From the NCBI GenBank assembly GCA_001717545.1, contig CP017039.1, forward strand, positions 2,356,001 to 2,420,000: DNA of 64,000 nt, in the 5' to 3' direction. The position numbers were made by a program, and so were the translations under genes. This stretch comes from Anaerolineaceae bacterium oral taxon 439. Its GTDB lineage: Bacteria; Chloroflexota; Anaerolineae; Anaerolineales; Anaerolineaceae. The notes below the pieces were generated by a model. That model searched no databases and had not been told where the DNA came from. It saw only the letters and a list, made by a program, of their open reading frames with translations. Positions 1 through 64,000 of the stretch are shown here, piece by piece (position 1 is the first letter of the stretch; each line of letters opens with the position of its first letter).

Positions 1-647
1 TGCCCGAAGAAGGGGCGCTCCGCGCCGACCGACGTAAACGCCTCATGTCCGGGAAAAATCAACGTCTCGTCAGGAAGCGTCAGCACCCTGGTATTAATGC
101 TGGCTTCGATTTGCCGCTGCGAACCGCCGAAAAGATCGGTCCGTCCGTGATCATGGTAAAAAACCGTGTCGCCGCTGAAAAGCCAACCCGCCGCCGCGCA
201 ATAATAACAGACCGATCCGGGGGAATGGCCGGGCGTATGCAGCACGGTAAAGCCGTACTTCCCAACCGTCAGGCGCGTCCCATCAGCGATCGGGATCCGC
301 GGCGCAGGGCAGTTACCCCCACGGGCCTGGCCCGCGCGCGCCGAGCCGCCGCCCGTCCGGATCGCTTCGTCGTCCGGATGAAGCGCGATCGGAACGTCGC
401 GGCCCTCGGTCTCCGTCAGCTTCGCCCCATAAATATGGTCAAAATGCGCGTGCGTCAGCCAAAGCGCCGTCCATCGCCAGCCTTCTTCTTCAATTTTTCG
501 GAGAACCTGCTGAAAATCGAACGACGCGTCGATTACGACGCACTCCTTCCGTTCCGTATCGGCAACAATATAGCAGTTATTCGCCATGGACCCCGTCTGA
601 ATCGGGACCATGCGCAAGCTTTCATACGTGTAATTCGTCAGTTCCAT
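1..647 (-). CDS. MBL-fold metallo-hydrolase, 3' end cut by window
   Basis: Reading the complement from the ATG at 645-647 gives an open frame that runs off the window edge, so the last residues are missing. It has the metallo-beta-lactamase signature THAHFDH at residues 65-71 (ligands H66, H68, D70, H71), a later HTPGHSPGS segment and an SGDTVF segment carrying the bridging Asp. These are typical of glyoxalase II-like hydrolases of about 210-220 residues, so little is missing. The family hydrolyses thioesters or related substrates with two zinc or iron ions in the cytoplasm; the substrate here is unknown. A GGACGGAGG-like stretch lies just upstream of the start. It is the last gene seen in a minus-strand run that starts near 6.2 kb. 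Confidence 0.85.
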   Translation of the reverse strand, partial: MELTNYTYESLRMVPIQTGSMANNCYIVADTERKECVVIDASFDFQQVLRKIEEEGWRWTALWLTHAHFDHIYGAKLTETEGRDVPIALHPDDEAIRTGGGSARAGQARGGNCPAPRIPIADGTRLTVGKYGFTVLHTPGHSPGSVCYYCAAAGWLFSGDTVFYHDHGRTDLFGGSQRQIEASINTRVLTLPDETLIFPGHEAFTSVGAERPFFG

Positions 648-678
648 CCGTCCTCCGTCCCTCCGCACGAACTGCTGA

Positions 679-1800
679 TCAACTTGCGTTCAGAATCCGC
701 AGCTCGCGCGGAAACGAAGTCAGCGCTTCGCAGCCCGAATCGGTCACAACCAGATCGTCCTCAATTCGAACGCCGAAACGGCCGGGAAGATAGATTCCCG
801 GCTCGTCCGTGAAAACCGTTCCCGGTTCCAACGTTAAATCATTTTCCGCGAACATGTACGGATCCTCATGGCATTCCATTCCCAGTCCGTGGCCCAGCCG
901 ATGGGTAAAGAAATCGCCGTAACCGGCGGCACGAATAACCGACCGCGCCGCGCCGTCGACGTCCCCCGCTCGGACGCCGGGTCGGGCGAAAGCCGCCGCC
1001 GTCCGGTTCGCGGCCAAGACCGTCTCGTGAACCGTCCGCATTTCCTCCGACGCTTCGCCAACCGCGAACGTCCGCGTCAGGTCAGAGCAATATCCGTCAT
1101 AGCGCGCTCCCCAATCGATCAGGACGAACTCGCCCGGCCGGACCTCGCGCTTGCTGACGGCCGCGTGCGGATCGGCGCTGTTTGGGCCGCTCCCGATAAT
1201 CGGATCGAACGGCAATTCAACCTGGCTCCCATTTCGGATCAGGTTCCCGATCAACGTATCCGCGATCTCGATCTCGCGGACGCCCGGCTTGATAATCGGA
1301 AGCGTATCTTCGAGCGCCCGCTCGGCGATCCGCGCCGCTTTTTTCATCTTCGCCAGCTCATCCGCCGTCTTTCGCAGCCGCAGCCCGGCGAAGAGCTCCG
1401 CCGCGCCGACCGGACGGATACCCGCGATGTTTTCCGTCAGGAAAGAAAATTCATGGAAACGGAAATGCCGCGGTTCAATGCCGATCGTTTTCCCGTTCAG
1501 CCCTATTCGCTTCCCCGCCTCGGCGAATGCCTCGCCCCAACGAGCCGGCGTATCCTGAAACGGGAACGGAAGGATCGCCGGTAAGACCTCCTGGATCGAG
1601 GGGATCTCGAACCCGGCGGCGATGACGCCGAATACGCCGTCCGAACGGATGATTAAGACGCAGGGACGTTCCGATAAATGCTTCCGGAGCCCGGTCGCCC
1701 AGATAAAATTCGGCGATGGCGTCAACGCGACCGCGTCCAGCCCGGCGGCTTTCGCCTGCGCCGCGATCCGTTGTATTCGCTCGCTATGAATATTTTCCAA
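679..1800 (-). CDS. M24 family Xaa-Pro aminopeptidase-like protein
   Basis: A 373-residue protein with a creatinase-type N-terminal domain (about 1-135) and a pita-bread M24 catalytic domain (about 145-370). All five expected metal ligands are visible: D229 and D240 in the IDWGARYDGYCSD segment, H304 in RLGHGLG, E333 in TDEPGIY and E347 in VRIEDD. Family members are dinuclear metal aminopeptidases or dipeptidases that release a residue in front of proline in the cytosol. Length and motifs match PepP/PepQ-like proteins; which of the two cannot be decided here. It starts 12 bp after the preceding membrane-protein gene and ends 31 bp before the metallo-hydrolase, so the three are probably co-transcribed. 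Confidence 0.9.
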   Translation of the reverse strand: MENIHSERIQRIAAQAKAAGLDAVALTPSPNFIWATGLRKHLSERPCVLIIRSDGVFGVIAAGFEIPSIQEVLPAILPFPFQDTPARWGEAFAEAGKRIGLNGKTIGIEPRHFRFHEFSFLTENIAGIRPVGAAELFAGLRLRKTADELAKMKKAARIAERALEDTLPIIKPGVREIEIADTLIGNLIRNGSQVELPFDPIIGSGPNSADPHAAVSKREVRPGEFVLIDWGARYDGYCSDLTRTFAVGEASEEMRTVHETVLAANRTAAAFARPGVRAGDVDGAARSVIRAAGYGDFFTHRLGHGLGMECHEDPYMFAENDLTLEPGTVFTDEPGIYLPGRFGVRIEDDLVVTDSGCEALTSFPRELRILNAS

Positions 1801-1812
1801 TTCTTCCTCCTT

Positions 1813-3897
1813 CTATTCCGAAGCCCCGTCGTCTTCGCAGAGCTCCGTCATTAAAAAGGTATTTCCCGCCCGTTCCGTCTCGTTCAGGTCCAGCAGCTCG
1901 CCAGCGCGGCGAAAATATGCGCAGCTCTCGTACCGCAGGTACGGAACCGTCTTCAAAATCGCCAGATAACCGCGCGTTTCTTCGTCCAGCCGGCCCTGAT
2001 AAGCGAACGCCTGAACAACCGGGATCCATTCAACCGGATCTTCGCTGTGGTACCCGGCCGCGATCGCCGCGTCCGCGATCCTCGCGGCTCCCGCCCAATC
2101 CTGCTTCTGCTGCGCAACACTCATTTGCGCATAACTGTAACACCACTCCCGCGCCGGCTCCGCGCCGAAAAGCGCCGGGTCCGGGTACCGCGCCGCCCCG
2201 TCGAGAAGGATCCGATCCGGCTCCGAGGCGAAACCGACGGCGGCGATCCGCGACGAATCGAACGGCGAATAGATCGGGTTACGGCCATCGATAACCTGAA
2301 CGCAGCTTTTCGCCGTCGGCTTCGTGACCGCAAGAACCTTCGAATAATCCTGCAGCAAGTATATCTTCCGCACCATGCGTTCATCAACGGTTCCCATCTG
2401 AACCTTGCGAACCGATTCCAGATTTAACAAATCGGAAGCGATCAGAATATTTCCCTGCCTTCGCCGATAGATCAGGTGAAGCGGGCCAAAATTTTCGTAG
2501 TCCTCCTCCGGCGCGAATCCGGCGTTATGCAGCAGGACCATCGTTCCATCCTGAATATCCGGCGCGCGCCAGGACAGCTGCCACCAGAAGTCGTTTTCGA
2601 TTTCCGTCTGCGCAGCGTAGCGGAGCTGTGTGACCCGCTGCGTCAGGACCGACATCAGGACCACCCCGGTCAGCAGTACGAATTTCACCATACGTCCTTC
2701 GATCAACGCAGCAAACCCGATCAGCGTCATGACCGCGCTGAACGCTCCCGGATAGGTAAAACGATCCAGGCTCGACGAAAACGTAATTTCGCGCGTTGCG
2801 ACGACGAGCAGGAAAACCTCCGCCGCCGCCGACAGGATCCCGGTCAGGATCCATTGCTGCTGCCAGCGGAGCTTCCCGTTCGCGGCCGGCTCCGCCCCCG
2901 CTTCGGAACGCGCCGGAAGAGCGCCCGTCTTTCTCTCGCGGGTTAGCCCAAGAAACGCGGCGCAGAAGACGCCCAGCGGGATCAGCGCCTGCGCAAGCGC
3001 GTGGAAAAAGAGCCGCAGCTCGACTCCGTTGAGAACGTGATACGGCGGGACGGCCCATGATCCGACCAGCAGTTTAAACAAGTTCATCCCGCTTTTTTGA
3101 ATCCAGGCGGCGCCTACATATTTCGGCGCTTTACGGAACGTTAACAAAATCGGCATCACATCCGTTCCCGATCGCGTCGCCTCAAAAATAAACGAACGCC
3201 AATAGAAAAAGAAAATCGCGCTCAGGATATACGGAACGAAAAGCAGGAGCGCGCGCCCGAACCCGGCGAAAAACGTCCGCTCGCGCCGATTCGCGTCATA
3301 CGCCCAAAGCAGGCAGAAACGCAGCGCTTCCATCCCGATATAGTACTCCATCAGGAACATGGACGCGACCGCCAGCGCGGCCGCCGAAACGGCGAATCCG
3401 ACCCGGGCGACCGCCCGCTTCGCGTCCAGCGCCGCGATCGACAGGTAAATCGAACCGGCCATCGCCGCCATCGCGACCTGATGCGGCAGGTAGGTAATCC
3501 CGTCGACCTGTCGGAGATATCCGGGAAAAACGAGAAACAGCGCCCCCGCCGCGAACGCCGCGAACGGCGGACGCCGCCAGATCGCGGCGCAGCTCAGCGA
3601 AAAAAAGATCGCCGCCAGGACCCGGGAAGCCAGATTGACCAGCCGGTAAGGAAACGGATCGGCTCCGAACGCGCGGTAGGCGGCGGAAAGAAGATATCCG
3701 TCCGCCGGGCGATCGCTGGCGTAATGCTCGATCAGCATTTCCGTTCCGCGCGAATCGGCGTTAAATAAATTGTTCCAATCGTCGCGGTAATACCCCAATT
3801 CACTCATATTCGGCAGGTACAGCGAACCGCCGATCAGGATCAGCAGCAGAATCGAAAACCACTTTTTATATATACAGCTGCGCAGACGCGTCGTCAT
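1813..3897 (-). CDS. Large membrane protein, GT-C-like, with TPR-like tail
   Basis: A 694-residue protein with an N-terminal signal anchor (about 13-30) and roughly ten further hydrophobic segments up to about residue 430, then a soluble C-terminal part of about 250 residues. Just after the first helix comes a GYYRDDW motif; acidic residues in that first external loop are typical of GT-C glycosyltransferases and related lipid-linked sugar enzymes, but I cannot assign a known family. The tail contains helical repeats resembling TPR units (about 590-690). It probably sits in the cytoplasmic membrane with the tail on one face. The gene is between the C39-like peptidase and the M24 peptidase on the same strand. 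Function is unknown; a GT-C role is inference. Confidence 0.7.
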   Translation of the reverse strand: MTTRLRSCIYKKWFSILLLILIGGSLYLPNMSELGYYRDDWNNLFNADSRGTEMLIEHYASDRPADGYLLSAAYRAFGADPFPYRLVNLASRVLAAIFFSLSCAAIWRRPPFAAFAAGALFLVFPGYLRQVDGITYLPHQVAMAAMAGSIYLSIAALDAKRAVARVGFAVSAAALAVASMFLMEYYIGMEALRFCLLWAYDANRRERTFFAGFGRALLLFVPYILSAIFFFYWRSFIFEATRSGTDVMPILLTFRKAPKYVGAAWIQKSGMNLFKLLVGSWAVPPYHVLNGVELRLFFHALAQALIPLGVFCAAFLGLTRERKTGALPARSEAGAEPAANGKLRWQQQWILTGILSAAAEVFLLVVATREITFSSSLDRFTYPGAFSAVMTLIGFAALIEGRMVKFVLLTGVVLMSVLTQRVTQLRYAAQTEIENDFWWQLSWRAPDIQDGTMVLLHNAGFAPEEDYENFGPLHLIYRRRQGNILIASDLLNLESVRKVQMGTVDERMVRKIYLLQDYSKVLAVTKPTAKSCVQVIDGRNPIYSPFDSSRIAAVGFASEPDRILLDGAARYPDPALFGAEPAREWCYSYAQMSVAQQKQDWAGAARIADAAIAAGYHSEDPVEWIPVVQAFAYQGRLDEETRGYLAILKTVPYLRYESCAYFRRAGELLDLNETERAGNTFLMTELCEDDGASE

Positions 3898-4027
3898 TCC
3901 GTTCCCAACCTTTTATACGATAAATGAACGTCGCATTTATTATAGTTCAGGGCAAAAGAAACGAAGCGAATTTCGGAAAGTTCAGGGAAACTCCACCGTC
4001 CGACGCGGCCATCCCGATCACCCCGGC

Positions 4028-5611
4028 TCAGCCGATCCGGAAAACCGCACGGTTCCCTAAAACGCCCCAGGACGCAAGGAACGTTTGAATGCTGCGCGTG
4101 TAACGCATCCCGCCATCCTGAAGCGTGACCGTTCCCGCCGCTTCGTCGTAACCGAGGACGACGACCGTATGCTGATACGGGACGACGGTCGTCGGGATAC
4201 CGCTCGCGGGCGTATACGAAAGCGGCGTTCCCGTCGTCGTATTGCCGACGACCCATGCCATCACCGGATTCCCCCTTGCGACCTGTTCCTTGATCCCTTC
4301 CCAATTAAAATTCGAAACGCCGAACGACGGAAGCCCGAACGATGTCAGGAGCTCCGCGACCGGCCGTTCGTAAACGCCGTATCCGTTCGGCGGAAGCCCG
4401 CCGCGCGCGTCCCAATAATTTCCGACAAAGCCTTCGTTCGGGTCGTCCGATTTCGGAAGGCCGGTTAGAAAGCTCATATAATCGATTCGCACGCCGAAAT
4501 ACGACGCTAAATCGACCGCCGATCGCGTTTCGCAGTCCAGATTATACGATTGCGCGTACCCGACAAACCCGTCGATCGCCGCCGCGCCCGGAAGAGCGCC
4601 AGGCGCCGCCTGCGAATCGAGATCGAGCCAGGGATTCGCCGGGATGGAATAAGCGGAGCCTGAGTTGTACGCCGGCGCTCCCGCGACCGAGAACCAGGTT
4701 TCATATCCGTCCAGCGTCAGCGCCGGGTTATCTTCGAAAACCGGCTGAACCTCCTGAAGCTCGCCGAATAGCTCGAACGGTTCGTCGAGCCATGGCGACG
4801 CGCCAGTCGTCTCTAACGCTTTTTTGGACGCCTGCGAGGCGTCATCCTCGCCCACGTTCCACCATGCCCCTGACGGGGAAGGAGCGACCGCGGTCAAGCC
4901 GCCGCCCGTGAATGGGTCGTCGTCTTCGTCCGCCGCGATTAACGGGATCGCCGTTCCGGCCGGTTTCGAGACTGGCGCCGCGTCGATCCGAAGCGTCATA
5001 TATCCCAGGACTTTCCAGGACGTTTCGAAATCGACGAACGTCCGAAAATAGTTTTCCCCATTGTCCCAGACGGAAAAGCCGAGATCGTTGAACCCGTCGA
5101 CCGTAACCGTATTCATCTTATCGACGACGACGATCTCGTTTCCGGATTCGCTTCGATAGGGAACGCCTTTTCCGGGAGCCGTATTCCCAACCACCCAGCA
5201 GATCACGGGATGACCCGCGCCGACCGCGGCTTTCAGGTCCTCAATCGACCAATCCGCGGCGGCGACCGCCGGAATCCCCGCCAGCGACAACGTTTCAGCG
5301 ATCGGGCCAGGATAAACGCCGTACGAACCCGGCGGAAGCGCCGGCTTCTCGCGCGGGTCTCCGACGAAGCCAACCGTCGGATCGTCGCTCGTCGGGAGCA
5401 GGCTCAGGATTTCCAGCGCGCTCAGGTCGTACCCATAAAAACGCGCTAAATCTGAAGCTGCCTGCGCCTCGCTATTCGACGCTAATTCCATCGGACGCGA
5501 CGCGTATGCGGATATACGGTTCGCAATCGTCTCCTCAAGCGCAGCGAACGCTCTTCCTGCGGACAGTCCGAATAAAAGCGCCGCAATAAAAACGGATAAA
5601 AATCGTCTCAT
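4028..5611 (-). CDS. Secreted double C39-like peptidase, first domain inactive
   Basis: A 527-residue protein with a signal peptide (likely cleavage after AFA at residue 23) and two homologous papain-like C39 domains, about 35-205 and 348-525, joined by an acidic, Pro/Gly-rich linker. Both repeats share the blocks D-L-A-x-[FY]-[FY]-G, SDDP-x-x-GFVG, YGVY and WVVGNT. The second repeat keeps a Cys/His/Asp set (C360 in YNLDCETRS, H481 in PYQHTVVVLGYD, D499). In the first repeat the aligned residues are S47 and N167, so that copy has lost the nucleophile and general base. The family cleaves peptides or peptidoglycan-linked substrates outside the cell; the substrate is not known here. It is followed 13 bp upstream on the same strand by the NBR1-Ig lipoprotein gene. 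Confidence 0.8.
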   Translation of the reverse strand: MRRFLSVFIAALLFGLSAGRAFAALEETIANRISAYASRPMELASNSEAQAASDLARFYGYDLSALEILSLLPTSDDPTVGFVGDPREKPALPPGSYGVYPGPIAETLSLAGIPAVAAADWSIEDLKAAVGAGHPVICWVVGNTAPGKGVPYRSESGNEIVVVDKMNTVTVDGFNDLGFSVWDNGENYFRTFVDFETSWKVLGYMTLRIDAAPVSKPAGTAIPLIAADEDDDPFTGGGLTAVAPSPSGAWWNVGEDDASQASKKALETTGASPWLDEPFELFGELQEVQPVFEDNPALTLDGYETWFSVAGAPAYNSGSAYSIPANPWLDLDSQAAPGALPGAAAIDGFVGYAQSYNLDCETRSAVDLASYFGVRIDYMSFLTGLPKSDDPNEGFVGNYWDARGGLPPNGYGVYERPVAELLTSFGLPSFGVSNFNWEGIKEQVARGNPVMAWVVGNTTTGTPLSYTPASGIPTTVVPYQHTVVVLGYDEAAGTVTLQDGGMRYTRSIQTFLASWGVLGNRAVFRIG

Positions 5612-5624
5612 GTCCCCTCTCAGA

Positions 5625-6167
5625 TCAATAAGAAAGCTGCGGATTTACGTAAATTTCCAAATAAAAATCGTTGCCGAACGGCTCATTTTTCGCATTATAC
5701 GCCTGCCAGCCGCTGTAATAGCCGCCGACATATTCAGGCGCGGTAAACGTAATTTCGATCGTGCCTTCCTCGCCCGGCTGAAGCTGGATTAATTTATAGC
5801 GCTCCTTCGCGCCCATCAGGTCGCCGGCGATATAACGGAGCGAATAACGCGAATTCCAGTCGCAGTCGCCGCTGTTCCGGACTTTCCAGCGCTTCACGAT
5901 CTCCTCCCCTGGCTGAACGACGGTCCCGTCCGGAACCGTCAGGTCTTCGAGAAACAGCAAGTCGTTGACACAGTTCCCACGCGGATCGGGCGTTGCCTGA
6001 AACAGGTCGGGCGTCGGCGTCCGGAAGGCAGTCGCGACCAACGTCGGCGGGATGAAAAGAGACGGCGACCCCTCGCGCATCGGCATTTTGCAGCCGCTCG
6101 CCCCGAGCGCCGCCAGCGCGGCCGCGCCCCAGATCATGCCGGTCGAAACTTTTTTCCAGATACCCAT
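5625..6167 (-). CDS. Lipoprotein with NBR1-type Ig-like domain
   Basis: About 180 residues. The ATG at 6165-6167 is preferred over a TTG one codon upstream. The N-terminus is a lipoprotein signal with the lipobox LGASGC, so the mature protein should be anchored to the outer face of the membrane. The rest is a single Ig-like domain of the NBR1 type: LEDLTVPDGTVVQPGEEIVK, then W-K-V-R-N-S-G-D-C-D-W, and a PGEEGTIEITF strand. Such domains are abundant in secreted proteins of Chloroflexota and are thought to mediate protein or glycan contacts; no enzyme activity is expected. It heads the minus-strand run and diverges from tpiA, so 6168-6337 should hold both promoters. Confidence 0.8.
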   Translation of the reverse strand: MGIWKKVSTGMIWGAAALAALGASGCKMPMREGSPSLFIPPTLVATAFRTPTPDLFQATPDPRGNCVNDLLFLEDLTVPDGTVVQPGEEIVKRWKVRNSGDCDWNSRYSLRYIAGDLMGAKERYKLIQLQPGEEGTIEITFTAPEYVGGYYSGWQAYNAKNEPFGNDFYLEIYVNPQLSY

Positions 6168-6337
6168 CAACGTTCACCATGCAAGGTTCGCGCCAGATCA
6201 GCGCCCTGGACAGCAGGCCCTTCTTCGCATGCGCGCGCCATTCTTCAGCGTTCGAATGGTAAAATAAACAATGAAATCAAACTTCCGAACCGCGCCCTGA
6301 TCCGGGCGAAACGGAGAAAATACAGGAGATAGCTAAG

Positions 6338-7096
6338 ATGAAACGAACCCCGATGGTTGCCGGCAACTGGAAAATGAATAAAACCGCGAGCGAAGCCGTC
6401 ACGCTCATCAACGAACTTTTACCCGCGCTGAAAACGCAGTCCGGCGTAGATCGCGTCGTCTGCCCGCCGTTCACCGCGATTTATCCCGTCTCGCAGCTGC
6501 TCAAAGACAGCGGCGTCGGCTGCGGCGCGCAGGACCTGTTCTGGGAAGCGAAAGGCGCGTTTACCGGCGAAGTCGCCCCGAATATGGTCGCGGAACTCTG
6601 CGAATACGTGATCATCGGCCATAGCGAACGCCGCCAGTATTTCGGCGAAACCGACGAAACCGTCAACAAGAAAACCCTCGCAGCGTTAGCGAACGGGCTG
6701 ACCCCGATCGTCTGCGTCGGCGAGACCCTCGAAGAAAACCGGGCGAATAAAACCGCTGAGGTCGTAACGCGGCAGGTTAAAGAAGGACTGAAAGGGCTTT
6801 CAGCCAACGACGCCGCGAAAATTATCGTCGCTTATGAGCCCGTGTGGGCGATTGGCACCGGCCTCGCCGCGACCGGGGACCAGGCGAACCAAACCATCGT
6901 CGAAACGATCCGGAAGCCGTACGCCGAACTTTACGGCGAAGACGCGGCTCAGGCGATCCGCGTCCTGTACGGCGGATCGGTCAAAGGCAATAACGCCGCC
7001 GAATTCTTCGGACAGTCGGATATCGACGGCGCGCTCGTTGGCGGCGCCAGCCTCAAAGCCGCCGATTTCATGGAAATCGTTCGCGCCGCCGCGTAA
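6338..7096 (+). CDS. tpiA: Triosephosphate isomerase
   Basis: A 252-residue TIM-barrel protein of normal family length. It interconverts dihydroxyacetone phosphate and glyceraldehyde 3-phosphate in glycolysis. The active-site residues are all present: K12 in AGNWKMNK, H95 in IIGHSERRQ and E167 in VAYEPVWAIGTG, followed by the phosphate-binding GGSVKG near the C-terminus. A GGAGA-type ribosome site precedes the ATG (ACAGGAGATAGCTAAG). The gene is alone on the plus strand, diverging from the NBR1-Ig lipoprotein gene. Another glycolytic gene, pfkA, lies at 61.5 kb. Confidence 0.97.
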   Translation: MKRTPMVAGNWKMNKTASEAVTLINELLPALKTQSGVDRVVCPPFTAIYPVSQLLKDSGVGCGAQDLFWEAKGAFTGEVAPNMVAELCEYVIIGHSERRQYFGETDETVNKKTLAALANGLTPIVCVGETLEENRANKTAEVVTRQVKEGLKGLSANDAAKIIVAYEPVWAIGTGLAATGDQANQTIVETIRKPYAELYGEDAAQAIRVLYGGSVKGNNAAEFFGQSDIDGALVGGASLKAADFMEIVRAAA

Positions 7097-7121
7097 TATA
7101 CCGGTCTGATGGCCCAAACCT

Positions 7122-7156
7122 GCGCAGGGGATCCCCGCCGTGGAGATTCCCTGCGC
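7122..7156 (+). terminator. Possible hairpin after tpiA
   Basis: Arms GCGCAGGG (7122-7129) and CCCTGCGC (7149-7156) are perfectly complementary with a 19-nt loop. There is no proper T run behind it, so it is only a weak terminator candidate. Confidence 0.35.
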
Positions 7157-7222
7157 TGTTCGGTTAACGGCAGGAAACCGCCCGAGCAATAATTTCATCC
7201 AAAATAAGAAGGGTGGATCCGC

Positions 7223-7546
7223 ATGTCGTCAAATCCTGATTTTATCGAATACGTCTGCGACGTGATCGAAGGAACCGGAACCGTCCGTTACCGGAAAATG
7301 TTCGGCGATTACATGATCTATGTTGACGATAAACCGATCCTGCTCGCCTGCGACAATACCGTCTACGTGAAGATCCTTCCCTGCGTCGAAACGCTCCTGG
7401 CGGCAGCGGAGAAAGGGCGCCCTTATCCCGGCGCAAAGGAACATTATATTCTGGACGTCGATCACCCGGGGCTGGCCGCCGCTGTCGTCCGTGCGCTTCT
7501 CCCCGTGACCGCGGTTCCCAAAGCGAAAAAGAAAAAAAGCGCGTGA
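7223..7546 (+). CDS. TfoX N-terminal domain protein
   Basis: A 107-residue protein consisting of a single TfoX-N domain: VRYRKMFGDYMIYVDDKPI followed by a strand-rich region and a lysine-rich tail (KAKKKKSA). The stand-alone domain is common in bacteria; only the longer two-domain TfoX/Sxy of gamma-proteobacteria is linked to competence, so no competence role should be assumed. A GAAGGGTGG stretch lies 8-16 nt before the ATG. It is the last plus-strand gene before the accessory island. Confidence 0.85.
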   Translation: MSSNPDFIEYVCDVIEGTGTVRYRKMFGDYMIYVDDKPILLACDNTVYVKILPCVETLLAAAEKGRPYPGAKEHYILDVDHPGLAAAVVRALLPVTAVPKAKKKKSA

Positions 7547-7584
7547 CCGTGGCGGGAAGACAGGGAATGGATCGATTCGCAGAA

Positions 7585-7771
7585 TTATACTTTCTCCGCC
7601 AATGCGCAGAGAACCTCGCGGATGTCCCGATCGATACAGATTGACCTCGGCGCAATCTCCTCCGGCACGGACGCCTCGCCCAAATTCAGGCAGCAATAAA
7701 CCGCGTTGGGATTCGCCGCCGTCTGCCGCCAGAACGCGTACTTGATAGTACTTGATAATTCCGGAGGTGTT
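7585..7771 (-). pseudogene. 3' piece of split class M sirtuin (SirTM) gene
   Basis: Complement reading gives a SirTM C-terminus: TSGIIKY, then after a 10-bp duplication YAFWRQTAANPNAVYCCLN and SICIDRDIREVLCAL, ending in TAA at 7585-7587. There is no start codon and no upstream domain. The piece joins logically to the SirTM 5' remnant at 18612-19093, which ends at GIGYNT: together they read GYNT-SGIIKY-AFWRQTA, the normal order for the family. Composition is host-like GC-rich. SirTMs are NAD-dependent protein ADP-ribosyltransferases of stress-response operons. This copy is dead: it is separated from its front half by about 10.8 kb and is also frame-shifted by the tandem 10-mer. Confidence 0.85.
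7738..7757. repeat. Perfect tandem 10-bp duplication
   Basis: GTACTTGATA occurs twice head to tail (7738-7747 and 7748-7757) inside the SirTM 3' piece. It adds 10 bp and breaks the reading frame between I-I-K-Y and A-F-W. It lies 10 bp from the proposed island boundary and may be a scar of the same event or a later slippage. Confidence 0.85.
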
Positions 7772-7818
7772 GTTCGCTCTGTCTTGTGGCGTCAATGGCG
7801 GAGCCGCTGGCCCAGCTG

Positions 7819-7959
7819 CTATAGCTTTAAGTAGATGCGATGCAACTGCTGCGCCAAAAGAATATGGTCGCGCAATGCAGACACATCCGCCCGTTCTTTT
7901 ACATACCGCTTGATCAAAGCATCGATATCTGCCTGCACTTTTATCTTTGTCAGAATCAT
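7819..7959 (-). CDS. Possible 46-residue protein, unrecognised
   Basis: A small charged, helical frame (starting MILTKIKVQADIDALIKRY) begins 15 nt after the stop of the Spx/ArsC-like gene. The ribosome site is weak (GGTAAATGG). I do not recognise it; it may be a remnant at the island edge. Confidence 0.3.
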   Translation of the reverse strand: MILTKIKVQADIDALIKRYVKERADVSALRDHILLAQQLHRIYLKL

Positions 7960-7973
7960 ATTCCATTTACCAT

Positions 7974-8336
7974 TCAAAACGAACGCAGCAGCTTCTCTGC
8001 CCACTCGGCTTCCTTAAAGCCCGTCAGAATAAAATCCTCGCCGACTGCCAACGGACGCTTCACCAGCATTCCGTCCGTTGCCAGCAAAGCCAGCTGCTCA
8101 TCTTCGCTCATCTCCAGAAGTTTTTTGGAGAGACCCATCTCACGATAAGGAATGCCACTCGTATTCCAGAAGCGTTTCAACGGAAGCCCGCTTTTGGCAT
8201 AGTACTCCCACAGAGTCTCCTTATCCGGATGATTCTCTTTAATGTCAACGACCTCGTACTCGACACCGTTCTCATCCAGCCATTTCAGAGCCTTCTTGCA
8301 GGTAGTGCAGCGACTGTAACAATAAACCTTCAACAT
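7974..8336 (-). CDS. ArsC/Spx-family thioredoxin-fold protein
   Basis: A 120-residue protein with the ArsC/Spx fold. The start at 8336 is chosen because GGAGG lies 8 nt upstream; a longer frame begins 21 nt earlier without such a site. Near the N-terminus is the CxxC pair CTTC in YCYSRCTTCKKALKW, and a later segment VKRPLAVGEDFILTGF matches the conserved R-P region of the family. Members are either glutaredoxin-linked arsenate reductase relatives or Spx-type regulators that bind RNA polymerase; the CxxC and length fit the Spx/YffB/MgsR side, but the choice is inference. It is the last well-supported gene on the minus strand of the island. Confidence 0.8.
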   Translation of the reverse strand: MLKVYCYSRCTTCKKALKWLDENGVEYEVVDIKENHPDKETLWEYYAKSGLPLKRFWNTSGIPYREMGLSKKLLEMSEDEQLALLATDGMLVKRPLAVGEDFILTGFKEAEWAEKLLRSF

Positions 8337-8353
8337 GGAAATGACCTCCGATC

Positions 8354-8572
8354 TCAATCATTCATCATCGCATCAAATGCTTCAATCTCATACACCCATA
8401 CGGGATCATGGTTAGTAACGATTGCCGGCTTGATCTCATCTCCTGCAGGCACCATCACAACCATATTGATTGCTATGGTACCGGCATTCGTCCGGTAGCA
8501 TAGAGATTCTGCCCGTGCAGGAAGCAGACATCCACATACATGTTTTCTTGCCGAAAAGGCCCCTGAAATCAC
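8354..8572 (-). CDS. Short hypothetical protein or remnant
   Basis: A frame of about 72 residues starting at a GTG, between the DUF262 nuclease gene and the Spx-like gene. It is Cys-rich near its start (HVCGCLLPA) and ends VWVYEIEAFDAMMND. I do not recognise the family. No good ribosome site is visible, so it may be the tail of a lost gene. Confidence 0.3.
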   Translation of the reverse strand: MISGAFSARKHVCGCLLPARAESLCYRTNAGTIAINMVVMVPAGDEIKPAIVTNHDPVWVYEIEAFDAMMND

Positions 8573-8595
8573 CTGCTTTATTTCAACCCCAACTA

Positions 8596-11160
8596 TTAAA
8601 CCTGTACCGCTGTATAAATAGGCTTCAAATACGGTACAATGATAGCCTCATAGAGCTTAACCGACCATTTCGCATGGAATTTCGCAAGGACCGGCCAATC
8701 GTCTTCGTTATCGATTCCTACATCGTCTATCTTGTAGTATATCTTGGAAGATTTCTTATCGTCTCCGCGATCCCAGATCAGTTGAACACCGAGAGCTTCC
8801 TCAATTTCTACTTTGTGGGCGGCGATAATATCAAAAGCCCGCTTGTTCTCGTTATTGTCCGCTTTCCCCAGATATACCTCAACCCGTGCAGAATCAAAAT
8901 TAACTACACAACAGAGATTGAATCCTTGAATCCCGAAATAACCATTTGTCCAGTTTTCTTTCACCGGACTGCAGTTACTGAAGACTCCGCTCTCTGCATT
9001 TGTCTCTTTGATTATTTCCAGCGCATATGCCCAGAATTTTTTCCTCACTTCATAACGAGTACCGTTTATTTCTTCATCATCTTCGCTGGCATCATCATCT
9101 CTCAGATAAAAGACCAGATTTACAGGATCAAGATGGTATAAAGCAAACAGCCGCTTTAAGATAATGAGTTTCGTCCTCGTATTAGTATTGCGTTCTACAT
9201 AGATGCCATGCTCAATCTCAATGTATTCGCGGAGATCTGTCTTTTTATGGCTCACATACACTGCGAGATCAACAGATCTATCACTTTCATATGCCAGGTT
9301 GTTCAGAACTGACTTGTCTTCGGAATGCAGCAGCCGCACCACACTCTCAAACATTTCTGACCAGTTCTTTACGGATTGCTCTAATGTCAAATATGCAAAC
9401 CGGGCAATTTTACGTCCTGTCAGATTAATTTCATCGTCCAGAGTATAGGAATCCAGCTGCTTTTCGATGGGCCGGAAAACGGTTACCGGTGATGCCCAAA
9501 TCTCCAATGCCCGCTGCTGAACAAAATCATTCCTCTGCTCCAGCTCTGTTTCCGTCCACTGGCTCTGCGATCCGATCCACTGATTCATACGGATACCGCT
9601 ATCCTTGAATCCGTTTGTCATATCACGTTTTTCAAGGAAGCTGTTATTGCTGTACTTGGAGTTATAAGCCGTCAGCGTCAGGTTAGCCATCCTATGCAGC
9701 CATGTTTCATGTATTCTCTCATAATCCGATCCAAGAGCCTCTGCCCATGCCGGCGTCAAATGCTGCGGCATGATGTGTTCAATGGAATAATCGCCATCAT
9801 CAAAGTGGCGGTACACGTCCTTATCTTCAATCGTGCCGAAGTTTTCAAAGCGCTCCAAGATGTACATTTTATTCTTCGCGTTCATGGAATAAATCGGCTT
9901 TATACCAAAGGCATCCGCAAATTCCGCATCTTTCGGGAAGCGTGCCCGTTCTTTCTTGGACAGGAGAACATTTTTCAGCTTCTCCACGTAATTATCCGTC
10001 GTCCCATCGTAACGAAGCACTTCCTTGTGAAGAAGCAGGAATATCTTATTCAACTGGTTCGTGGGCAATTCACAGATCGTTCTGCGGAACAGGTAATTCT
10101 CCGTTGTCAGGAACACGTCAACCACATCATCCAACGAAAGCGTCCCTTCCGCCTGCAAACGCAGCACTTCCAGGAAGAACGGCCTCGTAACGGTAGTCTC
10201 CAGCCAGTTCAAACGATAAATACAAGATGAAAGGCGTTTGTCGGAAACTTTGCCCGTAAGCAGTATCCTGTACAGCCGCGTATAATTCAGCAGATCGATC
10301 AAAAGCGGTTCGATCTCCACATGATTGTCTTCCGCATAGCCTTTGAATGTGAAATATATCTTATTCAAAGACGGCGTAGCCTGCTGCTTTACGCTCAGAT
10401 AATCACGCACAAAGAGATCGACCTCATAATTGGTATTTTCCTCGATCTTGTTCCAATACTTTTCGTAATAGACTTCCTGCTGTTTGGAAGGCTGTCCCAT
10501 CAGGATATAGTTCCTGATCTTATCGCCTTCCAACAAATCAAGACCCGTAGAGTTCAGGCTCTCAAAGATTAACTGCGGATTATCATCGGAATCAAGGCGA
10601 ATGCTGATGATCTCCAAGCTTCGGATTGCCTGGAACAGCTCGTCAATCGTAATTTCTTCCTTCTGGATACGGTCATAAAAATAGTTATAGTTTGTCGTCA
10701 GGTTTGATCCACCAATGTGCTCCGTCTTTTCATCAAAGAGCTTACCAAAAGCCTTCCGGTCATTCTTGATCAGTTTCAGCTTAATACGGGTTTCTTCCGG
10801 CTGATACTTGTCTACCAGATAATCTTCATAAATACGGTCACTGAGGCGGCTGTCAGACGGCGCAACTTTCCCTTGTCGGATCAGATTGTACATAGCAAGC
10901 AGCAGTAGCGACACGGTAGTCAGGCGCTGCTGCCCATCTATAATCTGATACTCCTCATTGTCCCCATCCGGATTATAGGTGGAGACTATGCTGCCAAAGA
11001 AGTGATTCTTTCTCTTGTTCCGAATCACCTTTACCAGATCGTTATATAGCTGCTTGCAGTTTTCGATCTTCCAGTCATAGTTTCTTTGGTATACCGGAAT
11101 GACGAACCGCTTGTCTGCGCCCTCCATATACTTTATCAGCTTTGTCTCCGAGCCTTTCAT
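8596..11160 (-). CDS. GmrSD-like DUF262/DUF1524 restriction nuclease
   Basis: An 854-residue protein with the GmrSD order. An N-terminal DUF262 domain (about 1-210) has IPVYQRNYDW (21-30) and the NTPase-like IIDGQQRLTT (73-82). A helical middle follows, then a DUF1524 HNH-type nuclease at about 440-515 with IEHIMPQH (460-467) and NLTLTAYNSKYSN (493-505). The C-terminal 280 residues resemble a DUF4268-type domain (about 590-740), which often accompanies nucleases. Known GmrSD enzymes are NTP-dependent type IV nucleases that cut modified phage DNA. Both catalytic regions look intact, so the gene is probably functional. It lies 21 bp downstream of the deoxyribosyltransferase-like pseudogene, in line with the CBASS operon. 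Confidence 0.85.
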   Translation of the reverse strand: MKGSETKLIKYMEGADKRFVIPVYQRNYDWKIENCKQLYNDLVKVIRNKRKNHFFGSIVSTYNPDGDNEEYQIIDGQQRLTTVSLLLLAMYNLIRQGKVAPSDSRLSDRIYEDYLVDKYQPEETRIKLKLIKNDRKAFGKLFDEKTEHIGGSNLTTNYNYFYDRIQKEEITIDELFQAIRSLEIISIRLDSDDNPQLIFESLNSTGLDLLEGDKIRNYILMGQPSKQQEVYYEKYWNKIEENTNYEVDLFVRDYLSVKQQATPSLNKIYFTFKGYAEDNHVEIEPLLIDLLNYTRLYRILLTGKVSDKRLSSCIYRLNWLETTVTRPFFLEVLRLQAEGTLSLDDVVDVFLTTENYLFRRTICELPTNQLNKIFLLLHKEVLRYDGTTDNYVEKLKNVLLSKKERARFPKDAEFADAFGIKPIYSMNAKNKMYILERFENFGTIEDKDVYRHFDDGDYSIEHIMPQHLTPAWAEALGSDYERIHETWLHRMANLTLTAYNSKYSNNSFLEKRDMTNGFKDSGIRMNQWIGSQSQWTETELEQRNDFVQQRALEIWASPVTVFRPIEKQLDSYTLDDEINLTGRKIARFAYLTLEQSVKNWSEMFESVVRLLHSEDKSVLNNLAYESDRSVDLAVYVSHKKTDLREYIEIEHGIYVERNTNTRTKLIILKRLFALYHLDPVNLVFYLRDDDASEDDEEINGTRYEVRKKFWAYALEIIKETNAESGVFSNCSPVKENWTNGYFGIQGFNLCCVVNFDSARVEVYLGKADNNENKRAFDIIAAHKVEIEEALGVQLIWDRGDDKKSSKIYYKIDDVGIDNEDDWPVLAKFHAKWSVKLYEAIIVPYLKPIYTAVQV

Positions 11161-11181
11161 AACGCTGCCTCTTCCTATTCC

Positions 11182-11531
11182 TTAAATTGCTTCCAGATAA
11201 TGCACCAGTTTCCCGGCGGCTACAGCATAATCAATCTCTGATCGCGTACTGGAGCCGATATAACCGCCGACATTAATGACATAAATCTCATCTGTCATGT
11301 CGATCTTACACTTATGCATATCACCCAGCATCTCTTTTGTTTTCGTCAGCGTTCCCTCGTCCAGGTTCTCCAGACTTCGTTATCGCCGGAATGACCGAAG
11401 AGACCGACCCTGATTACAATATTGCCTTCCAGCGTCAGCCTTTTTTGAACCTCCATGGATTCGTCCTTGAAGCGGGTACTGCCACATAGGGTTACAACTT
11501 TATTGTTTCCTTGCAGAGCAAACAATTCCAT
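11182..11531 (-). pseudogene. Nucleoside deoxyribosyltransferase-like gene, frameshifted
   Basis: The frame opens with NNKVVTLCGSTRFKD and continues to GLFGHSGDNEVW, then goes out of frame. One base further on it resumes as ENLDEGTLTKTKEMLGDMHK and DEIYVINVGGYIGSSTRSEI, ending at TAA 11182-11184. The two parts together form one small protein of the nucleoside 2-deoxyribosyltransferase-like fold (CGSTRF phosphate-loop motif near the start). Loss of a single G near 11371 (TGGGAG to TGGAG) explains the break. The ATG overlaps the effector stop as TGATG, so the gene was translationally coupled to the CBASS operon. It may be a recent inactivation or a sequencing error. Confidence 0.75.
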
Positions 11532-12355
11532 CAAAAAATCTTCCTGCCTTTTTCCTCAAAGCGTCTTCTTCCGTCCTTACTCTGTTGGAACACATACAAA
11601 TGCTCGACATTTCCTCTTCCACCTAAACCAAATGCTCTTTTTGCAATATGCTTTGTATTCATTGGATTAGTGGTGGCATAAACGTTTACTGACACTTTCC
11701 CCTTTAAGCCTCTGATACACTTGATTATTGCCTCAATATATTTTTGGCTAAAATGACGAGAACTGTCTGCGCAACTGTTTCTGCTGATCTTGATTGTCCT
11801 ATATCCTTGTTTTGCTTTCGGAATCTGCCGCGCTTCAATGGCATACGTGTCTTCCAAAACAAGGTTGATTTCCCTGGTCGGCTCCTCTTGATTCGTCTCT
11901 GAAACTTTACTATCCGATTCATTCTCTACAACTGGATATTCCGTTTCATCCAGTGGGTATTCTGGAAAAGTAGCTCTTATTACCAATTTGAATTGCATAT
12001 GGATTGGTACGAGCACTAAATCGCAACTCTTGATTCCAAGGATTTTTGCACAAAAGCAATACCAAGCATAACAGTAGTCATGATAAACGCGCTTACGGTT
12101 CATAACGAATCCATGATTAAACTTCCTTATCCCAATTAGAACAGCAAAGAATAATACGACAGAGGCGACGGGTTTGCCCATTCTAAATGCGGCTTGCCAA
12201 AAAAAGTCATCCGGAGAAATTGGATGGTTAGCCAGATACTCCTTGAATATCTCCTGTAAATCAACAAACCACGGTATAGAAGTCACAATTATAAGAGCCA
12301 CTATCTCTAATATCTGTCTTCCATTACTTGAAATCTTTTCACAAAGTTTCTTCAT
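11531..12355 (-). CDS. Two-TM protein, candidate CBASS effector
   Basis: A 274-residue protein encoded last in the CBASS block, overlapping cap3 by 17 bp. Two transmembrane helices are clear (about 15-33 and 61-78). They are followed by a Cys/Tyr-rich stretch (YHDYCYAWYCFCAKILG), a strand-rich segment, an acidic linker (about 135-165) and a C-terminal alpha/beta region of about 110 residues. In CBASS, effectors with two or four TM helices bind the cyclic nucleotide and disrupt the inner membrane after infection. This one has no SAVED, TIR, nuclease or phospholipase motif I can see. It might be a distant Cap15-like 2TM-beta protein or a separate family. The effector role is inferred from position. 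Confidence 0.65.
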   Translation of the reverse strand: MKKLCEKISSNGRQILEIVALIIVTSIPWFVDLQEIFKEYLANHPISPDDFFWQAAFRMGKPVASVVLFFAVLIGIRKFNHGFVMNRKRVYHDYCYAWYCFCAKILGIKSCDLVLVPIHMQFKLVIRATFPEYPLDETEYPVVENESDSKVSETNQEEPTREINLVLEDTYAIEARQIPKAKQGYRTIKISRNSCADSSRHFSQKYIEAIIKCIRGLKGKVSVNVYATTNPMNTKHIAKRAFGLGGRGNVEHLYVFQQSKDGRRRFEEKGRKIF

Positions 12356-12887
12356 CTTGCAGCACGCTCTCTTTTATATAGATTCCGTTCGTATCTTTTT
12401 CACATTCATAAGCTTCCTGGATTTCTCTGGTCATAAGATCCCCAACCCAAAGTCGCCATTCATCAGTACCAGCAATGACAAAAAAGACATATTGGCACCC
12501 TGTCTTATCAGAGTGCATGGTTTCATTCCAGTCATTCCAATCAATATCTGACGGCACTGGAGTTTTTTGTGGATGTGTATGCCATACACCCATATAATAG
12601 CTCTTATGGCGTCTAGCCTTTTTCAAGAACATTTGATGCCGCGGATCTCGTATATCAAACCTTACGCGACTCTTTATATCCATGAGGTACGGATGTGATA
12701 CAGCTTCTAAAGAAACATTGCACGTATGTTCATGCTGATACCCTACTATATACCCACCGCTTTCTGGCTTGGAGCAATCATCCTGTATCCATTTACAAAT
12801 CTCATCCAAAACCGGACTGAGAACATCAACTACTTTGCCGTTCGGAAGACCTACTTTTACACATTTGCTATCTGACCGTATCTCCAC
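12339..12887 (-). CDS. cap3: Cap3 JAMM-family peptidase of type II CBASS
   Basis: A 182-residue JAB/MPN metalloprotease. The zinc-binding JAMM signature is complete: E42 in PESGGYIVG, then H103, H105, S113 and D116 in GVWHTHPQKTPVPSDID. In type II CBASS, Cap3 removes conjugates made by Cap2 and so restrains signalling. The gene overlaps cap2 by 20 bp upstream and the effector by 17 bp downstream, as expected for tightly coupled translation. Length and motif spacing match known Cap3 proteins. Cys residues in the N-terminal half (C9, C31, C38, C56) are not part of the active site. Confidence 0.9.
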   Translation of the reverse strand: MEIRSDSKCVKVGLPNGKVVDVLSPVLDEICKWIQDDCSKPESGGYIVGYQHEHTCNVSLEAVSHPYLMDIKSRVRFDIRDPRHQMFLKKARRHKSYYMGVWHTHPQKTPVPSDIDWNDWNETMHSDKTGCQYVFFVIAGTDEWRLWVGDLMTREIQEAYECEKDTNGIYIKESVLQDEETL

Positions 12888-14535
12888 AACAATTACATGC
12901 CTCCATCGGGAATTCCGTGTCAGAAATAGTGATTCTTTCTGGTGTTATATCTATCAGAGTATTCGCTATAATCTTATGCTCATCATAATCTTGTATTACA
13001 TCCAACAAGGCCGCTGTTGTTCTAAGAAGAATAGCAGTTCCATAGGCAGCCCTTGTACCTCCACACCCATTTCGAATTATGCCATTTTCCGTAGCTGTCG
13101 ACGAATTCTTCCTGGCTCTATTATTCACATATTCTCCATTTGAATCTGTATACAGACATTCAAAACATCCAGACATCCAATAATTGACAAAAAGAATATG
13201 GCTATTGGTTCCACCTTCTTCAAGCCAAACAAATATTGCCGGTATGGGGCAGTTTGATTTTTTTAATACGCTGTTAAGTTTTATCTGTTCGTCGCTACTT
13301 CCAATAGTCAATATGATCAAATCCTTGTCGCTGATTTCCTCCATCAAAGACTTCGCACTTATATTCTCCCCACATGCTTCTATGCTGATTTCTGGGTGAA
13401 GCAGCTTTAGTAAAATCTGAATAGTTGTTGCTTTATTTGAGCCCTTGCCAATGCCTCCATATGCCCAACGAAGAACATTCTCCTCTTCAAGCTTGTCGCC
13501 ATCATATATCTTCAAATATTTTGCACCGTTTTTTACAAGTTCAAACGCGACATAGCTCCCTAAAGAACCGGCACCAATAAGCAAAATTCTCTTCTTCAGT
13601 AATCCTATGTCATTTCCTATTTGCTCACACAAATATGAGTAATCCTTTCTCTCAGTAGGAAGAGGCTCAAGTGCTACAATATCTGAGAGTAGTTTCTCCA
13701 GCAATGTATGATTGTTGCCGTTTTTACACTTTACCTTAAGAGCAAATGAAACGTTTGAGAGAGCTGTTCTCATTCCGAAAACAAGAATAACGTCTTGTGT
13801 TTTTGGAACAACGCTTTTAATAGACCGGAATGTTTCGTCACTGATATGTTCGATTTGTTTTCCGTAAACGATGCTTTGCACTTCATTCGCAGTCCATTGG
13901 TAACCTCTGTGCGGCGGGAGAATGCCCCTGCTATCTGTCACTGGAATATAGAACACATCGTTTTCGATATGATGAATCCATTTCCGCTCAGTTTTTTCTC
14001 TGTCATCTATATCTGTAAGTTTTAGCCATTTCTGAATTAGGCGGACTTTTTGTGCGCCGTAAAACGCATCCAATTCTGTGAATTGCGTAGCTTGCTCTAA
14101 ATATACAGAGAACTCTTTATCTCCAACAGATTCACTGTTCCAGTAGTACATGAATTCCTTCTGAAATTCTCTTTCACGCTCTACTGGAGTCATGGATAGT
14201 AGTTCAATTAACCGGTCAACACAATCAAAAATCTTATCCTCATATGAAACAATCATGTTTACTATGCTTTCTTGTTCAAAAAGGCATATCCATCTATATG
14301 TCCCATTGGGGAGATCTTTTCCTTCGGTAATTGTGTTTTCCCGAAGCATGACATGCGGATAATCCAGTAGGTTATCATTGTACAGATATACAGCGGCCTT
14401 TGAAGAAGGATTATCTTTAACAGGAGCAAAAAACAGGAATTTCTTTTCAAACAAAGTAAATAAAAACGCTCCTTCAAGAACCTGCTTCTCTACAGTGATC
14501 TCCTCGTATGATTCTAATATCTCTTTTACAGTCAT
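12868..14535 (-). CDS. cap2: Cap2 E2-E1 fusion of type II CBASS
   Basis: A 555-residue fusion of a ubiquitin-E2-like N-terminal domain and a ThiF/E1-like C-terminal domain. The likely E2 cysteine is C84 in YRWICLFEQE. The middle region (about 115-300) carries the linker and inactive E1-like part. The adenylation domain starts with RILLIGAGSLGSYVA (316-330), the ATP-binding glycine loop. The candidate E1 cysteine is C491 in NGCGGTRAAYG. C457/C460 (CFEC) and C549/C550 (CNCC) could form a structural zinc site. Known Cap2 activates the C-terminus of its CD-NTase and links it to a target, boosting cyclic nucleotide synthesis. The gene starts 3 bp after the CD-NTase stop. Confidence 0.9.
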   Translation of the reverse strand: MTVKEILESYEEITVEKQVLEGAFLFTLFEKKFLFFAPVKDNPSSKAAVYLYNDNLLDYPHVMLRENTITEGKDLPNGTYRWICLFEQESIVNMIVSYEDKIFDCVDRLIELLSMTPVEREREFQKEFMYYWNSESVGDKEFSVYLEQATQFTELDAFYGAQKVRLIQKWLKLTDIDDREKTERKWIHHIENDVFYIPVTDSRGILPPHRGYQWTANEVQSIVYGKQIEHISDETFRSIKSVVPKTQDVILVFGMRTALSNVSFALKVKCKNGNNHTLLEKLLSDIVALEPLPTERKDYSYLCEQIGNDIGLLKKRILLIGAGSLGSYVAFELVKNGAKYLKIYDGDKLEEENVLRWAYGGIGKGSNKATTIQILLKLLHPEISIEACGENISAKSLMEEISDKDLIILTIGSSDEQIKLNSVLKKSNCPIPAIFVWLEEGGTNSHILFVNYWMSGCFECLYTDSNGEYVNNRARKNSSTATENGIIRNGCGGTRAAYGTAILLRTTAALLDVIQDYDEHKIIANTLIDITPERITISDTEFPMEACNCCGDTVR

Positions 14536-14538
14536 ATC

Positions 14539-15558
14539 TTATCCAAAACTATGTTCTCGCTTGTTTTGAGCAGATGCCGCAACCGCTTCTTTGGCCGGTA
14601 CTGTAAAACTGTCTCCCAACACCTTCTGAACATACTCACCGGCATCGTGTGCAGACTCAACATTCACAGCGTTTGTGAGATTATCAACCGCCTTTGAAAG
14701 TCGGTTATAGAAAGTTGTCATGTATAAGCTGCTGCTATCTTTCATCTTTTTGAATACATCCGTATACGGAGTTACGGGAAGATATCTTGTTATCGTCTTT
14801 ATCAGATTTCCATTGCTGTCAACCGTATACGTGAATTTATCCAGGATGCCGTTCATTGTCTTCTGCAACGAAAGCAAGTCATCGTCTCCCTCGTTCGTGG
14901 ACTGTGCTGAAAAGCAGTCACAGGCAAGAAGCGTCAATCCTATACTCGGAGGCACTTCATAATCATTCGATGATCCGGAATACTGCTCATTCCGCCATTT
15001 TTTTATAAAGCATATGATTCGGCGTAGTTGATCATTGCCATTAATCCGGCCACACAAATAATCATTTAAGCCATCAGGATCCGCATATTCCCATGAATAG
15101 TTGCTGCTGAACTCTTTACCCCTTGCGAGAAAAACACAACCGCAGTCTGTTGCATAAAGAGGTAAATCAATATGGAGCCATTCTTCTCTGTTTTCATAAT
15201 ACGATGCTCTGACGCAGGGTTCTTTAATTGTTACCGTGCGCGAAGAGATGTTGATAGCATCCCGTAGATATCCCTTGATTTTACGCGGATCTGAATTGGC
15301 CGAAGTATCCAGCGGTATCATAACCGCAACATCGCGATCCACGATATCGTCTTTAATCGTAGTATTGTACTTGTAACTTCCCTGGTCAATCATTCTAATA
15401 TCACTTCTGCTAATACTGATACTGTGATCTCCAAGGATACCCGGTAGTTTTGTTTTTATATCATTTTCTAATACTTCTCGCTTTTCTTTCAGAGCATGAG
15501 TCTCACAGTCAATGCGGATTTCTTTGTAGAAATCTTCAAACTCTTTCTTTAATTTCAT
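14539..15558 (-). CDS. CBASS CD-NTase (cGAS/DncV-like nucleotidyltransferase)
   Basis: A 339-residue nucleotidyltransferase with the CD-NTase active site: G60-S61 in MIDQGSYKYNT, D74 and D76 in DRDVAVMI, and the third Asp D131 in LHIDLPLY. It should make a cyclic di- or trinucleotide signal when phage infection is sensed. The C-terminus is NKREHSFG, ending in glycine, which fits attachment through Cap2 as known for type II CBASS. A GAGGAGG ribosome site lies 6-7 nt before the ATG. I cannot assign the clade or the product nucleotide from motifs alone. Together with cap2, cap3 and the two-TM gene it forms a compact operon of four overlapping or adjacent genes. Confidence 0.9.
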   Translation of the reverse strand: MKLKKEFEDFYKEIRIDCETHALKEKREVLENDIKTKLPGILGDHSISISRSDIRMIDQGSYKYNTTIKDDIVDRDVAVMIPLDTSANSDPRKIKGYLRDAINISSRTVTIKEPCVRASYYENREEWLHIDLPLYATDCGCVFLARGKEFSSNYSWEYADPDGLNDYLCGRINGNDQLRRIICFIKKWRNEQYSGSSNDYEVPPSIGLTLLACDCFSAQSTNEGDDDLLSLQKTMNGILDKFTYTVDSNGNLIKTITRYLPVTPYTDVFKKMKDSSSLYMTTFYNRLSKAVDNLTNAVNVESAHDAGEYVQKVLGDSFTVPAKEAVAASAQNKREHSFG

Positions 15559-15568
15559 AGAAACCTCC

Positions 15569-16561
15569 TCATTCCACTCCCAGCGCCTTATATACCGCGT
15601 CCTCGGCGCTGCTATAGAAAATCAGGTTGAAGCATCCAACCAATTCTGCAGGCACAGTGCCAAGATCGCCTGCGGATGTGATCGGCAGCAACACCTTCTT
15701 CGCCCCGCTATCCAAGCAAACCTGCAGCGCATTTGCAAGCTCATCTACCTTGATGATAGTACCAATAATACTGATCTCGTCCAGAACGGCCAGTGAGATT
15801 ACGATCGGTTTGCTCAAAGCGATTGAACTAAGCGCAACCAACGTCGACAGCGCCAGCCTGTTGGTCATCCCGATGCCCTGTATATCCTGATAGTTTACGA
15901 TGTAATCCTTTGTGGTCGTGTTGATAGCGCCGCTGATCCGATTTCCGTTCGCTTTCAGGAAGCTGAAAGCAGTGTTTGAAGCTTCCCGACACTCCCGATC
16001 CGAGCCGAGGCCAGTGCGATCAAACTTGCCATTACCCGGAAGCATCTGAGATTCCAGACGGAACACTCCAATCATACCGGACTTTCCACGGGATACGGTA
16101 TATACCTGTCCCGAATTGCACATCCCCTCCGGTATCAGCTTTCCGCCGCCCTGTTCCAGAACGGAAACATAGTGTTCCTCAAATGACTCGTTATCGATAT
16201 AGGAGAAGTTCACATCGTAGAACTCCATGCCGCCCAGCTTTTTCATCTGCTCCTTGACGCGGCGGCGCATCTCCAGCGCCATTGTCAGAATCTCTTCGCT
16301 CTGGTTCGGGCAGAATGCCTCGTTATAATTCAGGCAGGCATAGGTGGCATCCGGCCACTCCTCCGTCATCTGCCCAAACGGCACTTTAAAAATAACAGGC
16401 GTACTGGCCCCCACCCCTGCCTCCAGGAAGAGCACATGCTCCCCATCGATCTTTTTCAAAAATTCCGCATAAGCGGCAGACGTATGATACCATCCTTTAT
16501 CCTCCACAAAGCTGTCTTCTTTCCACTGCTGCGACCGGGCATACCTCCATACAGTTCCCAC
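15569..16561 (-). pseudogene. SirTM C-terminal / BrxL C-terminal chimera
   Basis: One open frame of 330 residues made of two unrelated pieces. Residues about 15-86 are a SirTM fragment (DKGWYHTSAAYAEF, TPVIFKVPFGQMTEEWPDAT, YACLNYNEAFCP). From about residue 88 the sequence is the C-terminal part of a BrxL-type Lon-like protein (GGKLIPEGMCNSGQVYTVSR, GLGSDRECREASNTAF, DSGAKKVLLPITSAGDLGT). The switch is near 16300. The BrxL AAA+ ATPase half is missing, and the catalytic Lys of true Lon is not found at the aligned place. BrxL belongs to BREX phage defence. The frame stays open across the junction and stops 10 bp before the CD-NTase, but a function is doubtful. Confidence 0.75.
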
Positions 16562-17135
16562 AATGCAGGCAGTGTTCCTGTTCGATTACATGAGGGATAC
16601 TGTCGGTAATAATGCAGTTCTGAGGGCAGACCGCCGCGCACCTTCCGCAGCCAATACAGGTATCGGTAATAAAAAATCCTTCCTGCTTCTTTTCGGTGCC
16701 GCCAAACGTGAAAGACGCTCTCTCAATCGGTTTCTTTGACAGATCGAACCATTCGCCTGTACCTTCATATATCTGGAACGCCGACAGTGCATGCATGGAT
16801 TCTTCCGTCGGATAGATCTCGTGCATGTATGGATTCTTTTCAAAGAGTTCCGGGATCTTGTCATAGCCGAGCTCCCGAACTTTACCACGAACAGACACCG
16901 CCACGCTGGACATGCTGTCCTCCCCCTTTATCGCAGTGAGCGCAAGGAAATGTCGTTTGATGAGCCGGTCATAGAAACCCTTGCCCCTTGCGGTGAGGAA
17001 ATACAGGCTGTTGTCATCACTGTCCATCATGTCGATGGCTGCCGTAACGGGTAACCCTTCGTCATCAACCGTTGCTGCAATCGTCGTATGGATCACTTTT
17101 GAAATATATGCAAGATAGTCTCTTGTCTCCATCAT
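16497..17135 (-). CDS. PNPOx-fold flavoprotein with two 4Fe-4S sites
   Basis: A 212-residue protein. Residues about 5-140 form a pyridoxamine-5-phosphate-oxidase-like split barrel, and the tail is a ferredoxin with CIGCGRCAAVCP (160-171) and CLHCGNCMEVCP (189-200). Such fusions are found in anaerobes and are presumed FMN or electron-transfer proteins; the substrate is unknown. The ATG directly follows the stop of a flavodoxin-like remnant (TGA-ATG), suggesting an old redox operon. The last residues (RRQLCGG) run into the SirTM fragment of the next gene in another frame, so the natural C-terminus may have been replaced. Confidence 0.8.
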   Translation of the reverse strand: MMETRDYLAYISKVIHTTIAATVDDEGLPVTAAIDMMDSDDNSLYFLTARGKGFYDRLIKRHFLALTAIKGEDSMSSVAVSVRGKVRELGYDKIPELFEKNPYMHEIYPTEESMHALSAFQIYEGTGEWFDLSKKPIERASFTFGGTEKKQEGFFITDTCIGCGRCAAVCPQNCIITDSIPHVIEQEHCLHCGNCMEVCPVAAVERRQLCGG

Positions 17136-17284
17136 TCAATCCTCCTTCGCAGCAAGATATTTACCCAGTTCTTTGCCAAGCGTTCGAGCAATACTGATGC
17201 TTTGTCCGGGCAAAGAAGTGGTGTACGCTGTCCCAAATCGACAGCCGCCGCGGTTCCCATGTGTGAATAGTCTGTGATATTGTC
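17136..17284 (-). pseudogene. Flavodoxin/NAD(P)H oxidoreductase 3' remnant
   Basis: Complement reading ends with GNRGGCRFGTAYTTSLPGQS and ARTLGKELGKYLAAKED, then TGA at 17136-17138. This is the C-terminus of a flavodoxin-fold FMN reductase family protein. In the preceding bases a one-base shift separates it from TDYSHMG, which probably belongs to the same protein. No N-terminal part is present. It sits directly upstream of the PNPOx-ferredoxin gene. Confidence 0.6.
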
Positions 17285-17446
17285 TTAGAGAATAATCTTG
17301 GAAATTGTCCCGCCGTCCGCCATGATGAACATCAGTTTGTTATGATGGACGGAAGGAGGATTCCTGTATATGAGAAAGGTATCGCTGCGAATGAACGAGG
17401 AATACTGCTCTGCATCATCCGGGCCGTAAAAATAATCGAAACTCAT
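17285..17446 (-). pseudogene. RepA-type replication initiator 5' fragment
   Basis: A strong GGAGG lies 6-7 nt before an ATG at 17444-17446. The product starts MSFDYFYGPDDAEQYSSF, closely matching the N-terminus of RepA-like initiators of Firmicutes plasmids and integrative elements, and then degenerates into a stop at 17285. Only about 53 residues remain. It shows that plasmid- or ICE-derived DNA took part in building the island. Confidence 0.55.
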
Positions 17447-17472
17447 GTCGCTCCTCCGTATGTATCGGCAAT

Positions 17473-17519
17473 AAAAAAAGATGTTTACCTGAATCCCCGA
17501 AGGGAAACAAATAAACGTC
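17473..17519 (-). terminator. Hairpin terminator after second SirTM copy
   Basis: On the minus strand a long imperfect stem with G-U pairs closes a TTCG tetraloop and is followed by seven T. It lies 40-86 bp after the stop of the second SirTM copy (17559), in front of the RepA fragment. Confidence 0.7.
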
Positions 17520-17558
17520 TTACTGCCTGTACCTGTCATTCAGCTCTCTTGTTCGTGA

Positions 17559-18470
17559 TTACAGTTTGGAGAGAATCTCTCCAATGTCTCCGTTGATGCA
17601 GATGGATTTCTCTTTGATCTCATCCGGAGCAAATGCCTGTCCGTAATTCAGACAAGCATAAGTGGCATCCGGCCATTCTTCCGTCATCTGCCAGAATGGC
17701 ACTTTAAAAATAATTGGCGTATTGAAGCCAGTGCCGGCATCCAGGAAGAGAACTTTCATGTTCTTATGCCGTCTAAGGAATTCCGAATACCGTTCCGCCG
17801 CCGCATACCAGCCTTCGTCCTGGACGAAAGTATCGTCCGCACGAAGGTTCATCGTCATATCCGATCCATCATCCGGGCACTTCGGAATCAGATCCGTCGG
17901 GATACGCATCTTCAATTCTCCATCCGCCGGAACCTGGAACACACCGTCCGCATCTCTGACAAAATCTTGTGATTCCATTGCCTTCATGACCCATTCTTCG
18001 TTGTCATAGGTCTTTTGAAGCCTGTGATTTACACTCTGGAACAGGCCATAATCGCCCTGCGTATAGTAGAGCCGTTTTTTATCAAAGCCTGCTGCCTGGA
18101 ACCGATGATCCACATTTGTGGTAATCACGAAGTAATCCTTGTCCTTAACCAGGTTCAGCAGCTCCTGATATACGGGCTTAGATGTGTCGACATAGCGATT
18201 ATAGTAAATATGCCTGGCCCATCAGGCCCAGCGCGTTTCATCATCCGGGAAAGGATAGAAGCCGCCGGAATACATGTCACTGATCCCGAATCGCTCAGCA
18301 AAGTCGTAAAAGTATTTATCAAAGCGTTCTCCGCTGTAAGTGAAGCCGGCTGATGTAGAAAGACCGGCGCCAGCTCCGATGATCACTGCTTCGGCATCCA
18401 GAAGCGCCTTCTTCAGCTTGCTGATTCCGTCCGGCGTGTCATACGGACGAATGTATACCTGCCCTCTCAT
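17559..18470 (-). pseudogene. Second SirTM copy with in-frame TGA
   Basis: The complement reads as an almost full SirTM of about 303 codons. It has the NAD-binding GAGAGLSTSAG, then YSGGFYPFPDDETRWA, a TGA at 18222-18224, WARHIYYNRY in the same frame, TTNVDHRFQAAGFDKKRLYY, CPDDGSDMTMNLR, PFWQMTEEWPDATYACLN and the end GDIGEILSKL. Everything apart from the TGA fits the family. The start at ATG 18468-18470 (MRGQVYIRP) is preferred because a GGAAAGG site precedes it. The stop falls where relatives have an aromatic residue (WAFW-type). No SECIS-like stem was noticed, so a nonsense mutation is most likely. Sequence type is Firmicutes-like and unlike the split host copy. Confidence 0.8.
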
Positions 18471-18611
18471 GCCGCACACCGCCTTTCCTCAGCTCTGTAA
18501 CGGGGTAATCGTGAAGCGCCCGAACGCCATCGTAAAGTATCCAACCTCTTTTGTGAAATAACCATATCCTGCCGCTTATCCATTTTTGTGTGCAATAAAC
18601 CTGTTTCCTGC

Positions 18612-19093
18612 GTGTTATACCCGATCCCCAGTTCCCAATACAGCGTTTTCGCCATCCTCCGTTTCTCCAGAAAAAGTTCGTAGCGCCGCGACGCCGCGTA
18701 CCAGCCGGCGTCCTGAACGAAGCGGGCGTCAACGCGTAAATTCGTCGTCATCATCCTCCCGTCATCCGGGCAAATCGGCGCCAGATCAGCAGGAATCTCC
18801 ATCCGGATCGCCCGATCGTCCGGAAGCGTCAGCGAACCGTCCGCGGCGATCGAGAATCCCTGAGCCAGGACCATTTCACGAATCGCCGTCTCGTTCTCAT
18901 ACGTCTTCCCAGCCGATCGGCCCGACGGAAGCGAGCTCTGGAAAAGCCCATAATCCCCCTGCGTATAATACAACCGCCGCTTGTCAAATCCCGACCCCGC
19001 ACCAATGACGACCGAATCAGCCGCGTCAAGCGCCATTTTCAGCCGCTCTGTTTCACGGGCTATTCGACCGCTGGAAGCCTCCGGCGCGCTCAT
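18612..19093 (-). pseudogene. 5' piece of split host SirTM gene, with internal deletion
   Basis: From the ATG at 19091-19093 the frame gives a SirTM N-terminus (RLKMALDAADSVVIGAGSG), jumps straight to FDKRRLYYTQGDYGLFQ, continues through APICPDDGRMMTTNLRVD and stops being SirTM at LYWELGIGYNT (18616). Two defects are visible. About 100 residues between the glycine loop and GFDK are deleted in frame, and the C-terminal part has been replaced by island DNA. The missing tail lies at 7585-7771. Codon use is host-like. The gene follows the macrodomain gene with a 42-bp gap, the usual partnership. It cannot encode an active ADP-ribosyltransferase. Confidence 0.85.
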
Positions 19094-19135
19094 TCACGCC
19101 TCCCGTTCCGGTTCCCATTGAAAATCATAGCGCTT

Positions 19136-19972
19136 TCAGGAAAGAAGTTCCTCATAATAATCCCTGTCTTCATCTTGAAACACGTTAAACACAACCCGCC
19201 CCATCCGTCCCGGATTTTCCGCCAGCCAGCCGACCGCCGACGAAACGGCAATCTCCGCGGCGCGTCGTTTCGGAAAGCGAAAAACGCCCGTCGACAGGCA
19301 GCAGGAAGCTACGCTGCGAAGTCCTTCCGCCGCGCAGAGGTCGAGCGTATTCCGATAACAGGCCGCCAACGCCTGCTCATCCGCCGCCGTCAGCTCCTCC
19401 CGGACAATCGGACCCACGACGTGGATCACCTTTTTCGCCGGAAGGTTATAGCCGTCGGTGATCGTCGGAACCGCTGTCGGCTGCGTATATTCCTCCCCAT
19501 ACAGCGCTTTCAGCGCCTCCATTTTCCGTTCGCATGCCTCCCGCAGCTGAACCCCGGCGAACGTATGGATCGCGTTATCGATACAGCCATGGCACGGGAC
19601 GAAACAGCCCAGCATCGCACTGTTCGCAGCGTTGACGATCGCGTCGATCGACAGCCGCGTGATATCCCCCTGCCAGACCGACAGCACGTCTGCGAACGGA
19701 TTCGCACCGCCGTATGCGTCCCGGATCGTCGGGATCGCGTCCAACCCAACCCGTCCGGCTTCGGCCGCCCGAGCCGACAGGTAAGCGTCCTGAATTTTCA
19801 AAACCTCTTCGGAAAGCGGCCCCGGCGGGCGAACGTTCATCAGCGAACGCAGCAGCCGCCGTTTCATCGCCGGATCGGACGGCGTCTTCATACCCGCGTA
19901 CTCGCTTGCCTCCCGCTTAAAGGCTTCGATCAGGAAGTCAAGCCGCTCGCTTTGCGTCATCATCCGTTCCAT
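19136..19972 (-). CDS. Zinc-type macrodomain, protein ADP-ribose hydrolase
   Basis: A 278-residue protein with a helical N-terminal extension (about 1-90) and a macrodomain (about 92-275). ADP-ribose-binding motifs are present: WQGDIT (100-105), IVNAANSAMLGC (112-123) and STGVF. CFVPCHGC (123-130) provides the Cys/His ligands of the zinc-containing macrodomain class that is linked to SirTM. In characterised SirTM operons this hydrolase removes ADP-ribose that the sirtuin adds to a lipoylated GcvH-like carrier. Here the sirtuin partner is destroyed, and neither lplA nor gcvH-L is in the window. The gene overlaps rrf2 by 35 bp. Several Met codons near the start make the exact N-terminus uncertain. 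Confidence 0.9.
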   Translation of the reverse strand: MERMMTQSERLDFLIEAFKREASEYAGMKTPSDPAMKRRLLRSLMNVRPPGPLSEEVLKIQDAYLSARAAEAGRVGLDAIPTIRDAYGGANPFADVLSVWQGDITRLSIDAIVNAANSAMLGCFVPCHGCIDNAIHTFAGVQLREACERKMEALKALYGEEYTQPTAVPTITDGYNLPAKKVIHVVGPIVREELTAADEQALAACYRNTLDLCAAEGLRSVASCCLSTGVFRFPKRRAAEIAVSSAVGWLAENPGRMGRVVFNVFQDEDRDYYEELLS

Positions 19973-20426
19973 CCTTCCGCTGCCCCTTTTCTCCGCTTTC
20001 GGCCTGACCGGAAATCTCCGCGGCGATATCGCCGACCGTCATCCCTCGCAGCGCTGCTTCCATAGCGTCCTGAATCGCGCGTAATCGGCCATCCATCGCG
20101 CGGTGAATCCTCCGTCCGACGGGACAACTCAAACTCGGGTTTTCATGAAAATGAAATAATCCCGTTTCGTCGACGCAATTCACCGCCCGGTAAACATCAT
20201 AAAACGTGATTTCTCCCAGCGGCTTCGCGAGCGAGATTCCGCTCTTTCCCTGACGGATATCGATCAGTCCCGCTGCCTTTAACTGCAGCATCACTGTACG
20301 GACAATAACTGGATTAACCCCCACGCTTCCGGCAAGGAAATTGCTCGTCACGGTTTCGCGGCCTTCAAAATAATCTATACACGAAAGAATATGGACCGCA
20401 ATTGTAAATCTGCTTGTGATCTGCAT
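19938..20426 (-). CDS. Rrf2-family transcriptional regulator
   Basis: A 162-residue protein with an N-terminal winged helix-turn-helix (SRFTIAVHILSCIDYF through QLKAAGLIDIRQGKSGISLA) of the Rrf2 family, closest in type to YwnA-like members. It has only two Cys after the DNA-binding part (VNCVDETG and LSCPVGRR), not the three-Cys cluster of Fe-S-binding IscR or NsrR, so a thiol-based or other signal is more likely. The C-terminal 40 residues are charged. Position between the NAD(P)H-binding gene and the macrodomain gene suggests it controls this operon. A TGTAGC...GCTACA repeat lies 21-39 bp upstream of its start. Confidence 0.88.
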   Translation of the reverse strand: MQITSRFTIAVHILSCIDYFEGRETVTSNFLAGSVGVNPVIVRTVMLQLKAAGLIDIRQGKSGISLAKPLGEITFYDVYRAVNCVDETGLFHFHENPSLSCPVGRRIHRAMDGRLRAIQDAMEAALRGMTVGDIAAEISGQAESGEKGQRKDGTDDDAKRAA

Positions 20427-20446
20427 GAATCAGCTCCTCAATAACC

Positions 20447-20465
20447 TGTAGCTTAACATGCTACA
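20447..20465. promoter_or_regulatory. Inverted repeat upstream of rrf2 gene
   Basis: TGTAGC-TTAACAT-GCTACA, a 6-bp-arm palindrome just upstream of the Rrf2 start. It resembles in its TGTA/TACA ends the repeat at 21182-21200. Candidate autoregulatory operator. Confidence 0.5.
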
Positions 20466-20506
20466 CAAGTTCCGACCATGCAGATCACCCAAAGCGCTTA
20501 AATTGA

Positions 20507-21136
20507 TTACGCTCTTACAACGCTGATCCGCTGCTGAACGTGATTTCCCTGTTCAATTTCGTCAACGATCGCGATCGCATAATCTGCATAGCTGATCACG
20601 CTTTCACCACGCGAATTCAGCGTCAGCTCTTCCCCGCCGAGAAGATAACTTCCGCTCCGCTCGCCATCAGCCTGAAAATCGGCCGCAGGGCTGACGTACG
20701 TCCATTTCACATCTTTTCGCCCGCGCAATTCTTCAAGCCCCTGCGCCATCGCCGCCGCCAGCGGCTTGAACGCATCCGGAAAATCAGGTCCATCCGAAAC
20801 ACGGGCCGTATGCTCCGGGTTCACGTACAAACTTCCAGCGCCGCCAACGACCAGGAGGCGCGTGTCCGTACCCGAAAGCACATCACAAAGATGCGCGAGC
20901 GACGTACCATGCTGCGGAAGCGTTTCCGGCGTCCAGGCGCCAAACGCGTCGACAACCGCGTCAAATCCGCAAAGGTCTTCCACTTTCAAATCGAAGATAT
21001 CCTTTCGAACATAATGCTGCGCCTGAGTACGGTTTTCATTTCTCCCAAACGCGGTTACTTCAATCCCGCGGCTAAGAGCTTCAGAAATAATCTTTTGGGC
21101 GGCTTTGCCGTTTGCTGCGACGACTGCTATTTTCAT
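20507..21136 (-). CDS. NAD(P)H-binding oxidoreductase, YwnB/NmrA-like
   Basis: A 209-residue Rossmann-fold protein of the atypical SDR class (KIAVVAANGKAAQKIISEAL at the N-terminus, FDAVVDAFGAW, LLVVGGAGSLYV). It lacks a YxxxK catalytic pair, like NmrA/YwnB proteins that bind NAD(P)H and act as redox sensors or quinone reductases; the substrate is unknown. Pairing with an Rrf2 regulator next door mirrors the ywnA-ywnB pair of Bacillus. It heads the operon that continues through rrf2, macrodomain and the former SirTM gene. A TGTAATA...TATTACA repeat lies 46-64 bp upstream of the start. Confidence 0.85.
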   Translation of the reverse strand: MKIAVVAANGKAAQKIISEALSRGIEVTAFGRNENRTQAQHYVRKDIFDLKVEDLCGFDAVVDAFGAWTPETLPQHGTSLAHLCDVLSGTDTRLLVVGGAGSLYVNPEHTARVSDGPDFPDAFKPLAAAMAQGLEELRGRKDVKWTYVSPAADFQADGERSGSYLLGGEELTLNSRGESVISYADYAIAIVDEIEQGNHVQQRISVVRA

Positions 21137-21181
21137 GTTTTTTTCCTCTTTCTTTTAATTATGCTTCGTTCCTGCACGCCT

Positions 21182-21200
21182 TGTAATATATCATATTACA
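21182..21200. promoter_or_regulatory. Inverted repeat upstream of the YwnB-like gene
   Basis: TGTAATA-TATCA-TATTACA, 7-bp perfect arms, in the 347-bp gap 21137-21483. The rest of this gap shows only a possible TACAAT -10 box at 21448-21453 for the plus-strand DUF4160 gene. Candidate operator for the Rrf2 regulator. Confidence 0.5.
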
Positions 21201-21483
21201 GGATGCCTGTCAACTTAATTATTACAAGCAGTGCAGCCAACTGTTGAATTACCATTCCTCCTTTTGATACCGGCATTCTCATGCTTATTCATTGAAATCT
21301 TAACATAAGCTAACTTTCATTTCGATGATATTTCGTTCTCAATTCAGGGATAAATGTTCTTTCAGAGCCTGAGTTTCCAGATTAAAATACCGGGATATTC
21401 AGGTTCTGTTGTCCTCAACAGCGCGTCTCATTTTCACGTTTCCGTGATACAATATCGCCGAGGAAGGGCGGGAGATATTAACT

Positions 21484-21738
21484 ATGCCGGTATTGTGCAG
21501 ATTTTACGGAATCGTCATTCGGATGTATTTTCAACAGGCAGAGCACAATCCGTCGCATATTCACGCCTTGTATGATGAGGAAATGGCTGCGATTAATATC
21601 CGAACAGGAGAAATAATAGAAGGGCATTTACCGCCCAAAGCGTTAGCCATGGTCCGGGAGTGGATTGGCATTCACAGGAATGATCTTCTCAATATCTGGA
21701 AAACACAGGAGTTCAGGGCCCTCTCTCCGCTGGAATAA
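21484..21738 (+). CDS. DUF4160 family protein
   Basis: An 84-residue protein with the DUF4160 pattern: PVLCRFYGIVIRMYF, then HNPSHIHALYDEE and GHLPPKALAMVREWI. GGGAG lies before the ATG. The family is small and uncharacterised, and is usually encoded next to a DUF2442 gene, as here (11-bp gap). A toxin-antitoxin-like role has been suspected for such pairs but is not shown. Confidence 0.8.
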   Translation: MPVLCRFYGIVIRMYFQQAEHNPSHIHALYDEEMAAINIRTGEIIEGHLPPKALAMVREWIGIHRNDLLNIWKTQEFRALSPLE

Positions 21739-21749
21739 AGGAGTTATAA

Positions 21750-22193
21750 ATGTTCCATAAGGTCAAAGCAGTCAGCGCTCTGCCAAACTATCGCCTGAGC
21801 GTCCAATTTGCCGAAGGATTAACTAAAATATATCATGTAGCCCCTCTGTTCGCTAAATGGCCGGCTTTCAGAGCGCTGGAGAACGAACCGGAACTGTTTT
21901 CCAGCGTAACGGTCGATACAGGCGGGCATGGGATCATATGGAATGATGATATAGACTTGTCATGTAACGAGCTTTTTGAAAACGGCGAGACGATCAGGAC
22001 ACCGTTCGATGGTCTGATAGCGTTTACCGACGCTACACAGCTTTGGGGACTGAATGAAAGCACCCTGCGAAAGGCGATTTCCTACGGAAAACTGGTCAAT
22101 GGGGTTGACGCCTGCAAGTATGGAAAGCAATGGGTCATTTCCACAGAAGCCATGAAACGGGAATATGGACTGCCTGGGCCCAATCAACAATAA
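21750..22193 (+). CDS. DUF2442 protein with C-terminal HTH-like domain
   Basis: A 147-residue protein. The first 80 residues are a DUF2442 domain (YRLSVQFAEGLTKIYHV, GIIWNDDIDLSCNELF). The last 60 form a helix-turn-helix-like module (DATQLWGLNESTLRKAI, GKQWVISTEAMKREYG) that resembles the DNA-reading helices of small regulators. A good GGAG precedes the ATG. It follows the DUF4160 gene in an apparent two-gene operon. Its 3' part was copied into the tandem duplication (see 23284-23458). Confidence 0.8.
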   Translation: MFHKVKAVSALPNYRLSVQFAEGLTKIYHVAPLFAKWPAFRALENEPELFSSVTVDTGGHGIIWNDDIDLSCNELFENGETIRTPFDGLIAFTDATQLWGLNESTLRKAISYGKLVNGVDACKYGKQWVISTEAMKREYGLPGPNQQ

Positions 22194-22282
22194 ATTATTT
22201 TAATAAGCAGAATAAAGAGGCCTATTGATGAGCGCTCAAAACATCGCTTCTTTTACCTGAAATTATAAATAATCCTCAAGCT

Positions 22283-22315
22283 AAAAAAAAAAGGCCGTCC
22301 TTATTATGGACAGCC
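22283..22315 (-). terminator. Intrinsic terminator of secreted-protein gene A
   Basis: On the minus strand GGCTGTCC-ATAATAA-GGACGGCC followed by ten T. The stem is 8 bp with one G-U pair. It lies 41 bp after the stop of the 22356-22913 gene. Confidence 0.85.
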
Positions 22316-22355
22316 CTGTTATCAGATCTCCGGCGTTCAGCCGGTAAGCTCCTGA

Positions 22356-22913
22356 TTAATCTTCAGACGGCTGAATTGACGCAACCATAATCCTCGATAC
22401 CGCCAGAAAACCTTCGTCGGATACCGGCGAAAACGCGAATTCAAGGATATATCCCTTCTCCGTCACCATTGCCAGACATATTACATCCTCGTCATCAGGA
22501 TTCGTATACGAGACCGCTGTCAAGCCGTTGATCATCATTTTTTGCACATCGGTTACGCCCAGCTCCTTTAACGCTTCGATGTAAACGTCGATATCGTCTA
22601 TTTCAGCGTCAATATACTGAACGCCGATCCCAGCCGTTTCGTCTTCCGGCATAAAAAACGCGATATACCCCTCCTCGCGCATCTCGTCATCCAGCTCAAC
22701 CGGCAGGAATATTTCCGGAACAAAAAACTTAACCGCGACCTCGTCAAAGGAGAAAAAACCTCCTTTCCAGTTTTCATTTTTAATCACCTCTTCGAAATCA
22801 GCCCAATTAAGTTCAACAACCTCGTCTTCCGTCTTCGTTTCAGCCTGCGCAAATACCGCCGCCGAGCCGATCAGCAGACTCAACACCAACAAAACCGCCA
22901 TCAATTTTTTCAT
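22356..22913 (-). CDS. Secreted protein, unknown family (copy A)
   Basis: A 185-residue acidic protein with a clear signal peptide (MKKLMAVLLVLSLLIGSAAV, cleavage near VFAQA). The mature part contains WADFEEVIKNENWKGGFFSF, FVPEIFLPVELDDEMREEGY and GLTAVSYTNPDDED, with no Cys and no catalytic motif I recognise. There is no lipobox, so it is probably released or wall-associated. It is a paralogue of the 23611-24168 gene; both keep the full frame despite divergence, which argues for selection on both. It is followed by a strong terminator. Confidence 0.75.
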   Translation of the reverse strand: MKKLMAVLLVLSLLIGSAAVFAQAETKTEDEVVELNWADFEEVIKNENWKGGFFSFDEVAVKFFVPEIFLPVELDDEMREEGYIAFFMPEDETAGIGVQYIDAEIDDIDVYIEALKELGVTDVQKMMINGLTAVSYTNPDDEDVICLAMVTEKGYILEFAFSPVSDEGFLAVSRIMVASIQPSED

Positions 22914-23025
22914 TTTCAGAAAACCTCTCTTTTCTTAAAAATATACGCCTATTCTACCCTATGTTCTACCCTGTGAAGGGAAATTCGTACACCGTGCTGC
23001 GTAAACAGCGGAAATTCTGTGTGAA

Positions 23026-23067
23026 TAAAAAAGCCTGATTCCATATTGAACTCATCAAAAGAATCAG
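23026..23067 (-). terminator. Terminator after GHKL remnant (unit 1)
   Basis: On the minus strand CTGATTC, a 19-nt loop, GAATCAG and then GC plus six or seven T. It lies directly after the GHKL remnant stop and survives from the original gene. Confidence 0.65.
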
Positions 23068-23084
23068 ATAGAAAACATCCGCGC

Positions 23085-23283
23085 TTACAGGTTGATCAGC
23101 ACGAAAACGGAGAAGGTCCCGGCTTCGTTCTCGATCGTCATCGTTCCGCCCAGCCGATTCTCCGACGACGCAACCGAAATCAACCCGATTCCGTTCTCGC
23201 GCCTGGAATCCATAGCCGCCGGATTCACTACGGACAGGCCAATCATGCCGTTCCCGATCCGCCCCGCCGATACTTTTATTTCG
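23085..23283 (-). pseudogene. GHKL histidine-kinase 3' remnant (unit 1)
   Basis: About 65 codons of the C-terminal ATPase domain of a GHKL-type sensor kinase: GNGMIGLSVVNPAAMDS, RENGIGLISVASSENRLGGT and TFSVFVLINL, ending in TAA at 23085-23087. The G-box (NGIGL) is kept but everything upstream is missing; the frame ends at the duplication junction at 23283. Confidence 0.7.
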
Positions 23284-23458
23284 CGACGCTACGCAGCTTT
23301 GGGGACCGAACGAAAGCACCCTGCGAAAGGCGATTTCCTACGGAAAACTGGTCAATGGGGTTGACGCCTGCAAGTATGGAAAGCAATGGGTCATTTCCAC
23401 AGAGGCCATGAAACGGGAATATGGACTACCGGCTCCAATAAACAATAAATCATTCTAA
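23284..23458 (+). pseudogene. 3' fragment of duplicated DUF2442-HTH gene
   Basis: Encodes DATQLWGPNESTLRKAI and GKQWVISTEAMKREYGL, nearly identical to the HTH-like end of the 21750-22193 gene, but starts abruptly at the unit junction. A shift near the end changes the last residues and the stop (TAA at 23456-23458). There is no start codon or ribosome site. Confidence 0.8.
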
Positions 23459-23537
23459 TAAGTAGAATAAAGAGGTCTATTAATGAGCGTTCAAAAACAG
23501 CGTTTCTTTTATCTGAAATTATATATAATCCTCAAGC

Positions 23538-23567
23538 AAAAAAAGGCCGTCCGTAATATGGACAGCC
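23538..23567 (-). terminator. Intrinsic terminator of secreted-protein gene B
   Basis: On the minus strand GGCTGTCC-ATATTAC-GGACGGCC followed by seven T; the counterpart of the hairpin at 22283-22315. Confidence 0.8.
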
Positions 23568-23610
23568 CTGATATCGAATTCTCCGGCGCCTGGCCGGGTA
23601 CACACTGAGA

Positions 23611-24168
23611 TTAATCTTCAGACTCTTGAATCGACGCAATCATGACCGTCGAAACCGCCAGAAAGCCTTCGTCGGATACCGGCGAAAACGCGAACTCAAG
23701 AACATATCCCTTCTCCGTCACCAATGCCAGAACCATCACATCCTTATCATCAGGATTCGTATACGAGACCGCCGGCAAGCCGTTGACCGTCAACTTTTCC
23801 GCGTCCGTTACGCCCAGATCCTTCAACGCCTCGATATAAGCGTCGGCATCTTTCATTTCGGCGTCGACATACTGAACGCCGATCCCAGCCGATTCGTCTT
23901 TCGGCATAAAATACGCGATATACCCCTCCTCGCGCATCTCGTCATCCAGCTCAACCGGCAGGAACATTTCCGGAACATAAAACTTAATCGCGACCTCGTC
24001 AAACGAGAAAAAATCGCCTGCCCAGCTTTCATCTTTAAGCAGCTCCTCGAAATCAGCCCAATTAAGCTCAATAGCCTCGGCGTCCGCCGTCGTTTCAGCC
24101 TGCGCAAATACCGCCGCCGAACTGACCAGCAGACTCAGCACTAACAAAACCGCCATTAATTTCTTCAT
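23611..24168 (-). CDS. Secreted protein, unknown family (copy B)
   Basis: A 185-residue paralogue of the gene at 22356-22913, same length without gaps. It has a signal peptide (MKKLMAVLLVLSLLVSSAAV) and the blocks WADFEELLKDESWAGDFFSF, FYVPEMFLPVELDDEMREEG and GLPAVSYTNPDDKD. Differences are mostly conservative. No known domain or catalytic motif was recognised. The upstream leader (TTTTCAGAAAACCTCTCTTTTC on plus, near the start) is conserved in both copies and probably includes the ribosome site (AGAGAGGTTTTC on minus). Confidence 0.75.
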   Translation of the reverse strand: MKKLMAVLLVLSLLVSSAAVFAQAETTADAEAIELNWADFEELLKDESWAGDFFSFDEVAIKFYVPEMFLPVELDDEMREEGYIAYFMPKDESAGIGVQYVDAEMKDADAYIEALKDLGVTDAEKLTVNGLPAVSYTNPDDKDVMVLALVTEKGYVLEFAFSPVSDEGFLAVSTVMIASIQESED

Positions 24169-24281
24169 TTTCAGAAAACCTCTCTTTTCTTAAAAATATG
24201 AATCTATTCTACCCTATATTCCACCCTGCCAAGGAAAATTCGTGCACCGTGCTGCGTAAACAGCGGAAATCCTGCGTGAAT

Positions 24282-24309
24282 AAAAAAAGCCAGATTCCAT
24301 AAAGAATCA
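24282..24309 (-). terminator. Terminator after GHKL remnant (unit 2)
   Basis: On the minus strand a short GATTC/GAATC stem followed by GGC and seven T; a worn copy of the hairpin at 23026-23067. Confidence 0.5.
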
Positions 24310-24326
24310 GATAGAAGAAAGTCCGT

Positions 24327-24468
24327 TTACAGGTTGATCAGTACAAGACGGAGAAGGTCCCGGCTTCATTCTCGATCGTCATCGTTCCATCCAACCGATT
24401 CACCGACGACGCAACCGAAATCAACCCGATTCCGTTCTCGCGCTCACCGTCTAAAACCGCCCAATCCA
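24327..24468 (-). pseudogene. GHKL histidine-kinase 3' remnant (unit 2)
   Basis: Encodes LDWAVLDGERENGIGLISVA and TIENEAGTFSVL. A base change or deletion near 24345 moves the frame so that the last residues (FVLINL in unit 1) are lost. It follows the GH27/membrane chimera on the same strand. Confidence 0.65.
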
Positions 24469-24474
24469 GTTTCG

Positions 24475-25270
24475 TTATGTCTCATGCGCGCGGCAGCGGA
24501 ATAATCGGCAGCCATGAGGCTCTATCCAACAGGCATAGAATTCCCGCTGATATCCCATCTGCTCATGATTCAGGCAGTCATAAAACTGGAGACACATGCC
24601 GGATTGCAAAGACAGGCCCATGTCCCAGAAATGCAGCTCGACATGAGCAGTGGTTTCGCCAAAATTGAAAAACCCGACAGCCCATTCCGCTCCGGACAAC
24701 TGCTTCACCAGAATGAACGCATCCGGGCTGCCGAAGGCGTTAAGCCGGTAACAGCTTCTGCATTCCAGATCCTGATTGATCGAGATCACATCCGGATTGG
24801 TCAGGATTTCCCGCGTCCTATCCGACATCGATCTGACGTCACAGCCAATAATTAACGGAGAATTCATCATCGCCCAAAGCACAAAATGCGTCTGGTACTC
24901 TATGCAGGTCAGCAGACTGAGCGGACGAATCCGTCCAACCATGACATTCGATAAATCCCCCGGAAGACAGACGACGAAATAGACCGCCACGGTCATCGGC
25001 AAAAGGAAAAGCCAGCGCCACAGATCGTTCAGATACGGAAAAGCAAACAGCTTCGCAAGTTTAAAACGGAGGACCCGCCAGAATACAGCCAGTTCTATCG
25101 CTGCCAGTCCCAGACAAAAGGAACACGAAGCAACCTCAAACGGCGCCTCCGGTTCGAGGAGCTCGACACTCGCGAAAATATAATCAGCATAGCCCAGCCC
25201 GTCAGCATCGCCGCGGTAAAAAAGGAAAAATAAACGGTTCGACGGGATATCCGACGGGGCCGGATACGTT
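24475..25270 (-). pseudogene. Membrane-protein / GH27 alpha-galactosidase chimera remnant
   Basis: One frame without a start codon. Its first part (about 25270-24910) is a membrane segment with helices in FCLGLAAIELAVFWRVL and WLFLLPMTVAVYFVVC, perhaps the sensor part of the GHKL kinase whose end lies at 24327-24468. Near 24909 it turns into the C-terminal part of a GH27 alpha-galactosidase: CIEYQTHFVLWAMMNSPLII, DRTREILTNPDVISINQDL and GAEWAVGFFNFGE, ending at 24475. The GH27 catalytic aspartates lie upstream in the family and are absent. It therefore looks like a glycosidase piece dropped into a sensor-kinase gene. No function is expected. Confidence 0.65.
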
Positions 25271-25281
25271 CCGTGCCGACG

Positions 25282-26073
25282 TCAGACCCGGCTGACTTTA
25301 ACCCAATCGACCGCCATGCGCGCGTCGTTGTTTTGGATTTTCACGACCGTTTCGCTCGGGAGTCCGAAATACGGGGCGCGCACGCCGTTGACTTTGAACG
25401 GATACGCCCCGCCAAGCGCGAAATTCAAAATCAGATATTTTTCGTTATCGAACGCCCATCCGCCGAAAAATTCAATCATCGGATACGTAACGCGGTAAAT
25501 CAGCCGCCCATCCACTTTAAAAATCATCTCGCCGCTTGGCAGCCAGTCGACGGCGTAAACATGCCACCCGGCAATGTCCTCGCCCGGTTGAAAATAATAA
25601 TTATTCGCAAGTCCAGCATCGCCGGAATATCCCGGACCGTGAACCGCGGCGCTCACCCAATCCGGAGCGCCGACGTTCTCCATGATATCGATCTCGCCGC
25701 AGCCCGGCCAAACCCCGAACCCTAACGCCCAAAAAGCCGGCCAAAGCCCGACGCCGGCGCTTAGCCGAATCCGAGCGGAGATACTTCCGTAAGTGAAGCT
25801 GACTTTTCCGCGCGTATTGATCCGCCCGGAAATAAAATCGAAGCGGACGCCGTCGACTGTCTCCGTTCCGGGATGCCAGCGCGGATGAAGAACGAGCGCG
25901 CCATTCGCGCCCTGATCCGCGCCGGGAATCAGGTAAATCGTCTCTCTTGAATCGACGTACGCCTGCTGTTCCTGGTTATAGACCGGACCGGTCACCTCGA
26001 CGTTCCAACGCTTACGATCTAATTCTTTTCCGGTAAAATCGTCAAAGAAAATCACTTCGGACTTCCGATTCAT
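25282..26073 (-). CDS. GH16 family beta-glucanase, no signal peptide
   Basis: A 263-residue GH16 enzyme (laminarinase/lichenase-like). The catalytic motif is GEIDIMENVG with nucleophile E127, D129 and acid/base E132. Substrate-cleft residues typical of the family are seen in GLWPAFWALG and HGPGYSG. There is no signal peptide, so the protein may act on oligosaccharides inside the cell or its N-terminus has been lost. The gene overlaps the upstream GH16 gene by 4 bp (ATGA). As the last intact gene of the ABC importer operon it probably degrades imported or external beta-1,3(4)-glucan; the linkage is inference. Confidence 0.9.
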   Translation of the reverse strand: MNRKSEVIFFDDFTGKELDRKRWNVEVTGPVYNQEQQAYVDSRETIYLIPGADQGANGALVLHPRWHPGTETVDGVRFDFISGRINTRGKVSFTYGSISARIRLSAGVGLWPAFWALGFGVWPGCGEIDIMENVGAPDWVSAAVHGPGYSGDAGLANNYYFQPGEDIAGWHVYAVDWLPSGEMIFKVDGRLIYRVTYPMIEFFGGWAFDNEKYLILNFALGGAYPFKVNGVRAPYFGLPSETVVKIQNNDARMAVDWVKVSRV

Positions 26074-26933
26074 TTTTCAACCTTTCGATAAACGCGAACG
26101 TAATCGATAAAATACTGTTTCGGGAAAGTTACGTCGAGGCCGACCGGGCCGGGAAGCTGGCCGCCGATCGCCAGGTTCAGCAGAATAAAAAAAGGACGAT
26201 TAAAGACCCACTCCCGCTCACCGATATCCTCTTTCTGAAACGTATAATAATGTTCGCCGTCAAAGTACCAGTCGATCCGATCCGCCGTCCAATCGATCGC
26301 GTACGTATGAAATTCATCTGCGATATTGAACTCGCGCCGGTTCCAGCGGCTGAACCCCAGAGGGCCGCTGTAACCCGGACCGTGCGCCGTACCCATGATA
26401 AGATCGGGTTCGTTTCCGATATACTCCATAATATCGATCTCGCCGCACTCCGGCCAGCCGATCCGATTAAAATCGGTTCCAAGCAACCAAACCGCCGGCC
26501 ACATACCTTTTCCCTCCGGGACTTTTACCCGCGCCTCGATCCAACCGTAGCGAAACGCGCGCAGCCCTTCCGTTTTAAGCCGCGCCGACGTGAAATATGA
26601 ACCGTCGTACTTCTCCTGAAGCGCGCTGATAACCAGCATCCCGTCCAGAACCGCCGCGTTCTCCGAACGGTCGGTATAATACTGCGATTCGCCGTTCCCC
26701 CAGCCTCCCGCGCCCAGATCGAACGTCCAGTTCGCCGGATCGATCGCCACGCCGTCAAACTCATCCTGCCAGATTAATTCATAACCTTCTTTTTCCACGC
26801 CGGTCGCGCCAGCGTCGGCCGCGATAACGACCGGGACCGAAACCGCGGCAGGAAGCGCCAGCTGCAAAAGCAGAAGGAAGCCCGGAAGAAACCAGCTCAG
26901 ACCTTTACCGAAAAAACGATCTTTCGACATCAA
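26070..26933 (-). CDS. Secreted GH16 family beta-glucanase
   Basis: A 287-residue GH16 enzyme with an N-terminal signal or anchor (hydrophobic 12-38, likely cleavage after VVIAA) and a catalytic domain containing GEIDIMEYIG (E165, D167, E170). WQDEFDG at the start of the domain and DYVRVYRK at the end are hallmark ends of GH16. It should cut beta-glucans outside the cell, giving oligosaccharides for the adjacent ABC importer. It begins 34 bp after the MalG-like permease stop and is coupled to the second GH16 gene by an ATGA overlap. The two GH16 proteins are clearly diverged from each other, so they may have different linkage preference. Confidence 0.92.
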   Translation of the reverse strand: MMSKDRFFGKGLSWFLPGFLLLLQLALPAAVSVPVVIAADAGATGVEKEGYELIWQDEFDGVAIDPANWTFDLGAGGWGNGESQYYTDRSENAAVLDGMLVISALQEKYDGSYFTSARLKTEGLRAFRYGWIEARVKVPEGKGMWPAVWLLGTDFNRIGWPECGEIDIMEYIGNEPDLIMGTAHGPGYSGPLGFSRWNRREFNIADEFHTYAIDWTADRIDWYFDGEHYYTFQKEDIGEREWVFNRPFFILLNLAIGGQLPGPVGLDVTFPKQYFIDYVRVYRKVEK

Positions 26934-26967
26934 TCCCCACGCTCATACGAAATCATGAATGGGACAT

Positions 26968-27807
26968 TTAGCCCTTGACCGAACCGCTCGTCAACCCGGA
27001 CACGATGTATCGCTGCAAAAACAGGAACAAAATCATCATCGGAGCCGTCAGCATCAATACGGCGGCCGCCAACGTCGGCCAATTGCTCCCGTATACGCCC
27101 TGGAAAACGATCAGGCCGCGCGCGATCGGATAATAATTTTTATTCGTCAGGTAGATCGTCGGGGCGATGATCTCGTTCCAAATTCCGATCGAATGCAAAA
27201 CGACGACCGTCGCGATCGCGGGACGGATCAGCGGGAAAACGATCGACACAACGAAATGGAAATAGCCGCAGCCCTCTAACGCTGCCGCCTCATCCAGCTC
27301 CCTCGGCAGCGTCTTAATAAAATTCACCAGGATCATTACACCCATCGGGTTAACAAGAAAGAGAAGAATATACCCGACCGGATTGTTATACAGCCCCAGA
27401 TTGAGGATCAGCTGAAACTGCGGGATCAGCGAAGGCGGAAGGAAGAGCGCGACGACGTACAGCGTCAGCAGCAGATTCGCGCACTTGACATACCCGCGCG
27501 CAATCGGGAACGTCACGAAAACGGAAGTTACAATATAGATCAGCGTCGCCGAAACAGCGTAGATCATCGTATTCAGCAAATATTTCGGGAAGTTCGCCTT
27601 GACCCATGCGTCGGCGAAATTCCTGAAGTTCAATTCTTTCGCGAAAGCCGTCGCGTCTCGCATGAACGAAGGCATCGTCTTCAAAGACGTATTCAACAGC
27701 ATTAAAATCGGGCCTAAGTATGCCGCCGCCAAAAGGATCAGGAAGATATAAGAGAAAACTTTCCCCCAATTCAGGCGCAGCCGTATCACGCCCGCAGTCT
27801 TTTTCAT
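26968..27807 (-). CDS. Carbohydrate ABC permease, MalG-type
   Basis: A 279-residue permease with six TM helices. The start at 27807 (MKKTAGVIRLRLNWG) is chosen over a longer frame because it forms an ATGA overlap with the upstream permease stop. The EAA loop that contacts the ATPase is visible as ELDEAAALEGCGYFHFVVSI. It forms a heterodimer with the 27804-28730 protein to import a sugar, here probably a beta-glucan oligosaccharide. No ATPase gene is in this operon; many such systems share a MsmK-type ATPase encoded elsewhere. Confidence 0.92.
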   Translation of the reverse strand: MKKTAGVIRLRLNWGKVFSYIFLILLAAAYLGPILMLLNTSLKTMPSFMRDATAFAKELNFRNFADAWVKANFPKYLLNTMIYAVSATLIYIVTSVFVTFPIARGYVKCANLLLTLYVVALFLPPSLIPQFQLILNLGLYNNPVGYILLFLVNPMGVMILVNFIKTLPRELDEAAALEGCGYFHFVVSIVFPLIRPAIATVVVLHSIGIWNEIIAPTIYLTNKNYYPIARGLIVFQGVYGSNWPTLAAAVLMLTAPMMILFLFLQRYIVSGLTSGSVKG

Positions 27808-28730
27808 CCCAGGATCCTTTCTTCCCGCCGGCGGAGGAAACGCTGAACCGGCAGCCCGATCGCCAAAACCAGGAAAAACAGGACCATCGACGCGGCGGCG
27901 GCATAACCTTGACGGAAACTGGTCGTAACGCTTCCCGAGGTCTGTCCGAAACCTGTTGCGTAAATCAGGTAACCTAAAACCTGCGTCCCGTTTCGATAAC
28001 CGAGTAAAATCATGAACAGTTGCCATGCCTGAAGCGAGCCGATAAGATTCAGCGTCAAATTGGTGTTGACGCTCGGCGTAAGAAGCGGCCAGATCACGTT
28101 TCGAAACAGCTGCCAGCCGCCCGCGCCGTCAATGATAGCCGCCTCGTACAATTCGGATGAGATCGTCTGTAGCCCGGCAAGAAAGATCATCATCGTGATC
28201 CCCATGTTCGCCCAGATTTGAACGACGATGACCCAGGCGAACGCTTCCGTCGGCTGGCCGCCTAAAAATTCCGATCGGACGCCGAACCATTGCAGCAGGT
28301 TCGCCATCGGTCCTCCCAACGGATACAGGAAAAGCGTCCACATCAACCCCTGGATAACGACGCCGTAGATAACCGGCATAAAGTATAGCGTCCGGAAAAA
28401 ATTCCGCCCACGCAGCTCCTGATTTAAAATAACAGCCGCGGCCAAACCTAAGACGAATTGAATAACGGTTACGCAAAGGCAAAAAATCAACGTCCGTCCC
28501 AACGCGTCCAGATTGTCCCGGGATGCCTGCCCCATGAACAAGAACTCGCGATAATTTTCAAGCCCGATCCAGCGGATCGGCGCGCCTTGAATCCCGGTCG
28601 CGTCTGTCAGCGAATAAAGCGACGTCGCAATCGACGGACCAAGCGAAATCAGAAAATAAACGGCAACTCCCGGCAGCAGCAAAAGATAAGGGATAAACTT
28701 CGCGACGCCTTTTCCGAAATAGTAATTCAT
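27804..28730 (-). CDS. Carbohydrate ABC permease, MalF-type
   Basis: A 308-residue inner-membrane permease with a long first helix (FIPYLLLLPGVAVYFLISLG) and the EAA motif SELYEAAIIDGAGGWQLFRN. It pairs with the MalG-type protein that overlaps its 3' end by 4 bp. It follows the substrate-binding protein gene after a 106-bp gap that contains a strong hairpin at 28760-28801, so its expression is probably lower than that of the binding protein. Confidence 0.92.
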   Translation of the reverse strand: MNYYFGKGVAKFIPYLLLLPGVAVYFLISLGPSIATSLYSLTDATGIQGAPIRWIGLENYREFLFMGQASRDNLDALGRTLIFCLCVTVIQFVLGLAAAVILNQELRGRNFFRTLYFMPVIYGVVIQGLMWTLFLYPLGGPMANLLQWFGVRSEFLGGQPTEAFAWVIVVQIWANMGITMMIFLAGLQTISSELYEAAIIDGAGGWQLFRNVIWPLLTPSVNTNLTLNLIGSLQAWQLFMILLGYRNGTQVLGYLIYATGFGQTSGSVTTSFRQGYAAAASMVLFFLVLAIGLPVQRFLRRREERILG

Positions 28731-28759
28731 CTCATCTCCCCGTTCGATCCGAACCGCTT

Positions 28760-28801
28760 ACGCGGTCCCCTGCGCGTCTTCGGCGCTTGAGAGGACCGCG
28801 T
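28760..28801 (-). terminator. Intercistronic hairpin after binding-protein gene
   Basis: Arms ACGCGGTCC (28760-28768) and GGACCGCGT (28793-28801) are perfectly complementary. On the minus strand no long T run follows, so partial termination or mRNA 3'-end protection of the binding-protein message is more likely than full termination. Confidence 0.55.
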
Positions 28802-28836
28802 TTTCAGGATTCACGCTTCACGCGCAAAAGACGATT

Positions 28837-30135
28837 CTATTTCAGCGCGTCAAGTCCCGACTGAAGATCCGCCTGCGCCTTGTCGGCTAACGTCTGCGCG
28901 TCATCGTAGGTACCGAACGGCTTGAAATAGGACGCCCAGGGATTGGCGAACTGCCCGGCCCCCTTGGGCGCGACCCAGTATTGTTCGTAACCGACACGGA
29001 AGTTTTCGAGATACGGCGCGACCTCGTTCCCGATCCGCGTATCCAGTTTCGCGGTCGACTGAGTCGGGATGAAACCAACCGCCGTGACGAATTCCTGATA
29101 ATTTTCCGGATCGGAAAACTCGCTCAAGTATGCAATCGCGGCATCGCGATTCGGCGTTTTCGCCGCAATCGACCAACCCTGGTCGTACTTTCCAAACAGG
29201 TATTGATTGTCGGCGGAATCATCCGAACCCGGGAAAGGAACATAACCCCAATCCAGTTCCGGGGCGATTTCTTCGATCGCCGCCGCGTACCAGGTCCCCC
29301 CGGGGAACATTGCGACCGCGCCCGACGCAAAGCGGCCCGGCGCGGCGTCGCCAGCGACGCCGCTGGCCCCGGCCTCCATCATGTCCTGGGCGTAGATTTT
29401 CATCTTTTCCCACATTTCCAACGATTTTTCATCGTTCCATTTCACGCTTCCCGTCCATAATCCTTCGACGAGCGCCGCCTGGTCCGGATAAACCGACCCA
29501 ATCAGTCCGTAAGCGCCGACGAAAATCGGCCAGCCGTCTTTACCGCCAGCGGTCATGCAGGGGATCCCATCGTCGGAAAACGCCTTGCAGGTGTCGACCA
29601 GTTCGCTCCAGGTTGTCGGCGCAGAAAGTCCTTTTTCCGCGAACATCTCTTTGTTGTAATAGATACCGCTATACGAAACACGGCCGAGATTCACCTCATA
29701 CACTTTTCCGTCAAAAGACCCGGCGTCGGCGATCGTCGCGGCGTCATAGTTCTGAACGAACGGCAAATCGCTCAGATCCATCAGCAGCCCGGCCTCGATC
29801 AGCTGCTGCCAATTCGGCGCGTCAACATTCTTCATGTATGGTTGGACGCCGTTCGCAAAACCGAAAACGTCGATCACGTCGATATCGTTCGCAGTCAGGC
29901 GCGTCTGCGTGACCGTACTCAGGTCGTTCGCATTAACGACCGCCATATCGATCTTAATATCCGGGTATTTTTCCTCGAACCTGGCGTTAAACGCCTCCAT
30001 GAACGCGACCATCGGCGGGTTCTGATGAATTAACACGCTAAGCGTCGTTTTCTGAACAGCGGGAGCCGCCGAAACGGAATTCAGCGACAGACAAATAAGC
30101 AGAACAGCAAATAACAGCGACAGCAACTTTTTCAT
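28837..30135 (-). CDS. Extracellular sugar-binding protein (ABC, cluster B type)
   Basis: A 432-residue solute-binding protein with a signal peptide (MKKLLSLLFAVLLICLSL, cleavage near SVSA). There is no lipobox Cys, unusual for a cell without a clear periplasm, so it may be held by the permease or by its uncleaved helix. The mature part has the family pattern (FEEKYPDIKIDMAVVN, PTTWSELVDTCKAF, GAVAMFPGGTWYAAAIEE). It delivers an oligosaccharide, likely from beta-glucan, to the two permeases downstream. It is the first gene of the importer operon; a promoter and direct-repeat operator lie at 30205-30269. Confidence 0.92.
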   Translation of the reverse strand: MKKLLSLLFAVLLICLSLNSVSAAPAVQKTTLSVLIHQNPPMVAFMEAFNARFEEKYPDIKIDMAVVNANDLSTVTQTRLTANDIDVIDVFGFANGVQPYMKNVDAPNWQQLIEAGLLMDLSDLPFVQNYDAATIADAGSFDGKVYEVNLGRVSYSGIYYNKEMFAEKGLSAPTTWSELVDTCKAFSDDGIPCMTAGGKDGWPIFVGAYGLIGSVYPDQAALVEGLWTGSVKWNDEKSLEMWEKMKIYAQDMMEAGASGVAGDAAPGRFASGAVAMFPGGTWYAAAIEEIAPELDWGYVPFPGSDDSADNQYLFGKYDQGWSIAAKTPNRDAAIAYLSEFSDPENYQEFVTAVGFIPTQSTAKLDTRIGNEVAPYLENFRVGYEQYWVAPKGAGQFANPWASYFKPFGTYDDAQTLADKAQADLQSGLDALK

Positions 30136-30204
30136 CTCAACTCCTTTTCACAATCGTTTGCCGCGAAATTCATCCTTTTCCAATTTCGCACTGCCTTTAA
30201 ATCA

Positions 30205-30269
30205 ATTATATAAAACCGAACCAGCGTTGAATGGGACAAAAGCGAGATGAACATGGACAAAAGATAGAT
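30205..30269 (-). promoter_or_regulatory. Promoter with AraC-type direct repeats
   Basis: Two near-identical 15-mers, GGACAAAAGCGAGAT (30234-30248) and GGACAAAAGATAGAT (30255-30269), are spaced exactly 21 bp, two helical turns. On the minus strand they lie just upstream of a TATAAT box (complement of 30205-30210) that serves the sugar-binding-protein gene; the nearer repeat covers the -35 region. Direct repeats two turns apart next to -35 are typical activator sites of AraC-family regulators, and the upstream gene encodes one. Confidence 0.6.
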
Positions 30270-30309
30270 CTTCGGTTCCGCGCCGCGGACTTATTCGGTC
30301 TTTCCGCGA

Positions 30310-33300
30310 TTACTTCCGATTGCGGCGGTAAGTTTCGGGAGAGACCCCGACGATCTGACGAAAGATCCGGCTGAAATAGCCGCCGTCATAGAATCCGACC
30401 TCAAGACCGATATCCAGCACAGTTCGTTCCGTATCCCGAAGAAGGCGCTGCGCTTGATGGACGCGGTAGCGGTGAAGATACTTGATCGGCGTCGTTCCCA
30501 ATTCCTTTCGAAAGCAGAAAGTCAAATAATCTTCGGATATTGAAACGTAACGCGCGATATCGCGGCGCGTAAGACTCTCCTGATAACGCTCGTGCATGAA
30601 CGCCATCGCCCGACGCACCATACGTTGAGAATCTTCGCTCAAGCGCGACGTCCGATCCAACGCCGCGCTGATCCGTGCAATCGTTTCGTCGAGGCTGAAC
30701 AGTCCTTTTTCAAGAATCGTCGAAACGCCATGATTCAATTTCTCCATGTCTTCATGCGTCAAGACCTTTCCGGTCACGACAATAACCGGAATATTGCGCG
30801 TCTGCTCCTGCCGCTGCATCCATTGCAGGACCTGGAACCCGTCGAGTTCAGGCATCTGCAAATCCAGTAACAACAAATCGATCTCGGGCTCCGTTTCCAA
30901 CACGGTCAGCGCATCACGGCCGTTCAAGACGCGCAGAACGCGGTTATTCTTCGACTGTTTCTGAAGAACGCGCGCGTAAAGATCGAGCGTATTCGGATCG
31001 TCGTCGGCGATCAGGATCGTCCGCTGTCCCCTTGGTTCGCCGTCAGCCGGAAGCCTTTTTTGGAGCGTATCGGTAAGCCGTTCGATTTCAATCGGTTTAG
31101 TCATATAATCAAGTTCAACGAACCTGCCGGCGTCATTCGAATAACGATAGAAAAGAACGGAAGTATTCCGTCCGAGCGGGTTTTCTTTAATCGCTTTTAA
31201 TACGTCCCAAAAGGATCCCGATTTCGGCTCCGTATCGATGAGAACAACGTCCGGAAAGGGATCCGGGAAGTTCGGGCGATCCGACCCGCCTGAAAAAGGC
31301 GGCGAAACCGTAACCCGGTAACCGCGCCTGACGAGCTGATCCACGAGCGGATCGCCGTCGGACGCCCGATCCGTCAACAAGGCGATCGAACGGACCGGAT
31401 CGGTCAACTCATAAATACGCGTTTCGTCCGCATCCCGATCCGAGATCGTCGGCAGCGTAAAATAGAAGGTCGACCCCATACCCGGAACGCCTTTAGAGCG
31501 GACGCCGATCTGACCGCCATGAAGATCGACAAGCCGTTTACAAATCGCCAGCCCCAAACCCAACCCGCCGTAGCCCAACGAAACGCTGCTATCCGAGCGG
31601 CGAAATTCTTCAAAAATCACCTGCTGATCCGTAATCGGGATTCCTGATCCTGTATCGCTGACCGAGATCGTTACTTCCGTCCCGCGTTCCTCAACCCGCA
31701 GCCGAATCTCCCCGCACTCCGTAAACTTGATCGCGTTATTAATCAGGTTCAGTACGATTTGGCGCAGCCGCATCGGATCCCCCCATACGCGCGGACCCTC
31801 GAACGGCAGTTCCGCGCGCCATTTCAACCCCTTGCCCGCGGCTAATTTCGCGCCGCTGTCGGCAATCATTCGCAGCGTCCGCGCCAAATCGACCGAAGTC
31901 AAATTCAACCGCAGCTCTCCCGCGTCGCTCGTCGCCAAATCCAGCACATCGCCGATCAACCCGCCCAAATGCTGAGCGTAAGCATGAATCTGTTCAAGGT
32001 CCTTCATAACGGGATCAGCGATCGGATCGCGCCGGACTGGATCCGATTTCAGGAGCAATTCGCTCAACCCGGCGATCAAATTCAAAGGCGTCCGCAGTTC
32101 GTGTCCGACAAGCGATAAAAAGCGGTTCTTCATTTGGTGCGCTTCTTCCGCCAGTCTCCGCCCATCCGTCGCCTCTTTATACAGACCGGCCATTTTCAAC
32201 GCTCCGCTGATCTGCTGAACAACGGCACCGTAAAGATCCAGACGCCCGCTGTCAAAAACGACCGCGCCGGATAAACCCGCGTTGCCAGGGAATGGAATAA
32301 CGACCCATCGAAACGATCGGACGCCAGGAATCAGCCGCGACGGCGGAAAAATACGCGTATCAAAATGAATCGCTTTCCGATCCGGATGAAAAACGTCGAT
32401 AACGCTGCTTCGGGCAGGCTCGATACCGTCGCCCGCTTCATGACGAACGATCAGTGCATCGGAAATTCCGATCAGCTTGAGATGCGTCGATAAAACGGAA
32501 TAGATTTGATCCTCCGTCAACGCGGAAAATAAGGCCGCAGAAAGCAAACTGAGGCGGTTCGAATCCGTACGTGCCGCGGAAACGAACCGATAAAACTGAC
32601 GCCGGGTCATCGCGGCGGTCGTCTCCTGTGGAGAATCCGCCCCATTGTCATGCATGTGGTCCTGTATCGCGCTTCGCGCCTCAGCGAACTCATCACAGCC
32701 GCAGGACTCGCGGATAACCAATCGCGTCGGGACGCGGATAATCGGAGATAACGGCTCGCCGGAACCCAGATAACGGATCATTTCTTCAAGCGCACGCCGC
32801 CCCATATCAAAAAGCGGAATCTCGACGGTCGTCAGCGGCGGCACGTTTGCCGCCCCTTCCAGTCGATTATCGAAACCGATCACGGCGACGTCACGCGGCG
32901 TTTCCCGTCCGGTTTCCTTTAGAGCCTGGATCGCGCCGATCGCCATCTCGTCATTACTTGCAATGACAGCTGTAAATTCGGCTTGACTGGATAAAATACG
33001 CTTCATCGCCTTATAACCGCCGCGATAAACGTGCCCGCCGTACGCAACAAGCCGGTCGTCGCTGTTGAAACCATAATTCTGAACCGTCTCCCGATAAGCC
33101 GCCAGCCGCTCGCCGGTATCGCCGGCTAAATCATCTTGACTCCCGGCAATAAACGCAATGCGGCGATGACCGTGACGGACAAGATGGTCGAACGCTGATT
33201 TAACTCCGCCGACATTGTCAGCCGCAATCGTAGCTCCATCCTCGCCGGAGCCGATAAACAGAACCGGATGACCTTTCTCACGCAGCCGGCGAATATAACC

Positions 33301-33633
33301 CGAACGGCCGGAGGAATGAAGCGGGGTAAACACGATTAGTCCGTCCGTATTCCGCTCCCCGATCGGAGCAAAATCACAGTCAGGCGCAAACTGCGGCCAG
33401 GCAGGATGATTCGGATTTTCCAAGCCGGAATCCGCCCCCATGCCGCAGCCGAAAAGAACGCTGCAATCCAACTCTTCAGCCGCTTGATTGATCCCTTGAT
33501 AAATCGGAAGCAAATAATTTAAATTCGTTGAAATATTATAAAACTGCCATCCGGCAAGCACGCCAATCACCGGATTACGCTGAAACCGGTCCGACTTTTT
33601 CGCAGAATGATAACGACGGGTAGAATTTGCCAA
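30310..33633 (-). CDS. LacI-sensor hybrid histidine kinase with AraC output
   Basis: A 1107-residue multidomain regulator. In order: a LacI/GalR-type sugar-binding sensor without its HTH (about 20-310); a helical/GAF-like linker (340-485); HisKA with phospho-acceptor H511 (FLSLVGHELRTPLNL); HATPase_c (N633, DTGSGI, GLGLGLAI); a degenerate receiver (about 748-860, with D800 and K846 but no acidic pair); a second, canonical receiver (871-985, phospho-Asp D924); and an AraC-type double HTH (1005-1107). No TM helix is seen, so sensing is cytoplasmic. It starts at TTG with GGAGGAG six nt upstream. It lies 174 bp before the importer operon and probably activates it in response to a beta-glucan-derived sugar. 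Confidence 0.9.
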   Translation of the reverse strand: MANSTRRYHSAKKSDRFQRNPVIGVLAGWQFYNISTNLNYLLPIYQGINQAAEELDCSVLFGCGMGADSGLENPNHPAWPQFAPDCDFAPIGERNTDGLIVFTPLHSSGRSGYIRRLREKGHPVLFIGSGEDGATIAADNVGGVKSAFDHLVRHGHRRIAFIAGSQDDLAGDTGERLAAYRETVQNYGFNSDDRLVAYGGHVYRGGYKAMKRILSSQAEFTAVIASNDEMAIGAIQALKETGRETPRDVAVIGFDNRLEGAANVPPLTTVEIPLFDMGRRALEEMIRYLGSGEPLSPIIRVPTRLVIRESCGCDEFAEARSAIQDHMHDNGADSPQETTAAMTRRQFYRFVSAARTDSNRLSLLSAALFSALTEDQIYSVLSTHLKLIGISDALIVRHEAGDGIEPARSSVIDVFHPDRKAIHFDTRIFPPSRLIPGVRSFRWVVIPFPGNAGLSGAVVFDSGRLDLYGAVVQQISGALKMAGLYKEATDGRRLAEEAHQMKNRFLSLVGHELRTPLNLIAGLSELLLKSDPVRRDPIADPVMKDLEQIHAYAQHLGGLIGDVLDLATSDAGELRLNLTSVDLARTLRMIADSGAKLAAGKGLKWRAELPFEGPRVWGDPMRLRQIVLNLINNAIKFTECGEIRLRVEERGTEVTISVSDTGSGIPITDQQVIFEEFRRSDSSVSLGYGGLGLGLAICKRLVDLHGGQIGVRSKGVPGMGSTFYFTLPTISDRDADETRIYELTDPVRSIALLTDRASDGDPLVDQLVRRGYRVTVSPPFSGGSDRPNFPDPFPDVVLIDTEPKSGSFWDVLKAIKENPLGRNTSVLFYRYSNDAGRFVELDYMTKPIEIERLTDTLQKRLPADGEPRGQRTILIADDDPNTLDLYARVLQKQSKNNRVLRVLNGRDALTVLETEPEIDLLLLDLQMPELDGFQVLQWMQRQEQTRNIPVIVVTGKVLTHEDMEKLNHGVSTILEKGLFSLDETIARISAALDRTSRLSEDSQRMVRRAMAFMHERYQESLTRRDIARYVSISEDYLTFCFRKELGTTPIKYLHRYRVHQAQRLLRDTERTVLDIGLEVGFYDGGYFSRIFRQIVGVSPETYRRNRK

Positions 33634-33894
33634 CCGCTCCTCCGATCGATTGCGCTATAGTAACTATTATCTCACAGAATATGGCGGTTCTCAGAAGGAA
33701 CAGGAGGCTGAAACGGACTGCAAGCGAAGAAATATTTTTTACGTCCGCGCCAATTCGCGCCTGAGATAATCAATCCACGTTTTTTCCCTGATTCGACTTT
33801 ATAATCAAATAAGAAGGGAGAGGCGGAAAATCTCCCTTCTCCAACATGCATCCGTATAAAACCCACGTATTACCGCGCCTTTATTTCCGGAGCG

Positions 33895-35160
33895 TTGAAC
33901 GCGGAAACGGCAAATTATTTTCTACATGGATTTTTTATAAAGAAGAAGGAGGGTTCCATCGCCGCTAAGCTTTTACTCATCTCTTTCGACGCGCTTGGTT
34001 CCGACGCACTGGACGAAATGATGACACGGCCGGTTTTTCGCCGTTTCGTCGAGAACGGGACGATTTTCCGCGACGTCGTCGGATCGTTCGTCAGCAACAC
34101 CTACCCGATTCACGCCTCGATCGCGACCGGGAAACCGCCGCGGGACCATGGGATCATTTCCAATACCCGAATCGACCCCGGAAATCCGAAACCGCGCTGG
34201 CGTTACGACAGCCGCGAACTCCGTGCCAAAACCATTTGGCAGGCGGCCAAAGAAAAAGGACTGCGGACCGCGGCGGTACTCTGGCCCGTTACCGCGTTTT
34301 CGAAGGATATCGCGTATAACGTCCCCGAATCCGCCGCCGGAATGGGCGAGAATCAGGTTCTTTTAAACCTGCGAGCCGGTTCGAAATGGACGCAGCTGAA
34401 AGCGCTCCTGCGCCATGGGAAGATCCTCAGCGGCGTCAGGCAGCCGAACCTGGACCGGTTCTCGACTTTAACGATGCTGGATATTATCCGGGAGGACCGT
34501 CCGGACCTGATGCTGCTGCACCTGACCGTATATGACAGCGCGTGCCATGCCTGCGGGCTCGGGTCGCCGGAAGCGTCCGCCGCAATGGACGAACTGGACC
34601 GGCATCTGGGCATGCTCCTCGACGCGATAACGCCCGATACACGGGTTATCATCTTCTCGGACCATTCGCAGCTGCCGGTCTCGCGATGTTTCGATCCGAA
34701 TACGATTCTCGCGGAGCTTGGGTTCGCCGACCGGAACGAAGATGGATCGCTTATGAACGCGCGCGCGTTCTTCCTGAACGCCGACGGGAATGCGGTTTTC
34801 TTCAACCGATCGCTTTCCGACGATGAGATCGCGGCCGTCGAAAGCCGGCTCCATGACGCCAATGTCGCTAAAAGGAAGCTGACGGAGGCCGAACTCGAAA
34901 CGGCCGGGTTCACGGCGGAACGATTAGCGACGCTCGCCGAAGCCGAAACCCTCGACGCGTCCGTCGTCTTCGGGCTCGCGGCGAAAGTCGGCGTCTACTT
35001 TTCGATCGATAAGACCCATCGCGCAACGCACGGGTATCCGCTCGATTACGAGGCTTACCGCGTTTTTTACGCGATTTCCGAAAAGAATTATCGGTTTGAG
35101 CCGAAGAATATCCTGGACGTTACGAAAATCGTTTGTCATGAATCAGGTTTGACGCTGTAA
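33895..35160 (+). CDS. Alkaline phosphatase superfamily phosphodiesterase
   Basis: About 400 residues of the nucleotide pyrophosphatase/phosphodiesterase (NPP) type. Metal and nucleophile motifs are LLISFDALGSDAL, SNTYPIHASIATGKPP (Thr nucleophile region), LHLTVYDSACHACG, VIIFSDHSQ and a late His in ATHGYPL. The longest frame begins at TTG 33895, but the only good ribosome site (AAGGAGG at 33946-33952) points to an ATC codon at 33958, 5 nt later, in the same frame just before the first conserved strand. The protein has no signal peptide. Substrate is unknown; family members cleave phosphodiesters or phosphonates. The MFS gene follows after 41 bp. Confidence 0.82.
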   Translation: MNAETANYFLHGFFIKKKEGSIAAKLLLISFDALGSDALDEMMTRPVFRRFVENGTIFRDVVGSFVSNTYPIHASIATGKPPRDHGIISNTRIDPGNPKPRWRYDSRELRAKTIWQAAKEKGLRTAAVLWPVTAFSKDIAYNVPESAAGMGENQVLLNLRAGSKWTQLKALLRHGKILSGVRQPNLDRFSTLTMLDIIREDRPDLMLLHLTVYDSACHACGLGSPEASAAMDELDRHLGMLLDAITPDTRVIIFSDHSQLPVSRCFDPNTILAELGFADRNEDGSLMNARAFFLNADGNAVFFNRSLSDDEIAAVESRLHDANVAKRKLTEAELETAGFTAERLATLAEAETLDASVVFGLAAKVGVYFSIDKTHRATHGYPLDYEAYRVFYAISEKNYRFEPKNILDVTKIVCHESGLTL

Positions 35161-35201
35161 CCGCAGCGCGCCGCCGAACTGAAGGAAAGGGATCCAACCG
35201 C

Positions 35202-36497
35202 ATGAAACTGACCAAAGAAGAAATCAGCTTTATTCTGTACGATAACGCGAATTCCGTATACGCGACAATCATGAGCGCGGTCATCTTCCCGATTTATTTT
35301 TCGAACGCCGCCGAATCGGCCGGAGAATCCGGCGATTTCTGGTGGGGGATCGGAACCGCGACGGCCGCTTTTATTTTGGCGCTGTTCGCGCCGGTAATCG
35401 GACGGATCGCCGATTTTAAGGGCTGGAAACGGCGCGTTTTCGGCTTTTTCGTCGCAATGGGACTGCTGGCTACGTTGTACTGCGCGGTGACGAACGATTG
35501 GCGCGGAATGCTCGTCGGCTATGTCTTCTCATATATCGGCTTCCTCGGCTCCTGCCTCGTCAACGACAGCTACCTGGTCGAAGTTACGACGCCCGAACGA
35601 ATGGATCGAATTTCAAGCCTGGCTTATGGGATCGGCTATATCGGCGGATCGACAATCCCGTTCTTAGCCGCGATCGCGCTCGTTCTCTTTGGGGAAAATT
35701 TCGGCGTCGACGGAACGATGGCGGTTAAGCTTTCGCTGCTGATCTGTGTTCTGTGGTGGGGGCTGTTCTCGATCCCGATGTTCAGGAACGTCGAGCAGAA
35801 GCACGGCTGCGATATCCCGCAAGGAAACCTTGTCAGGAATACGTTTAACGAGCTTTTCACGACCGCGCGGAAAATACTGAAATTCAAGCCGATGCTCTTT
35901 TTCATGATCGCGTACTTCCTGTATATCGACGGTGTAAATACGGTAATCAACATGTCGACGAGCTATGGGGCGACGCTTGGGCTGGACAGTACCGGCCTGA
36001 TCATCGCGCTCCTCGTGACGCAGCTGGTCGCGTTCCCCTGCGCGATTCTTTTCGGCCGGATCAGCGAAAAAATCGGCTCGCTGAAAATGCTCCTGGCCGC
36101 GATCTGTATGTATTTATTAATCTGCATCCTCGGTTTTATCATGGGCTTCGGGCTGGAAGAAGCGTTCCTGACGATCCCTCAGGCGACGACGCTGTTCTTC
36201 GCTCTGGCGATTCTCGTAGGAACGGTCCAGGGCGGAATTCAGGCGATCTCCCGCTCCTATTTCGGGAAAATGGTCCCCCCTGCGCAGTCCGGAGAGTATT
36301 TCGGATTCTTCGATATTTTCGGGAAATTCGCCGCGTTTATGGGCCCGCTCCTGTATTCGGCGACGAAGGCCGTGACCGGACGAAGCTCGTTCTCGATCTT
36401 TTCAATCATCCTGCTTTTCGTCGGCGCGCTGATCGTCATGTACGCGGGACGGAGATTCTTGAAGAATGTTCCGGAGAGGATAGAGAATACTTTGTAG
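35202..36497 (+). CDS. UMF1-type MFS transporter
   Basis: A 431-residue membrane protein with about 12 TM helices of the UMF1/Atg22-like MFS branch. The N-terminus EEISFILYDNANSVYATIMS is the family hallmark, and the motif GRIADFKGWKRRVFG fills the loop between helices 2 and 3. Substrate is not known for most bacterial members; amino acids or other metabolites have been proposed. It has a GAAAGGGATC leader and lies behind the phosphodiesterase gene in a likely two-gene operon, so it might take up or expel the product of that enzyme. A perfect hairpin follows the stop. Confidence 0.88.
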   Translation: MKLTKEEISFILYDNANSVYATIMSAVIFPIYFSNAAESAGESGDFWWGIGTATAAFILALFAPVIGRIADFKGWKRRVFGFFVAMGLLATLYCAVTNDWRGMLVGYVFSYIGFLGSCLVNDSYLVEVTTPERMDRISSLAYGIGYIGGSTIPFLAAIALVLFGENFGVDGTMAVKLSLLICVLWWGLFSIPMFRNVEQKHGCDIPQGNLVRNTFNELFTTARKILKFKPMLFFMIAYFLYIDGVNTVINMSTSYGATLGLDSTGLIIALLVTQLVAFPCAILFGRISEKIGSLKMLLAAICMYLLICILGFIMGFGLEEAFLTIPQATTLFFALAILVGTVQGGIQAISRSYFGKMVPPAQSGEYFGFFDIFGKFAAFMGPLLYSATKAVTGRSSFSIFSIILLFVGALIVMYAGRRFLKNVPERIENTL

Positions 36498-36502
36498 TTG
36501 TC

Positions 36503-36529
36503 CGGGGCTGGGAAAAATTCCCAGCCCCG
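36503..36529. terminator. Bidirectional hairpin between convergent genes
   Basis: Arms CGGGGCTGGGA and TCCCAGCCCCG enclose AAAAT. It lies between the convergent MFS gene and the nucleoside phosphorylase gene. T runs are short on both sides. Confidence 0.65.
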
Positions 36530-36549
36530 ATCTTAAGAACACCCGCTGA

Positions 36550-37320
36550 TTAACTTTGACGATCAAAACGATAGATTGTTTCTAAAACAACCTGAATCTC
36601 GTCGTCCCAGCCTTTAATCAGTCCCTCATTCGCCTTCTCGTAAACCACGTCGGCCGTAACCAGATTTCCCGAAATCGCGGCGATCATCGCGCTCCGCTTT
36701 TTTCGCCTCGTGCAAACGGTATAAATCGCCGAACTCTCCATCTCAACGTTCAAACATCCAAGAGAGGACAGCTTCTCGATCCACTCGGGCGATTCTCCAT
36801 AAAATGCATCGTCAGTAGCGTTAATTCCATAATAGCTCTTAAACCCCAGTTGGCCTTCCATCTCCCGCGCCGTATCGATCAGGATACGTGTCAAATCGAA
36901 ATCTGGGATCGCTGGGAAACAATCCGGAACGTAGAATTTGGACGTTCCCTCGTTTTTCATAGCCCCCGTCGAAATAATCAGATCGCCTATTTTCTGATAT
37001 GGCTGAAGACCGGCAGTTGACCCAATCCGAATAAAGCACTCCCCACCAACATTAATCAATTCCTCTACCGCTATCGCCGTGGAGGGACATCCCATACCCG
37101 TTGAGGTCACCGAAATTTTGATGCCCTTATAAAAACCGGTAAACGTCCGGTGCTCCCTGTTATTCGCGACCAGCTCCGCATCGTCGAGATACGCTGCAAC
37201 GCGGTCACTTCGAGCCGGATCGCCAGGCAGTAATACATATTTTCCGATTTCGCCGGGAGATACATGAATATGATATTGCTTTTTCCCAAGCGTTTTCTCG
37301 TTTTTATCTAAAATTGACAT
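36550..37320 (-). CDS. Uridine/purine nucleoside phosphorylase family protein
   Basis: A 256-residue PNP/UDP-type phosphorylase, last gene of the nucleoside operon. It has the phosphate-loop LLPGDPARSDRVAAYL with the usual Asp, RIGSTAG, and the ribose-binding LNVEMESSAIYT. Family members split nucleosides with phosphate into base and ribose 1-phosphate in the cytosol. The base-recognition loop reads AAISGNLVTAD, which lacks the SDD of purine enzymes, so pyrimidine nucleosides are more likely, though this is inference. Of the three paralogues here this is the closest to normal uridine phosphorylase. The start has a GAAAGGAATAA leader. Confidence 0.88.
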   Translation of the reverse strand: MSILDKNEKTLGKKQYHIHVSPGEIGKYVLLPGDPARSDRVAAYLDDAELVANNREHRTFTGFYKGIKISVTSTGMGCPSTAIAVEELINVGGECFIRIGSTAGLQPYQKIGDLIISTGAMKNEGTSKFYVPDCFPAIPDFDLTRILIDTAREMEGQLGFKSYYGINATDDAFYGESPEWIEKLSSLGCLNVEMESSAIYTVCTRRKKRSAMIAAISGNLVTADVVYEKANEGLIKGWDDEIQVVLETIYRFDRQS

Positions 37321-37344
37321 AAAATTATTCCTTTCGCCCTGTGA

Positions 37345-38274
37345 TTATTTTCGAGAATGCTTCAAGCTCAACGAGTACATTCGCTGAATCGAATAAATCG
37401 TCAAGCCTAAAATTGTCGCCGCATACGGCATCATCTGCACAAACTCTGCCGGAATTCGCAACACTTGGAGAATATTGGACAGCCCGTCAAAAAACGCAAA
37501 TACGAGCGCCGACGCAAAGACACCGATCGGATTCGCCCGTCCCATCGCGCAGGCCGCGAGCGAAATAAATCCACGCCCCGCCGTCATATCACGCGCAAAA
37601 ATCGGCAAATAAGCCATCGATAAATACATCCCGCCTAAGCCGGCGAATACGCCGCATATACAAATTGCGATGAACCGGATCCGGACGACCGGAATCCCGA
37701 CGCTCGCCGCTGCGCTCGGATTCTCCCCAACAGCACGAATCCGTAGGCCCAATGGAGTTTTGAACAACAGGAACATCACAACAAAAAGCAAGAGAACAGC
37801 AAGATAGGTCAACAGATTGTGCCCAGAAAGAATCTGCCCCAGAATCGGAATATCCTTTAAAAATGGAATATGGATTTCCGGATAAGAATAACTCTTGATC
37901 GAGGCGCTCGTTCCCTTTTCTCCGGTAATCATCTGCAATACAAAGACGGTTAACCCGGACGCCAGCGTATTGATCGCTGTTCCGCAAAGAACATTATTCG
38001 CTTTCAGAACAAGATGAAAAAAAGCGAAAATCATGCTGATCATCAACGCGGAACCCGTCCCGAGGAGGAAGCCAGGCAGCAATCCTTTCCCAAAATGCGA
38101 ACCCAAAACACCGAATAACGCGGCGATCAGCATCGTCCCTTCCAACCCAAGATTGACAACCCCGGACCGCTCACAGACGACCGCCCCAAGCGCGACCAGA
38201 ATAATCGGCGTCGCAACCCGGATCCACATAAAAAAGAAGTTGGCGCTGAAAACATAACCGAAAATAGCGGGCAT
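37345..38274 (-). CDS. Nucleoside ABC permease (NupQ/YufQ-like)
   Basis: A 309-residue permease of the BPD_transp_2/RbsC class with about nine helices. The segment GVVNLGLEGTMLIAALFGVL and the late AAITNILQ-like region with GRGFISLAACAMGRANPIG are characteristic of the second permease of nucleoside (BmpA-NupOPQ) importers. It is one bp from the stop of the partner permease gene and 24 bp before the phosphorylase gene, so imported nucleosides can be cleaved at once. No frameshift or truncation. Confidence 0.9.
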   Translation of the reverse strand: MPAIFGYVFSANFFFMWIRVATPIILVALGAVVCERSGVVNLGLEGTMLIAALFGVLGSHFGKGLLPGFLLGTGSALMISMIFAFFHLVLKANNVLCGTAINTLASGLTVFVLQMITGEKGTSASIKSYSYPEIHIPFLKDIPILGQILSGHNLLTYLAVLLLFVVMFLLFKTPLGLRIRAVGENPSAAASVGIPVVRIRFIAICICGVFAGLGGMYLSMAYLPIFARDMTAGRGFISLAACAMGRANPIGVFASALVFAFFDGLSNILQVLRIPAEFVQMMPYAATILGLTIYSIQRMYSLSLKHSRK

Positions 38275-38275
38275 C

Positions 38276-39376
38276 CTACGCTCCTTTCAGCCCTGCCGAA
38301 GCGTTCGGCGTGCTCGTCGAATCTTCAAGTTTAGCGGCAGAAACAATCATTCGTTGCCGTAGTCCGCCCAAAAGTGCTTCAGCAGCGATTAATAACATCA
38401 TGACGCCCTGAATGATATCGACGACTTCACGGCTGACGTCGCTGCTCCGCGCCATAATATCCGCTCCGACGTTCATGTATCCAATAAACAGCGCCGCAAC
38501 CGGGACAAGCAACGGATTCTGCTTCGCAAGCAACGCGACCACAATACCAGTCCAGCCGTAACCCGGCGAAGAAGTCCATTTAAATCGCGTGTACATCCCC
38601 AACAACTCAGCCGCACCGCCAATCCCCGCGATCAAACCAGCAAGCAGCTGCGCCAACAGCATTGTTTTTGCAGCGTTGATCCCAGAATACTGCGCGAAGA
38701 TTTCATTATCGCCAACAACGCGGATTGCGTAACCTAACGAAGTTCGGTGCAGAAACAGATAAATAAAGAAACAGGCCACCAAGGCTACCAGAATTCCAAC
38801 GTGAATTCGCGTTCCGGGAAAAATAACCGGCAATTTCGCGGTCGGCTGGAGCAGGAGGGAAGCCAGACTCGAACTTTCGACTTCTCGAAAATGATAATTC
38901 ACAAGATAAATCGAGAAAAACTGAACGACATAATTCAGCATAATCGAAGTGACAACTTCGCTTACCGACCACTTCATTCGCAGCAGCGCGGGAATCAGCG
39001 CCACAACAGCGCCGCAAATGCCGCCAAACAGAATCGCGCCGACCGAATACAGCGGCGCGGAAAGACGCCATGAAATCGCGGCGATCATGGCGCCGGTAAT
39101 ACCGATGAAGAAAGCGCCTTCTGAAATCATGCTGAATAAACCGGATCGAAAAATCAGGATGACCGCCAGCGCAGTAAACATCAGCGGCGCGCCCGCTTCG
39201 ATAATATTCCCAATACGCCGCAAAGATGTAAATGGTCCAATAAAGAAGCTTCGGATCGCGGCAAGCGGTTCGCTGCTCGCCAGAAAAACGATCAGGAAAA
39301 CGAGCGCCAACGTAATACCGATAATCACGCCGACTCGCGCCAAGTCGACCAGGAAGTTTATCCTTTTCTCATTCAT
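38276..39376 (-). CDS. Nucleoside ABC permease (NupP/YufP-like)
   Basis: A 366-residue permease of the same class. It contains FRSGLFSMISEGAFFIGITG (the counterpart of the N-L-G-x-E-G motif), SEVVTSIMLNYVVQFFSIYL and GYGWTGIVVALLAKQNPLLV. Its ATG lies inside the end of the ATPase gene (8-bp overlap), showing tight coupling. It forms a heterodimer with the downstream permease. Confidence 0.9.
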   Translation of the reverse strand: MNEKRINFLVDLARVGVIIGITLALVFLIVFLASSEPLAAIRSFFIGPFTSLRRIGNIIEAGAPLMFTALAVILIFRSGLFSMISEGAFFIGITGAMIAAISWRLSAPLYSVGAILFGGICGAVVALIPALLRMKWSVSEVVTSIMLNYVVQFFSIYLVNYHFREVESSSLASLLLQPTAKLPVIFPGTRIHVGILVALVACFFIYLFLHRTSLGYAIRVVGDNEIFAQYSGINAAKTMLLAQLLAGLIAGIGGAAELLGMYTRFKWTSSPGYGWTGIVVALLAKQNPLLVPVAALFIGYMNVGADIMARSSDVSREVVDIIQGVMMLLIAAEALLGGLRQRMIVSAAKLEDSTSTPNASAGLKGA

Positions 39377-40928
39377 GGTTCGCCATCCGAATTTCCATTT
39401 CCGACTGTTTTTGCACGCCGAGCATGTACCGGCCCAATTCGTCCTCCGTTACCATCGACGCATCGGGAAAGTAAGCCGTAATCGCGCCCTCGTAAAGAAC
39501 AATCAGAGAATCCGATAAACCGAGGATTTCCCCCAGATCGGAAGATATCAGGAAAACCGTCTTCCCACAATTCCGCATCTTAATCAACTCCTGACGAATA
39601 AACTCCGTCGCGCCAACGTCAACACCGCGGGTCGGCTGATTCGCGATAATTACGTCTGGATCCGATGAAATCTCCCGGGCAAGAACGACTTTCTGGATAT
39701 TTCCGCCCGAAAGACTGTTAACGTGAACCTGGGCCGACTGGCAAAAAACGCGAAACCGTTTTACCATCTCCAATCCGTAGGCAGAAATCCTTTTCAGGTC
39801 CAGGAAGCCGAATCGATTAAATTCTTTTCGGAATATTTTATCCGTAATGACATTGTTTTCGATCGAAAGCCTTGGAGCGATCCCGGTTTTCATCCGATCC
39901 TCAGGAATATGCGATAACTTCTGATCCCGAATCTCGCGAACGGTCTTTCCAGAGATATTCAACCCATTAATTTCAATCGTACCCGATTGATAAGCGCCCA
40001 TTCCAGTCAGCGCATCAGCTAACTGTGCCTGCCCATTGCCTTCGACGCCAGCGACGCCGAAAATCTCCCCGCGCCTTGCCATAAACGAGACGTCCCGTAG
40101 TTTTGATTTTCCTGAATCATCGAGGACCGTCAATCCTCGAACCTTAATTGCAGCCGGGCCGGGATGCGCCGGCCCTTTCTCAATCTTTAATTTCACGCTA
40201 CGTCCGACCATCATGCGGGAAATTTCGTCTTCCGAAACGGAATCGACCTGAAAAACACCAACCGTCTGCCCATGCCGGATAATCGTAATCCGATCGCAGA
40301 GCTCCTTAACCTCGTTTAACTTATGCGAAATAAAAATAATCGTGTACCCTGCGGAACGGAGAAGCTTTAATTCATAAAAAAGTTCTTTCGTTTCCTGCGG
40401 CGTTAAAACCGCCGTCGGTTCATCTAAAATCAGGATTCGGACACCGCGAAGAAGCGTTTTCAAAATTTCGACTTTTTGTTTTTGTCCTACGGTCAGATCC
40501 CGAACCTTCGCGTCGGGATCAACGATAAGATGATACTTCTTCGAAATCTCGCTGACTTGTTCGCGGGCCTTTCGCTCGTCAATCCGAAGCCCTTTTACCG
40601 GTTCTATTCCCAAAATTAAATTCTCGGTAACGGTTAAAGACGGAACTAACATAAAATGTTGATGAACGAGCCCGATTCCAAGACGAATCGCGGCGGAAGG
40701 ATTTTGAATATTAACCTTATCGCCGTCGATAAAAATTTCACCCGCAGTCGGTTTTTCCTCGCCGAATAAAATTTTCATCAGCGTCGTCTTTCCAGCGCCG
40801 TTTTCGCCAGATAAAGCATGAATCTCGCCAATGCTCACACTGAAATTAACATCCCGATTAGCAACGACTCCGTTTGGATAAACTTTTGTAATTCCTTTTA
40901 ACCGTAAAGCTTCGTGTATCTCTGCCAT
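39369..40928 (-). CDS. Nucleoside ABC importer ATPase (NupO/YufO-like)
   Basis: A 519-residue ATPase with two fused ABC domains. The first has Walker A GENGAGKTT, signature LTVGQKQKVEIL and Walker B ILILDEPTAVLT. The second has the degenerate Walker A GVEGNGQAQL, signature LSGGNIQKVVLAREI and VIIANQPTRGVDVGA, as usual in sugar and nucleoside CUT2-like systems, where only one site hydrolyses ATP well. It energises the two permeases encoded next. A 43-bp hairpin (40974-41016) separates it from the binding-protein gene. Confidence 0.93.
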   Translation of the reverse strand: MAEIHEALRLKGITKVYPNGVVANRDVNFSVSIGEIHALSGENGAGKTTLMKILFGEEKPTAGEIFIDGDKVNIQNPSAAIRLGIGLVHQHFMLVPSLTVTENLILGIEPVKGLRIDERKAREQVSEISKKYHLIVDPDAKVRDLTVGQKQKVEILKTLLRGVRILILDEPTAVLTPQETKELFYELKLLRSAGYTIIFISHKLNEVKELCDRITIIRHGQTVGVFQVDSVSEDEISRMMVGRSVKLKIEKGPAHPGPAAIKVRGLTVLDDSGKSKLRDVSFMARRGEIFGVAGVEGNGQAQLADALTGMGAYQSGTIEINGLNISGKTVREIRDQKLSHIPEDRMKTGIAPRLSIENNVITDKIFRKEFNRFGFLDLKRISAYGLEMVKRFRVFCQSAQVHVNSLSGGNIQKVVLAREISSDPDVIIANQPTRGVDVGATEFIRQELIKMRNCGKTVFLISSDLGEILGLSDSLIVLYEGAITAYFPDASMVTEDELGRYMLGVQKQSEMEIRMANHE

Positions 40929-40973
40929 TGTCCCACCTTTCAGCTTCTGAAACGCGTAAACTTATCAGAAAAC

Positions 40974-41016
40974 CGTTTCCATGGGGCGGTCAGATTTTGA
41001 CCGCCCCATGGAAACG
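40974..41016 (-). terminator. Long perfect intercistronic hairpin
   Basis: Two 19-nt perfectly complementary arms (40974-40992 and 40998-41016, CGTTTCCATGGGGCGGTCA and its complement) with a 5-nt loop, between the binding-protein gene and the ATPase gene. On the minus strand it is followed by GTTTTCTG, a poor T run. It probably limits read-through and protects the binding-protein mRNA. Confidence 0.75.
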
Positions 41017-41029
41017 CGGATCAACTCGG

Positions 41030-42130
41030 CTACGGCTTCATTTCATCGCGGAGCTTCGCGATCGCATCCGTTTCCATCGAGAAAGAAGTTCCAACGACAA
41101 TCTCCCCGTTCATAACCAATTCAGAAATTTCTCCAAGACGCGCCCGGATTTCCTCGGGAACAACCGTAATGAAATTCTCGTTCTCAGCCAAACCCACAGC
41201 GCCGCTTTTCAAACCAAGCGTGTAGTTCTTATCAGTCGTCATCGAGCCATCGAAAAAACCAGAAGCCGCTGTAAACAGCGAATCACCAACCCTTTTCAAC
41301 GCAGATGAGATGATCACAGACGCCGATTCTGGATCCGATTCGCTGACCTGCGCCCAAATATCTTGATCGCATCCTATTAAATATTTATCGGAATCCGAAG
41401 CCGCGGTAACCGCGCCAAGAATACTCTGCGAAGCCGGCGCAAAGACGATCTGCGCGCCTTGGTTGTAAAGCTGTTTCGTCATTTCGAGCGCCTTCGGAAC
41501 GTCCTCGAACGAGCCGACGTATGAAGTCATCAATTTAATTTCGGGGTCAATATACTTGATTCCTTCAATATAGCCGACAAGAAAATCGTTAATATTCGGC
41601 GAGTCCATTGAACCGACAAAACCAAGAATTCTTTTCTCAGGATCAATTTTTTCATCGCCCGAATCGAACATCAACGCTGCTAACGCGCCCGCCATAAACG
41701 AGCCTTCGTTTGACAAATAATTGATACCCATCATATTCCCGGTCGTGACGACGTCGTAATCAACTTGCCCGTCGAAAAAGATATAATCTTTGTCCGGGAA
41801 CTGGACCGCGATTTCCTGCGCAAGTTCTTTGACCGACCAGGTACCAGAGATGATCAAATCCCAATCCTGCTCAGAAACGTCAATAAAGTTTCCTTCATAG
41901 CTCGTTTCATCGCGCCCCATCTCGATAATCTTGATCTCCGCGCCAAGCTCGTCGCGCATTCGGTATAGACCGGACGCCGCCGAATCGTAAAAACCTTTAT
42001 CGCCCAAACTCCCATTGACCAGATAGACGACCCTGAGCGGGGCTGCGCTTTGCGCCCCGACGGCCAATACTGAACCTAACAGCACCCCAAGCGTCAACAT
42101 CACAACTGCAATAACGACTTCTTTTTTCAT
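41030..42130 (-). CDS. BMP-family nucleoside-binding protein
   Basis: A 366-residue basic-membrane-protein-type (BMP) solute receptor; the start at 42130 (MKKEVVIAVVMLTLGVLLGS) is preferred over an upstream frame because GAGGGAGAAT precedes it. The signal peptide has no Cys at the expected lipobox place (LAVGAQS), so it is not an obvious lipoprotein. The mature domain shows VYLVNGSLGDKGFYDSAASG, MMGINYLSNEGSFMAG and GCDQDIWAQ. The family binds nucleosides such as guanosine or adenosine outside the cell. It opens the ABC part of the operon, 53 bp after the GntR gene. Confidence 0.9.
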   Translation of the reverse strand: MKKEVVIAVVMLTLGVLLGSVLAVGAQSAAPLRVVYLVNGSLGDKGFYDSAASGLYRMRDELGAEIKIIEMGRDETSYEGNFIDVSEQDWDLIISGTWSVKELAQEIAVQFPDKDYIFFDGQVDYDVVTTGNMMGINYLSNEGSFMAGALAALMFDSGDEKIDPEKRILGFVGSMDSPNINDFLVGYIEGIKYIDPEIKLMTSYVGSFEDVPKALEMTKQLYNQGAQIVFAPASQSILGAVTAASDSDKYLIGCDQDIWAQVSESDPESASVIISSALKRVGDSLFTAASGFFDGSMTTDKNYTLGLKSGAVGLAENENFITVVPEEIRARLGEISELVMNGEIVVGTSFSMETDAIAKLRDEMKP

Positions 42131-42183
42131 CTCAAATTCTCCCTCTATAATATTGAATAATCGGACGGGATTTATCGTCCCGA

Positions 42184-42987
42184 TCATCCCTTGTCCAGAT
42201 CAACCTTCGCTCTCCGATTTAGCGGAAGCCGATAACAATCGCTTTTCAGATAATAATTACAAAGTGCGATCGGTTTACAATCTGAGTCAAATAAAAATTC
42301 CTGTACGTTCAACACAACCTTTTCTTTCAACATCGGAATTCGCTGATCCTCCTTATCGCTGGCGGACAGCGCCTGAATCGAAGTCTCCGTCATGCGAACG
42401 GACTCATAAATTCCGCTCAGCAGGAACAGCCGTAAATTTTCCTCGTCACAATCCGCAGGAAGCGCCCGGGCAAGAAAATCATCCGGAATCATCGCCACGC
42501 AATTTCCAACGAGTTCCGCCTCGCTGAAAAAAGATAGATAGAAGACTGTGATTTTCGTCCCCATTTTGAGATTCAATCTTGAAGAAAGGAATTCTCCGCT
42601 GAATTCAGGCTCATAAGTTAACCGGATCGCTGTAACTTCCCGCGTACAGTTTTCGTAACCAACGTTATGGCACCATTGGATCAGCTTCTGATCAGAGAAG
42701 GCGGAATATGAAACGACGGTCCCTTTTCCCTGGCGCTTGACCAAAAACCCATCTTCTTCGAGATGCCGGAATGCACGGCGAATCGTCGCTCGACTGGTAT
42801 TGAAATACGCAGCGAAAACATTCTCTCCCGGCAATACTTCACCGTCCGTCAGGTTCTTTTCCGAAATCATTTTTGTAAAAAGATCGCAAATACGAACATA
42901 ATTAGATACATCAGAAACCTGACGCAAATCAAGCTTTGGGAAGCGCCCCACCGCAACGCATTTCCGAGAGCCCCGAGCCTCCGTCAT
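42184..42987 (-). CDS. GntR/HutC-family regulator with UTRA domain
   Basis: A 267-residue regulator with a GntR winged helix (about 25-100: DGEVLPGENVFAAYFNTSRA, RRAFRHLEEDGFLVKRQGKG) and a UTRA ligand domain (about 110-260). UTRA domains sense small molecules such as sugar phosphates; here a nucleoside or its breakdown product is plausible. It lies in the middle of the operon and overlaps the preceding phosphorylase gene by 4 bp (ATGA), so it is made together with the genes it most likely represses. The 41-bp palindrome at 44610-44650 is a candidate target. Confidence 0.88.
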   Translation of the reverse strand: MTEARGSRKCVAVGRFPKLDLRQVSDVSNYVRICDLFTKMISEKNLTDGEVLPGENVFAAYFNTSRATIRRAFRHLEEDGFLVKRQGKGTVVSYSAFSDQKLIQWCHNVGYENCTREVTAIRLTYEPEFSGEFLSSRLNLKMGTKITVFYLSFFSEAELVGNCVAMIPDDFLARALPADCDEENLRLFLLSGIYESVRMTETSIQALSASDKEDQRIPMLKEKVVLNVQEFLFDSDCKPIALCNYYLKSDCYRLPLNRRAKVDLDKG

Positions 42988-43763
42988 GCCTGTAGATTCC
43001 CCGCTTCGCGGTCCCGAAGAATCATCATACGCATCGCTTCAATCCCAGTTTCGATCGCTAAATGTTCAAACCCATACGGATAATCTTTGACATCACCGGA
43101 ATAACTGGCATCGTTTGTCGCGCTGACAAGAACTGCTCCAGTCCGAATCCCAAGACTCGCGCCAACGAGAAACAGCGGCGCACATTCCATACTGGTTGCG
43201 AGCGCGCCTCCAGCCCGATACGCAGCCCATTTCTGAATTAATTCCGGCCCGATAGGCTTTGTCGCCGGGGATGTCTGTGTAAAGAACCCTGCCTTCGTTA
43301 TCGTAATACCAACCTTATAAACATAGTTCAAGCGGATTGCGGCTTCTTCAAGTATTCGCGTCGTTTCGAAATCCGGAACGGCGGGAAATTCCGTCGGCAG
43401 GTAATGACGCCCAACGCCTTCCATCCGAACCGCTCCATTTGGTATAATCAAATCGCCCTTATGAAAATCCTCTGAAACCGAAGCGCAAGTACCAACCCGA
43501 ATCATCGTATCCGCGCCACATTGATAAAGCTCTTCAACAGCGATTGCGGTCGACGGTCCTCCGATCCCAGTTGACGTAACTGAAACCTGTACCCCTTCCA
43601 AAGTACCTGTAAAGGTCAAAAACTCACGGTTATACGCAATTTCTATCGGATTCTCTAAATACTTCGAAATTTTTTCAGAACGTTCCGGGCTGCCCGGAAG
43701 GAACACGTATCTGCCAACCTCCCCTTTCCGGATTCCGAGGTGCATCATTTTGATGGATTCCAT
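42984..43763 (-). CDS. Nucleoside phosphorylase paralogue (second)
   Basis: A 259-residue PNP/UDP-family protein. It keeps TSTGIGGPSTAIAVEELYQ, IRVGTCAS and a MECAPLFLVG ribose motif, but the phosphate loop is LPGSPERSEKIS, with Ser replacing the usual Asp of GDP, and the base loop is VSATNDAS instead of SDD. These changes suggest a different nucleoside or a modified-base substrate. It is 18 bp downstream of the first phosphorylase gene and overlaps the regulator gene. Confidence 0.85.
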   Translation of the reverse strand: MESIKMMHLGIRKGEVGRYVFLPGSPERSEKISKYLENPIEIAYNREFLTFTGTLEGVQVSVTSTGIGGPSTAIAVEELYQCGADTMIRVGTCASVSEDFHKGDLIIPNGAVRMEGVGRHYLPTEFPAVPDFETTRILEEAAIRLNYVYKVGITITKAGFFTQTSPATKPIGPELIQKWAAYRAGGALATSMECAPLFLVGASLGIRTGAVLVSATNDASYSGDVKDYPYGFEHLAIETGIEAMRMMILRDREAGNLQA

Positions 43764-43781
43764 ATTCGTTTCTCCTTCCGT

Positions 43782-44558
43782 TTATCTGCTGTGCGCGTTA
43801 ACCCTGTCTTCACGAATAACCGAACGCATCGCCTCGATTCCGGTTTCAATCGCACGTCGCTCCCAGTTCCGCGGATAATCGCTGTCGTCATTGGAATACT
43901 GCTGGTAATTCGTTGCGCAAATCAAAACCGCAGCCGTACGAATCCCCAGACTCGCTCCACAGAGGAAAAGCGGAGCGCATTCCATACAGGTGCTGGTCGC
44001 GCCGCCTTTCTCATATGCCCCCCACTTATATTTCAACTCAGGATAAACCGGCTTCGTCTCCGGTGAAACTTCCGTATAGAAAGAATCCTTCGTAATCGTA
44101 ACGCCGACGTTGTAGGAATAACCTAAACGTCCTGCTGCTGCGGCCAACTCTTTAAGCAACTGAAAGTCCGGAACCGCAGGAAATTCAAGCGGAAGATAAT
44201 GATCACCTGTTCCTTCCATCCGCACTGCGCCATTCGGAATAATCACATCGCCAATCCCAACCTTTGGCGACGTCGACGCGGAAGAGCCAACCCGAATCAT
44301 CGTATTCACACCACAATCATATAGTTCTTCGACCGCAATTACGGCAGACGGACCGCCAATCCCGGTTGAAGTAACCGTAACTGGAACGCCCTCCAGACTT
44401 CCGGTATAGGTTAAAAACTCACGTTGGTGAGCAATTTTCCTGGGATTGTCAAAATACGTCGCGATTAGCTCCGCACGCTCGACGCTGCCTGGAAGAAACG
44501 CGTATCGACCGACCTCGCCTCGACTGACCGCAACATGCAGCTTTTTTTGAACTGTCAT
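43782..44558 (-). CDS. Nucleoside phosphorylase paralogue (first of operon)
   Basis: About 258 residues; the start at 44558 (MTVQKKLHVAVSRGEVGRYA) is chosen because a GAGGAAT leader precedes it and the homologous start of the next paralogue lies there. It has LPGSVERAELIATYF (Ser in place of Asp in the phosphate loop), IRVGSSAS, CMECAPLFLCG and the base loop ICATNYQQYSND. It is close kin to the 42984 gene. Together the three paralogues probably cover different nucleosides. It heads the minus-strand salvage operon, with the palindrome 52-92 bp upstream. Confidence 0.85.
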   Translation of the reverse strand: MTVQKKLHVAVSRGEVGRYAFLPGSVERAELIATYFDNPRKIAHQREFLTYTGSLEGVPVTVTSTGIGGPSAVIAVEELYDCGVNTMIRVGSSASTSPKVGIGDVIIPNGAVRMEGTGDHYLPLEFPAVPDFQLLKELAAAAGRLGYSYNVGVTITKDSFYTEVSPETKPVYPELKYKWGAYEKGGATSTCMECAPLFLCGASLGIRTAAVLICATNYQQYSNDDSDYPRNWERRAIETGIEAMRSVIREDRVNAHSR

Positions 44559-44609
44559 TCTTCGATTCCTCAATTCGTTTGGCAGATTTTTTTGTACCAC
44601 CTCAGTATA

Positions 44610-44650
44610 TCACCAATACTAAACTTGGCGGCCAAGTTTAGTATTGGTGA
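44610..44650. promoter_or_regulatory. Perfect 41-bp palindrome, operator candidate
   Basis: Two perfect 20-nt arms (44610-44629 and 44631-44650; TCACCAATACTAAACTTGGC and its complement) around a single G, in the divergent region between the nucleoside operon and the polysaccharide cluster. There is no T run behind either arm, so it is not a standard terminator. It most likely binds a dimeric or tetrameric regulator, for example the GntR/UTRA protein. The rest of the gap (44651-44791) holds a TATAAT at 44750-44755 as a possible -10 box for the export operon. Confidence 0.65.
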
Positions 44651-44791
44651 CAAAAGGCATATTTTCCGGATGATCTTTCACATGTCCAACCGAAAACTAG
44701 AATTGTGTTTTTATAAACTCAATCCGAATGAAAACGCAATAAAATCCGTTATAATATACGTTGTTGACAAGAAAAGAGGCAGGATACACGG

Positions 44792-45625
44792 ATGGAAACA
44801 AACGAAAAAAGCGAAAAAATATATGACTCTGCGAAACTGATCAATCCATTCGTGGATGAAATCAATAGCTTATTCGAGAACAGGTTCATCCTGAAAAGAA
44901 TGATCTACACGAATTTTAAGACACGCTATAAACGATCCTACTTGGGTGTCATTTGGTCTTTATTGAATCCATTGCTGAACATGGTTGTTTTTGTTGTCAT
45001 ATTCAGCAACCTTTTTCGCTTTGACATACCTCATTATCCTTTGTATATTTTTGCTGGAAACATGATTTTTTCATTTTACTCCTCCTCAACTGCTGAAGCA
45101 ATGATGCAAATTATTGGAAATGGGCCAATGATTCGACGCGTTTATCTTCCGAAAACCGTTTATGTCATCTCGGGTATTGGAATCAATGGGATCAATCTAA
45201 TCCTCACGGCTATCCCGTTTATCATTATTGCGTTTATCGACAAGGTCGAATATTCCTCAGCTTTATTCCTAATCATCCCTGCTATTTTACTACTAACTTT
45301 TTTTGTCGTGGGGATGAGTCTTTTAGTTGCGACCATAACGACATATCTTAATGATTTTTCTCAAATTTGGTCGGTTATTTTAACTCTATGGATGTATCTG
45401 ACACCGCTTTTCTACCCTGAGACAATTATTCCTGACGAGTTCATTGTTGCATTCAGACTTAATCCAATGTACATTTTCGTGACACTTTTCCGAGACCCTG
45501 TGCTTTACCAAAAGATCCCGGATCCGGTATTATGGATCAACGGAAGCCTTTATGGATTCGGCGTACTAATCTTAGGTTGGTGGATATTTACGAAACATTC
45601 AAACGACTTCGCTTATAGGGCGTAG
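44792..45625 (+). CDS. Polysaccharide ABC-2 export permease (Wzm-like)
   Basis: A 277-residue ABC-2 permease with six TM helices, first gene of the surface-polysaccharide cluster. Typical segments are NFKTRYKRSYLGVIWSLLNP at the amphipathic N-terminus and TLWMYLTPLFYPETIIPDEF near the end. With the ATPase encoded next it moves a lipid-linked glycan across the membrane. Ribosome site is poor (GAGGCAGG about 9 nt upstream). AT-rich codon use begins here and continues to about 57.2 kb. Confidence 0.93.
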   Translation: METNEKSEKIYDSAKLINPFVDEINSLFENRFILKRMIYTNFKTRYKRSYLGVIWSLLNPLLNMVVFVVIFSNLFRFDIPHYPLYIFAGNMIFSFYSSSTAEAMMQIIGNGPMIRRVYLPKTVYVISGIGINGINLILTAIPFIIIAFIDKVEYSSALFLIIPAILLLTFFVVGMSLLVATITTYLNDFSQIWSVILTLWMYLTPLFYPETIIPDEFIVAFRLNPMYIFVTLFRDPVLYQKIPDPVLWINGSLYGFGVLILGWWIFTKHSNDFAYRA

Positions 45626-45647
45626 ATTAGAATGGGATGATGCTGAT

Positions 45648-46382
45648 ATGGAAAAAATTGCTGTCAGTGCACAAGATCTCGGAATCAGTTTCCGATTGCC
45701 GTCAGAACCCGTCTCTGGGACAAAAGACTTTTTTATCAAGTCCGTTCGACGAAAAATCAAAATCAATACTTTCTGGGCCTTGAGACATATATCTTTCGAA
45801 CTTGAAAGGGGAAGCTCGCTTGGAATCATGGGCCGCAATGGAGCGGGAAAAAGCACGCTTCTAAAAGCAGTCGCACGTGTCCTAATACCAAAAGAAGGTC
45901 GCGTTATTACTCATGGCCGCGTGTTTCCGATGCTGGAGCTAGGTGCAGGATTTAATCCCGACTTGACTGGGCACGAAAATATTTATCTATATGGAAATAT
46001 CCTGGGCTTCAAGAATGGTGATATTACACGAATGCACGATGAGATCGTAGATTTCTCCGAACTCAAAGATTTTATCCATGTTCCAGTCCGATCCTACTCC
46101 TCTGGTATGGTCGCTCGGTTAGCTTTCGCCATTGCAACCGCGGTACAACCGGATATTCTGCTTGCGGATGAGATTTTATCGGTTGGAGATATCGCGTTTC
46201 AGGAAAAATGTGCAAAGCGAATGAATTGTTATCTTGAGCATGGGACAACCATCATGTTCGTATCACATAGCGCCGATACAGTTGTGGATATCTGCCAACA
46301 GGGTTTATGGCTTGAACGCGGCGAGGTAAAAATGATGGGAACCGCAAAAGAGGTAGCTAAAGGCTATACTGAAAGCCGATGA
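45648..46382 (+). CDS. Polysaccharide ABC export ATPase (Wzt-like)
   Basis: A 244-residue ATPase with Walker A GRNGAGKSTLLK, the export-type signature RSYSSGMVARLAFAIA and Walker B PDILLADEILSVGD. It lacks the C-terminal glycan-binding extension of long Wzt proteins, so it belongs to the short type that does not read the chain end. It works with the permease encoded 22 bp upstream and overlaps the next glycosyltransferase gene by 4 bp (ATGA). Confidence 0.93.
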   Translation: MEKIAVSAQDLGISFRLPSEPVSGTKDFFIKSVRRKIKINTFWALRHISFELERGSSLGIMGRNGAGKSTLLKAVARVLIPKEGRVITHGRVFPMLELGAGFNPDLTGHENIYLYGNILGFKNGDITRMHDEIVDFSELKDFIHVPVRSYSSGMVARLAFAIATAVQPDILLADEILSVGDIAFQEKCAKRMNCYLEHGTTIMFVSHSADTVVDICQQGLWLERGEVKMMGTAKEVAKGYTESR

Positions 46383-48031
46383 ATTTAATTAAGAGTGTTC
46401 ACACTATCGCAGGCATTGTATATTGTTCATCATACCCACATGGCAGAATAATCAAAGAGATAGACAATCGTTTAGCCAGAGGAGCAGATGCACTAATTCT
46501 GGGAACTTTTCCTTCATTATCGTTAGGTTTTATCGACCCACGCGACTTTACGTGCGACTGCCCCTTATCAGTTGCTTTTGCTATTTCCAATAAAATGCTT
46601 AATAAAGTTGGAAAAATAGATCCCATTCTTAGAAACGTCACTGCAGTGGATCTGATGCAAAGAGTGGAAGCAGCCGGAGGAAAGGTCGTTTTTGCCGGAG
46701 ATATTCTCTTGCCTCTTGACGAAGAGAATATACCTGATATTCATGATCAATTTTTTGACTGCATATTATTGGACGCAAAATATGCTGAGCAAAATTTTTG
46801 GAAAAGCGCACTTCAGCAGATACATCTCGCGTTTACAGGAAACTCTGAATTTAGGATGCTTTCAAGACGCAAATTACTATATAAGATGTTGCCATTTCTA
46901 TCTAGAGCTCTGTTTCTACGTTTTTTCGGTCAAGACCATGGAAAGTATTACAAACCGGCAAGTTTTAGATTAATGCAGCTCCGGGGGAATGTTACCTTAC
47001 CGAACACAACAATAGAACACCCACTAGTTTCAATAATAGTACGAACTTGTCAACGTCCAGAAATATTGCAAGGAGCTCTTTCGAGTTTAAGAATGCAGGC
47101 ATACAAAAATTTTGAGTGCATTGTAGTTGAAGATGGTGAACCCTGTTCTAAAGATATGGTCGAGAGTGAATTCGCTGATTTAAATATCTGTTACTATGCG
47201 ACTGGGATCAGACAAGGTCGCGCAGCAGCAGCAAATATTGGCTTTCGCCTTTCAAAAGGTGAATATATCAATATGCTCGACGATGATGATTACCTTTATC
47301 CTGAGCATATCCTAGCAGGAATTACAGAGGCGACATCAAACAATCTTGACATAGTTTTTTTTCGATCAGTTGCATTGAAAATCAGAAGGTTCCCGAATAT
47401 TCCCAACAAATTTCATCTCGCAGAGACACAATGTACATCTTTTACAAAAATCGACCCATTTAAAATGACAGAGCGTTGTATAGTTGCTAATAACGCGGTC
47501 CTTTTCAATCGCAGATTATACAAACAACTAGGCGGTATGAGAGAAGAGCTACAAGCTCACGAAGATTGGTCTCTATGGTTACGCTATATGACAATCGCCC
47601 GCTGGGCGGTTATTCCATTTGCTACAAGCTGTTTTACGACACCCAGCGACATACGCGAGCGGAATCAACGATTAGCAAAATATGCTCTATCCGACGGACT
47701 TCAATTTCAAGATCAAACATTAGTTTATCCAACAACTGCGGAACAGCTTAGCACATATCGTAGAGACTTTATCCTAAACCATTTTTATAAACTCGAACAA
47801 AATCGCTTAGAAAAAAAACTCATACTTGCTGCTATTCATTACAAGACAGAGGAAAACGACTATACTTTTGCTGAAAAGATGGAAGAAGATATAAAAAGAG
47901 GGAATATCATGAATTATTCAGCTAATGACTTAATTGCCTTCCAGCGCGGACTTATTGTGTGGTTAAAAAAAATGTCCCCCGAAGAACAAAAAAAACAAAT
48001 AAATCTGATCGTAAATAGAGTCCTAGCCTAG
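46379..48031 (+). CDS. Two-part family 2 glycosyltransferase
   Basis: A 550-residue protein. The second part (about 214-420) is a clear GT2 domain: HPLVSIIVRTCQRPEILQGA, FECIVVEDGE, acidic motif INMLDDDDYLYPE and a HEDWSLWLRY acid/base region. The first 200 residues resemble a worn GT2 domain (RGADALILGTFPSLS, VVFAGDILLPLDEE) without a clear DxD. The last 130 residues are helical. It should transfer a sugar during glycan assembly at the cytoplasmic face; donor and acceptor are unknown. It overlaps the ATPase gene by 4 bp. Confidence 0.82.
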   Translation: MNLIKSVHTIAGIVYCSSYPHGRIIKEIDNRLARGADALILGTFPSLSLGFIDPRDFTCDCPLSVAFAISNKMLNKVGKIDPILRNVTAVDLMQRVEAAGGKVVFAGDILLPLDEENIPDIHDQFFDCILLDAKYAEQNFWKSALQQIHLAFTGNSEFRMLSRRKLLYKMLPFLSRALFLRFFGQDHGKYYKPASFRLMQLRGNVTLPNTTIEHPLVSIIVRTCQRPEILQGALSSLRMQAYKNFECIVVEDGEPCSKDMVESEFADLNICYYATGIRQGRAAAANIGFRLSKGEYINMLDDDDYLYPEHILAGITEATSNNLDIVFFRSVALKIRRFPNIPNKFHLAETQCTSFTKIDPFKMTERCIVANNAVLFNRRLYKQLGGMREELQAHEDWSLWLRYMTIARWAVIPFATSCFTTPSDIRERNQRLAKYALSDGLQFQDQTLVYPTTAEQLSTYRRDFILNHFYKLEQNRLEKKLILAAIHYKTEENDYTFAEKMEEDIKRGNIMNYSANDLIAFQRGLIVWLKKMSPEEQKKQINLIVNRVLA

Positions 48032-48041
48032 GAAATAAAAA

Positions 48042-49115
48042 ATGAATAGCGCACTAGTTAGTGTTATTACACCTATCTTTAATTCAAGAAAGTTCCTCAA
48101 AGAAACTTTTAGGTCTTTAAAAGAACAAACGATTGGATTTGCCAATATCGAATGGATCGCAGCAGATGATTATTCGAATGATGGAAGCTATGAATACCTT
48201 ATTCAGATCTCGAAAAGGCACAAAAATATAAAAGTTTTGCGAACTCAACAAAATTCTGGCGGCGCCAGCACACCTCGAAACTTGGCGCTGAATCAAGTAA
48301 CGGCACCTTTTGTAATGTTTCTTGATTCAGATGATACTTTTGAGCCTGATGCGATTAGACTTCTTTTAGATATCATGACACAAACAAACGTTGGGCTTGC
48401 TAATGGAGCTTTTTGCTATTCAAATCGTCAAAAGAAAGTCGCTGAACAACGATATACAGGACGGAAGGAAGGATATTACCAAATTTTCGATGATATTGAT
48501 AGTTGGTTCCCTATCTCTCATCCGATTTTTACGAAGATGTTTCGTACCAAAGTTATAAAAAAAAAGAGCCTCTCCTTTAATCCATCCCTTCGAATAGGTG
48601 AAGATAGCTTATTTCTCTTTCAATACATGCAATATATCGAAAGAGCCTATCATATAAATAAAATTATATGCAGTTATCGGTATCGTTCAAATTCAACGTC
48701 TCATTCAATCAACAGAGAATATTTCAACGATTTATTTTATGCTATTTCAGAAATTAATAATAGCCTGCATGATTCTCATGCATACGTTTTTTATGACAAA
48801 TTCGTTGAAGTAACGGCTTACTCGAACATGGTACTTTTATGCAATACCCCGGATATCACGATTGACGAAGGCAATGAAATTATCGAACAGTGGTTTCCTA
48901 TACTACGGTATACTTATAAACATGGATACCAAGCCAAAGATCCCATCAGTGCAATTTTGTTAGAAGCTGTGAAAAAAAATAACCTTGCCTCTACTAAATT
49001 TTACTTTCGCGAAATCAAGAAGCTAGTGAATCAAAATAATGACAAGCTCAACGAAATATATTCTAGTAGGACATGGAAGTTATTAGCAACTATCAGACGC
49101 TTGTTATCATTATAA
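48042..49115 (+). CDS. Family 2 glycosyltransferase
   Basis: A 357-residue GT2 enzyme with the GT-A fold: ALVSVITPIFNSRKFLKETF at the N-terminus, WIAADDYSNDGSYEY, the metal-binding MFLDSDDTFEPDA and RIGEDSLFLFQYMQ (ED base). The C-terminal 120 residues are helical. It ends with SRTWKLLATIRRLLSL, a tail often seen in glycosyltransferases of O-antigen and teichoic-acid clusters. It follows the preceding GT gene by 10 bp. A hairpin (49195-49234) sits behind it. Confidence 0.9.
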   Translation: MNSALVSVITPIFNSRKFLKETFRSLKEQTIGFANIEWIAADDYSNDGSYEYLIQISKRHKNIKVLRTQQNSGGASTPRNLALNQVTAPFVMFLDSDDTFEPDAIRLLLDIMTQTNVGLANGAFCYSNRQKKVAEQRYTGRKEGYYQIFDDIDSWFPISHPIFTKMFRTKVIKKKSLSFNPSLRIGEDSLFLFQYMQYIERAYHINKIICSYRYRSNSTSHSINREYFNDLFYAISEINNSLHDSHAYVFYDKFVEVTAYSNMVLLCNTPDITIDEGNEIIEQWFPILRYTYKHGYQAKDPISAILLEAVKKNNLASTKFYFREIKKLVNQNNDKLNEIYSSRTWKLLATIRRLLSL

Positions 49116-49194
49116 AATCCAAGCAAAGATCGAAAGAGATGTTTTTATATATGCAAAGTATCAAGAAGTATTCCCAGCGTAAAAAGCTAACATC

Positions 49195-49234
49195 AAAATT
49201 ATAGAGATAAGTAGAAACCAATCTCTATAATTTT
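49195..49234 (+). terminator. AT-rich hairpin between GT2 gene and rfbF
   Basis: Perfect 14-nt arms AAAATTATAGAGAT (49195-49208) and ATCTCTATAATTTT (49221-49234) with a 12-nt loop, ending in TTTT. It may terminate the export/GT transcript or attenuate read-through into rfbF; the 166-bp gap contains no other clear signal. Confidence 0.6.
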
Positions 49235-49281
49235 GCAAAATTATATATTATACAACCAAAAACAAAGGAGCATTATCAAAT

Positions 49282-50067
49282 ATGAAAGTTGTTATTCTAG
49301 CAGGGGGATTTGGAACACGTATTTCTGAAGAATCACAGTTTAAACCAAAGCCAATGATTAATCTTGGCGAAATGCCGCTGATACTACATATTATGAAGTT
49401 ATACTCCGCACATGGATTTAACGATTTTATTATTTGCGCTGGGTATAAGCAATACGTTATCAAAGAATACTTCGCGGATTATTTCTTACATACATCAGAC
49501 ATCACATACGACTTTACCAATGGCAGAAATGAAATGGTTGTTCATCGCAATACTTCTGAACCATGGAAAGTAACAGTCGTGGACACAGGTCTTAACACAA
49601 TGACCGGCGGACGTGTTCGCCGCATTTCACCTTTCCTCGAAAACGAACCATTTATGTTGACATACGGTGATGGGCTTTCAAACGTTAATATTACCGATCT
49701 TGTACAATTCCATCGGTCGCACAAAAAAATGGTAACGATGTGTGCATACAACGCTGGGCAAAGATTTGGAATATTGGATATCAATGAAGACGGTCAAATT
49801 GTTGATTTCCGCGAGAAAGCAAAAGGCGATGGAAATTTAATCAACATTGGATATATGGTTTGCCAGTATGAATTTATCAATTATATCCAAGGTGATAGTA
49901 CTATTCTCGAAAAAACGCCACTCGAGACAGTTGCAAAATTAGGTCAGCTAATGGCATATAAGCACGAAGGATTTTGGCAATGTGTCGATACGCTAAGAGA
50001 AAAAGAACAATTAGAAAAAATGTGGAAAGATGGAAATGCACCTTGGAAGGTTTGGAGCGAAAATTAG
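49282..50067 (+). CDS. rfbF: Glucose-1-phosphate cytidylyltransferase
   Basis: A 261-residue nucleotidyltransferase. The N-terminal motif VVILAGGFGTRISEESQFKP and the KPMI lysine are those of RfbF, which makes CDP-glucose from CTP and glucose 1-phosphate. Further RfbF blocks are GYKQYVIKEYFADYF, MLTYGDGLSNVNI and GFWQCVDTLREKE. It has an AAAGGAG ribosome site. It commits carbon to the CDP-deoxysugar branch together with rfbG at 53501; unusually the two are separated by 3.4 kb carrying a GT8 and a FkbM gene. Confidence 0.95.
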   Translation: MKVVILAGGFGTRISEESQFKPKPMINLGEMPLILHIMKLYSAHGFNDFIICAGYKQYVIKEYFADYFLHTSDITYDFTNGRNEMVVHRNTSEPWKVTVVDTGLNTMTGGRVRRISPFLENEPFMLTYGDGLSNVNITDLVQFHRSHKKMVTMCAYNAGQRFGILDINEDGQIVDFREKAKGDGNLINIGYMVCQYEFINYIQGDSTILEKTPLETVAKLGQLMAYKHEGFWQCVDTLREKEQLEKMWKDGNAPWKVWSEN

Positions 50068-50106
50068 GGGCACTCTTTATTTCCTATAATTTTTACACAT
50101 GTTCTA

Positions 50107-50129
50107 CCCCCCCCAAAAAAAAAGAGAGA
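50107..50129. repeat. C8-A9-(GA) tract upstream of GT8 gene
   Basis: Eight C (50107-50114), nine A (50115-50123) and GAGAGA directly precede the AAGGAGG ribosome site of the GT8 gene. Such tracts are prone to slippage and here would change leader spacing rather than the coding frame. Confidence 0.7.
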
Positions 50130-50148
50130 GGATTTAAGGAGGAGAAAG

Positions 50149-52032
50149 ATGCTTCATAATCATATAAAAATCTTTACAGAAGTCGTCAATTTAGATGTCA
50201 GCGATATCAATTTTATCGAATTTCTCCCTATCAATGAGAATTCTTCTCAGGTAGATAGACTGAATCATCTATTGAATCATGGCAATCATCAATACCTGGG
50301 ATTTATGGAAAACAAATCGCTATTAGAGATAGAAAGCAAAAATAAGCACATAGAATCGGCAAATTGGGAAAATATAAATATTAATATTATAGATGAAGAT
50401 TTTCTAAAAAACAAATTAAACAATCTAAACGATTCGGCAAGTCTTTTTAGCACGTATGACGTTATCACAAACTATATATATGATTTCAAAAAAGAGAATG
50501 CGGTTCTTGATTATTATAAGTTTTATGTTAAATGCGACGATCTAACCAATATTAATGCTTTGATTAGTTGCCTAAAATTTTCACACACAGAATTCTACGA
50601 ATTGGCAGAAGAAATTCTGAACGGTAGCAGAATATGCATGTATTCTGATTACATCATGAAAAAGGAAATCTTCGAAGATTTCACGGCATGGAAAATAAAT
50701 ATATACGATACATATAATAATTTATGCAATAGTACCAAGAAAACATACTCAAATTATAAACGAAACGAAATTGCTTTTTTTGAAAAATTTTTATTGACTG
50801 TATATATTGAGCATTTATTATCGCACGACAAAACAATAGCCATATTGCAACTGCCCAGCATCGCATATGAGGACATACATACCGAAGCAGAATTACTACC
50901 TGCATATTCTGACAATAATATACCGATAGTTGTAGTTTGCAGCAATTATTATGCACCATATCTAGGTGTTTTCTTGCAATCCCTATTTAATACATGTAAT
51001 TCATGCAATAATTACGATATAATAGTTTTGCAGAAAGAATTATCTACGCAAAACAAGAATACATTATCCAAAATGTGTTCCAGATACGAGAATATTTCAT
51101 TAAGGTTCTTTAATCCTACACACAGATTGAATAACTCGGTTTTTCATATCGCACAAACTGGATATTGTGAAGAAGCTTATTATAGAATATTCAGCCCATG
51201 GTACTTACAAAACTATGATAAGGCTATCGTAATGGACATTGATATTTTGATCAGAAAAGACTTAGCAGAGTTATTTCATAAAAATATCGAAGGGAAATTA
51301 GCGGCAGGAGTAAAGGATATAGTTTTTCTAGGCATGCTAAATGGATGGGCAGTCCCCGACACGAAAACTTATGCATCCAAAGAAATGAAATTGAAAAATC
51401 CATGGAATTACTTAAATACAGGCGTATTATTAATGAATTTAAAATTAATTCGAGAAACTTATTCTGAAGATGATTTATTGGAGATGGCAGTAAATAGCAA
51501 ATTCAGATGCCAAGAACAGGATATTTTAAATATTATACTTGAAGATAAAGTTCTTTTCCTCGGGTATGAATGGAACTGTTATGTTCGCACAGGGGATTTC
51601 GTCATCGAAGGAATTAGGTGGGCACCAAAATCAGATTTCGAGCAATACAACGGTATAGCAGATAACCCATATATATCCCATTATGTTGCACAACCTAAAC
51701 CATGGTTGGATCCTTCTATTTCTATGGGTATAGATTTTTGGCTCAATGCAAGAGAAACACCTTTCTATGAGATTATTTTAAGCAACCTATTAGGAACGCT
51801 ATATGGAAGCCCGATTTACGATTTGAGACAAAGAACTGAAAAATTGGAATTTGAGAAAAAAAGAGAAGGTATTACAATACCATTCCCAATTGGATCAAAA
51901 AGGCGTAAAATCGCAAAGAAGATATACGAGTACCTTATAGCGAAGAAAACACTTACAACTTTTTGTTTTCCAAAAAAATCAAAAAGGAGAGAACTCGGAT
52001 TAAAAATTTTTTACTTTTTGGGAAGGGCATAG
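50149..52032 (+). CDS. Family 8 glycosyltransferase with long N-terminal domain
   Basis: A 627-residue protein, strongly AT-rich. The GT8 domain spans about 262-540: IPIVVVCSNYYAPYLGVFLQ, the DxD motif in AIVMDIDILIRKDL, LNTGVLLMNLKL, QEQDILNIIL and HYVAQPKPW. GT8 enzymes are retaining transferases of glucose or galactose from UDP-sugars in lipopolysaccharide and wall glycans. The N-terminal 250 residues have no match I recognise. The C-terminus is very basic (KRRKIAKKIYEYL, KKSKRRELG), perhaps for membrane contact. AAGGAGG lies 6 nt before the ATG. Confidence 0.85.
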   Translation: MLHNHIKIFTEVVNLDVSDINFIEFLPINENSSQVDRLNHLLNHGNHQYLGFMENKSLLEIESKNKHIESANWENININIIDEDFLKNKLNNLNDSASLFSTYDVITNYIYDFKKENAVLDYYKFYVKCDDLTNINALISCLKFSHTEFYELAEEILNGSRICMYSDYIMKKEIFEDFTAWKINIYDTYNNLCNSTKKTYSNYKRNEIAFFEKFLLTVYIEHLLSHDKTIAILQLPSIAYEDIHTEAELLPAYSDNNIPIVVVCSNYYAPYLGVFLQSLFNTCNSCNNYDIIVLQKELSTQNKNTLSKMCSRYENISLRFFNPTHRLNNSVFHIAQTGYCEEAYYRIFSPWYLQNYDKAIVMDIDILIRKDLAELFHKNIEGKLAAGVKDIVFLGMLNGWAVPDTKTYASKEMKLKNPWNYLNTGVLLMNLKLIRETYSEDDLLEMAVNSKFRCQEQDILNIILEDKVLFLGYEWNCYVRTGDFVIEGIRWAPKSDFEQYNGIADNPYISHYVAQPKPWLDPSISMGIDFWLNARETPFYEIILSNLLGTLYGSPIYDLRQRTEKLEFEKKREGITIPFPIGSKRRKIAKKIYEYLIAKKTLTTFCFPKKSKRRELGLKIFYFLGRA

Positions 52033-52118
52033 ATAAATCAATTACAATAAAAGAATGGAAGCGGCAATTTTATTCTTTTTCCAAAAACGCCAATAATTTA
52101 TTGTGGAATTAATAGATT

Positions 52119-53486
52119 ATGAAAAATATAAACAGTTTGCTGAGTAAAGTTCTACCTATATCTCTTGCAGAGCAGAAAGAATTATTGGAAATAACGAAGA
52201 ATGATATTCTCAAAGAAATCGGTAAAGTGCTGGAGTTTGATCAAGTTGTCACAGACGAGCTTAAACATATATTTATTTCAGAATTATTAAATATATCTAC
52301 TGCGCTGCAAGACATAATTCAAGAAATAACTCATAATAATCTAGCATGGAAAAGCGACACAGAGAAGCTACACCTTTTGTTGGAGAAAAGCCTACAAGAG
52401 TTAAAGGATACCAATAATCACATTCAAATATTTCATCAAAGAGAAAAGGACATACACGACAAGATCTGTAATCTTGAGTGCAATCTTGCAAATAATCATG
52501 CCCAATTATTTGGGATACTGAATCACATAAGAGAATTGGAAGAATACAGAGGGGCTCTTTATTACATAAAAGAGGAGTATGGCTATTACAAGGATGAATT
52601 ACATAACGGATTTATAGCGATACCAAACTTTAAAGACAGGTATAAATCATTAACAAAAGGTCTACCACCAACAAGCATAGAAACTATTTCACTTATTATT
52701 AACAGATTAAAGACCCGTTATGAGATGGATTATCCAGTCTTAAATATATTTAGTTTTGAAGAGCAACAACAAATTCGAACACTTAGAGATCATTTCTATT
52801 CAAATATCATCTGTTTAGATGACGATGTTTTTTGCTACAAAAATTTCTTGTTACCTATTATGCATTTTGAGCCTTGTGTTTTTTATTATCAACACTCAAT
52901 TAATAAAATCAAAAATATTAAATCCATAGAAAGCAAAGATATAATTGATGCTGGTGGATTTATTGGCGACTCAGCTTTAATTTTTGCACCATTAACAACA
53001 CGTAGTGTAATTTCATTTGAGCCAGATCCAAATAATTTCGCAAATCTTTTAGAGACGATAAGGCTTAATCAATTGAAAAATGTAGTTGCTGAGAATCTGG
53101 CTCTTAGTGATAAAAACGAACGAATAAAATTTAGTCTCAATGGAACAAGTAGTTCAATTCATCCGAACAACTCTTTTGAATACACAGATGAAATTGAAGT
53201 AGACGCCATATCGTTAGACGATTACGTTGAGAAGAACAATCTGGTCGTAGGCCTAATTAAAACAGATCTTGAGGGCGCGGAACAGGAATTTCTCCGAGGA
53301 GCTATCAATACGATAAAAAAATATAAACCGATTTTACTTATCAGTATTTACCACAGCATCGACGATTTCCTAGATATTAAGCCCATGATCGAAAGCTGGG
53401 ATTTAGGGTATCATTTTGAAATTGTAAAACCGGTTGATGGAAGTATCATGTTCGAAACAATGCTGATCGCGGAAGTTTATGAATAG
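52119..53486 (+). CDS. FkbM-family methyltransferase with coiled-coil N-terminus
   Basis: A 455-residue protein. Residues about 1-170 are predicted helical and coiled-coil (LHLLLEKSLQELKDTNNHIQ and similar). The C-terminal 190 residues are a SAM-dependent FkbM methyltransferase: IIDAGGFIGDSALIF (SAM loop), VISFEPDPNNFANLL, VDAISLDDYV and LIKTDLEGAEQEFLRGA. It probably O-methylates a sugar of the glycan or its chain end; a coiled coil could act as ruler or tether, as in chain-length-controlling enzymes, but that is inference. AT-rich like the GT8 gene, 86 bp upstream. Confidence 0.85.
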   Translation: MKNINSLLSKVLPISLAEQKELLEITKNDILKEIGKVLEFDQVVTDELKHIFISELLNISTALQDIIQEITHNNLAWKSDTEKLHLLLEKSLQELKDTNNHIQIFHQREKDIHDKICNLECNLANNHAQLFGILNHIRELEEYRGALYYIKEEYGYYKDELHNGFIAIPNFKDRYKSLTKGLPPTSIETISLIINRLKTRYEMDYPVLNIFSFEEQQQIRTLRDHFYSNIICLDDDVFCYKNFLLPIMHFEPCVFYYQHSINKIKNIKSIESKDIIDAGGFIGDSALIFAPLTTRSVISFEPDPNNFANLLETIRLNQLKNVVAENLALSDKNERIKFSLNGTSSSIHPNNSFEYTDEIEVDAISLDDYVEKNNLVVGLIKTDLEGAEQEFLRGAINTIKKYKPILLISIYHSIDDFLDIKPMIESWDLGYHFEIVKPVDGSIMFETMLIAEVYE

Positions 53487-53500
53487 ATTTAGGAGATCTT

Positions 53501-54568
53501 ATGATTGGGCTGGATTTTTATAAAGGCAAAAACGTCCTAATTACTGGACATACTGGATTTAAAGGAACTTGGATGTGCCAGGTTTTATTGTACTTGGACG
53601 CAAATATCACAGGATATAGTTTAGAGCCACCGACGAAACCATCTTTATTTGAATTATTAAAAATGGGAGAAAAAATCAACAGCGTCATTGGGGATATCCG
53701 TAATTTAGAAAAACTGGAATCTGTATTCGGCAATATCCAACCTGAAATCGTTATTCATCTCGCAGCGCAACCAATCGTAAGAGATAGTTACAAACTTCCC
53801 CATTACACATACGAAACAAATGTAATGGGGACAGTTAATATTTTGGAATGCGTAAGAAAATTTGATTGCGTAAAAAGCTTTTTAAATATCACGACAGATA
53901 AAGTTTATCACAATAAAGAATGGGTTTGGGGCTACCGAGAGAATGAGCCACTTGATGGATTCGATCCATACTCTAACAGCAAAAGCTGTTCTGAATTGGT
54001 AACGCACTGCTATAAAAACAGCTTCTTTTCGGATAAGGCTGTAGCAATTTCTACTGCAAGAGCCGGAAACGTCATTGGCGGCGGCGATTTCGCAAACGAT
54101 AGAATCATTCCGGATTGTATTCGAGCCGTTCAAGAAAACAAGGAGATTATCGTCAGAAATCCTTATTCCACGAGACCATACCAACATGTTTTAGAACCGG
54201 TGCTCGCTTATTTGATGATCGCGCAAAAACAATACGAAAATCCGTCTTACCAAGGTTGGTATAATGTTGGCCCGGACGATTGTGATTGTGTTACAACAGG
54301 GAAACTGGTTGATACATTCTGTAAAACGTGGGGAGACGGTGTCAGTTGGAAAAATGTAGCTGAGAATAACGCTCCACACGAAGCAAATTTCTTAAAATTA
54401 GACTGCACGAAAATAAAATCTGTTTTTGGATGGAACCCCAGATGGGGGATTCAGGAAGCGATTCAGAAAACATGTGAATGGAACAAAGTATGGTTCTCCA
54501 AAGGAAGCATACCGAATATCATGGATCAACAGATAAGAGAATTTTTAGGGAAAGATATTGACTTATGA
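53501..54568 (+). CDS. rfbG: CDP-glucose 4,6-dehydratase
   Basis: A 355-residue SDR-family enzyme converting CDP-glucose to CDP-4-keto-6-deoxyglucose. NAD loop: NVLITGHTGFKGTWM; catalytic region: NITTDKVYHNKEWVWGYREN and YSNSKSCSELV (YxxxK); substrate region: RAGNVIGGGDFANDRIIPDC. Length and motifs match RfbG. A GGAGATCTT leader precedes the ATG. The stop overlaps the next gene by 4 bp (ATGA), so dehydratase and reductase are made together. Confidence 0.95.
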   Translation: MIGLDFYKGKNVLITGHTGFKGTWMCQVLLYLDANITGYSLEPPTKPSLFELLKMGEKINSVIGDIRNLEKLESVFGNIQPEIVIHLAAQPIVRDSYKLPHYTYETNVMGTVNILECVRKFDCVKSFLNITTDKVYHNKEWVWGYRENEPLDGFDPYSNSKSCSELVTHCYKNSFFSDKAVAISTARAGNVIGGGDFANDRIIPDCIRAVQENKEIIVRNPYSTRPYQHVLEPVLAYLMIAQKQYENPSYQGWYNVGPDDCDCVTTGKLVDTFCKTWGDGVSWKNVAENNAPHEANFLKLDCTKIKSVFGWNPRWGIQEAIQKTCEWNKVWFSKGSIPNIMDQQIREFLGKDIDL

Positions 54569-55488
54569 AAAAAGTAATTGTGACCGGAGCAAACGGCTTT
54601 GTCGGCAGTGCAACCGTCAAAGTATTACTGGAAGAAGGAATGGAAGTTTATGCTATCGACCTACGTGGGCATCAAAATAATCTTCCCGAACAAAAAAATT
54701 TGCATTTTATTCCATGCGATCTAGATAATATTGAATCGCTACAAACATTAATTCCATCAAATGCAATGTTAGATACGTTCTACCACTTTGCATGGGCAGG
54801 AAGCGCTGGATCTGAACGAGCCAACACAAAACTTCAACTCCAAAACGCGCAATGGACAATTGATGCGTTAAGAACTGCCAAGAAACTCGGGTGCAGCAGG
54901 TTCATTTGTGCAGGAAGCATCATGGAACATGAAACCATCGCAGCCACTTACAAACAGGGAAATAAACCAGGATTAGCATATATCTATGGAGGTGGAAAAG
55001 TCATTGCACATATTATGGCCTCGTCGGTTGCTGCGGAAGAAAAAATAGATCTAATTTGGGCCAAAATCACAAATGCTTATGGAGTAGGCGAATTGAGTCC
55101 CCGATTAGTCAATACAACCATACGAAAAGTAATTCATGGGCAGCCGCCCCAATTTACTTCCGGAACGCAGAATTACGATTTTGTATACATCGATGATGTT
55201 GCTCTTGCGTTCTATCTAATCGGAAAAAATGGGAAACCGTTCCATTCTTATCTTATAGGAAGCTCCAATGCCAAGCCATTAAAAGAATTTTTATTGGAAA
55301 TGAAAAAATCGATTGCACCTGATTTGGACTTTATCTTTGGAGATATTCCCTTCACGGGGATTGATTTGCCGCTAAGTGAATTTGATTGTACAGAAACGGA
55401 AAAAGACACGGGATTCAAAGCAAAAGTCTGTTTTGCCGAGGGGACAAGACGAACGATGGATTGGCTAAAATCGCAAGAGAGAAAATAA
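54565..55488 (+). CDS. SDR reductase/epimerase for a CDP-deoxysugar
   Basis: A 307-residue extended SDR with NAD(P) loop VIVTGANGFVGSATVKVLLE and catalytic YGGGK in AYIYGGGKVIAHIM. Position directly behind rfbG suggests it reduces or epimerises CDP-4-keto-6-deoxyhexose, like RfbJ-type abequose synthase or related reductases. No rfbH (3-dehydrase) is present in the cluster, so the product is more likely a 6-deoxyhexose than a 3,6-dideoxyhexose. It overlaps rfbG by 4 bp and lies 2 bp before the epimerase gene. Confidence 0.82.
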   Translation: MKKVIVTGANGFVGSATVKVLLEEGMEVYAIDLRGHQNNLPEQKNLHFIPCDLDNIESLQTLIPSNAMLDTFYHFAWAGSAGSERANTKLQLQNAQWTIDALRTAKKLGCSRFICAGSIMEHETIAATYKQGNKPGLAYIYGGGKVIAHIMASSVAAEEKIDLIWAKITNAYGVGELSPRLVNTTIRKVIHGQPPQFTSGTQNYDFVYIDDVALAFYLIGKNGKPFHSYLIGSSNAKPLKEFLLEMKKSIAPDLDFIFGDIPFTGIDLPLSEFDCTETEKDTGFKAKVCFAEGTRRTMDWLKSQERK

Positions 55489-55490
55489 TT

Positions 55491-56066
55491 ATGATTCAAA
55501 AATTTGAGTTCCACAACACTGAAATCGAAGGCTTAGTTCTCGTAGTTCCATTTAACGCAGACGACAATCGTGGATTGTTTACTAAAGACTATTCGAAAGA
55601 AATTTTTGAACAAAACGGGATAAAGCATGAACTCGCAGAAGTTTTTTACACGACCTCTTATAAAGGCGTCATTCGTGCAATTCATTTTCAAAGAGAGAAA
55701 CAACAGCCAAAGTTAGTTCGTTGTATTTACGGGAGCATATATGATGTTGTCGTTGATCTGCGAAAAGATAGTCCAACATTCATGAAATGGCTGGGCTTTG
55801 AACTTACACGTGAGAATCGGATGGAGTTAATAGTCCCTGCCGGCTGCGGACATGGGTATTTGGTATTGGAAGAATCTATCGTTTCATACAAGTGCGCTGA
55901 AAAATTCTATGGAGAATATGACGATGGAATCTTGTGGAACGATAAAGAGATTGCGATCAACTGGCCATTAAATCGGATTGGTGGAATTAAAAACATTATC
56001 TTATCAGACAAGGATAAGGAGCTAAATTCTTTCGCACGGTTTATGGAACTATACGGTGGATTTTAG
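55491..56066 (+). CDS. RmlC-like sugar 3,5-epimerase
   Basis: A 191-residue cupin of the dTDP-4-keto-6-deoxyglucose 3,5-epimerase family. The start at 55491 follows the reductase stop directly; a longer frame overlapping the reductase gene is less likely. The catalytic His is in VIRAIHFQREKQQP, and the Asp/Tyr region is represented by WNDKEIAINWP. In this cluster the nucleotide is CDP, not dTDP, since rfbF and rfbG are present and rmlA/rmlB are not, so it likely epimerises CDP-4-keto-6-deoxyglucose at C3 and/or C5 before reduction. This substrate is inference. Confidence 0.85.
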   Translation: MIQKFEFHNTEIEGLVLVVPFNADDNRGLFTKDYSKEIFEQNGIKHELAEVFYTTSYKGVIRAIHFQREKQQPKLVRCIYGSIYDVVVDLRKDSPTFMKWLGFELTRENRMELIVPAGCGHGYLVLEESIVSYKCAEKFYGEYDDGILWNDKEIAINWPLNRIGGIKNIILSDKDKELNSFARFMELYGGF

Positions 56067-56080
56067 GACAGGATAAAAGA

Positions 56081-57235
56081 ATGGATTGTTTAGTCATTGG
56101 ATGCGGTTTATCAGGCGCAGTAGTCGCGCGTTTCTTAGCTGAGGAATGCAATAAAAAAGTTGTAATATGGGATAGAAGATCCCATATTGCTGGGAACATG
56201 TACGATTGCAATGATGAACATGGCATCTTGATTCATAAATATGGTCCTCATACGTTTCATACAAAAGAGAGATATCTTTATGATTATGTTCGCAGATTTG
56301 CGAAATGGAAAGAATTTAAACTGACCTGCATGGCGAAGATCGATGGGAAATGTACTCCTACGCCTTTCAATTTTACAACGATAGACGCTTATTATTCTGA
56401 AAATGATGCAAACAGGTTGAAGAAACGCATCAAAGAAGTCTTCGGAGATCAAGAAACTGCAACGGTTGTCGAATTGCTTGAAAGTAAAGACACCTATATC
56501 CAGGAATTCGCGGAATTTTTATTTCAAAAGGACTACAGCCTTTATACGGCAAAACAGTGGGGTATACCAGCGAAAGAAGTAGATCCAAGCATATTGAAAC
56601 GTGTACCTGTGAGGTTTTCTTATAAGAACGGATACTTTGATGACGCATACCAAGTTATGCCGGAAAAATCCTACGTCAGTTTTTTTGAAGGGTTGCTGAA
56701 TCACAACAATATCAATGTTGAATTAGGGATTGAATCATTACATCACTTACAAATATCTAATGACAATCAGTTATTATTAAATGGGGCAATTAACAACAAG
56801 CCAGTTATCTACACAGGAGCATTAGACGAACTTCTCTCCATGCAATATGGAAGTCTTCCATACAGAACGCTACAATTCGATTGGAAATTTGAGAACATAG
56901 AGAGCTTTCAAGATGCGCCTGTTGTTGCGTATCCTCAAGCCCCAGACTATACAAGAATTACAGAATATAAAAAACTACCTGTTCAAAACGTACAGGGAAC
57001 AACTTACGCGGTTGAATATTCATTAAAATATGAACATCGCCGATCTATGGAGCCCTATTATCCTGTTCTGACGGAGCAAAGTATAAGGCAATATGAACAA
57101 TACAGAGAGAGAGCAAAGAAAATCAAGAATTTATTTTTTTGCGGAAGACTAGCAGATTTTAAATACTACAATATGGATCAAGCACTGAAAAGAGCATTAG
57201 AGCTCTGTAATGAGCTGAAATCATACATAAATTAA
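56081..57235 (+). CDS. glf: UDP-galactopyranose mutase
   Basis: A 384-residue FAD protein that converts UDP-galactopyranose to UDP-galactofuranose. FAD loop: CLVIGCGLSGAVVARFLAE; family motifs: RSHIAGNMYD, HKYGPHTFHT, YSLYTAKQWG and the C-terminal FCGRLADFKYYNMDQAL. It indicates galactofuranose in the exported glycan. It is the last gene of the cluster, 14 bp after the epimerase gene. The next 117 bp (57236-57352) hold C-rich sequence and possibly the dnaE promoter (TACAAT at about 57326-57331). Confidence 0.95.
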   Translation: MDCLVIGCGLSGAVVARFLAEECNKKVVIWDRRSHIAGNMYDCNDEHGILIHKYGPHTFHTKERYLYDYVRRFAKWKEFKLTCMAKIDGKCTPTPFNFTTIDAYYSENDANRLKKRIKEVFGDQETATVVELLESKDTYIQEFAEFLFQKDYSLYTAKQWGIPAKEVDPSILKRVPVRFSYKNGYFDDAYQVMPEKSYVSFFEGLLNHNNINVELGIESLHHLQISNDNQLLLNGAINNKPVIYTGALDELLSMQYGSLPYRTLQFDWKFENIESFQDAPVVAYPQAPDYTRITEYKKLPVQNVQGTTYAVEYSLKYEHRRSMEPYYPVLTEQSIRQYEQYRERAKKIKNLFFCGRLADFKYYNMDQALKRALELCNELKSYIN

Positions 57236-57352
57236 AAGATAAGCAAATATCAGCCATAGGCAGAATCCAAAAACCACCAAAATATTTAATTATACTCCTC
57301 TCCCCACCCCACCCCCGAAAATGCACTACAATTAACCGGGGGTTATCTCACT

Positions 57353-60300
57353 ATGTCATTCGTTCATCTTCACGTTCACACCGAATACTCACTACTCGAC
57401 GGGTTTTCCAAGATTAACAAACTCATGGACCGCGTCAAAGAAATGAACATGCCCGCCGTCGCCATCACCGACCACGGCACCATGTTCGGCGTCGTCGAGT
57501 TCTACAAAGCCGCAAAAGCCAAAGGCGTAAAACCCATCATCGGCGTCGAAGCCTACCTTGCCAGAAAGAAACTCACCGACAAAACCGCCAACGACAAAGG
57601 ATCGAGCCATCTCCTCCTCCTCGCCGAAAATCAGCAAGGCTATCAGAACCTGCTCCAGCTTTCGTCCATCGCGCAGCTCGACGGCTTCTACTATCACCCG
57701 CGGATCGATCATGAAACGCTCGAAAAATACGCCGACGGCCTGATCTGTACCTCCGGCTGCATGGCGGCGGAAATACCGCGCGCGATCGAACGCGGCGATC
57801 TCGCCGACGCCCGCGCCAAAATCGAATGGTATCTTGAACGCTTCGGCCGCGACCGCTTCTTCCTCGAGCTCCAGGAGCACGACATCCCCGAAATCAAGAA
57901 ACTCAACAAAGCCCTCCTCCAGCTCGGGAAAGAATACAACCTGCGCTTCATCGCCACTAACGACGCCCATTACATCGACCCGGACGACTGGAAATACCAG
58001 GACGTCATGCTCGCGATTCAAACCGGCGCCAACCTGACCGACGAGAACCGGTTCCGCATGTCCGATCGCTCATATTACCTGCGTTCGCCGGAAGAGATGG
58101 AAAGAATATTCGGCTCCGTCCCCGAATCGCTGAAAAATACGCTGGAAATCGCCGAACGCTGCAACGTCTGCCTCGATACCGATACCCATCACCTGCCGAT
58201 CTTCCCCGTCCCCGTCGGTCAGACCGACCAATCCGAACTGCGCCGCCTCTGCGAAGAGGGACTCGTCGACCGATACGGCGATCGCGCACGGACCGACCCG
58301 GCGATCCGCGAACGAATCGAAAAAGAACTCCGGATTATTCATCAAATGGGTTTCGATTCATACTTCCTGATCGTTCACGACCTGATCCGGTTCGCACGGG
58401 AACAGAATATCTGGTATAACGTTCGCGGCTCCGGCGCAGGCTCGATCGTCGCTTACACGCTTAAAATCACTCCGATCGACCCGCTCGATTTCAAACTCAT
58501 CTTCGAACGCTTCCTCAACCCGGAACGCATCTCCATGCCCGATATCGACCTCGATATCCAGGACGATAAACGTTTCCTCATGCTGCAATACTGCTCCGAC
58601 AAGTACGGCGCAGATCACGTTTCGCAAATTATCACCTTCAATACCCTCGGCGCGAAAGGCGCGATCCGCGACGTCGGCCGAGTTTTAGGAATCCCGCTTC
58701 AGGAAGTCGACCAGCTCTGCAAGCTCATCCCAGCCGGAATCAAAATGCCCGGGAGCGGCGACGCGATTACGCTGCGGAACTGTATGAACGAAATCGTCGA
58801 GTTCCGCGAGGCCGCGAACGCCAACCCCCGCTATCAGGAACTCATCAAAATCGCGTCCGAAATGGAAGGGATCACCCGGAACGTCGGGACCCACGCCGCC
58901 GGCGTGATTATCACGGATAAACCGATCATCGAATATGCACCGCTTCATCGCCCCACCTCGGGGTCCGACGACAACCCCATCAAATCCGTCGCGCAGTTCG
59001 AAATGAACGTCGTTGACCAGATGGGCCTCCTCAAAGTCGATTTCTTAGGATTAGCGACCCTGACGATCATGCAGCGCTGCTGCGCCATGATCAAAAAACG
59101 CCACGGCCGCGAGCTGACGTTGACCAATATTCCCTCGGACGACCCCGAAACCTACCAGTATATCTGCGAAGGGCATACCGCCGGAATCTTCCAGCTGGAA
59201 AGCCCGGGAATGACACGGAATATTATCGAAATGAAGCCCCATAAACTCAGCCATATTATCGCCATGGTCGCGCTTTACCGCCCCGGACCGATGGACTTCA
59301 TTCCCACCTACATCGCCTGCATGCACGGACAGCAGCAGCCGACCTATCTGCATGAAAAAATGATTCCGATTTTCGAGGAAACCTTCGGGATCCCCGTTTA
59401 CCAGGAACAGATCATGTTCGCCGCGCAGGAACTCGGGGGCTATACCGCGGCCGAATCCGACATGCTCCGGAAAGTCATCTCCAAAAAGAAAAAAGCCGAA
59501 GTCGAGAAACATCGCGAAAAATTCGTCAACGGCTGCGTCGCGAACGGAATCGAACGGCATACCGCCGAAGAAATCTTTAGAAACTGGGAACAGTTCGCGA
59601 ACTACGGCTTTAATAAGAGCCATGCCGCCGACTACGGCCTCCTCTCAATCCAGACCGCCTTCCTCAAGAAACACTATACGATCGAATACATGAGCGCGAC
59701 GCTCGACGCCAACCATGGCGATTCGGCGAAAGTCGCGTTTTATATCAACGAATGCCGTAATTTGGGGATCGACGTCCTCCCGCCGCAGCTCAACGCATCC
59801 GACTGGGAATTCACCGTCGAAGACACGCCGCAAAACAAAAGTCAGATCCGCTTCGGCTTCGGCGCGGTCAAGAACGCCGGGAAAGCGGCGATTGAACTGA
59901 TCGTCAGCGAGCGCAGCGAAAACGGGCCTTTTCAGGACCTCGACAACTTCGCGGAACGCGTCGACCTGAAACTCGTCGGACGGCGGACGCTGGAAAGCCT
60001 GATCAAAGTCGGCGCGCTCGACGACTTCGGCGAACGGGGGAAACTCCTCGTCGGATTGGACCGGATTATCGCCGCCAGCGGCGCGAATAAAAAGGGAAAA
60101 GAAACCGGCCAGTTTGACATGTTCGAACTGATGTCGATCGGATCGGTCCATATCGAACTCGAGGAAACCGCCCCGGTCGACGAAAACGAAAAACTCTTCT
60201 GGGAACGCGATCTCCTCGGCCTTTTCGTCTCGGATCATCCGCTCCACGCCTACCAAAAAACGCTCAGGAAACGCGGCGCTGTCCCGATCCATCAATTCGA

Positions 60301-61354
60301 TAAAATCCAGAACCAGGGGCAGGTCACCGTTGGAGGAATCGTTCAATCGATCCGGATCCTGCTGACGAAAAAAGACATGAAGCCAATGGGGAATATCCGC
60401 CTCGAAGACGCCAACGGAGACGTGATCGACGTTACCTTCTTCCCCGCCGTCTGGGACCGCGTCATGGACATCGTTAAAACCGACGCGCTCCTGATCCTGC
60501 ATGGGCGTCTCGATAAAACACGGCTCACGCCCCAGATTACCGCCAACAGCGCGGAAAAACTCGATCGGACCGACGACGAAACGGTTCTCGAATCCTTCGC
60601 CGATAATTTCAGCGAAAGCGATTACGCCGACGAGCTGACCGACAACAGCGCAACCGGAGACGTAAACGAAACCGCCCCCGCCGCCAGGAAAAGCGCAGCT
60701 CCCGATCCGGATTTTCCCTCATCAGCGGCGCGGGGAAATTACGAAGAAGAAAACCCGTTCAGCCTCGAAGAGTTCATCCCGGAAGACCTTCCCATCCCCA
60801 GTTCAGCGCCCGCGTTCGAAACTTACGTCGAGCCCTCCGCCCCGCTGATCCCGGAGAAACAGCCCTATTCCGTAACCGACCGCGTTTCCGATATCGCCGC
60901 CGAGCCCGCCCATACAACGGAAGAAAAAACAGCCGCGCCGCCGGAACCGGCCGAGGAGGAACAGCCGCAACCAGCCCCCGTCAAAGCCGATCCCGATGAC
61001 TTTCATAAAATCACGCTCAACGAAATCGAACGGAACCGCTCCGCGTCGTTCGCAGACACCAACGAAGAAGACGACGACCTCGCGATCTTCGACGGCCCGG
61101 TCAAGCGAAAGCTCCTGACGCTGACGATCGAAAATCAGCCGGGGCAGAAATTTGAACAGCAGCAGCACCGCCTGATCCGACTACACAGCATGATCAGCGC
61201 GTATCCAGGGAAAGACGCGTTCGCGTTCGTTATTCGCGAAGGGGGGAAATCCTTCCTGATCGAATACCCGAAACTATCCATTAAGATCAACGATGACCTT
61301 ATCCAAAAACTTCGAAAGGAATTAGGCGAAAACAACGTCGTCGTTGAATCGTAA
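57353..61354 (+). CDS. dnaE: DNA polymerase III alpha subunit
   Basis: A 1333-residue replicative polymerase. Domains in order: PHP (about 1-210; HLHVHTEYSLLDG), palm with catalytic D395/D397 in MPDIDLDIQDD and the third Asp near residue 562 (LKVDFLGLATL), fingers, helix-hairpin-helix, and an OB fold (about 990-1075). It is some 170 residues longer than the E. coli enzyme because an acidic, Pro/Ala/Glu-rich, disordered linker (about 1079-1240) precedes a compact C-terminal domain of about 90 residues. GC-rich composition marks the return to backbone. Confidence 0.96.
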   Translation: MSFVHLHVHTEYSLLDGFSKINKLMDRVKEMNMPAVAITDHGTMFGVVEFYKAAKAKGVKPIIGVEAYLARKKLTDKTANDKGSSHLLLLAENQQGYQNLLQLSSIAQLDGFYYHPRIDHETLEKYADGLICTSGCMAAEIPRAIERGDLADARAKIEWYLERFGRDRFFLELQEHDIPEIKKLNKALLQLGKEYNLRFIATNDAHYIDPDDWKYQDVMLAIQTGANLTDENRFRMSDRSYYLRSPEEMERIFGSVPESLKNTLEIAERCNVCLDTDTHHLPIFPVPVGQTDQSELRRLCEEGLVDRYGDRARTDPAIRERIEKELRIIHQMGFDSYFLIVHDLIRFAREQNIWYNVRGSGAGSIVAYTLKITPIDPLDFKLIFERFLNPERISMPDIDLDIQDDKRFLMLQYCSDKYGADHVSQIITFNTLGAKGAIRDVGRVLGIPLQEVDQLCKLIPAGIKMPGSGDAITLRNCMNEIVEFREAANANPRYQELIKIASEMEGITRNVGTHAAGVIITDKPIIEYAPLHRPTSGSDDNPIKSVAQFEMNVVDQMGLLKVDFLGLATLTIMQRCCAMIKKRHGRELTLTNIPSDDPETYQYICEGHTAGIFQLESPGMTRNIIEMKPHKLSHIIAMVALYRPGPMDFIPTYIACMHGQQQPTYLHEKMIPIFEETFGIPVYQEQIMFAAQELGGYTAAESDMLRKVISKKKKAEVEKHREKFVNGCVANGIERHTAEEIFRNWEQFANYGFNKSHAADYGLLSIQTAFLKKHYTIEYMSATLDANHGDSAKVAFYINECRNLGIDVLPPQLNASDWEFTVEDTPQNKSQIRFGFGAVKNAGKAAIELIVSERSENGPFQDLDNFAERVDLKLVGRRTLESLIKVGALDDFGERGKLLVGLDRIIAASGANKKGKETGQFDMFELMSIGSVHIELEETAPVDENEKLFWERDLLGLFVSDHPLHAYQKTLRKRGAVPIHQFDKIQNQGQVTVGGIVQSIRILLTKKDMKPMGNIRLEDANGDVIDVTFFPAVWDRVMDIVKTDALLILHGRLDKTRLTPQITANSAEKLDRTDDETVLESFADNFSESDYADELTDNSATGDVNETAPAARKSAAPDPDFPSSAARGNYEEENPFSLEEFIPEDLPIPSSAPAFETYVEPSAPLIPEKQPYSVTDRVSDIAAEPAHTTEEKTAAPPEPAEEEQPQPAPVKADPDDFHKITLNEIERNRSASFADTNEEDDDLAIFDGPVKRKLLTLTIENQPGQKFEQQQHRLIRLHSMISAYPGKDAFAFVIREGGKSFLIEYPKLSIKINDDLIQKLRKELGENNVVVES

Positions 61355-61512
61355 ACGGCGGCATTGAAGAACAGAATTATTCATCAATCATGATCGGATA
61401 TCAGGCCGAAATCGAACGATATATTACAATATAGACGGCCGTAAAAATCTTACAACCAACGTCAAGTCGATCAATAAGATTCTGTTTCAACTAACTACAG
61501 GGAGAGTCAAAC

Positions 61513-62505
61513 ATGGAAGAGACGATCAACGCAACCCCCATCCGAACTATCGCAGTCTTAACCTCCGGCGGAGACGCGCCGGGAATGAACGCGGCGATCC
61601 GCGCTGTCGTTCGCGCCGGAATCGCCAAAGGCCTCAAAGTCTACGGCGTTCAGGACGGCTATAAAGGACTCATCAACGGCGACTTCATGCCGCTCGGACG
61701 CCGCGACGTATCCGGGATTCTAAGCCGGGGCGGGACGTTCCTGCGAACGGACCGCTCGAAAGAAATGAAAACGACCCATGGCCAGCGCGAGGCCCTCCGT
61801 CAACTCAACAACCAGGGGATCGACGGCCTGATCGCGATCGGCGGCGACGGGACGCTGACCGGCGCGCTGACGTTAGCGCGAGAAGGGTTCCCGGTCGTCG
61901 GAATCCCCGGAACGATCGATAACGACGTCTTTGGGACCGATACCTGTATCGGAGTCGACACGGCGCTCAACACGATCATGGAAGCGATCGATAAAATCCG
62001 CGACACCGCCGCCTCTCACAGTCGGGCGTTCCTCGTCCAGACCATGGGCCGCGACTGCGGTTATCTTGCGGTCCAATCCGCGATGATCTCCGGAGCGGAA
62101 GTCGCGCTGATCCCGGAAACGCCGATATCCGTCGAAGAAGTCGCTCAAATTATCGAAAGCTCCTATAAACGCGGCAAGAAACACTGCATCGTCGTCATCG
62201 CGGAAGGTTACCCCATCCCGATGGGCGAACTCGCGTCGCAGCTGGACAACATGGACCTTGGGTTCAAGTGCCGTGAGACCAACCTCTCCTACGTGCAGCG
62301 CGGCGGATCCCCGACCGCTTTCGACCGGATCCTCGCTTCGAGAATGGGCTATAAAGCGATCGAATTTATTACCACTGGGAAATTCGGCGTCATGACCGCG
62401 ATCTCCGAACGCGCGATCGTTCCCTTCCCGATCGAAGATCTCGTCGGAAAACATCGCAGCGTCTCTCCGGAATATATCGATATCTCGAATATCCTCTCGC
62501 GCTGA
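61513..62505 (+). CDS. pfkA: 6-phosphofructokinase (ATP type)
   Basis: A 330-residue PfkA. Motifs: VLTSGGDAPGMNAAIRAVVR, RGGTFLRTDRSKEM, GGDGTLTGAL, PGTIDNDVFGTDTCIGVDTA and MGRDCGYLA. Gly residues at the two positions that discriminate ATP from pyrophosphate enzymes (GGDG and PGTIDND) point to an ATP-dependent kinase. It phosphorylates fructose 6-phosphate in glycolysis. It has an AGGGAGAG leader. The 158-bp gap behind dnaE shows no clear element. Confidence 0.96.
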   Translation: MEETINATPIRTIAVLTSGGDAPGMNAAIRAVVRAGIAKGLKVYGVQDGYKGLINGDFMPLGRRDVSGILSRGGTFLRTDRSKEMKTTHGQREALRQLNNQGIDGLIAIGGDGTLTGALTLAREGFPVVGIPGTIDNDVFGTDTCIGVDTALNTIMEAIDKIRDTAASHSRAFLVQTMGRDCGYLAVQSAMISGAEVALIPETPISVEEVAQIIESSYKRGKKHCIVVIAEGYPIPMGELASQLDNMDLGFKCRETNLSYVQRGGSPTAFDRILASRMGYKAIEFITTGKFGVMTAISERAIVPFPIEDLVGKHRSVSPEYIDISNILSR

Positions 62506-62522
62506 CCCCCAAACGCGGACTC

Positions 62523-62560
62523 AAAACGGGAGAAAGAAACGCGGATTCTTCTCCCGTTTT
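62523..62560. terminator. Bidirectional terminator between pfkA and uvrB
   Basis: Arms AAAACGGGAGAA (62523-62534) and TTCTCCCGTTTT (62549-62560) with a 14-nt loop. A on one side and T on the other give T runs in both directions, fitting the convergent genes. Confidence 0.85.
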
Positions 62561-62566
62561 CCGTAT

Positions 62567-64000
62567 TTATTTAAACGGGACCTCGCCAGCCATGAGCCTG
62601 GCGCGTTGCCATGGGGACGCGTTCGTCACGTCCGCCAGCATTCCGCGCAGCTCGTACACGCTGTCCCGAAGCTCGGCGGCGCGCTCAAACTCCAAGTTCT
62701 TCGCCGCCTCTTTCATCTCCCGCTCTAACTGCGCCAGCGTATGCTTCAGCTCGTTCGTCGGAAGCGATTTCTTCGCCGCCCGATACTCCGCCCGGTCCTC
62801 GGCAATCTGCGCCGAGGTTGTCAGCCGTTCGGAGAGATCGTAAACGCCCTTCATGATCGTCATCGGCTGGATCTGATGCGCCTCGTTATAAGCCTGCTGC
62901 TTTTTCCTTCGCCGCGCCGTCTCGTCCAGCGCATAGCGCATCGAATCGGTCACCTTATCCGCGTACATCAGAACCTTCCCCTCGACGTTCCGCGCCGCCC
63001 GCCCGATCGTCTGAATCAGCGAGACGCCCGAGCGGAGGAACCCTTCCTTATCCGCGTCTAATATCGCGACCAGCGACACCTCCGGCAAGTCGAGCCCTTC
63101 GCGAAGCAGGTTAATCCCGACGATAACGTCGTACGTCCCCAACCGCATGTCGCGCAGGATCGAAATCCGCTCCAGCGTATCGACCTCCGAATGCAGGTAT
63201 TGGACCTTGATCTCGTTATCCTTCAGGTAATCGGTCAGATCCTCTGCCATCCGTTTTGTCAGCGTCGTGACCAAAACGCGCTGATTCTTTTCCGTCCGGA
63301 TCCGAATCTCATAGATCAGGTCGTCGATCTGACCTTCGATCGGACGGACCTCGACGACCGGATCGAGGAGCCCGGTCGGGCGGATAATCTGCTCCGCGGT
63401 CAGCTCCGTTCGAGCCAGCTCATATGGCCCCGGCGTCGCGCTCGTGTAAATCGTCGTCCCCATGACGCCCTCGAATTCCTCGAACGTCAGCGGGCGGTTA
63501 TCCATCGCGCTCGGGAGCCGGAACCCGTAATCGCTGAGAATCTGCTTTCGCGCCCGGTCCCCGTTGTACATCCCACGAATCTGCGGCACGGTCATATGCG
63601 ATTCGTCAATAAACAGCAGATAATTCGACGGCAGGTAGTCCATCAGCGTCCAGGGATGCGACCCCGGCGCACGTTGGTCCATATGCCGCGAGTAGTTCTC
63701 AATCCCCGCGCAGTACCCCGTCGCTCGAATCATCTCCAGATCAAAATTCGTCCGCTGCTCGATCCGCTGCGCTTCGAGGAACATCCCGCGATCCTTAAAA
63801 TACCGGATCCGCTCCGCGAGCTCCGCTTCAATATCCGCGAGCGCCTGCTTCATGCGCGATTCTTCCGTGATATAGTGTTTCGCGGGAAAAACCTGAATTT
63901 CGTCTTCTACGCGAAGAACCTCCCCGGTAAGCGGATTAATCGCGGTAATTTTTTCGATCTCGTCGTCGAAATAAGAAATCCGGTACACGAGCGAATCTTC
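62567..64000 (-). CDS. uvrB: Excinuclease ABC subunit B, C-terminal part
   Basis: The C-terminal 477 or so residues of UvrB; the frame continues through the window edge, so the N-terminal ATPase motor with Walker A is missing. Visible are [40 protein letters not shown] (motif II, DESH), [39 protein letters not shown] (motif VI) and the UVR motif [20 protein letters not shown] at the end, which binds UvrC. It works in nucleotide excision repair of bulky DNA lesions. The gene converges on pfkA with a shared terminator. Confidence 0.96.

Follow-up and report, generated by a model that had tools for sequence, protein, structure and literature searches.

Does the single open reading frame that joins a piece of the class M sirtuin SirTM to the C-terminal part of the BREX protein BrxL encode a genuine two-domain protein, or is it a by-product of recombination? 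The frame lies in the stretch of 64,000 nucleotides of Anaerolineaceae bacterium oral taxon 439 that was analyzed here (hereafter, the window; contig CP017039.1, positions 2,356,001 to 2,420,000). It occupies 15569..16561 on the minus strand and runs over 330 aa from a GTG start to a TGA stop with no internal stops; the plus strand of the same interval, read from the first base, contains four stops. The initial annotation had described one 330-codon frame without a stop at about 16300, leaving the strand unstated, and the chimeric frame is confirmed as a real sequence feature. According to our analysis, it looks like a recombination product and not like a conserved protein. We read it as a deletion scar, ordinary in kind, in an eroding defence island with a complete-looking CBASS operon downstream (probability about 0.84). 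A literature search found no publication on a SirTM–BrxL fusion and none treating BrxL and SirTM together. Below, L and G numbers denote loci and genomes, respectively.

The larger part of the frame, residues 89–330 (15572..16297, minus strand; PADLOC, PDB 8emh), is the C-terminal part of BrxL and comprises the end of the AAA+ module and the Lon-like C-terminal domain, the presence of the latter being seen in Pfam, PADLOC and PDB matches. The PADLOC BrxL profile PDLC02506 matches residues 83–330 with its positions 433–680 of 680 (E 2.4e-89), PDB 8emh/8emc match residues 88–330 with positions 437–679 (E 1.4e-65), and NCBIfam TIGR02653 matches residues 79–329 with positions 424–674, with a score of 282.7 bits, the whole-protein cut-off being 628. 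The absence of the ATPase half, as first described, is borne out by the start of the PADLOC match at profile position 433 of 680. Only the last 38 positions of the Pfam BrxL_ATPase model are matched, the N-terminal domain and the AAA+ ATPase with its Walker motifs are not present in the chimeric frame, and a search of the whole source genome found no second BrxL piece. In comparison to the BrxL of type I BREX, only the C-terminal 242 residues are kept in the frame; the N-terminal domain is gone, and so is almost the entire AAA+ ATPase (domain boundaries according to the accessible part of PMC10164562). These 242 residues are up to 92.6% identical to the BrxL of a Lachnospiraceae MAG (L148/L033) and 92.1% identical to that of a Solobacterium MAG. 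Unlike in type I BREX, no other BREX gene adjoins the brxL tail. The type I gene set was represented in the search of the source genome by BrxC and PglZ, and neither gave a match, both searches being run without a positive control.

The SirTM part comprises residues 14–85 (16307..16522, minus strand) and was recognized by a match to PDB 5a3a, in which these residues correspond to 204–275 of 303 (E 1.2e-6), and by nucleotide identity to the SirTM gene of locus L034. It is a C-terminal piece, about 72 residues long, that belongs to the final third of the enzyme. The HMM search suggested for the two halves succeeded with PADLOC and NCBIfam for the BrxL part and failed for the SirTM part, which is named by no Pfam, PADLOC or NCBIfam model; the proposed order, with SirTM up to about residue 86 followed by the Lon-like part of BrxL, agrees with the PDB and PADLOC matches. 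Compared with SirTM (class M sirtuin, PDB 5a3a), the fragment is devoid of the NAD-binding part: the TTN and QG stretches of intact SirTM relatives align upstream of it, which indicates that the catalytic part with the QG motif is absent. Presumably, Asn118, Gln137 and Arg192 all precede residue 204, if the numbering of 5a3a is the one used for these residues in the literature. The three residues are described as essential for SirTM catalysis in the accessible text of PMC4518038. Two further SirTM copies lie nearby, and both are damaged. The second copy of the source genome (17559..18479, minus strand), 61% identical to the frame over residues 15–90, has an in-frame TGA stop at 18222–18224, and the first copy (18467..19093, minus strand) has an internal deletion that includes the NAD-binding part, as well as an unrelated end.

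Three pieces and two joins can be distinguished in the frame, the joins lying near 16511–16522 and 16295–16306. Residues 1–13 (16523..16561, minus strand) precede the start of the SirTM match at residue 14; since they are unmatched to SirTM and overlap, in another frame, the end of a PNPOx-ferredoxin (PNPOx-Fer4) gene, we count two joins and not one. This gene (16497..17135, minus strand; Pfam Fer4 and PNPOx_N) is 77–80% identical to those of L195, L193 and L189, and join 1 (16511..16522, minus strand) stands in place of its normal end; there, the 3' end of PNPOx-Fer4 passes into the C-terminal part of SirTM. Join 1 was read by eye in a DNA comparison with the PNPOx ends and SirTM genes of L189, L193 and L195: the sequences are GAAAGAAGATAGCG at the PNPOx end of L193, GATGACAGCTTCG in the SirTM of L195 and GAAAGAAGACAGCTTTG in the window.

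Join 2, from SirTM to brxL (16295..16306, minus strand), lies where the initial annotation had placed a junction, near 16300. As a proxy for its true parents we used L034, a Solobacterium MAG (JAFRJJ010000090.1) with 88% identity in the BrxL part. The intact SirTM and brxL genes of L034 have an 11-nt word in common, AACAGATCGAA, whose codon phase is identical in the two; the window departs from it at two of the 11 letters. The sequence across the join is CCG AAC CAG AGC GAA GAG ATT CTG in the window, CCG AAA CAG ATC GAA AAG in the SirTM of L034 and AAA GAA CAG ATC GAA GAG ATC CTG in its brxL. Identity changes sides here: the 60 nt to the left agree with L034 SirTM at 42 positions, versus 24 for brxL, and the 60 nt to the right agree with L034 brxL at 54 positions, versus 18 for SirTM. 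The word is the joint-longest (one of two) of 12 same-strand words of at least 9 nt common to L034 SirTM and brxL, and random pairs from the two genes fell within a run of 11 or more at a frequency of 2.25e-5 (400,000 position pairs), in a test run after the join had been picked from the alignment. If the comparison is made with the other SirTM gene of that genome (L189 8832–9839), the word is missing from the 8 longest of the 14 shared words.

Downstream of the frame and on the same strand, a CBASS set with Cap2/Cap3 looks complete, with the CD-NTase, E1-E2, JAB and effector genes side by side. It consists of the CD-NTase (14539..15558, minus strand; PADLOC Cyclase PDLC00795, E 1.1e-91), Cap2 (12868..14535, minus strand; PADLOC E1-E2, E 2.2e-254), Cap3 (12339..12887, minus strand; PADLOC JAB, E 6.1e-44) and a SUa-2TM effector (11531..12355, minus strand; Pfam PF18179, E 5.7e-54). 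The CD-NTase starts 10 nt past the brxL stop, and a full Shine–Dalgarno (SD) sequence, GAGGAGG, lies between this stop and its ATG. The operon is followed by the first part of a small gene with a broken frame (11346..11534, minus strand; three-frame reading), intact in L034 (9637–9981), which PADLOC did not match and which we take to be deoxyribosyltransferase-like. Beyond it stands a GmrSD-DUF4268 type IV restriction gene (8596..11160, minus strand; Pfam), 89.5% identical to that of L034. The GmrSD of L034 (9997–13122, 1041 aa) runs on into a macrodomain, and the window copy stops earlier, at 854 aa. Upstream of the frame, the PNPOx-Fer4 gene, SirTM copy 2 and SirTM copy 1 are succeeded by a full-length macrodomain ADP-ribosyl hydrolase gene (19136..19972, minus strand; NF003163, E 1e-86), which adjoins SirTM copy 1 and not the fused SirTM fragment; what is presumably an Rrf2-like gene lies further upstream. 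The stretch 17130–17570, between SirTM copy 2 and PNPOx, is remnant-like, and one frame in it ends in SIARTLGKELGKYLAAKED; at a guess, this may be the tail of an FMN reductase. In G+C content, most of the left flank lies at 55–62% and the macro gene at about 60%; the CBASS block has about 40%, and the surroundings of the brxL tail about 50%.

In L034, brxL, GmrSD, SirTM and PNPOx are all found on one contig. There, brxL is followed by two small genes, the deoxyribosyltransferase-like gene and GmrSD; the genes before brxL are, as we assume also from their position, pglX- and pglZ-like, and SirTM and PNPOx-Fer4 are located further on, on the other strand. The second of the small genes is TIR/ThsB-like by PADLOC, and the first is without a PADLOC match. 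As these two genes stand between brxL and the deoxyribosyltransferase-like gene in L034, the CBASS operon of the window fills the same slot. In the genus to which the window belongs, the redox locus has the order nadh-rrf2-PNPOx-macro-SirTM in G042 (L195) and rrf2-PNPOx-macro-SirTM in G047 (L193).

These arrangements bear on the proposal that BREX, SirTM and CBASS genes recombined in the same defence island, which can be retained in part: recombination, and the sharing of an island by BREX and CBASS, are supported, whereas SirTM as a defence gene and CBASS as a partner in the join are not. It appears that one island once housed BREX, GmrSD and CBASS genes, given the brxL and GmrSD of L034, the lower G+C content of the block and the CD-NTases found after brxL elsewhere. 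SirTM belongs to a redox/ADP-ribosylation locus beside this island, of the nadh-rrf2-PNPOx-macro-SirTM kind seen in G042 of the same genus, and CBASS is no partner in the join. As in the BREX islands with GmrSD (BrxU) described in the available portions of PMC11341690 and PMC12409352, GmrSD is near brxL in L034 and likewise in the window; in contrast to them, the window is missing the BREX core genes and has CBASS in the cassette slot.

The search for islands in which an intact brxL precedes the same CD-NTase, suggested in the initial annotation, found none. At the cut-offs used, this CD-NTase was found in the source genome itself (G000) and in G047 among 147 family genomes, in 1 of 392 genomes and, at 45% identity, in 1 of 17 genomes, and none was confirmed in viral contigs. 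The CBASS relatives of G047 and G368 (about 66% identity in the CD-NTase) have other neighbours and no brxL tail. Other CD-NTases do occur after brxL, in 4 of 107 downstream ORFs scanned with PADLOC Cyclase and Pfam SMODS (out of 195 ORFs downstream of brxL, from 70 loci). One is that of L043 (9495–10832; PADLOC), which has relatives in L081 (8190–9014) and L100 (9361–10185; phmmer E 5e-34 and 5e-32, respectively); all three start 543–584 nt past the brxL stop, and the best cyclase model of the L043 type differs from that of the window.

The simplest history of the locus would involve two deletions. A redox locus with PNPOx and SirTM would once have had as its neighbour a BREX island composed of brxL, a variable defence cassette and GmrSD. 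In one deletion, the final third of SirTM would have been brought up to the end of the PNPOx gene; in the other, through illegitimate recombination at the word of about 11 nt found in the same phase in SirTM and brxL, the sequence from the last ~20 codons of SirTM through codon ~442 of brxL would have been cut out, and the BREX operon would have been lost with it. As SirTM and brxL read the joining word in one phase, the chimeric product would have stayed open. The CBASS operon downstream of brxL would have been left untouched, and the brxL tail would remain as a mere leader of the CBASS genes and carrier of the ribosome-binding site of the CD-NTase. We infer the order of these events and the loss of the BREX genes in that same deletion; a role of the remnant as leader of the CBASS genes is most likely. 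Further lesions lie within about 8 kb, namely the deletion in SirTM copy 1, the stop in SirTM copy 2 and the broken deoxyribosyltransferase-like gene.

An ancestor with PNPOx-SirTM upstream of BREX and in one direction was not found in L034, L189, L191 or L192. Both SirTM and brxL are carried by L034/L189 and by L192, in another order or direction than in the window; as SirTM lies downstream of brxL in L034 and G168, the immediate ancestral order was not found among them. A separate observation concerns a serine recombinase-like protein that ends in the macro gene, at about residue 131, in L189 (6571–8869), L192 (3162–5391) and L213 (2991–3600), belonging to G148:C66, G168:C18 and G469:C1, respectively; the macro gene that is hit sits just upstream of SirTM. 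These are large serine recombinase-like proteins; with the one in G148, the other two share 51% and 48% identity. The end site is the same in 3 of the 3 genomes with a near-full-length copy among the 20 BrxL-bearing genomes searched, 8 more of which have only weaker relatives (27–34% identity at the best match), and brxL is situated about 12, 8 and 60 kb from it in L189, L192 and L213. In the source genome, the macro gene is intact and the recombinase has no more than two weak relatives. The macro gene may serve a BREX-bearing element as attachment site, which would account for brxL meeting SirTM.

A conserved, genuine SirTM–BrxL-C protein has next to no chance of being the right explanation. 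The open frame is the sole point in its favour, and each piece lacks most of its enzyme. The same two-domain protein in many genomes would have pointed to a real architecture, as the initial annotation foresaw; it was looked for in 147 family genomes, including the window's own (E cut-off 1e-5; 34 with some match), in 244 genomes from the order that includes G148 (1e-15; 72 with a match) and in 392 from the order that includes G147 (1e-20; 77 with a match, no more than five candidates being scored per genome), these two orders being sampled evenly from larger groups. Among the matches listed, one that spans the SirTM and the BrxL part together occurs only in the window's own genome (other family genomes, 0 of 146; the two orders, 0 of 244 and 0 of 392). 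Apparent matches over residues 12–330, at 63–69% identity, turned out to be ordinary BrxL over-extended into the ATPase in the three that were read (L038, L040, L042); they came from a contig scan with 457 stretches and 427 relatives, of which the best 80 were kept. A match over residues 71–330 in L033 was ordinary BrxL on reading. Several SirTM matches that reach residue 100–154 have internal stops, and three of the stop-free ones, L214–L216, have no BrxL part. Counted by locus, with duplicates included, the BrxL-C matches comprise 126 full-length frames, 15 that pass the contig or locus end and 19 short ones; the 19 include 3 of the window and represent 11 distinct other loci. In these 11, no SirTM was found within up to 900 nt upstream in three frames, little upstream sequence being visible at L180 and L182, near a contig end. 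They bear frameshifts, stops and truncations, and one of them (L098, Lachnoanaerobaculum saburreum DSM 3986) is beside an integrase-like gene, directly before the truncated brxL, that we take to be a tyrosine integrase; its 5'-truncated brxL is another natural BrxL-C remnant. It is also very improbable that unlinked pieces were joined in silico through an assembly or binning error. A short match such as that at join 2 could equally be the site of a false join, but the genome is a single 2.95-Mb contig with 99.89% completeness, it holds neither the rest of brxL nor a BrxC or PglZ match, and the GmrSD and deoxyribosyltransferase-like genes beyond CBASS are those that come after brxL in L034.

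The signals for translation are uneven along the frame. Its GTG start has 2 of 6 SD letters, a poor ribosome site; the GTG of residue 50, which belongs to the SirTM piece, has 5 of 6, the best among the in-frame starts, and the ATG at residue 94, the first in the BrxL part, has 4 of 6. Translation of the chimeric protein is probably weak or absent, and we infer that the frame lacks a function and is most likely idle. Two terminator-like sites lie on the same strand, at 15641–15625 in the brxL tail and at 16480–16464; the region has 5 such sites, versus 2.2 (standard deviation 1.7) in shuffles. The AlphaFold model of the fusion (mean pLDDT 36.5, pTM 0.28) is too poor to judge the fold. For the BrxL-C branch, three-point estimates (means over 8 outgroups) gave a dN of 0.029 versus 0.010 for L148 and a dS, near saturation, of 0.41 versus 0.37. 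The dN of the window was higher in 4 of 4 comparisons, exceeding that of L148, L118, L035 and L036 by factors of 3.0, 3.8, 1.8 and 1.6. The dN/dS of the window in these comparisons (0.070, 0.042, 0.032 and 0.048 versus 0.027, 0.048, 0.056 and 0.022) was higher in two and lower in two and, at about 0.03–0.07, far from neutral. At 104 columns invariant in 60 other sequences, the window has 5 private changes, the next most being 3; the 60 were taken, by closeness, from 105 distinct ungapped matches and include 7 contig-end loci and 2 truncated brxL genes. Selection on BrxL-C may have been relaxed, but this is only hinted at, since dN/dS is raised in just two of the four comparisons.

Two functional readings of the brxL tail have to be weighed against this background. 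It is possible, although we consider it doubtful, that the tail was kept for translational coupling, in which ribosomes ending on brxL would feed the CD-NTase and SirTM would be passive, a reading compatible with a scar and not exclusive of it. The 10-nt gap with GAGGAGG from the brxL stop to the CD-NTase ATG and the single strand throughout would suit such coupling, but the CD-NTase, having a strong SD of its own, would not need it; furthermore, its relatives in G047 and G368 come after other genes, and the terminator-like sites, if real, would oppose read-through. A regulatory fragment had been considered in the initial annotation; it is unlikely that the cell makes a BrxL C-terminal fragment, whether from the start of the fusion or by initiation inside the frame (for instance at the ATG of residue 94), that works in trans on host or prophage transcription or on the CBASS operon. 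The reading draws on Salmonella, in which an engineered, overexpressed 807-nt brxL 3' fragment led to genome-wide transcription changes with prophage genes up, according to the available part of PMC9009780, an effect mentioned also in the accessible text of PMC11341690. The window remnant is nearly the same part of BrxL, starting at codon ~443 where the StySA fragment starts at codon ~427 (its 5' 1278 nt being replaced; PMC9009780, same part). The accessible text of PMC10164562 describes isolated BrxL-C as a soluble monomer and as carrying no Lon protease motif. An active fragment would also agree with the open frame, a dN/dS that is not clearly raised and the internal starts at residues 50 and 94; the poor site at the first start, the five private changes and the two CBASS relatives without a brxL tail beside them speak against it. 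The Salmonella StySA fragment is, in the available part of PMC9009780, a laboratory construct driven by a cat cassette, with no SirTM piece and with the other BREX genes present. That the scar freed a natural BrxL-C fragment, a counterpart of the engineered Salmonella one, at the head of the CBASS operon, where it would have a regulatory role or would divert phage anti-BREX factors as a decoy, is quite unlikely.

Overall, the deletion scar remains our preferred reading of the locus. An open chimeric frame of this kind could be called a Lon-like protease in annotation. At the same time, the window provides a natural BrxL C-terminal fragment with which the regulatory effect reported of such a fragment could be tested. 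For the organism itself, the locus points to the erosion of a defence island, in which BREX was apparently lost through a short-homology deletion and the next module, CBASS, is complete-looking.
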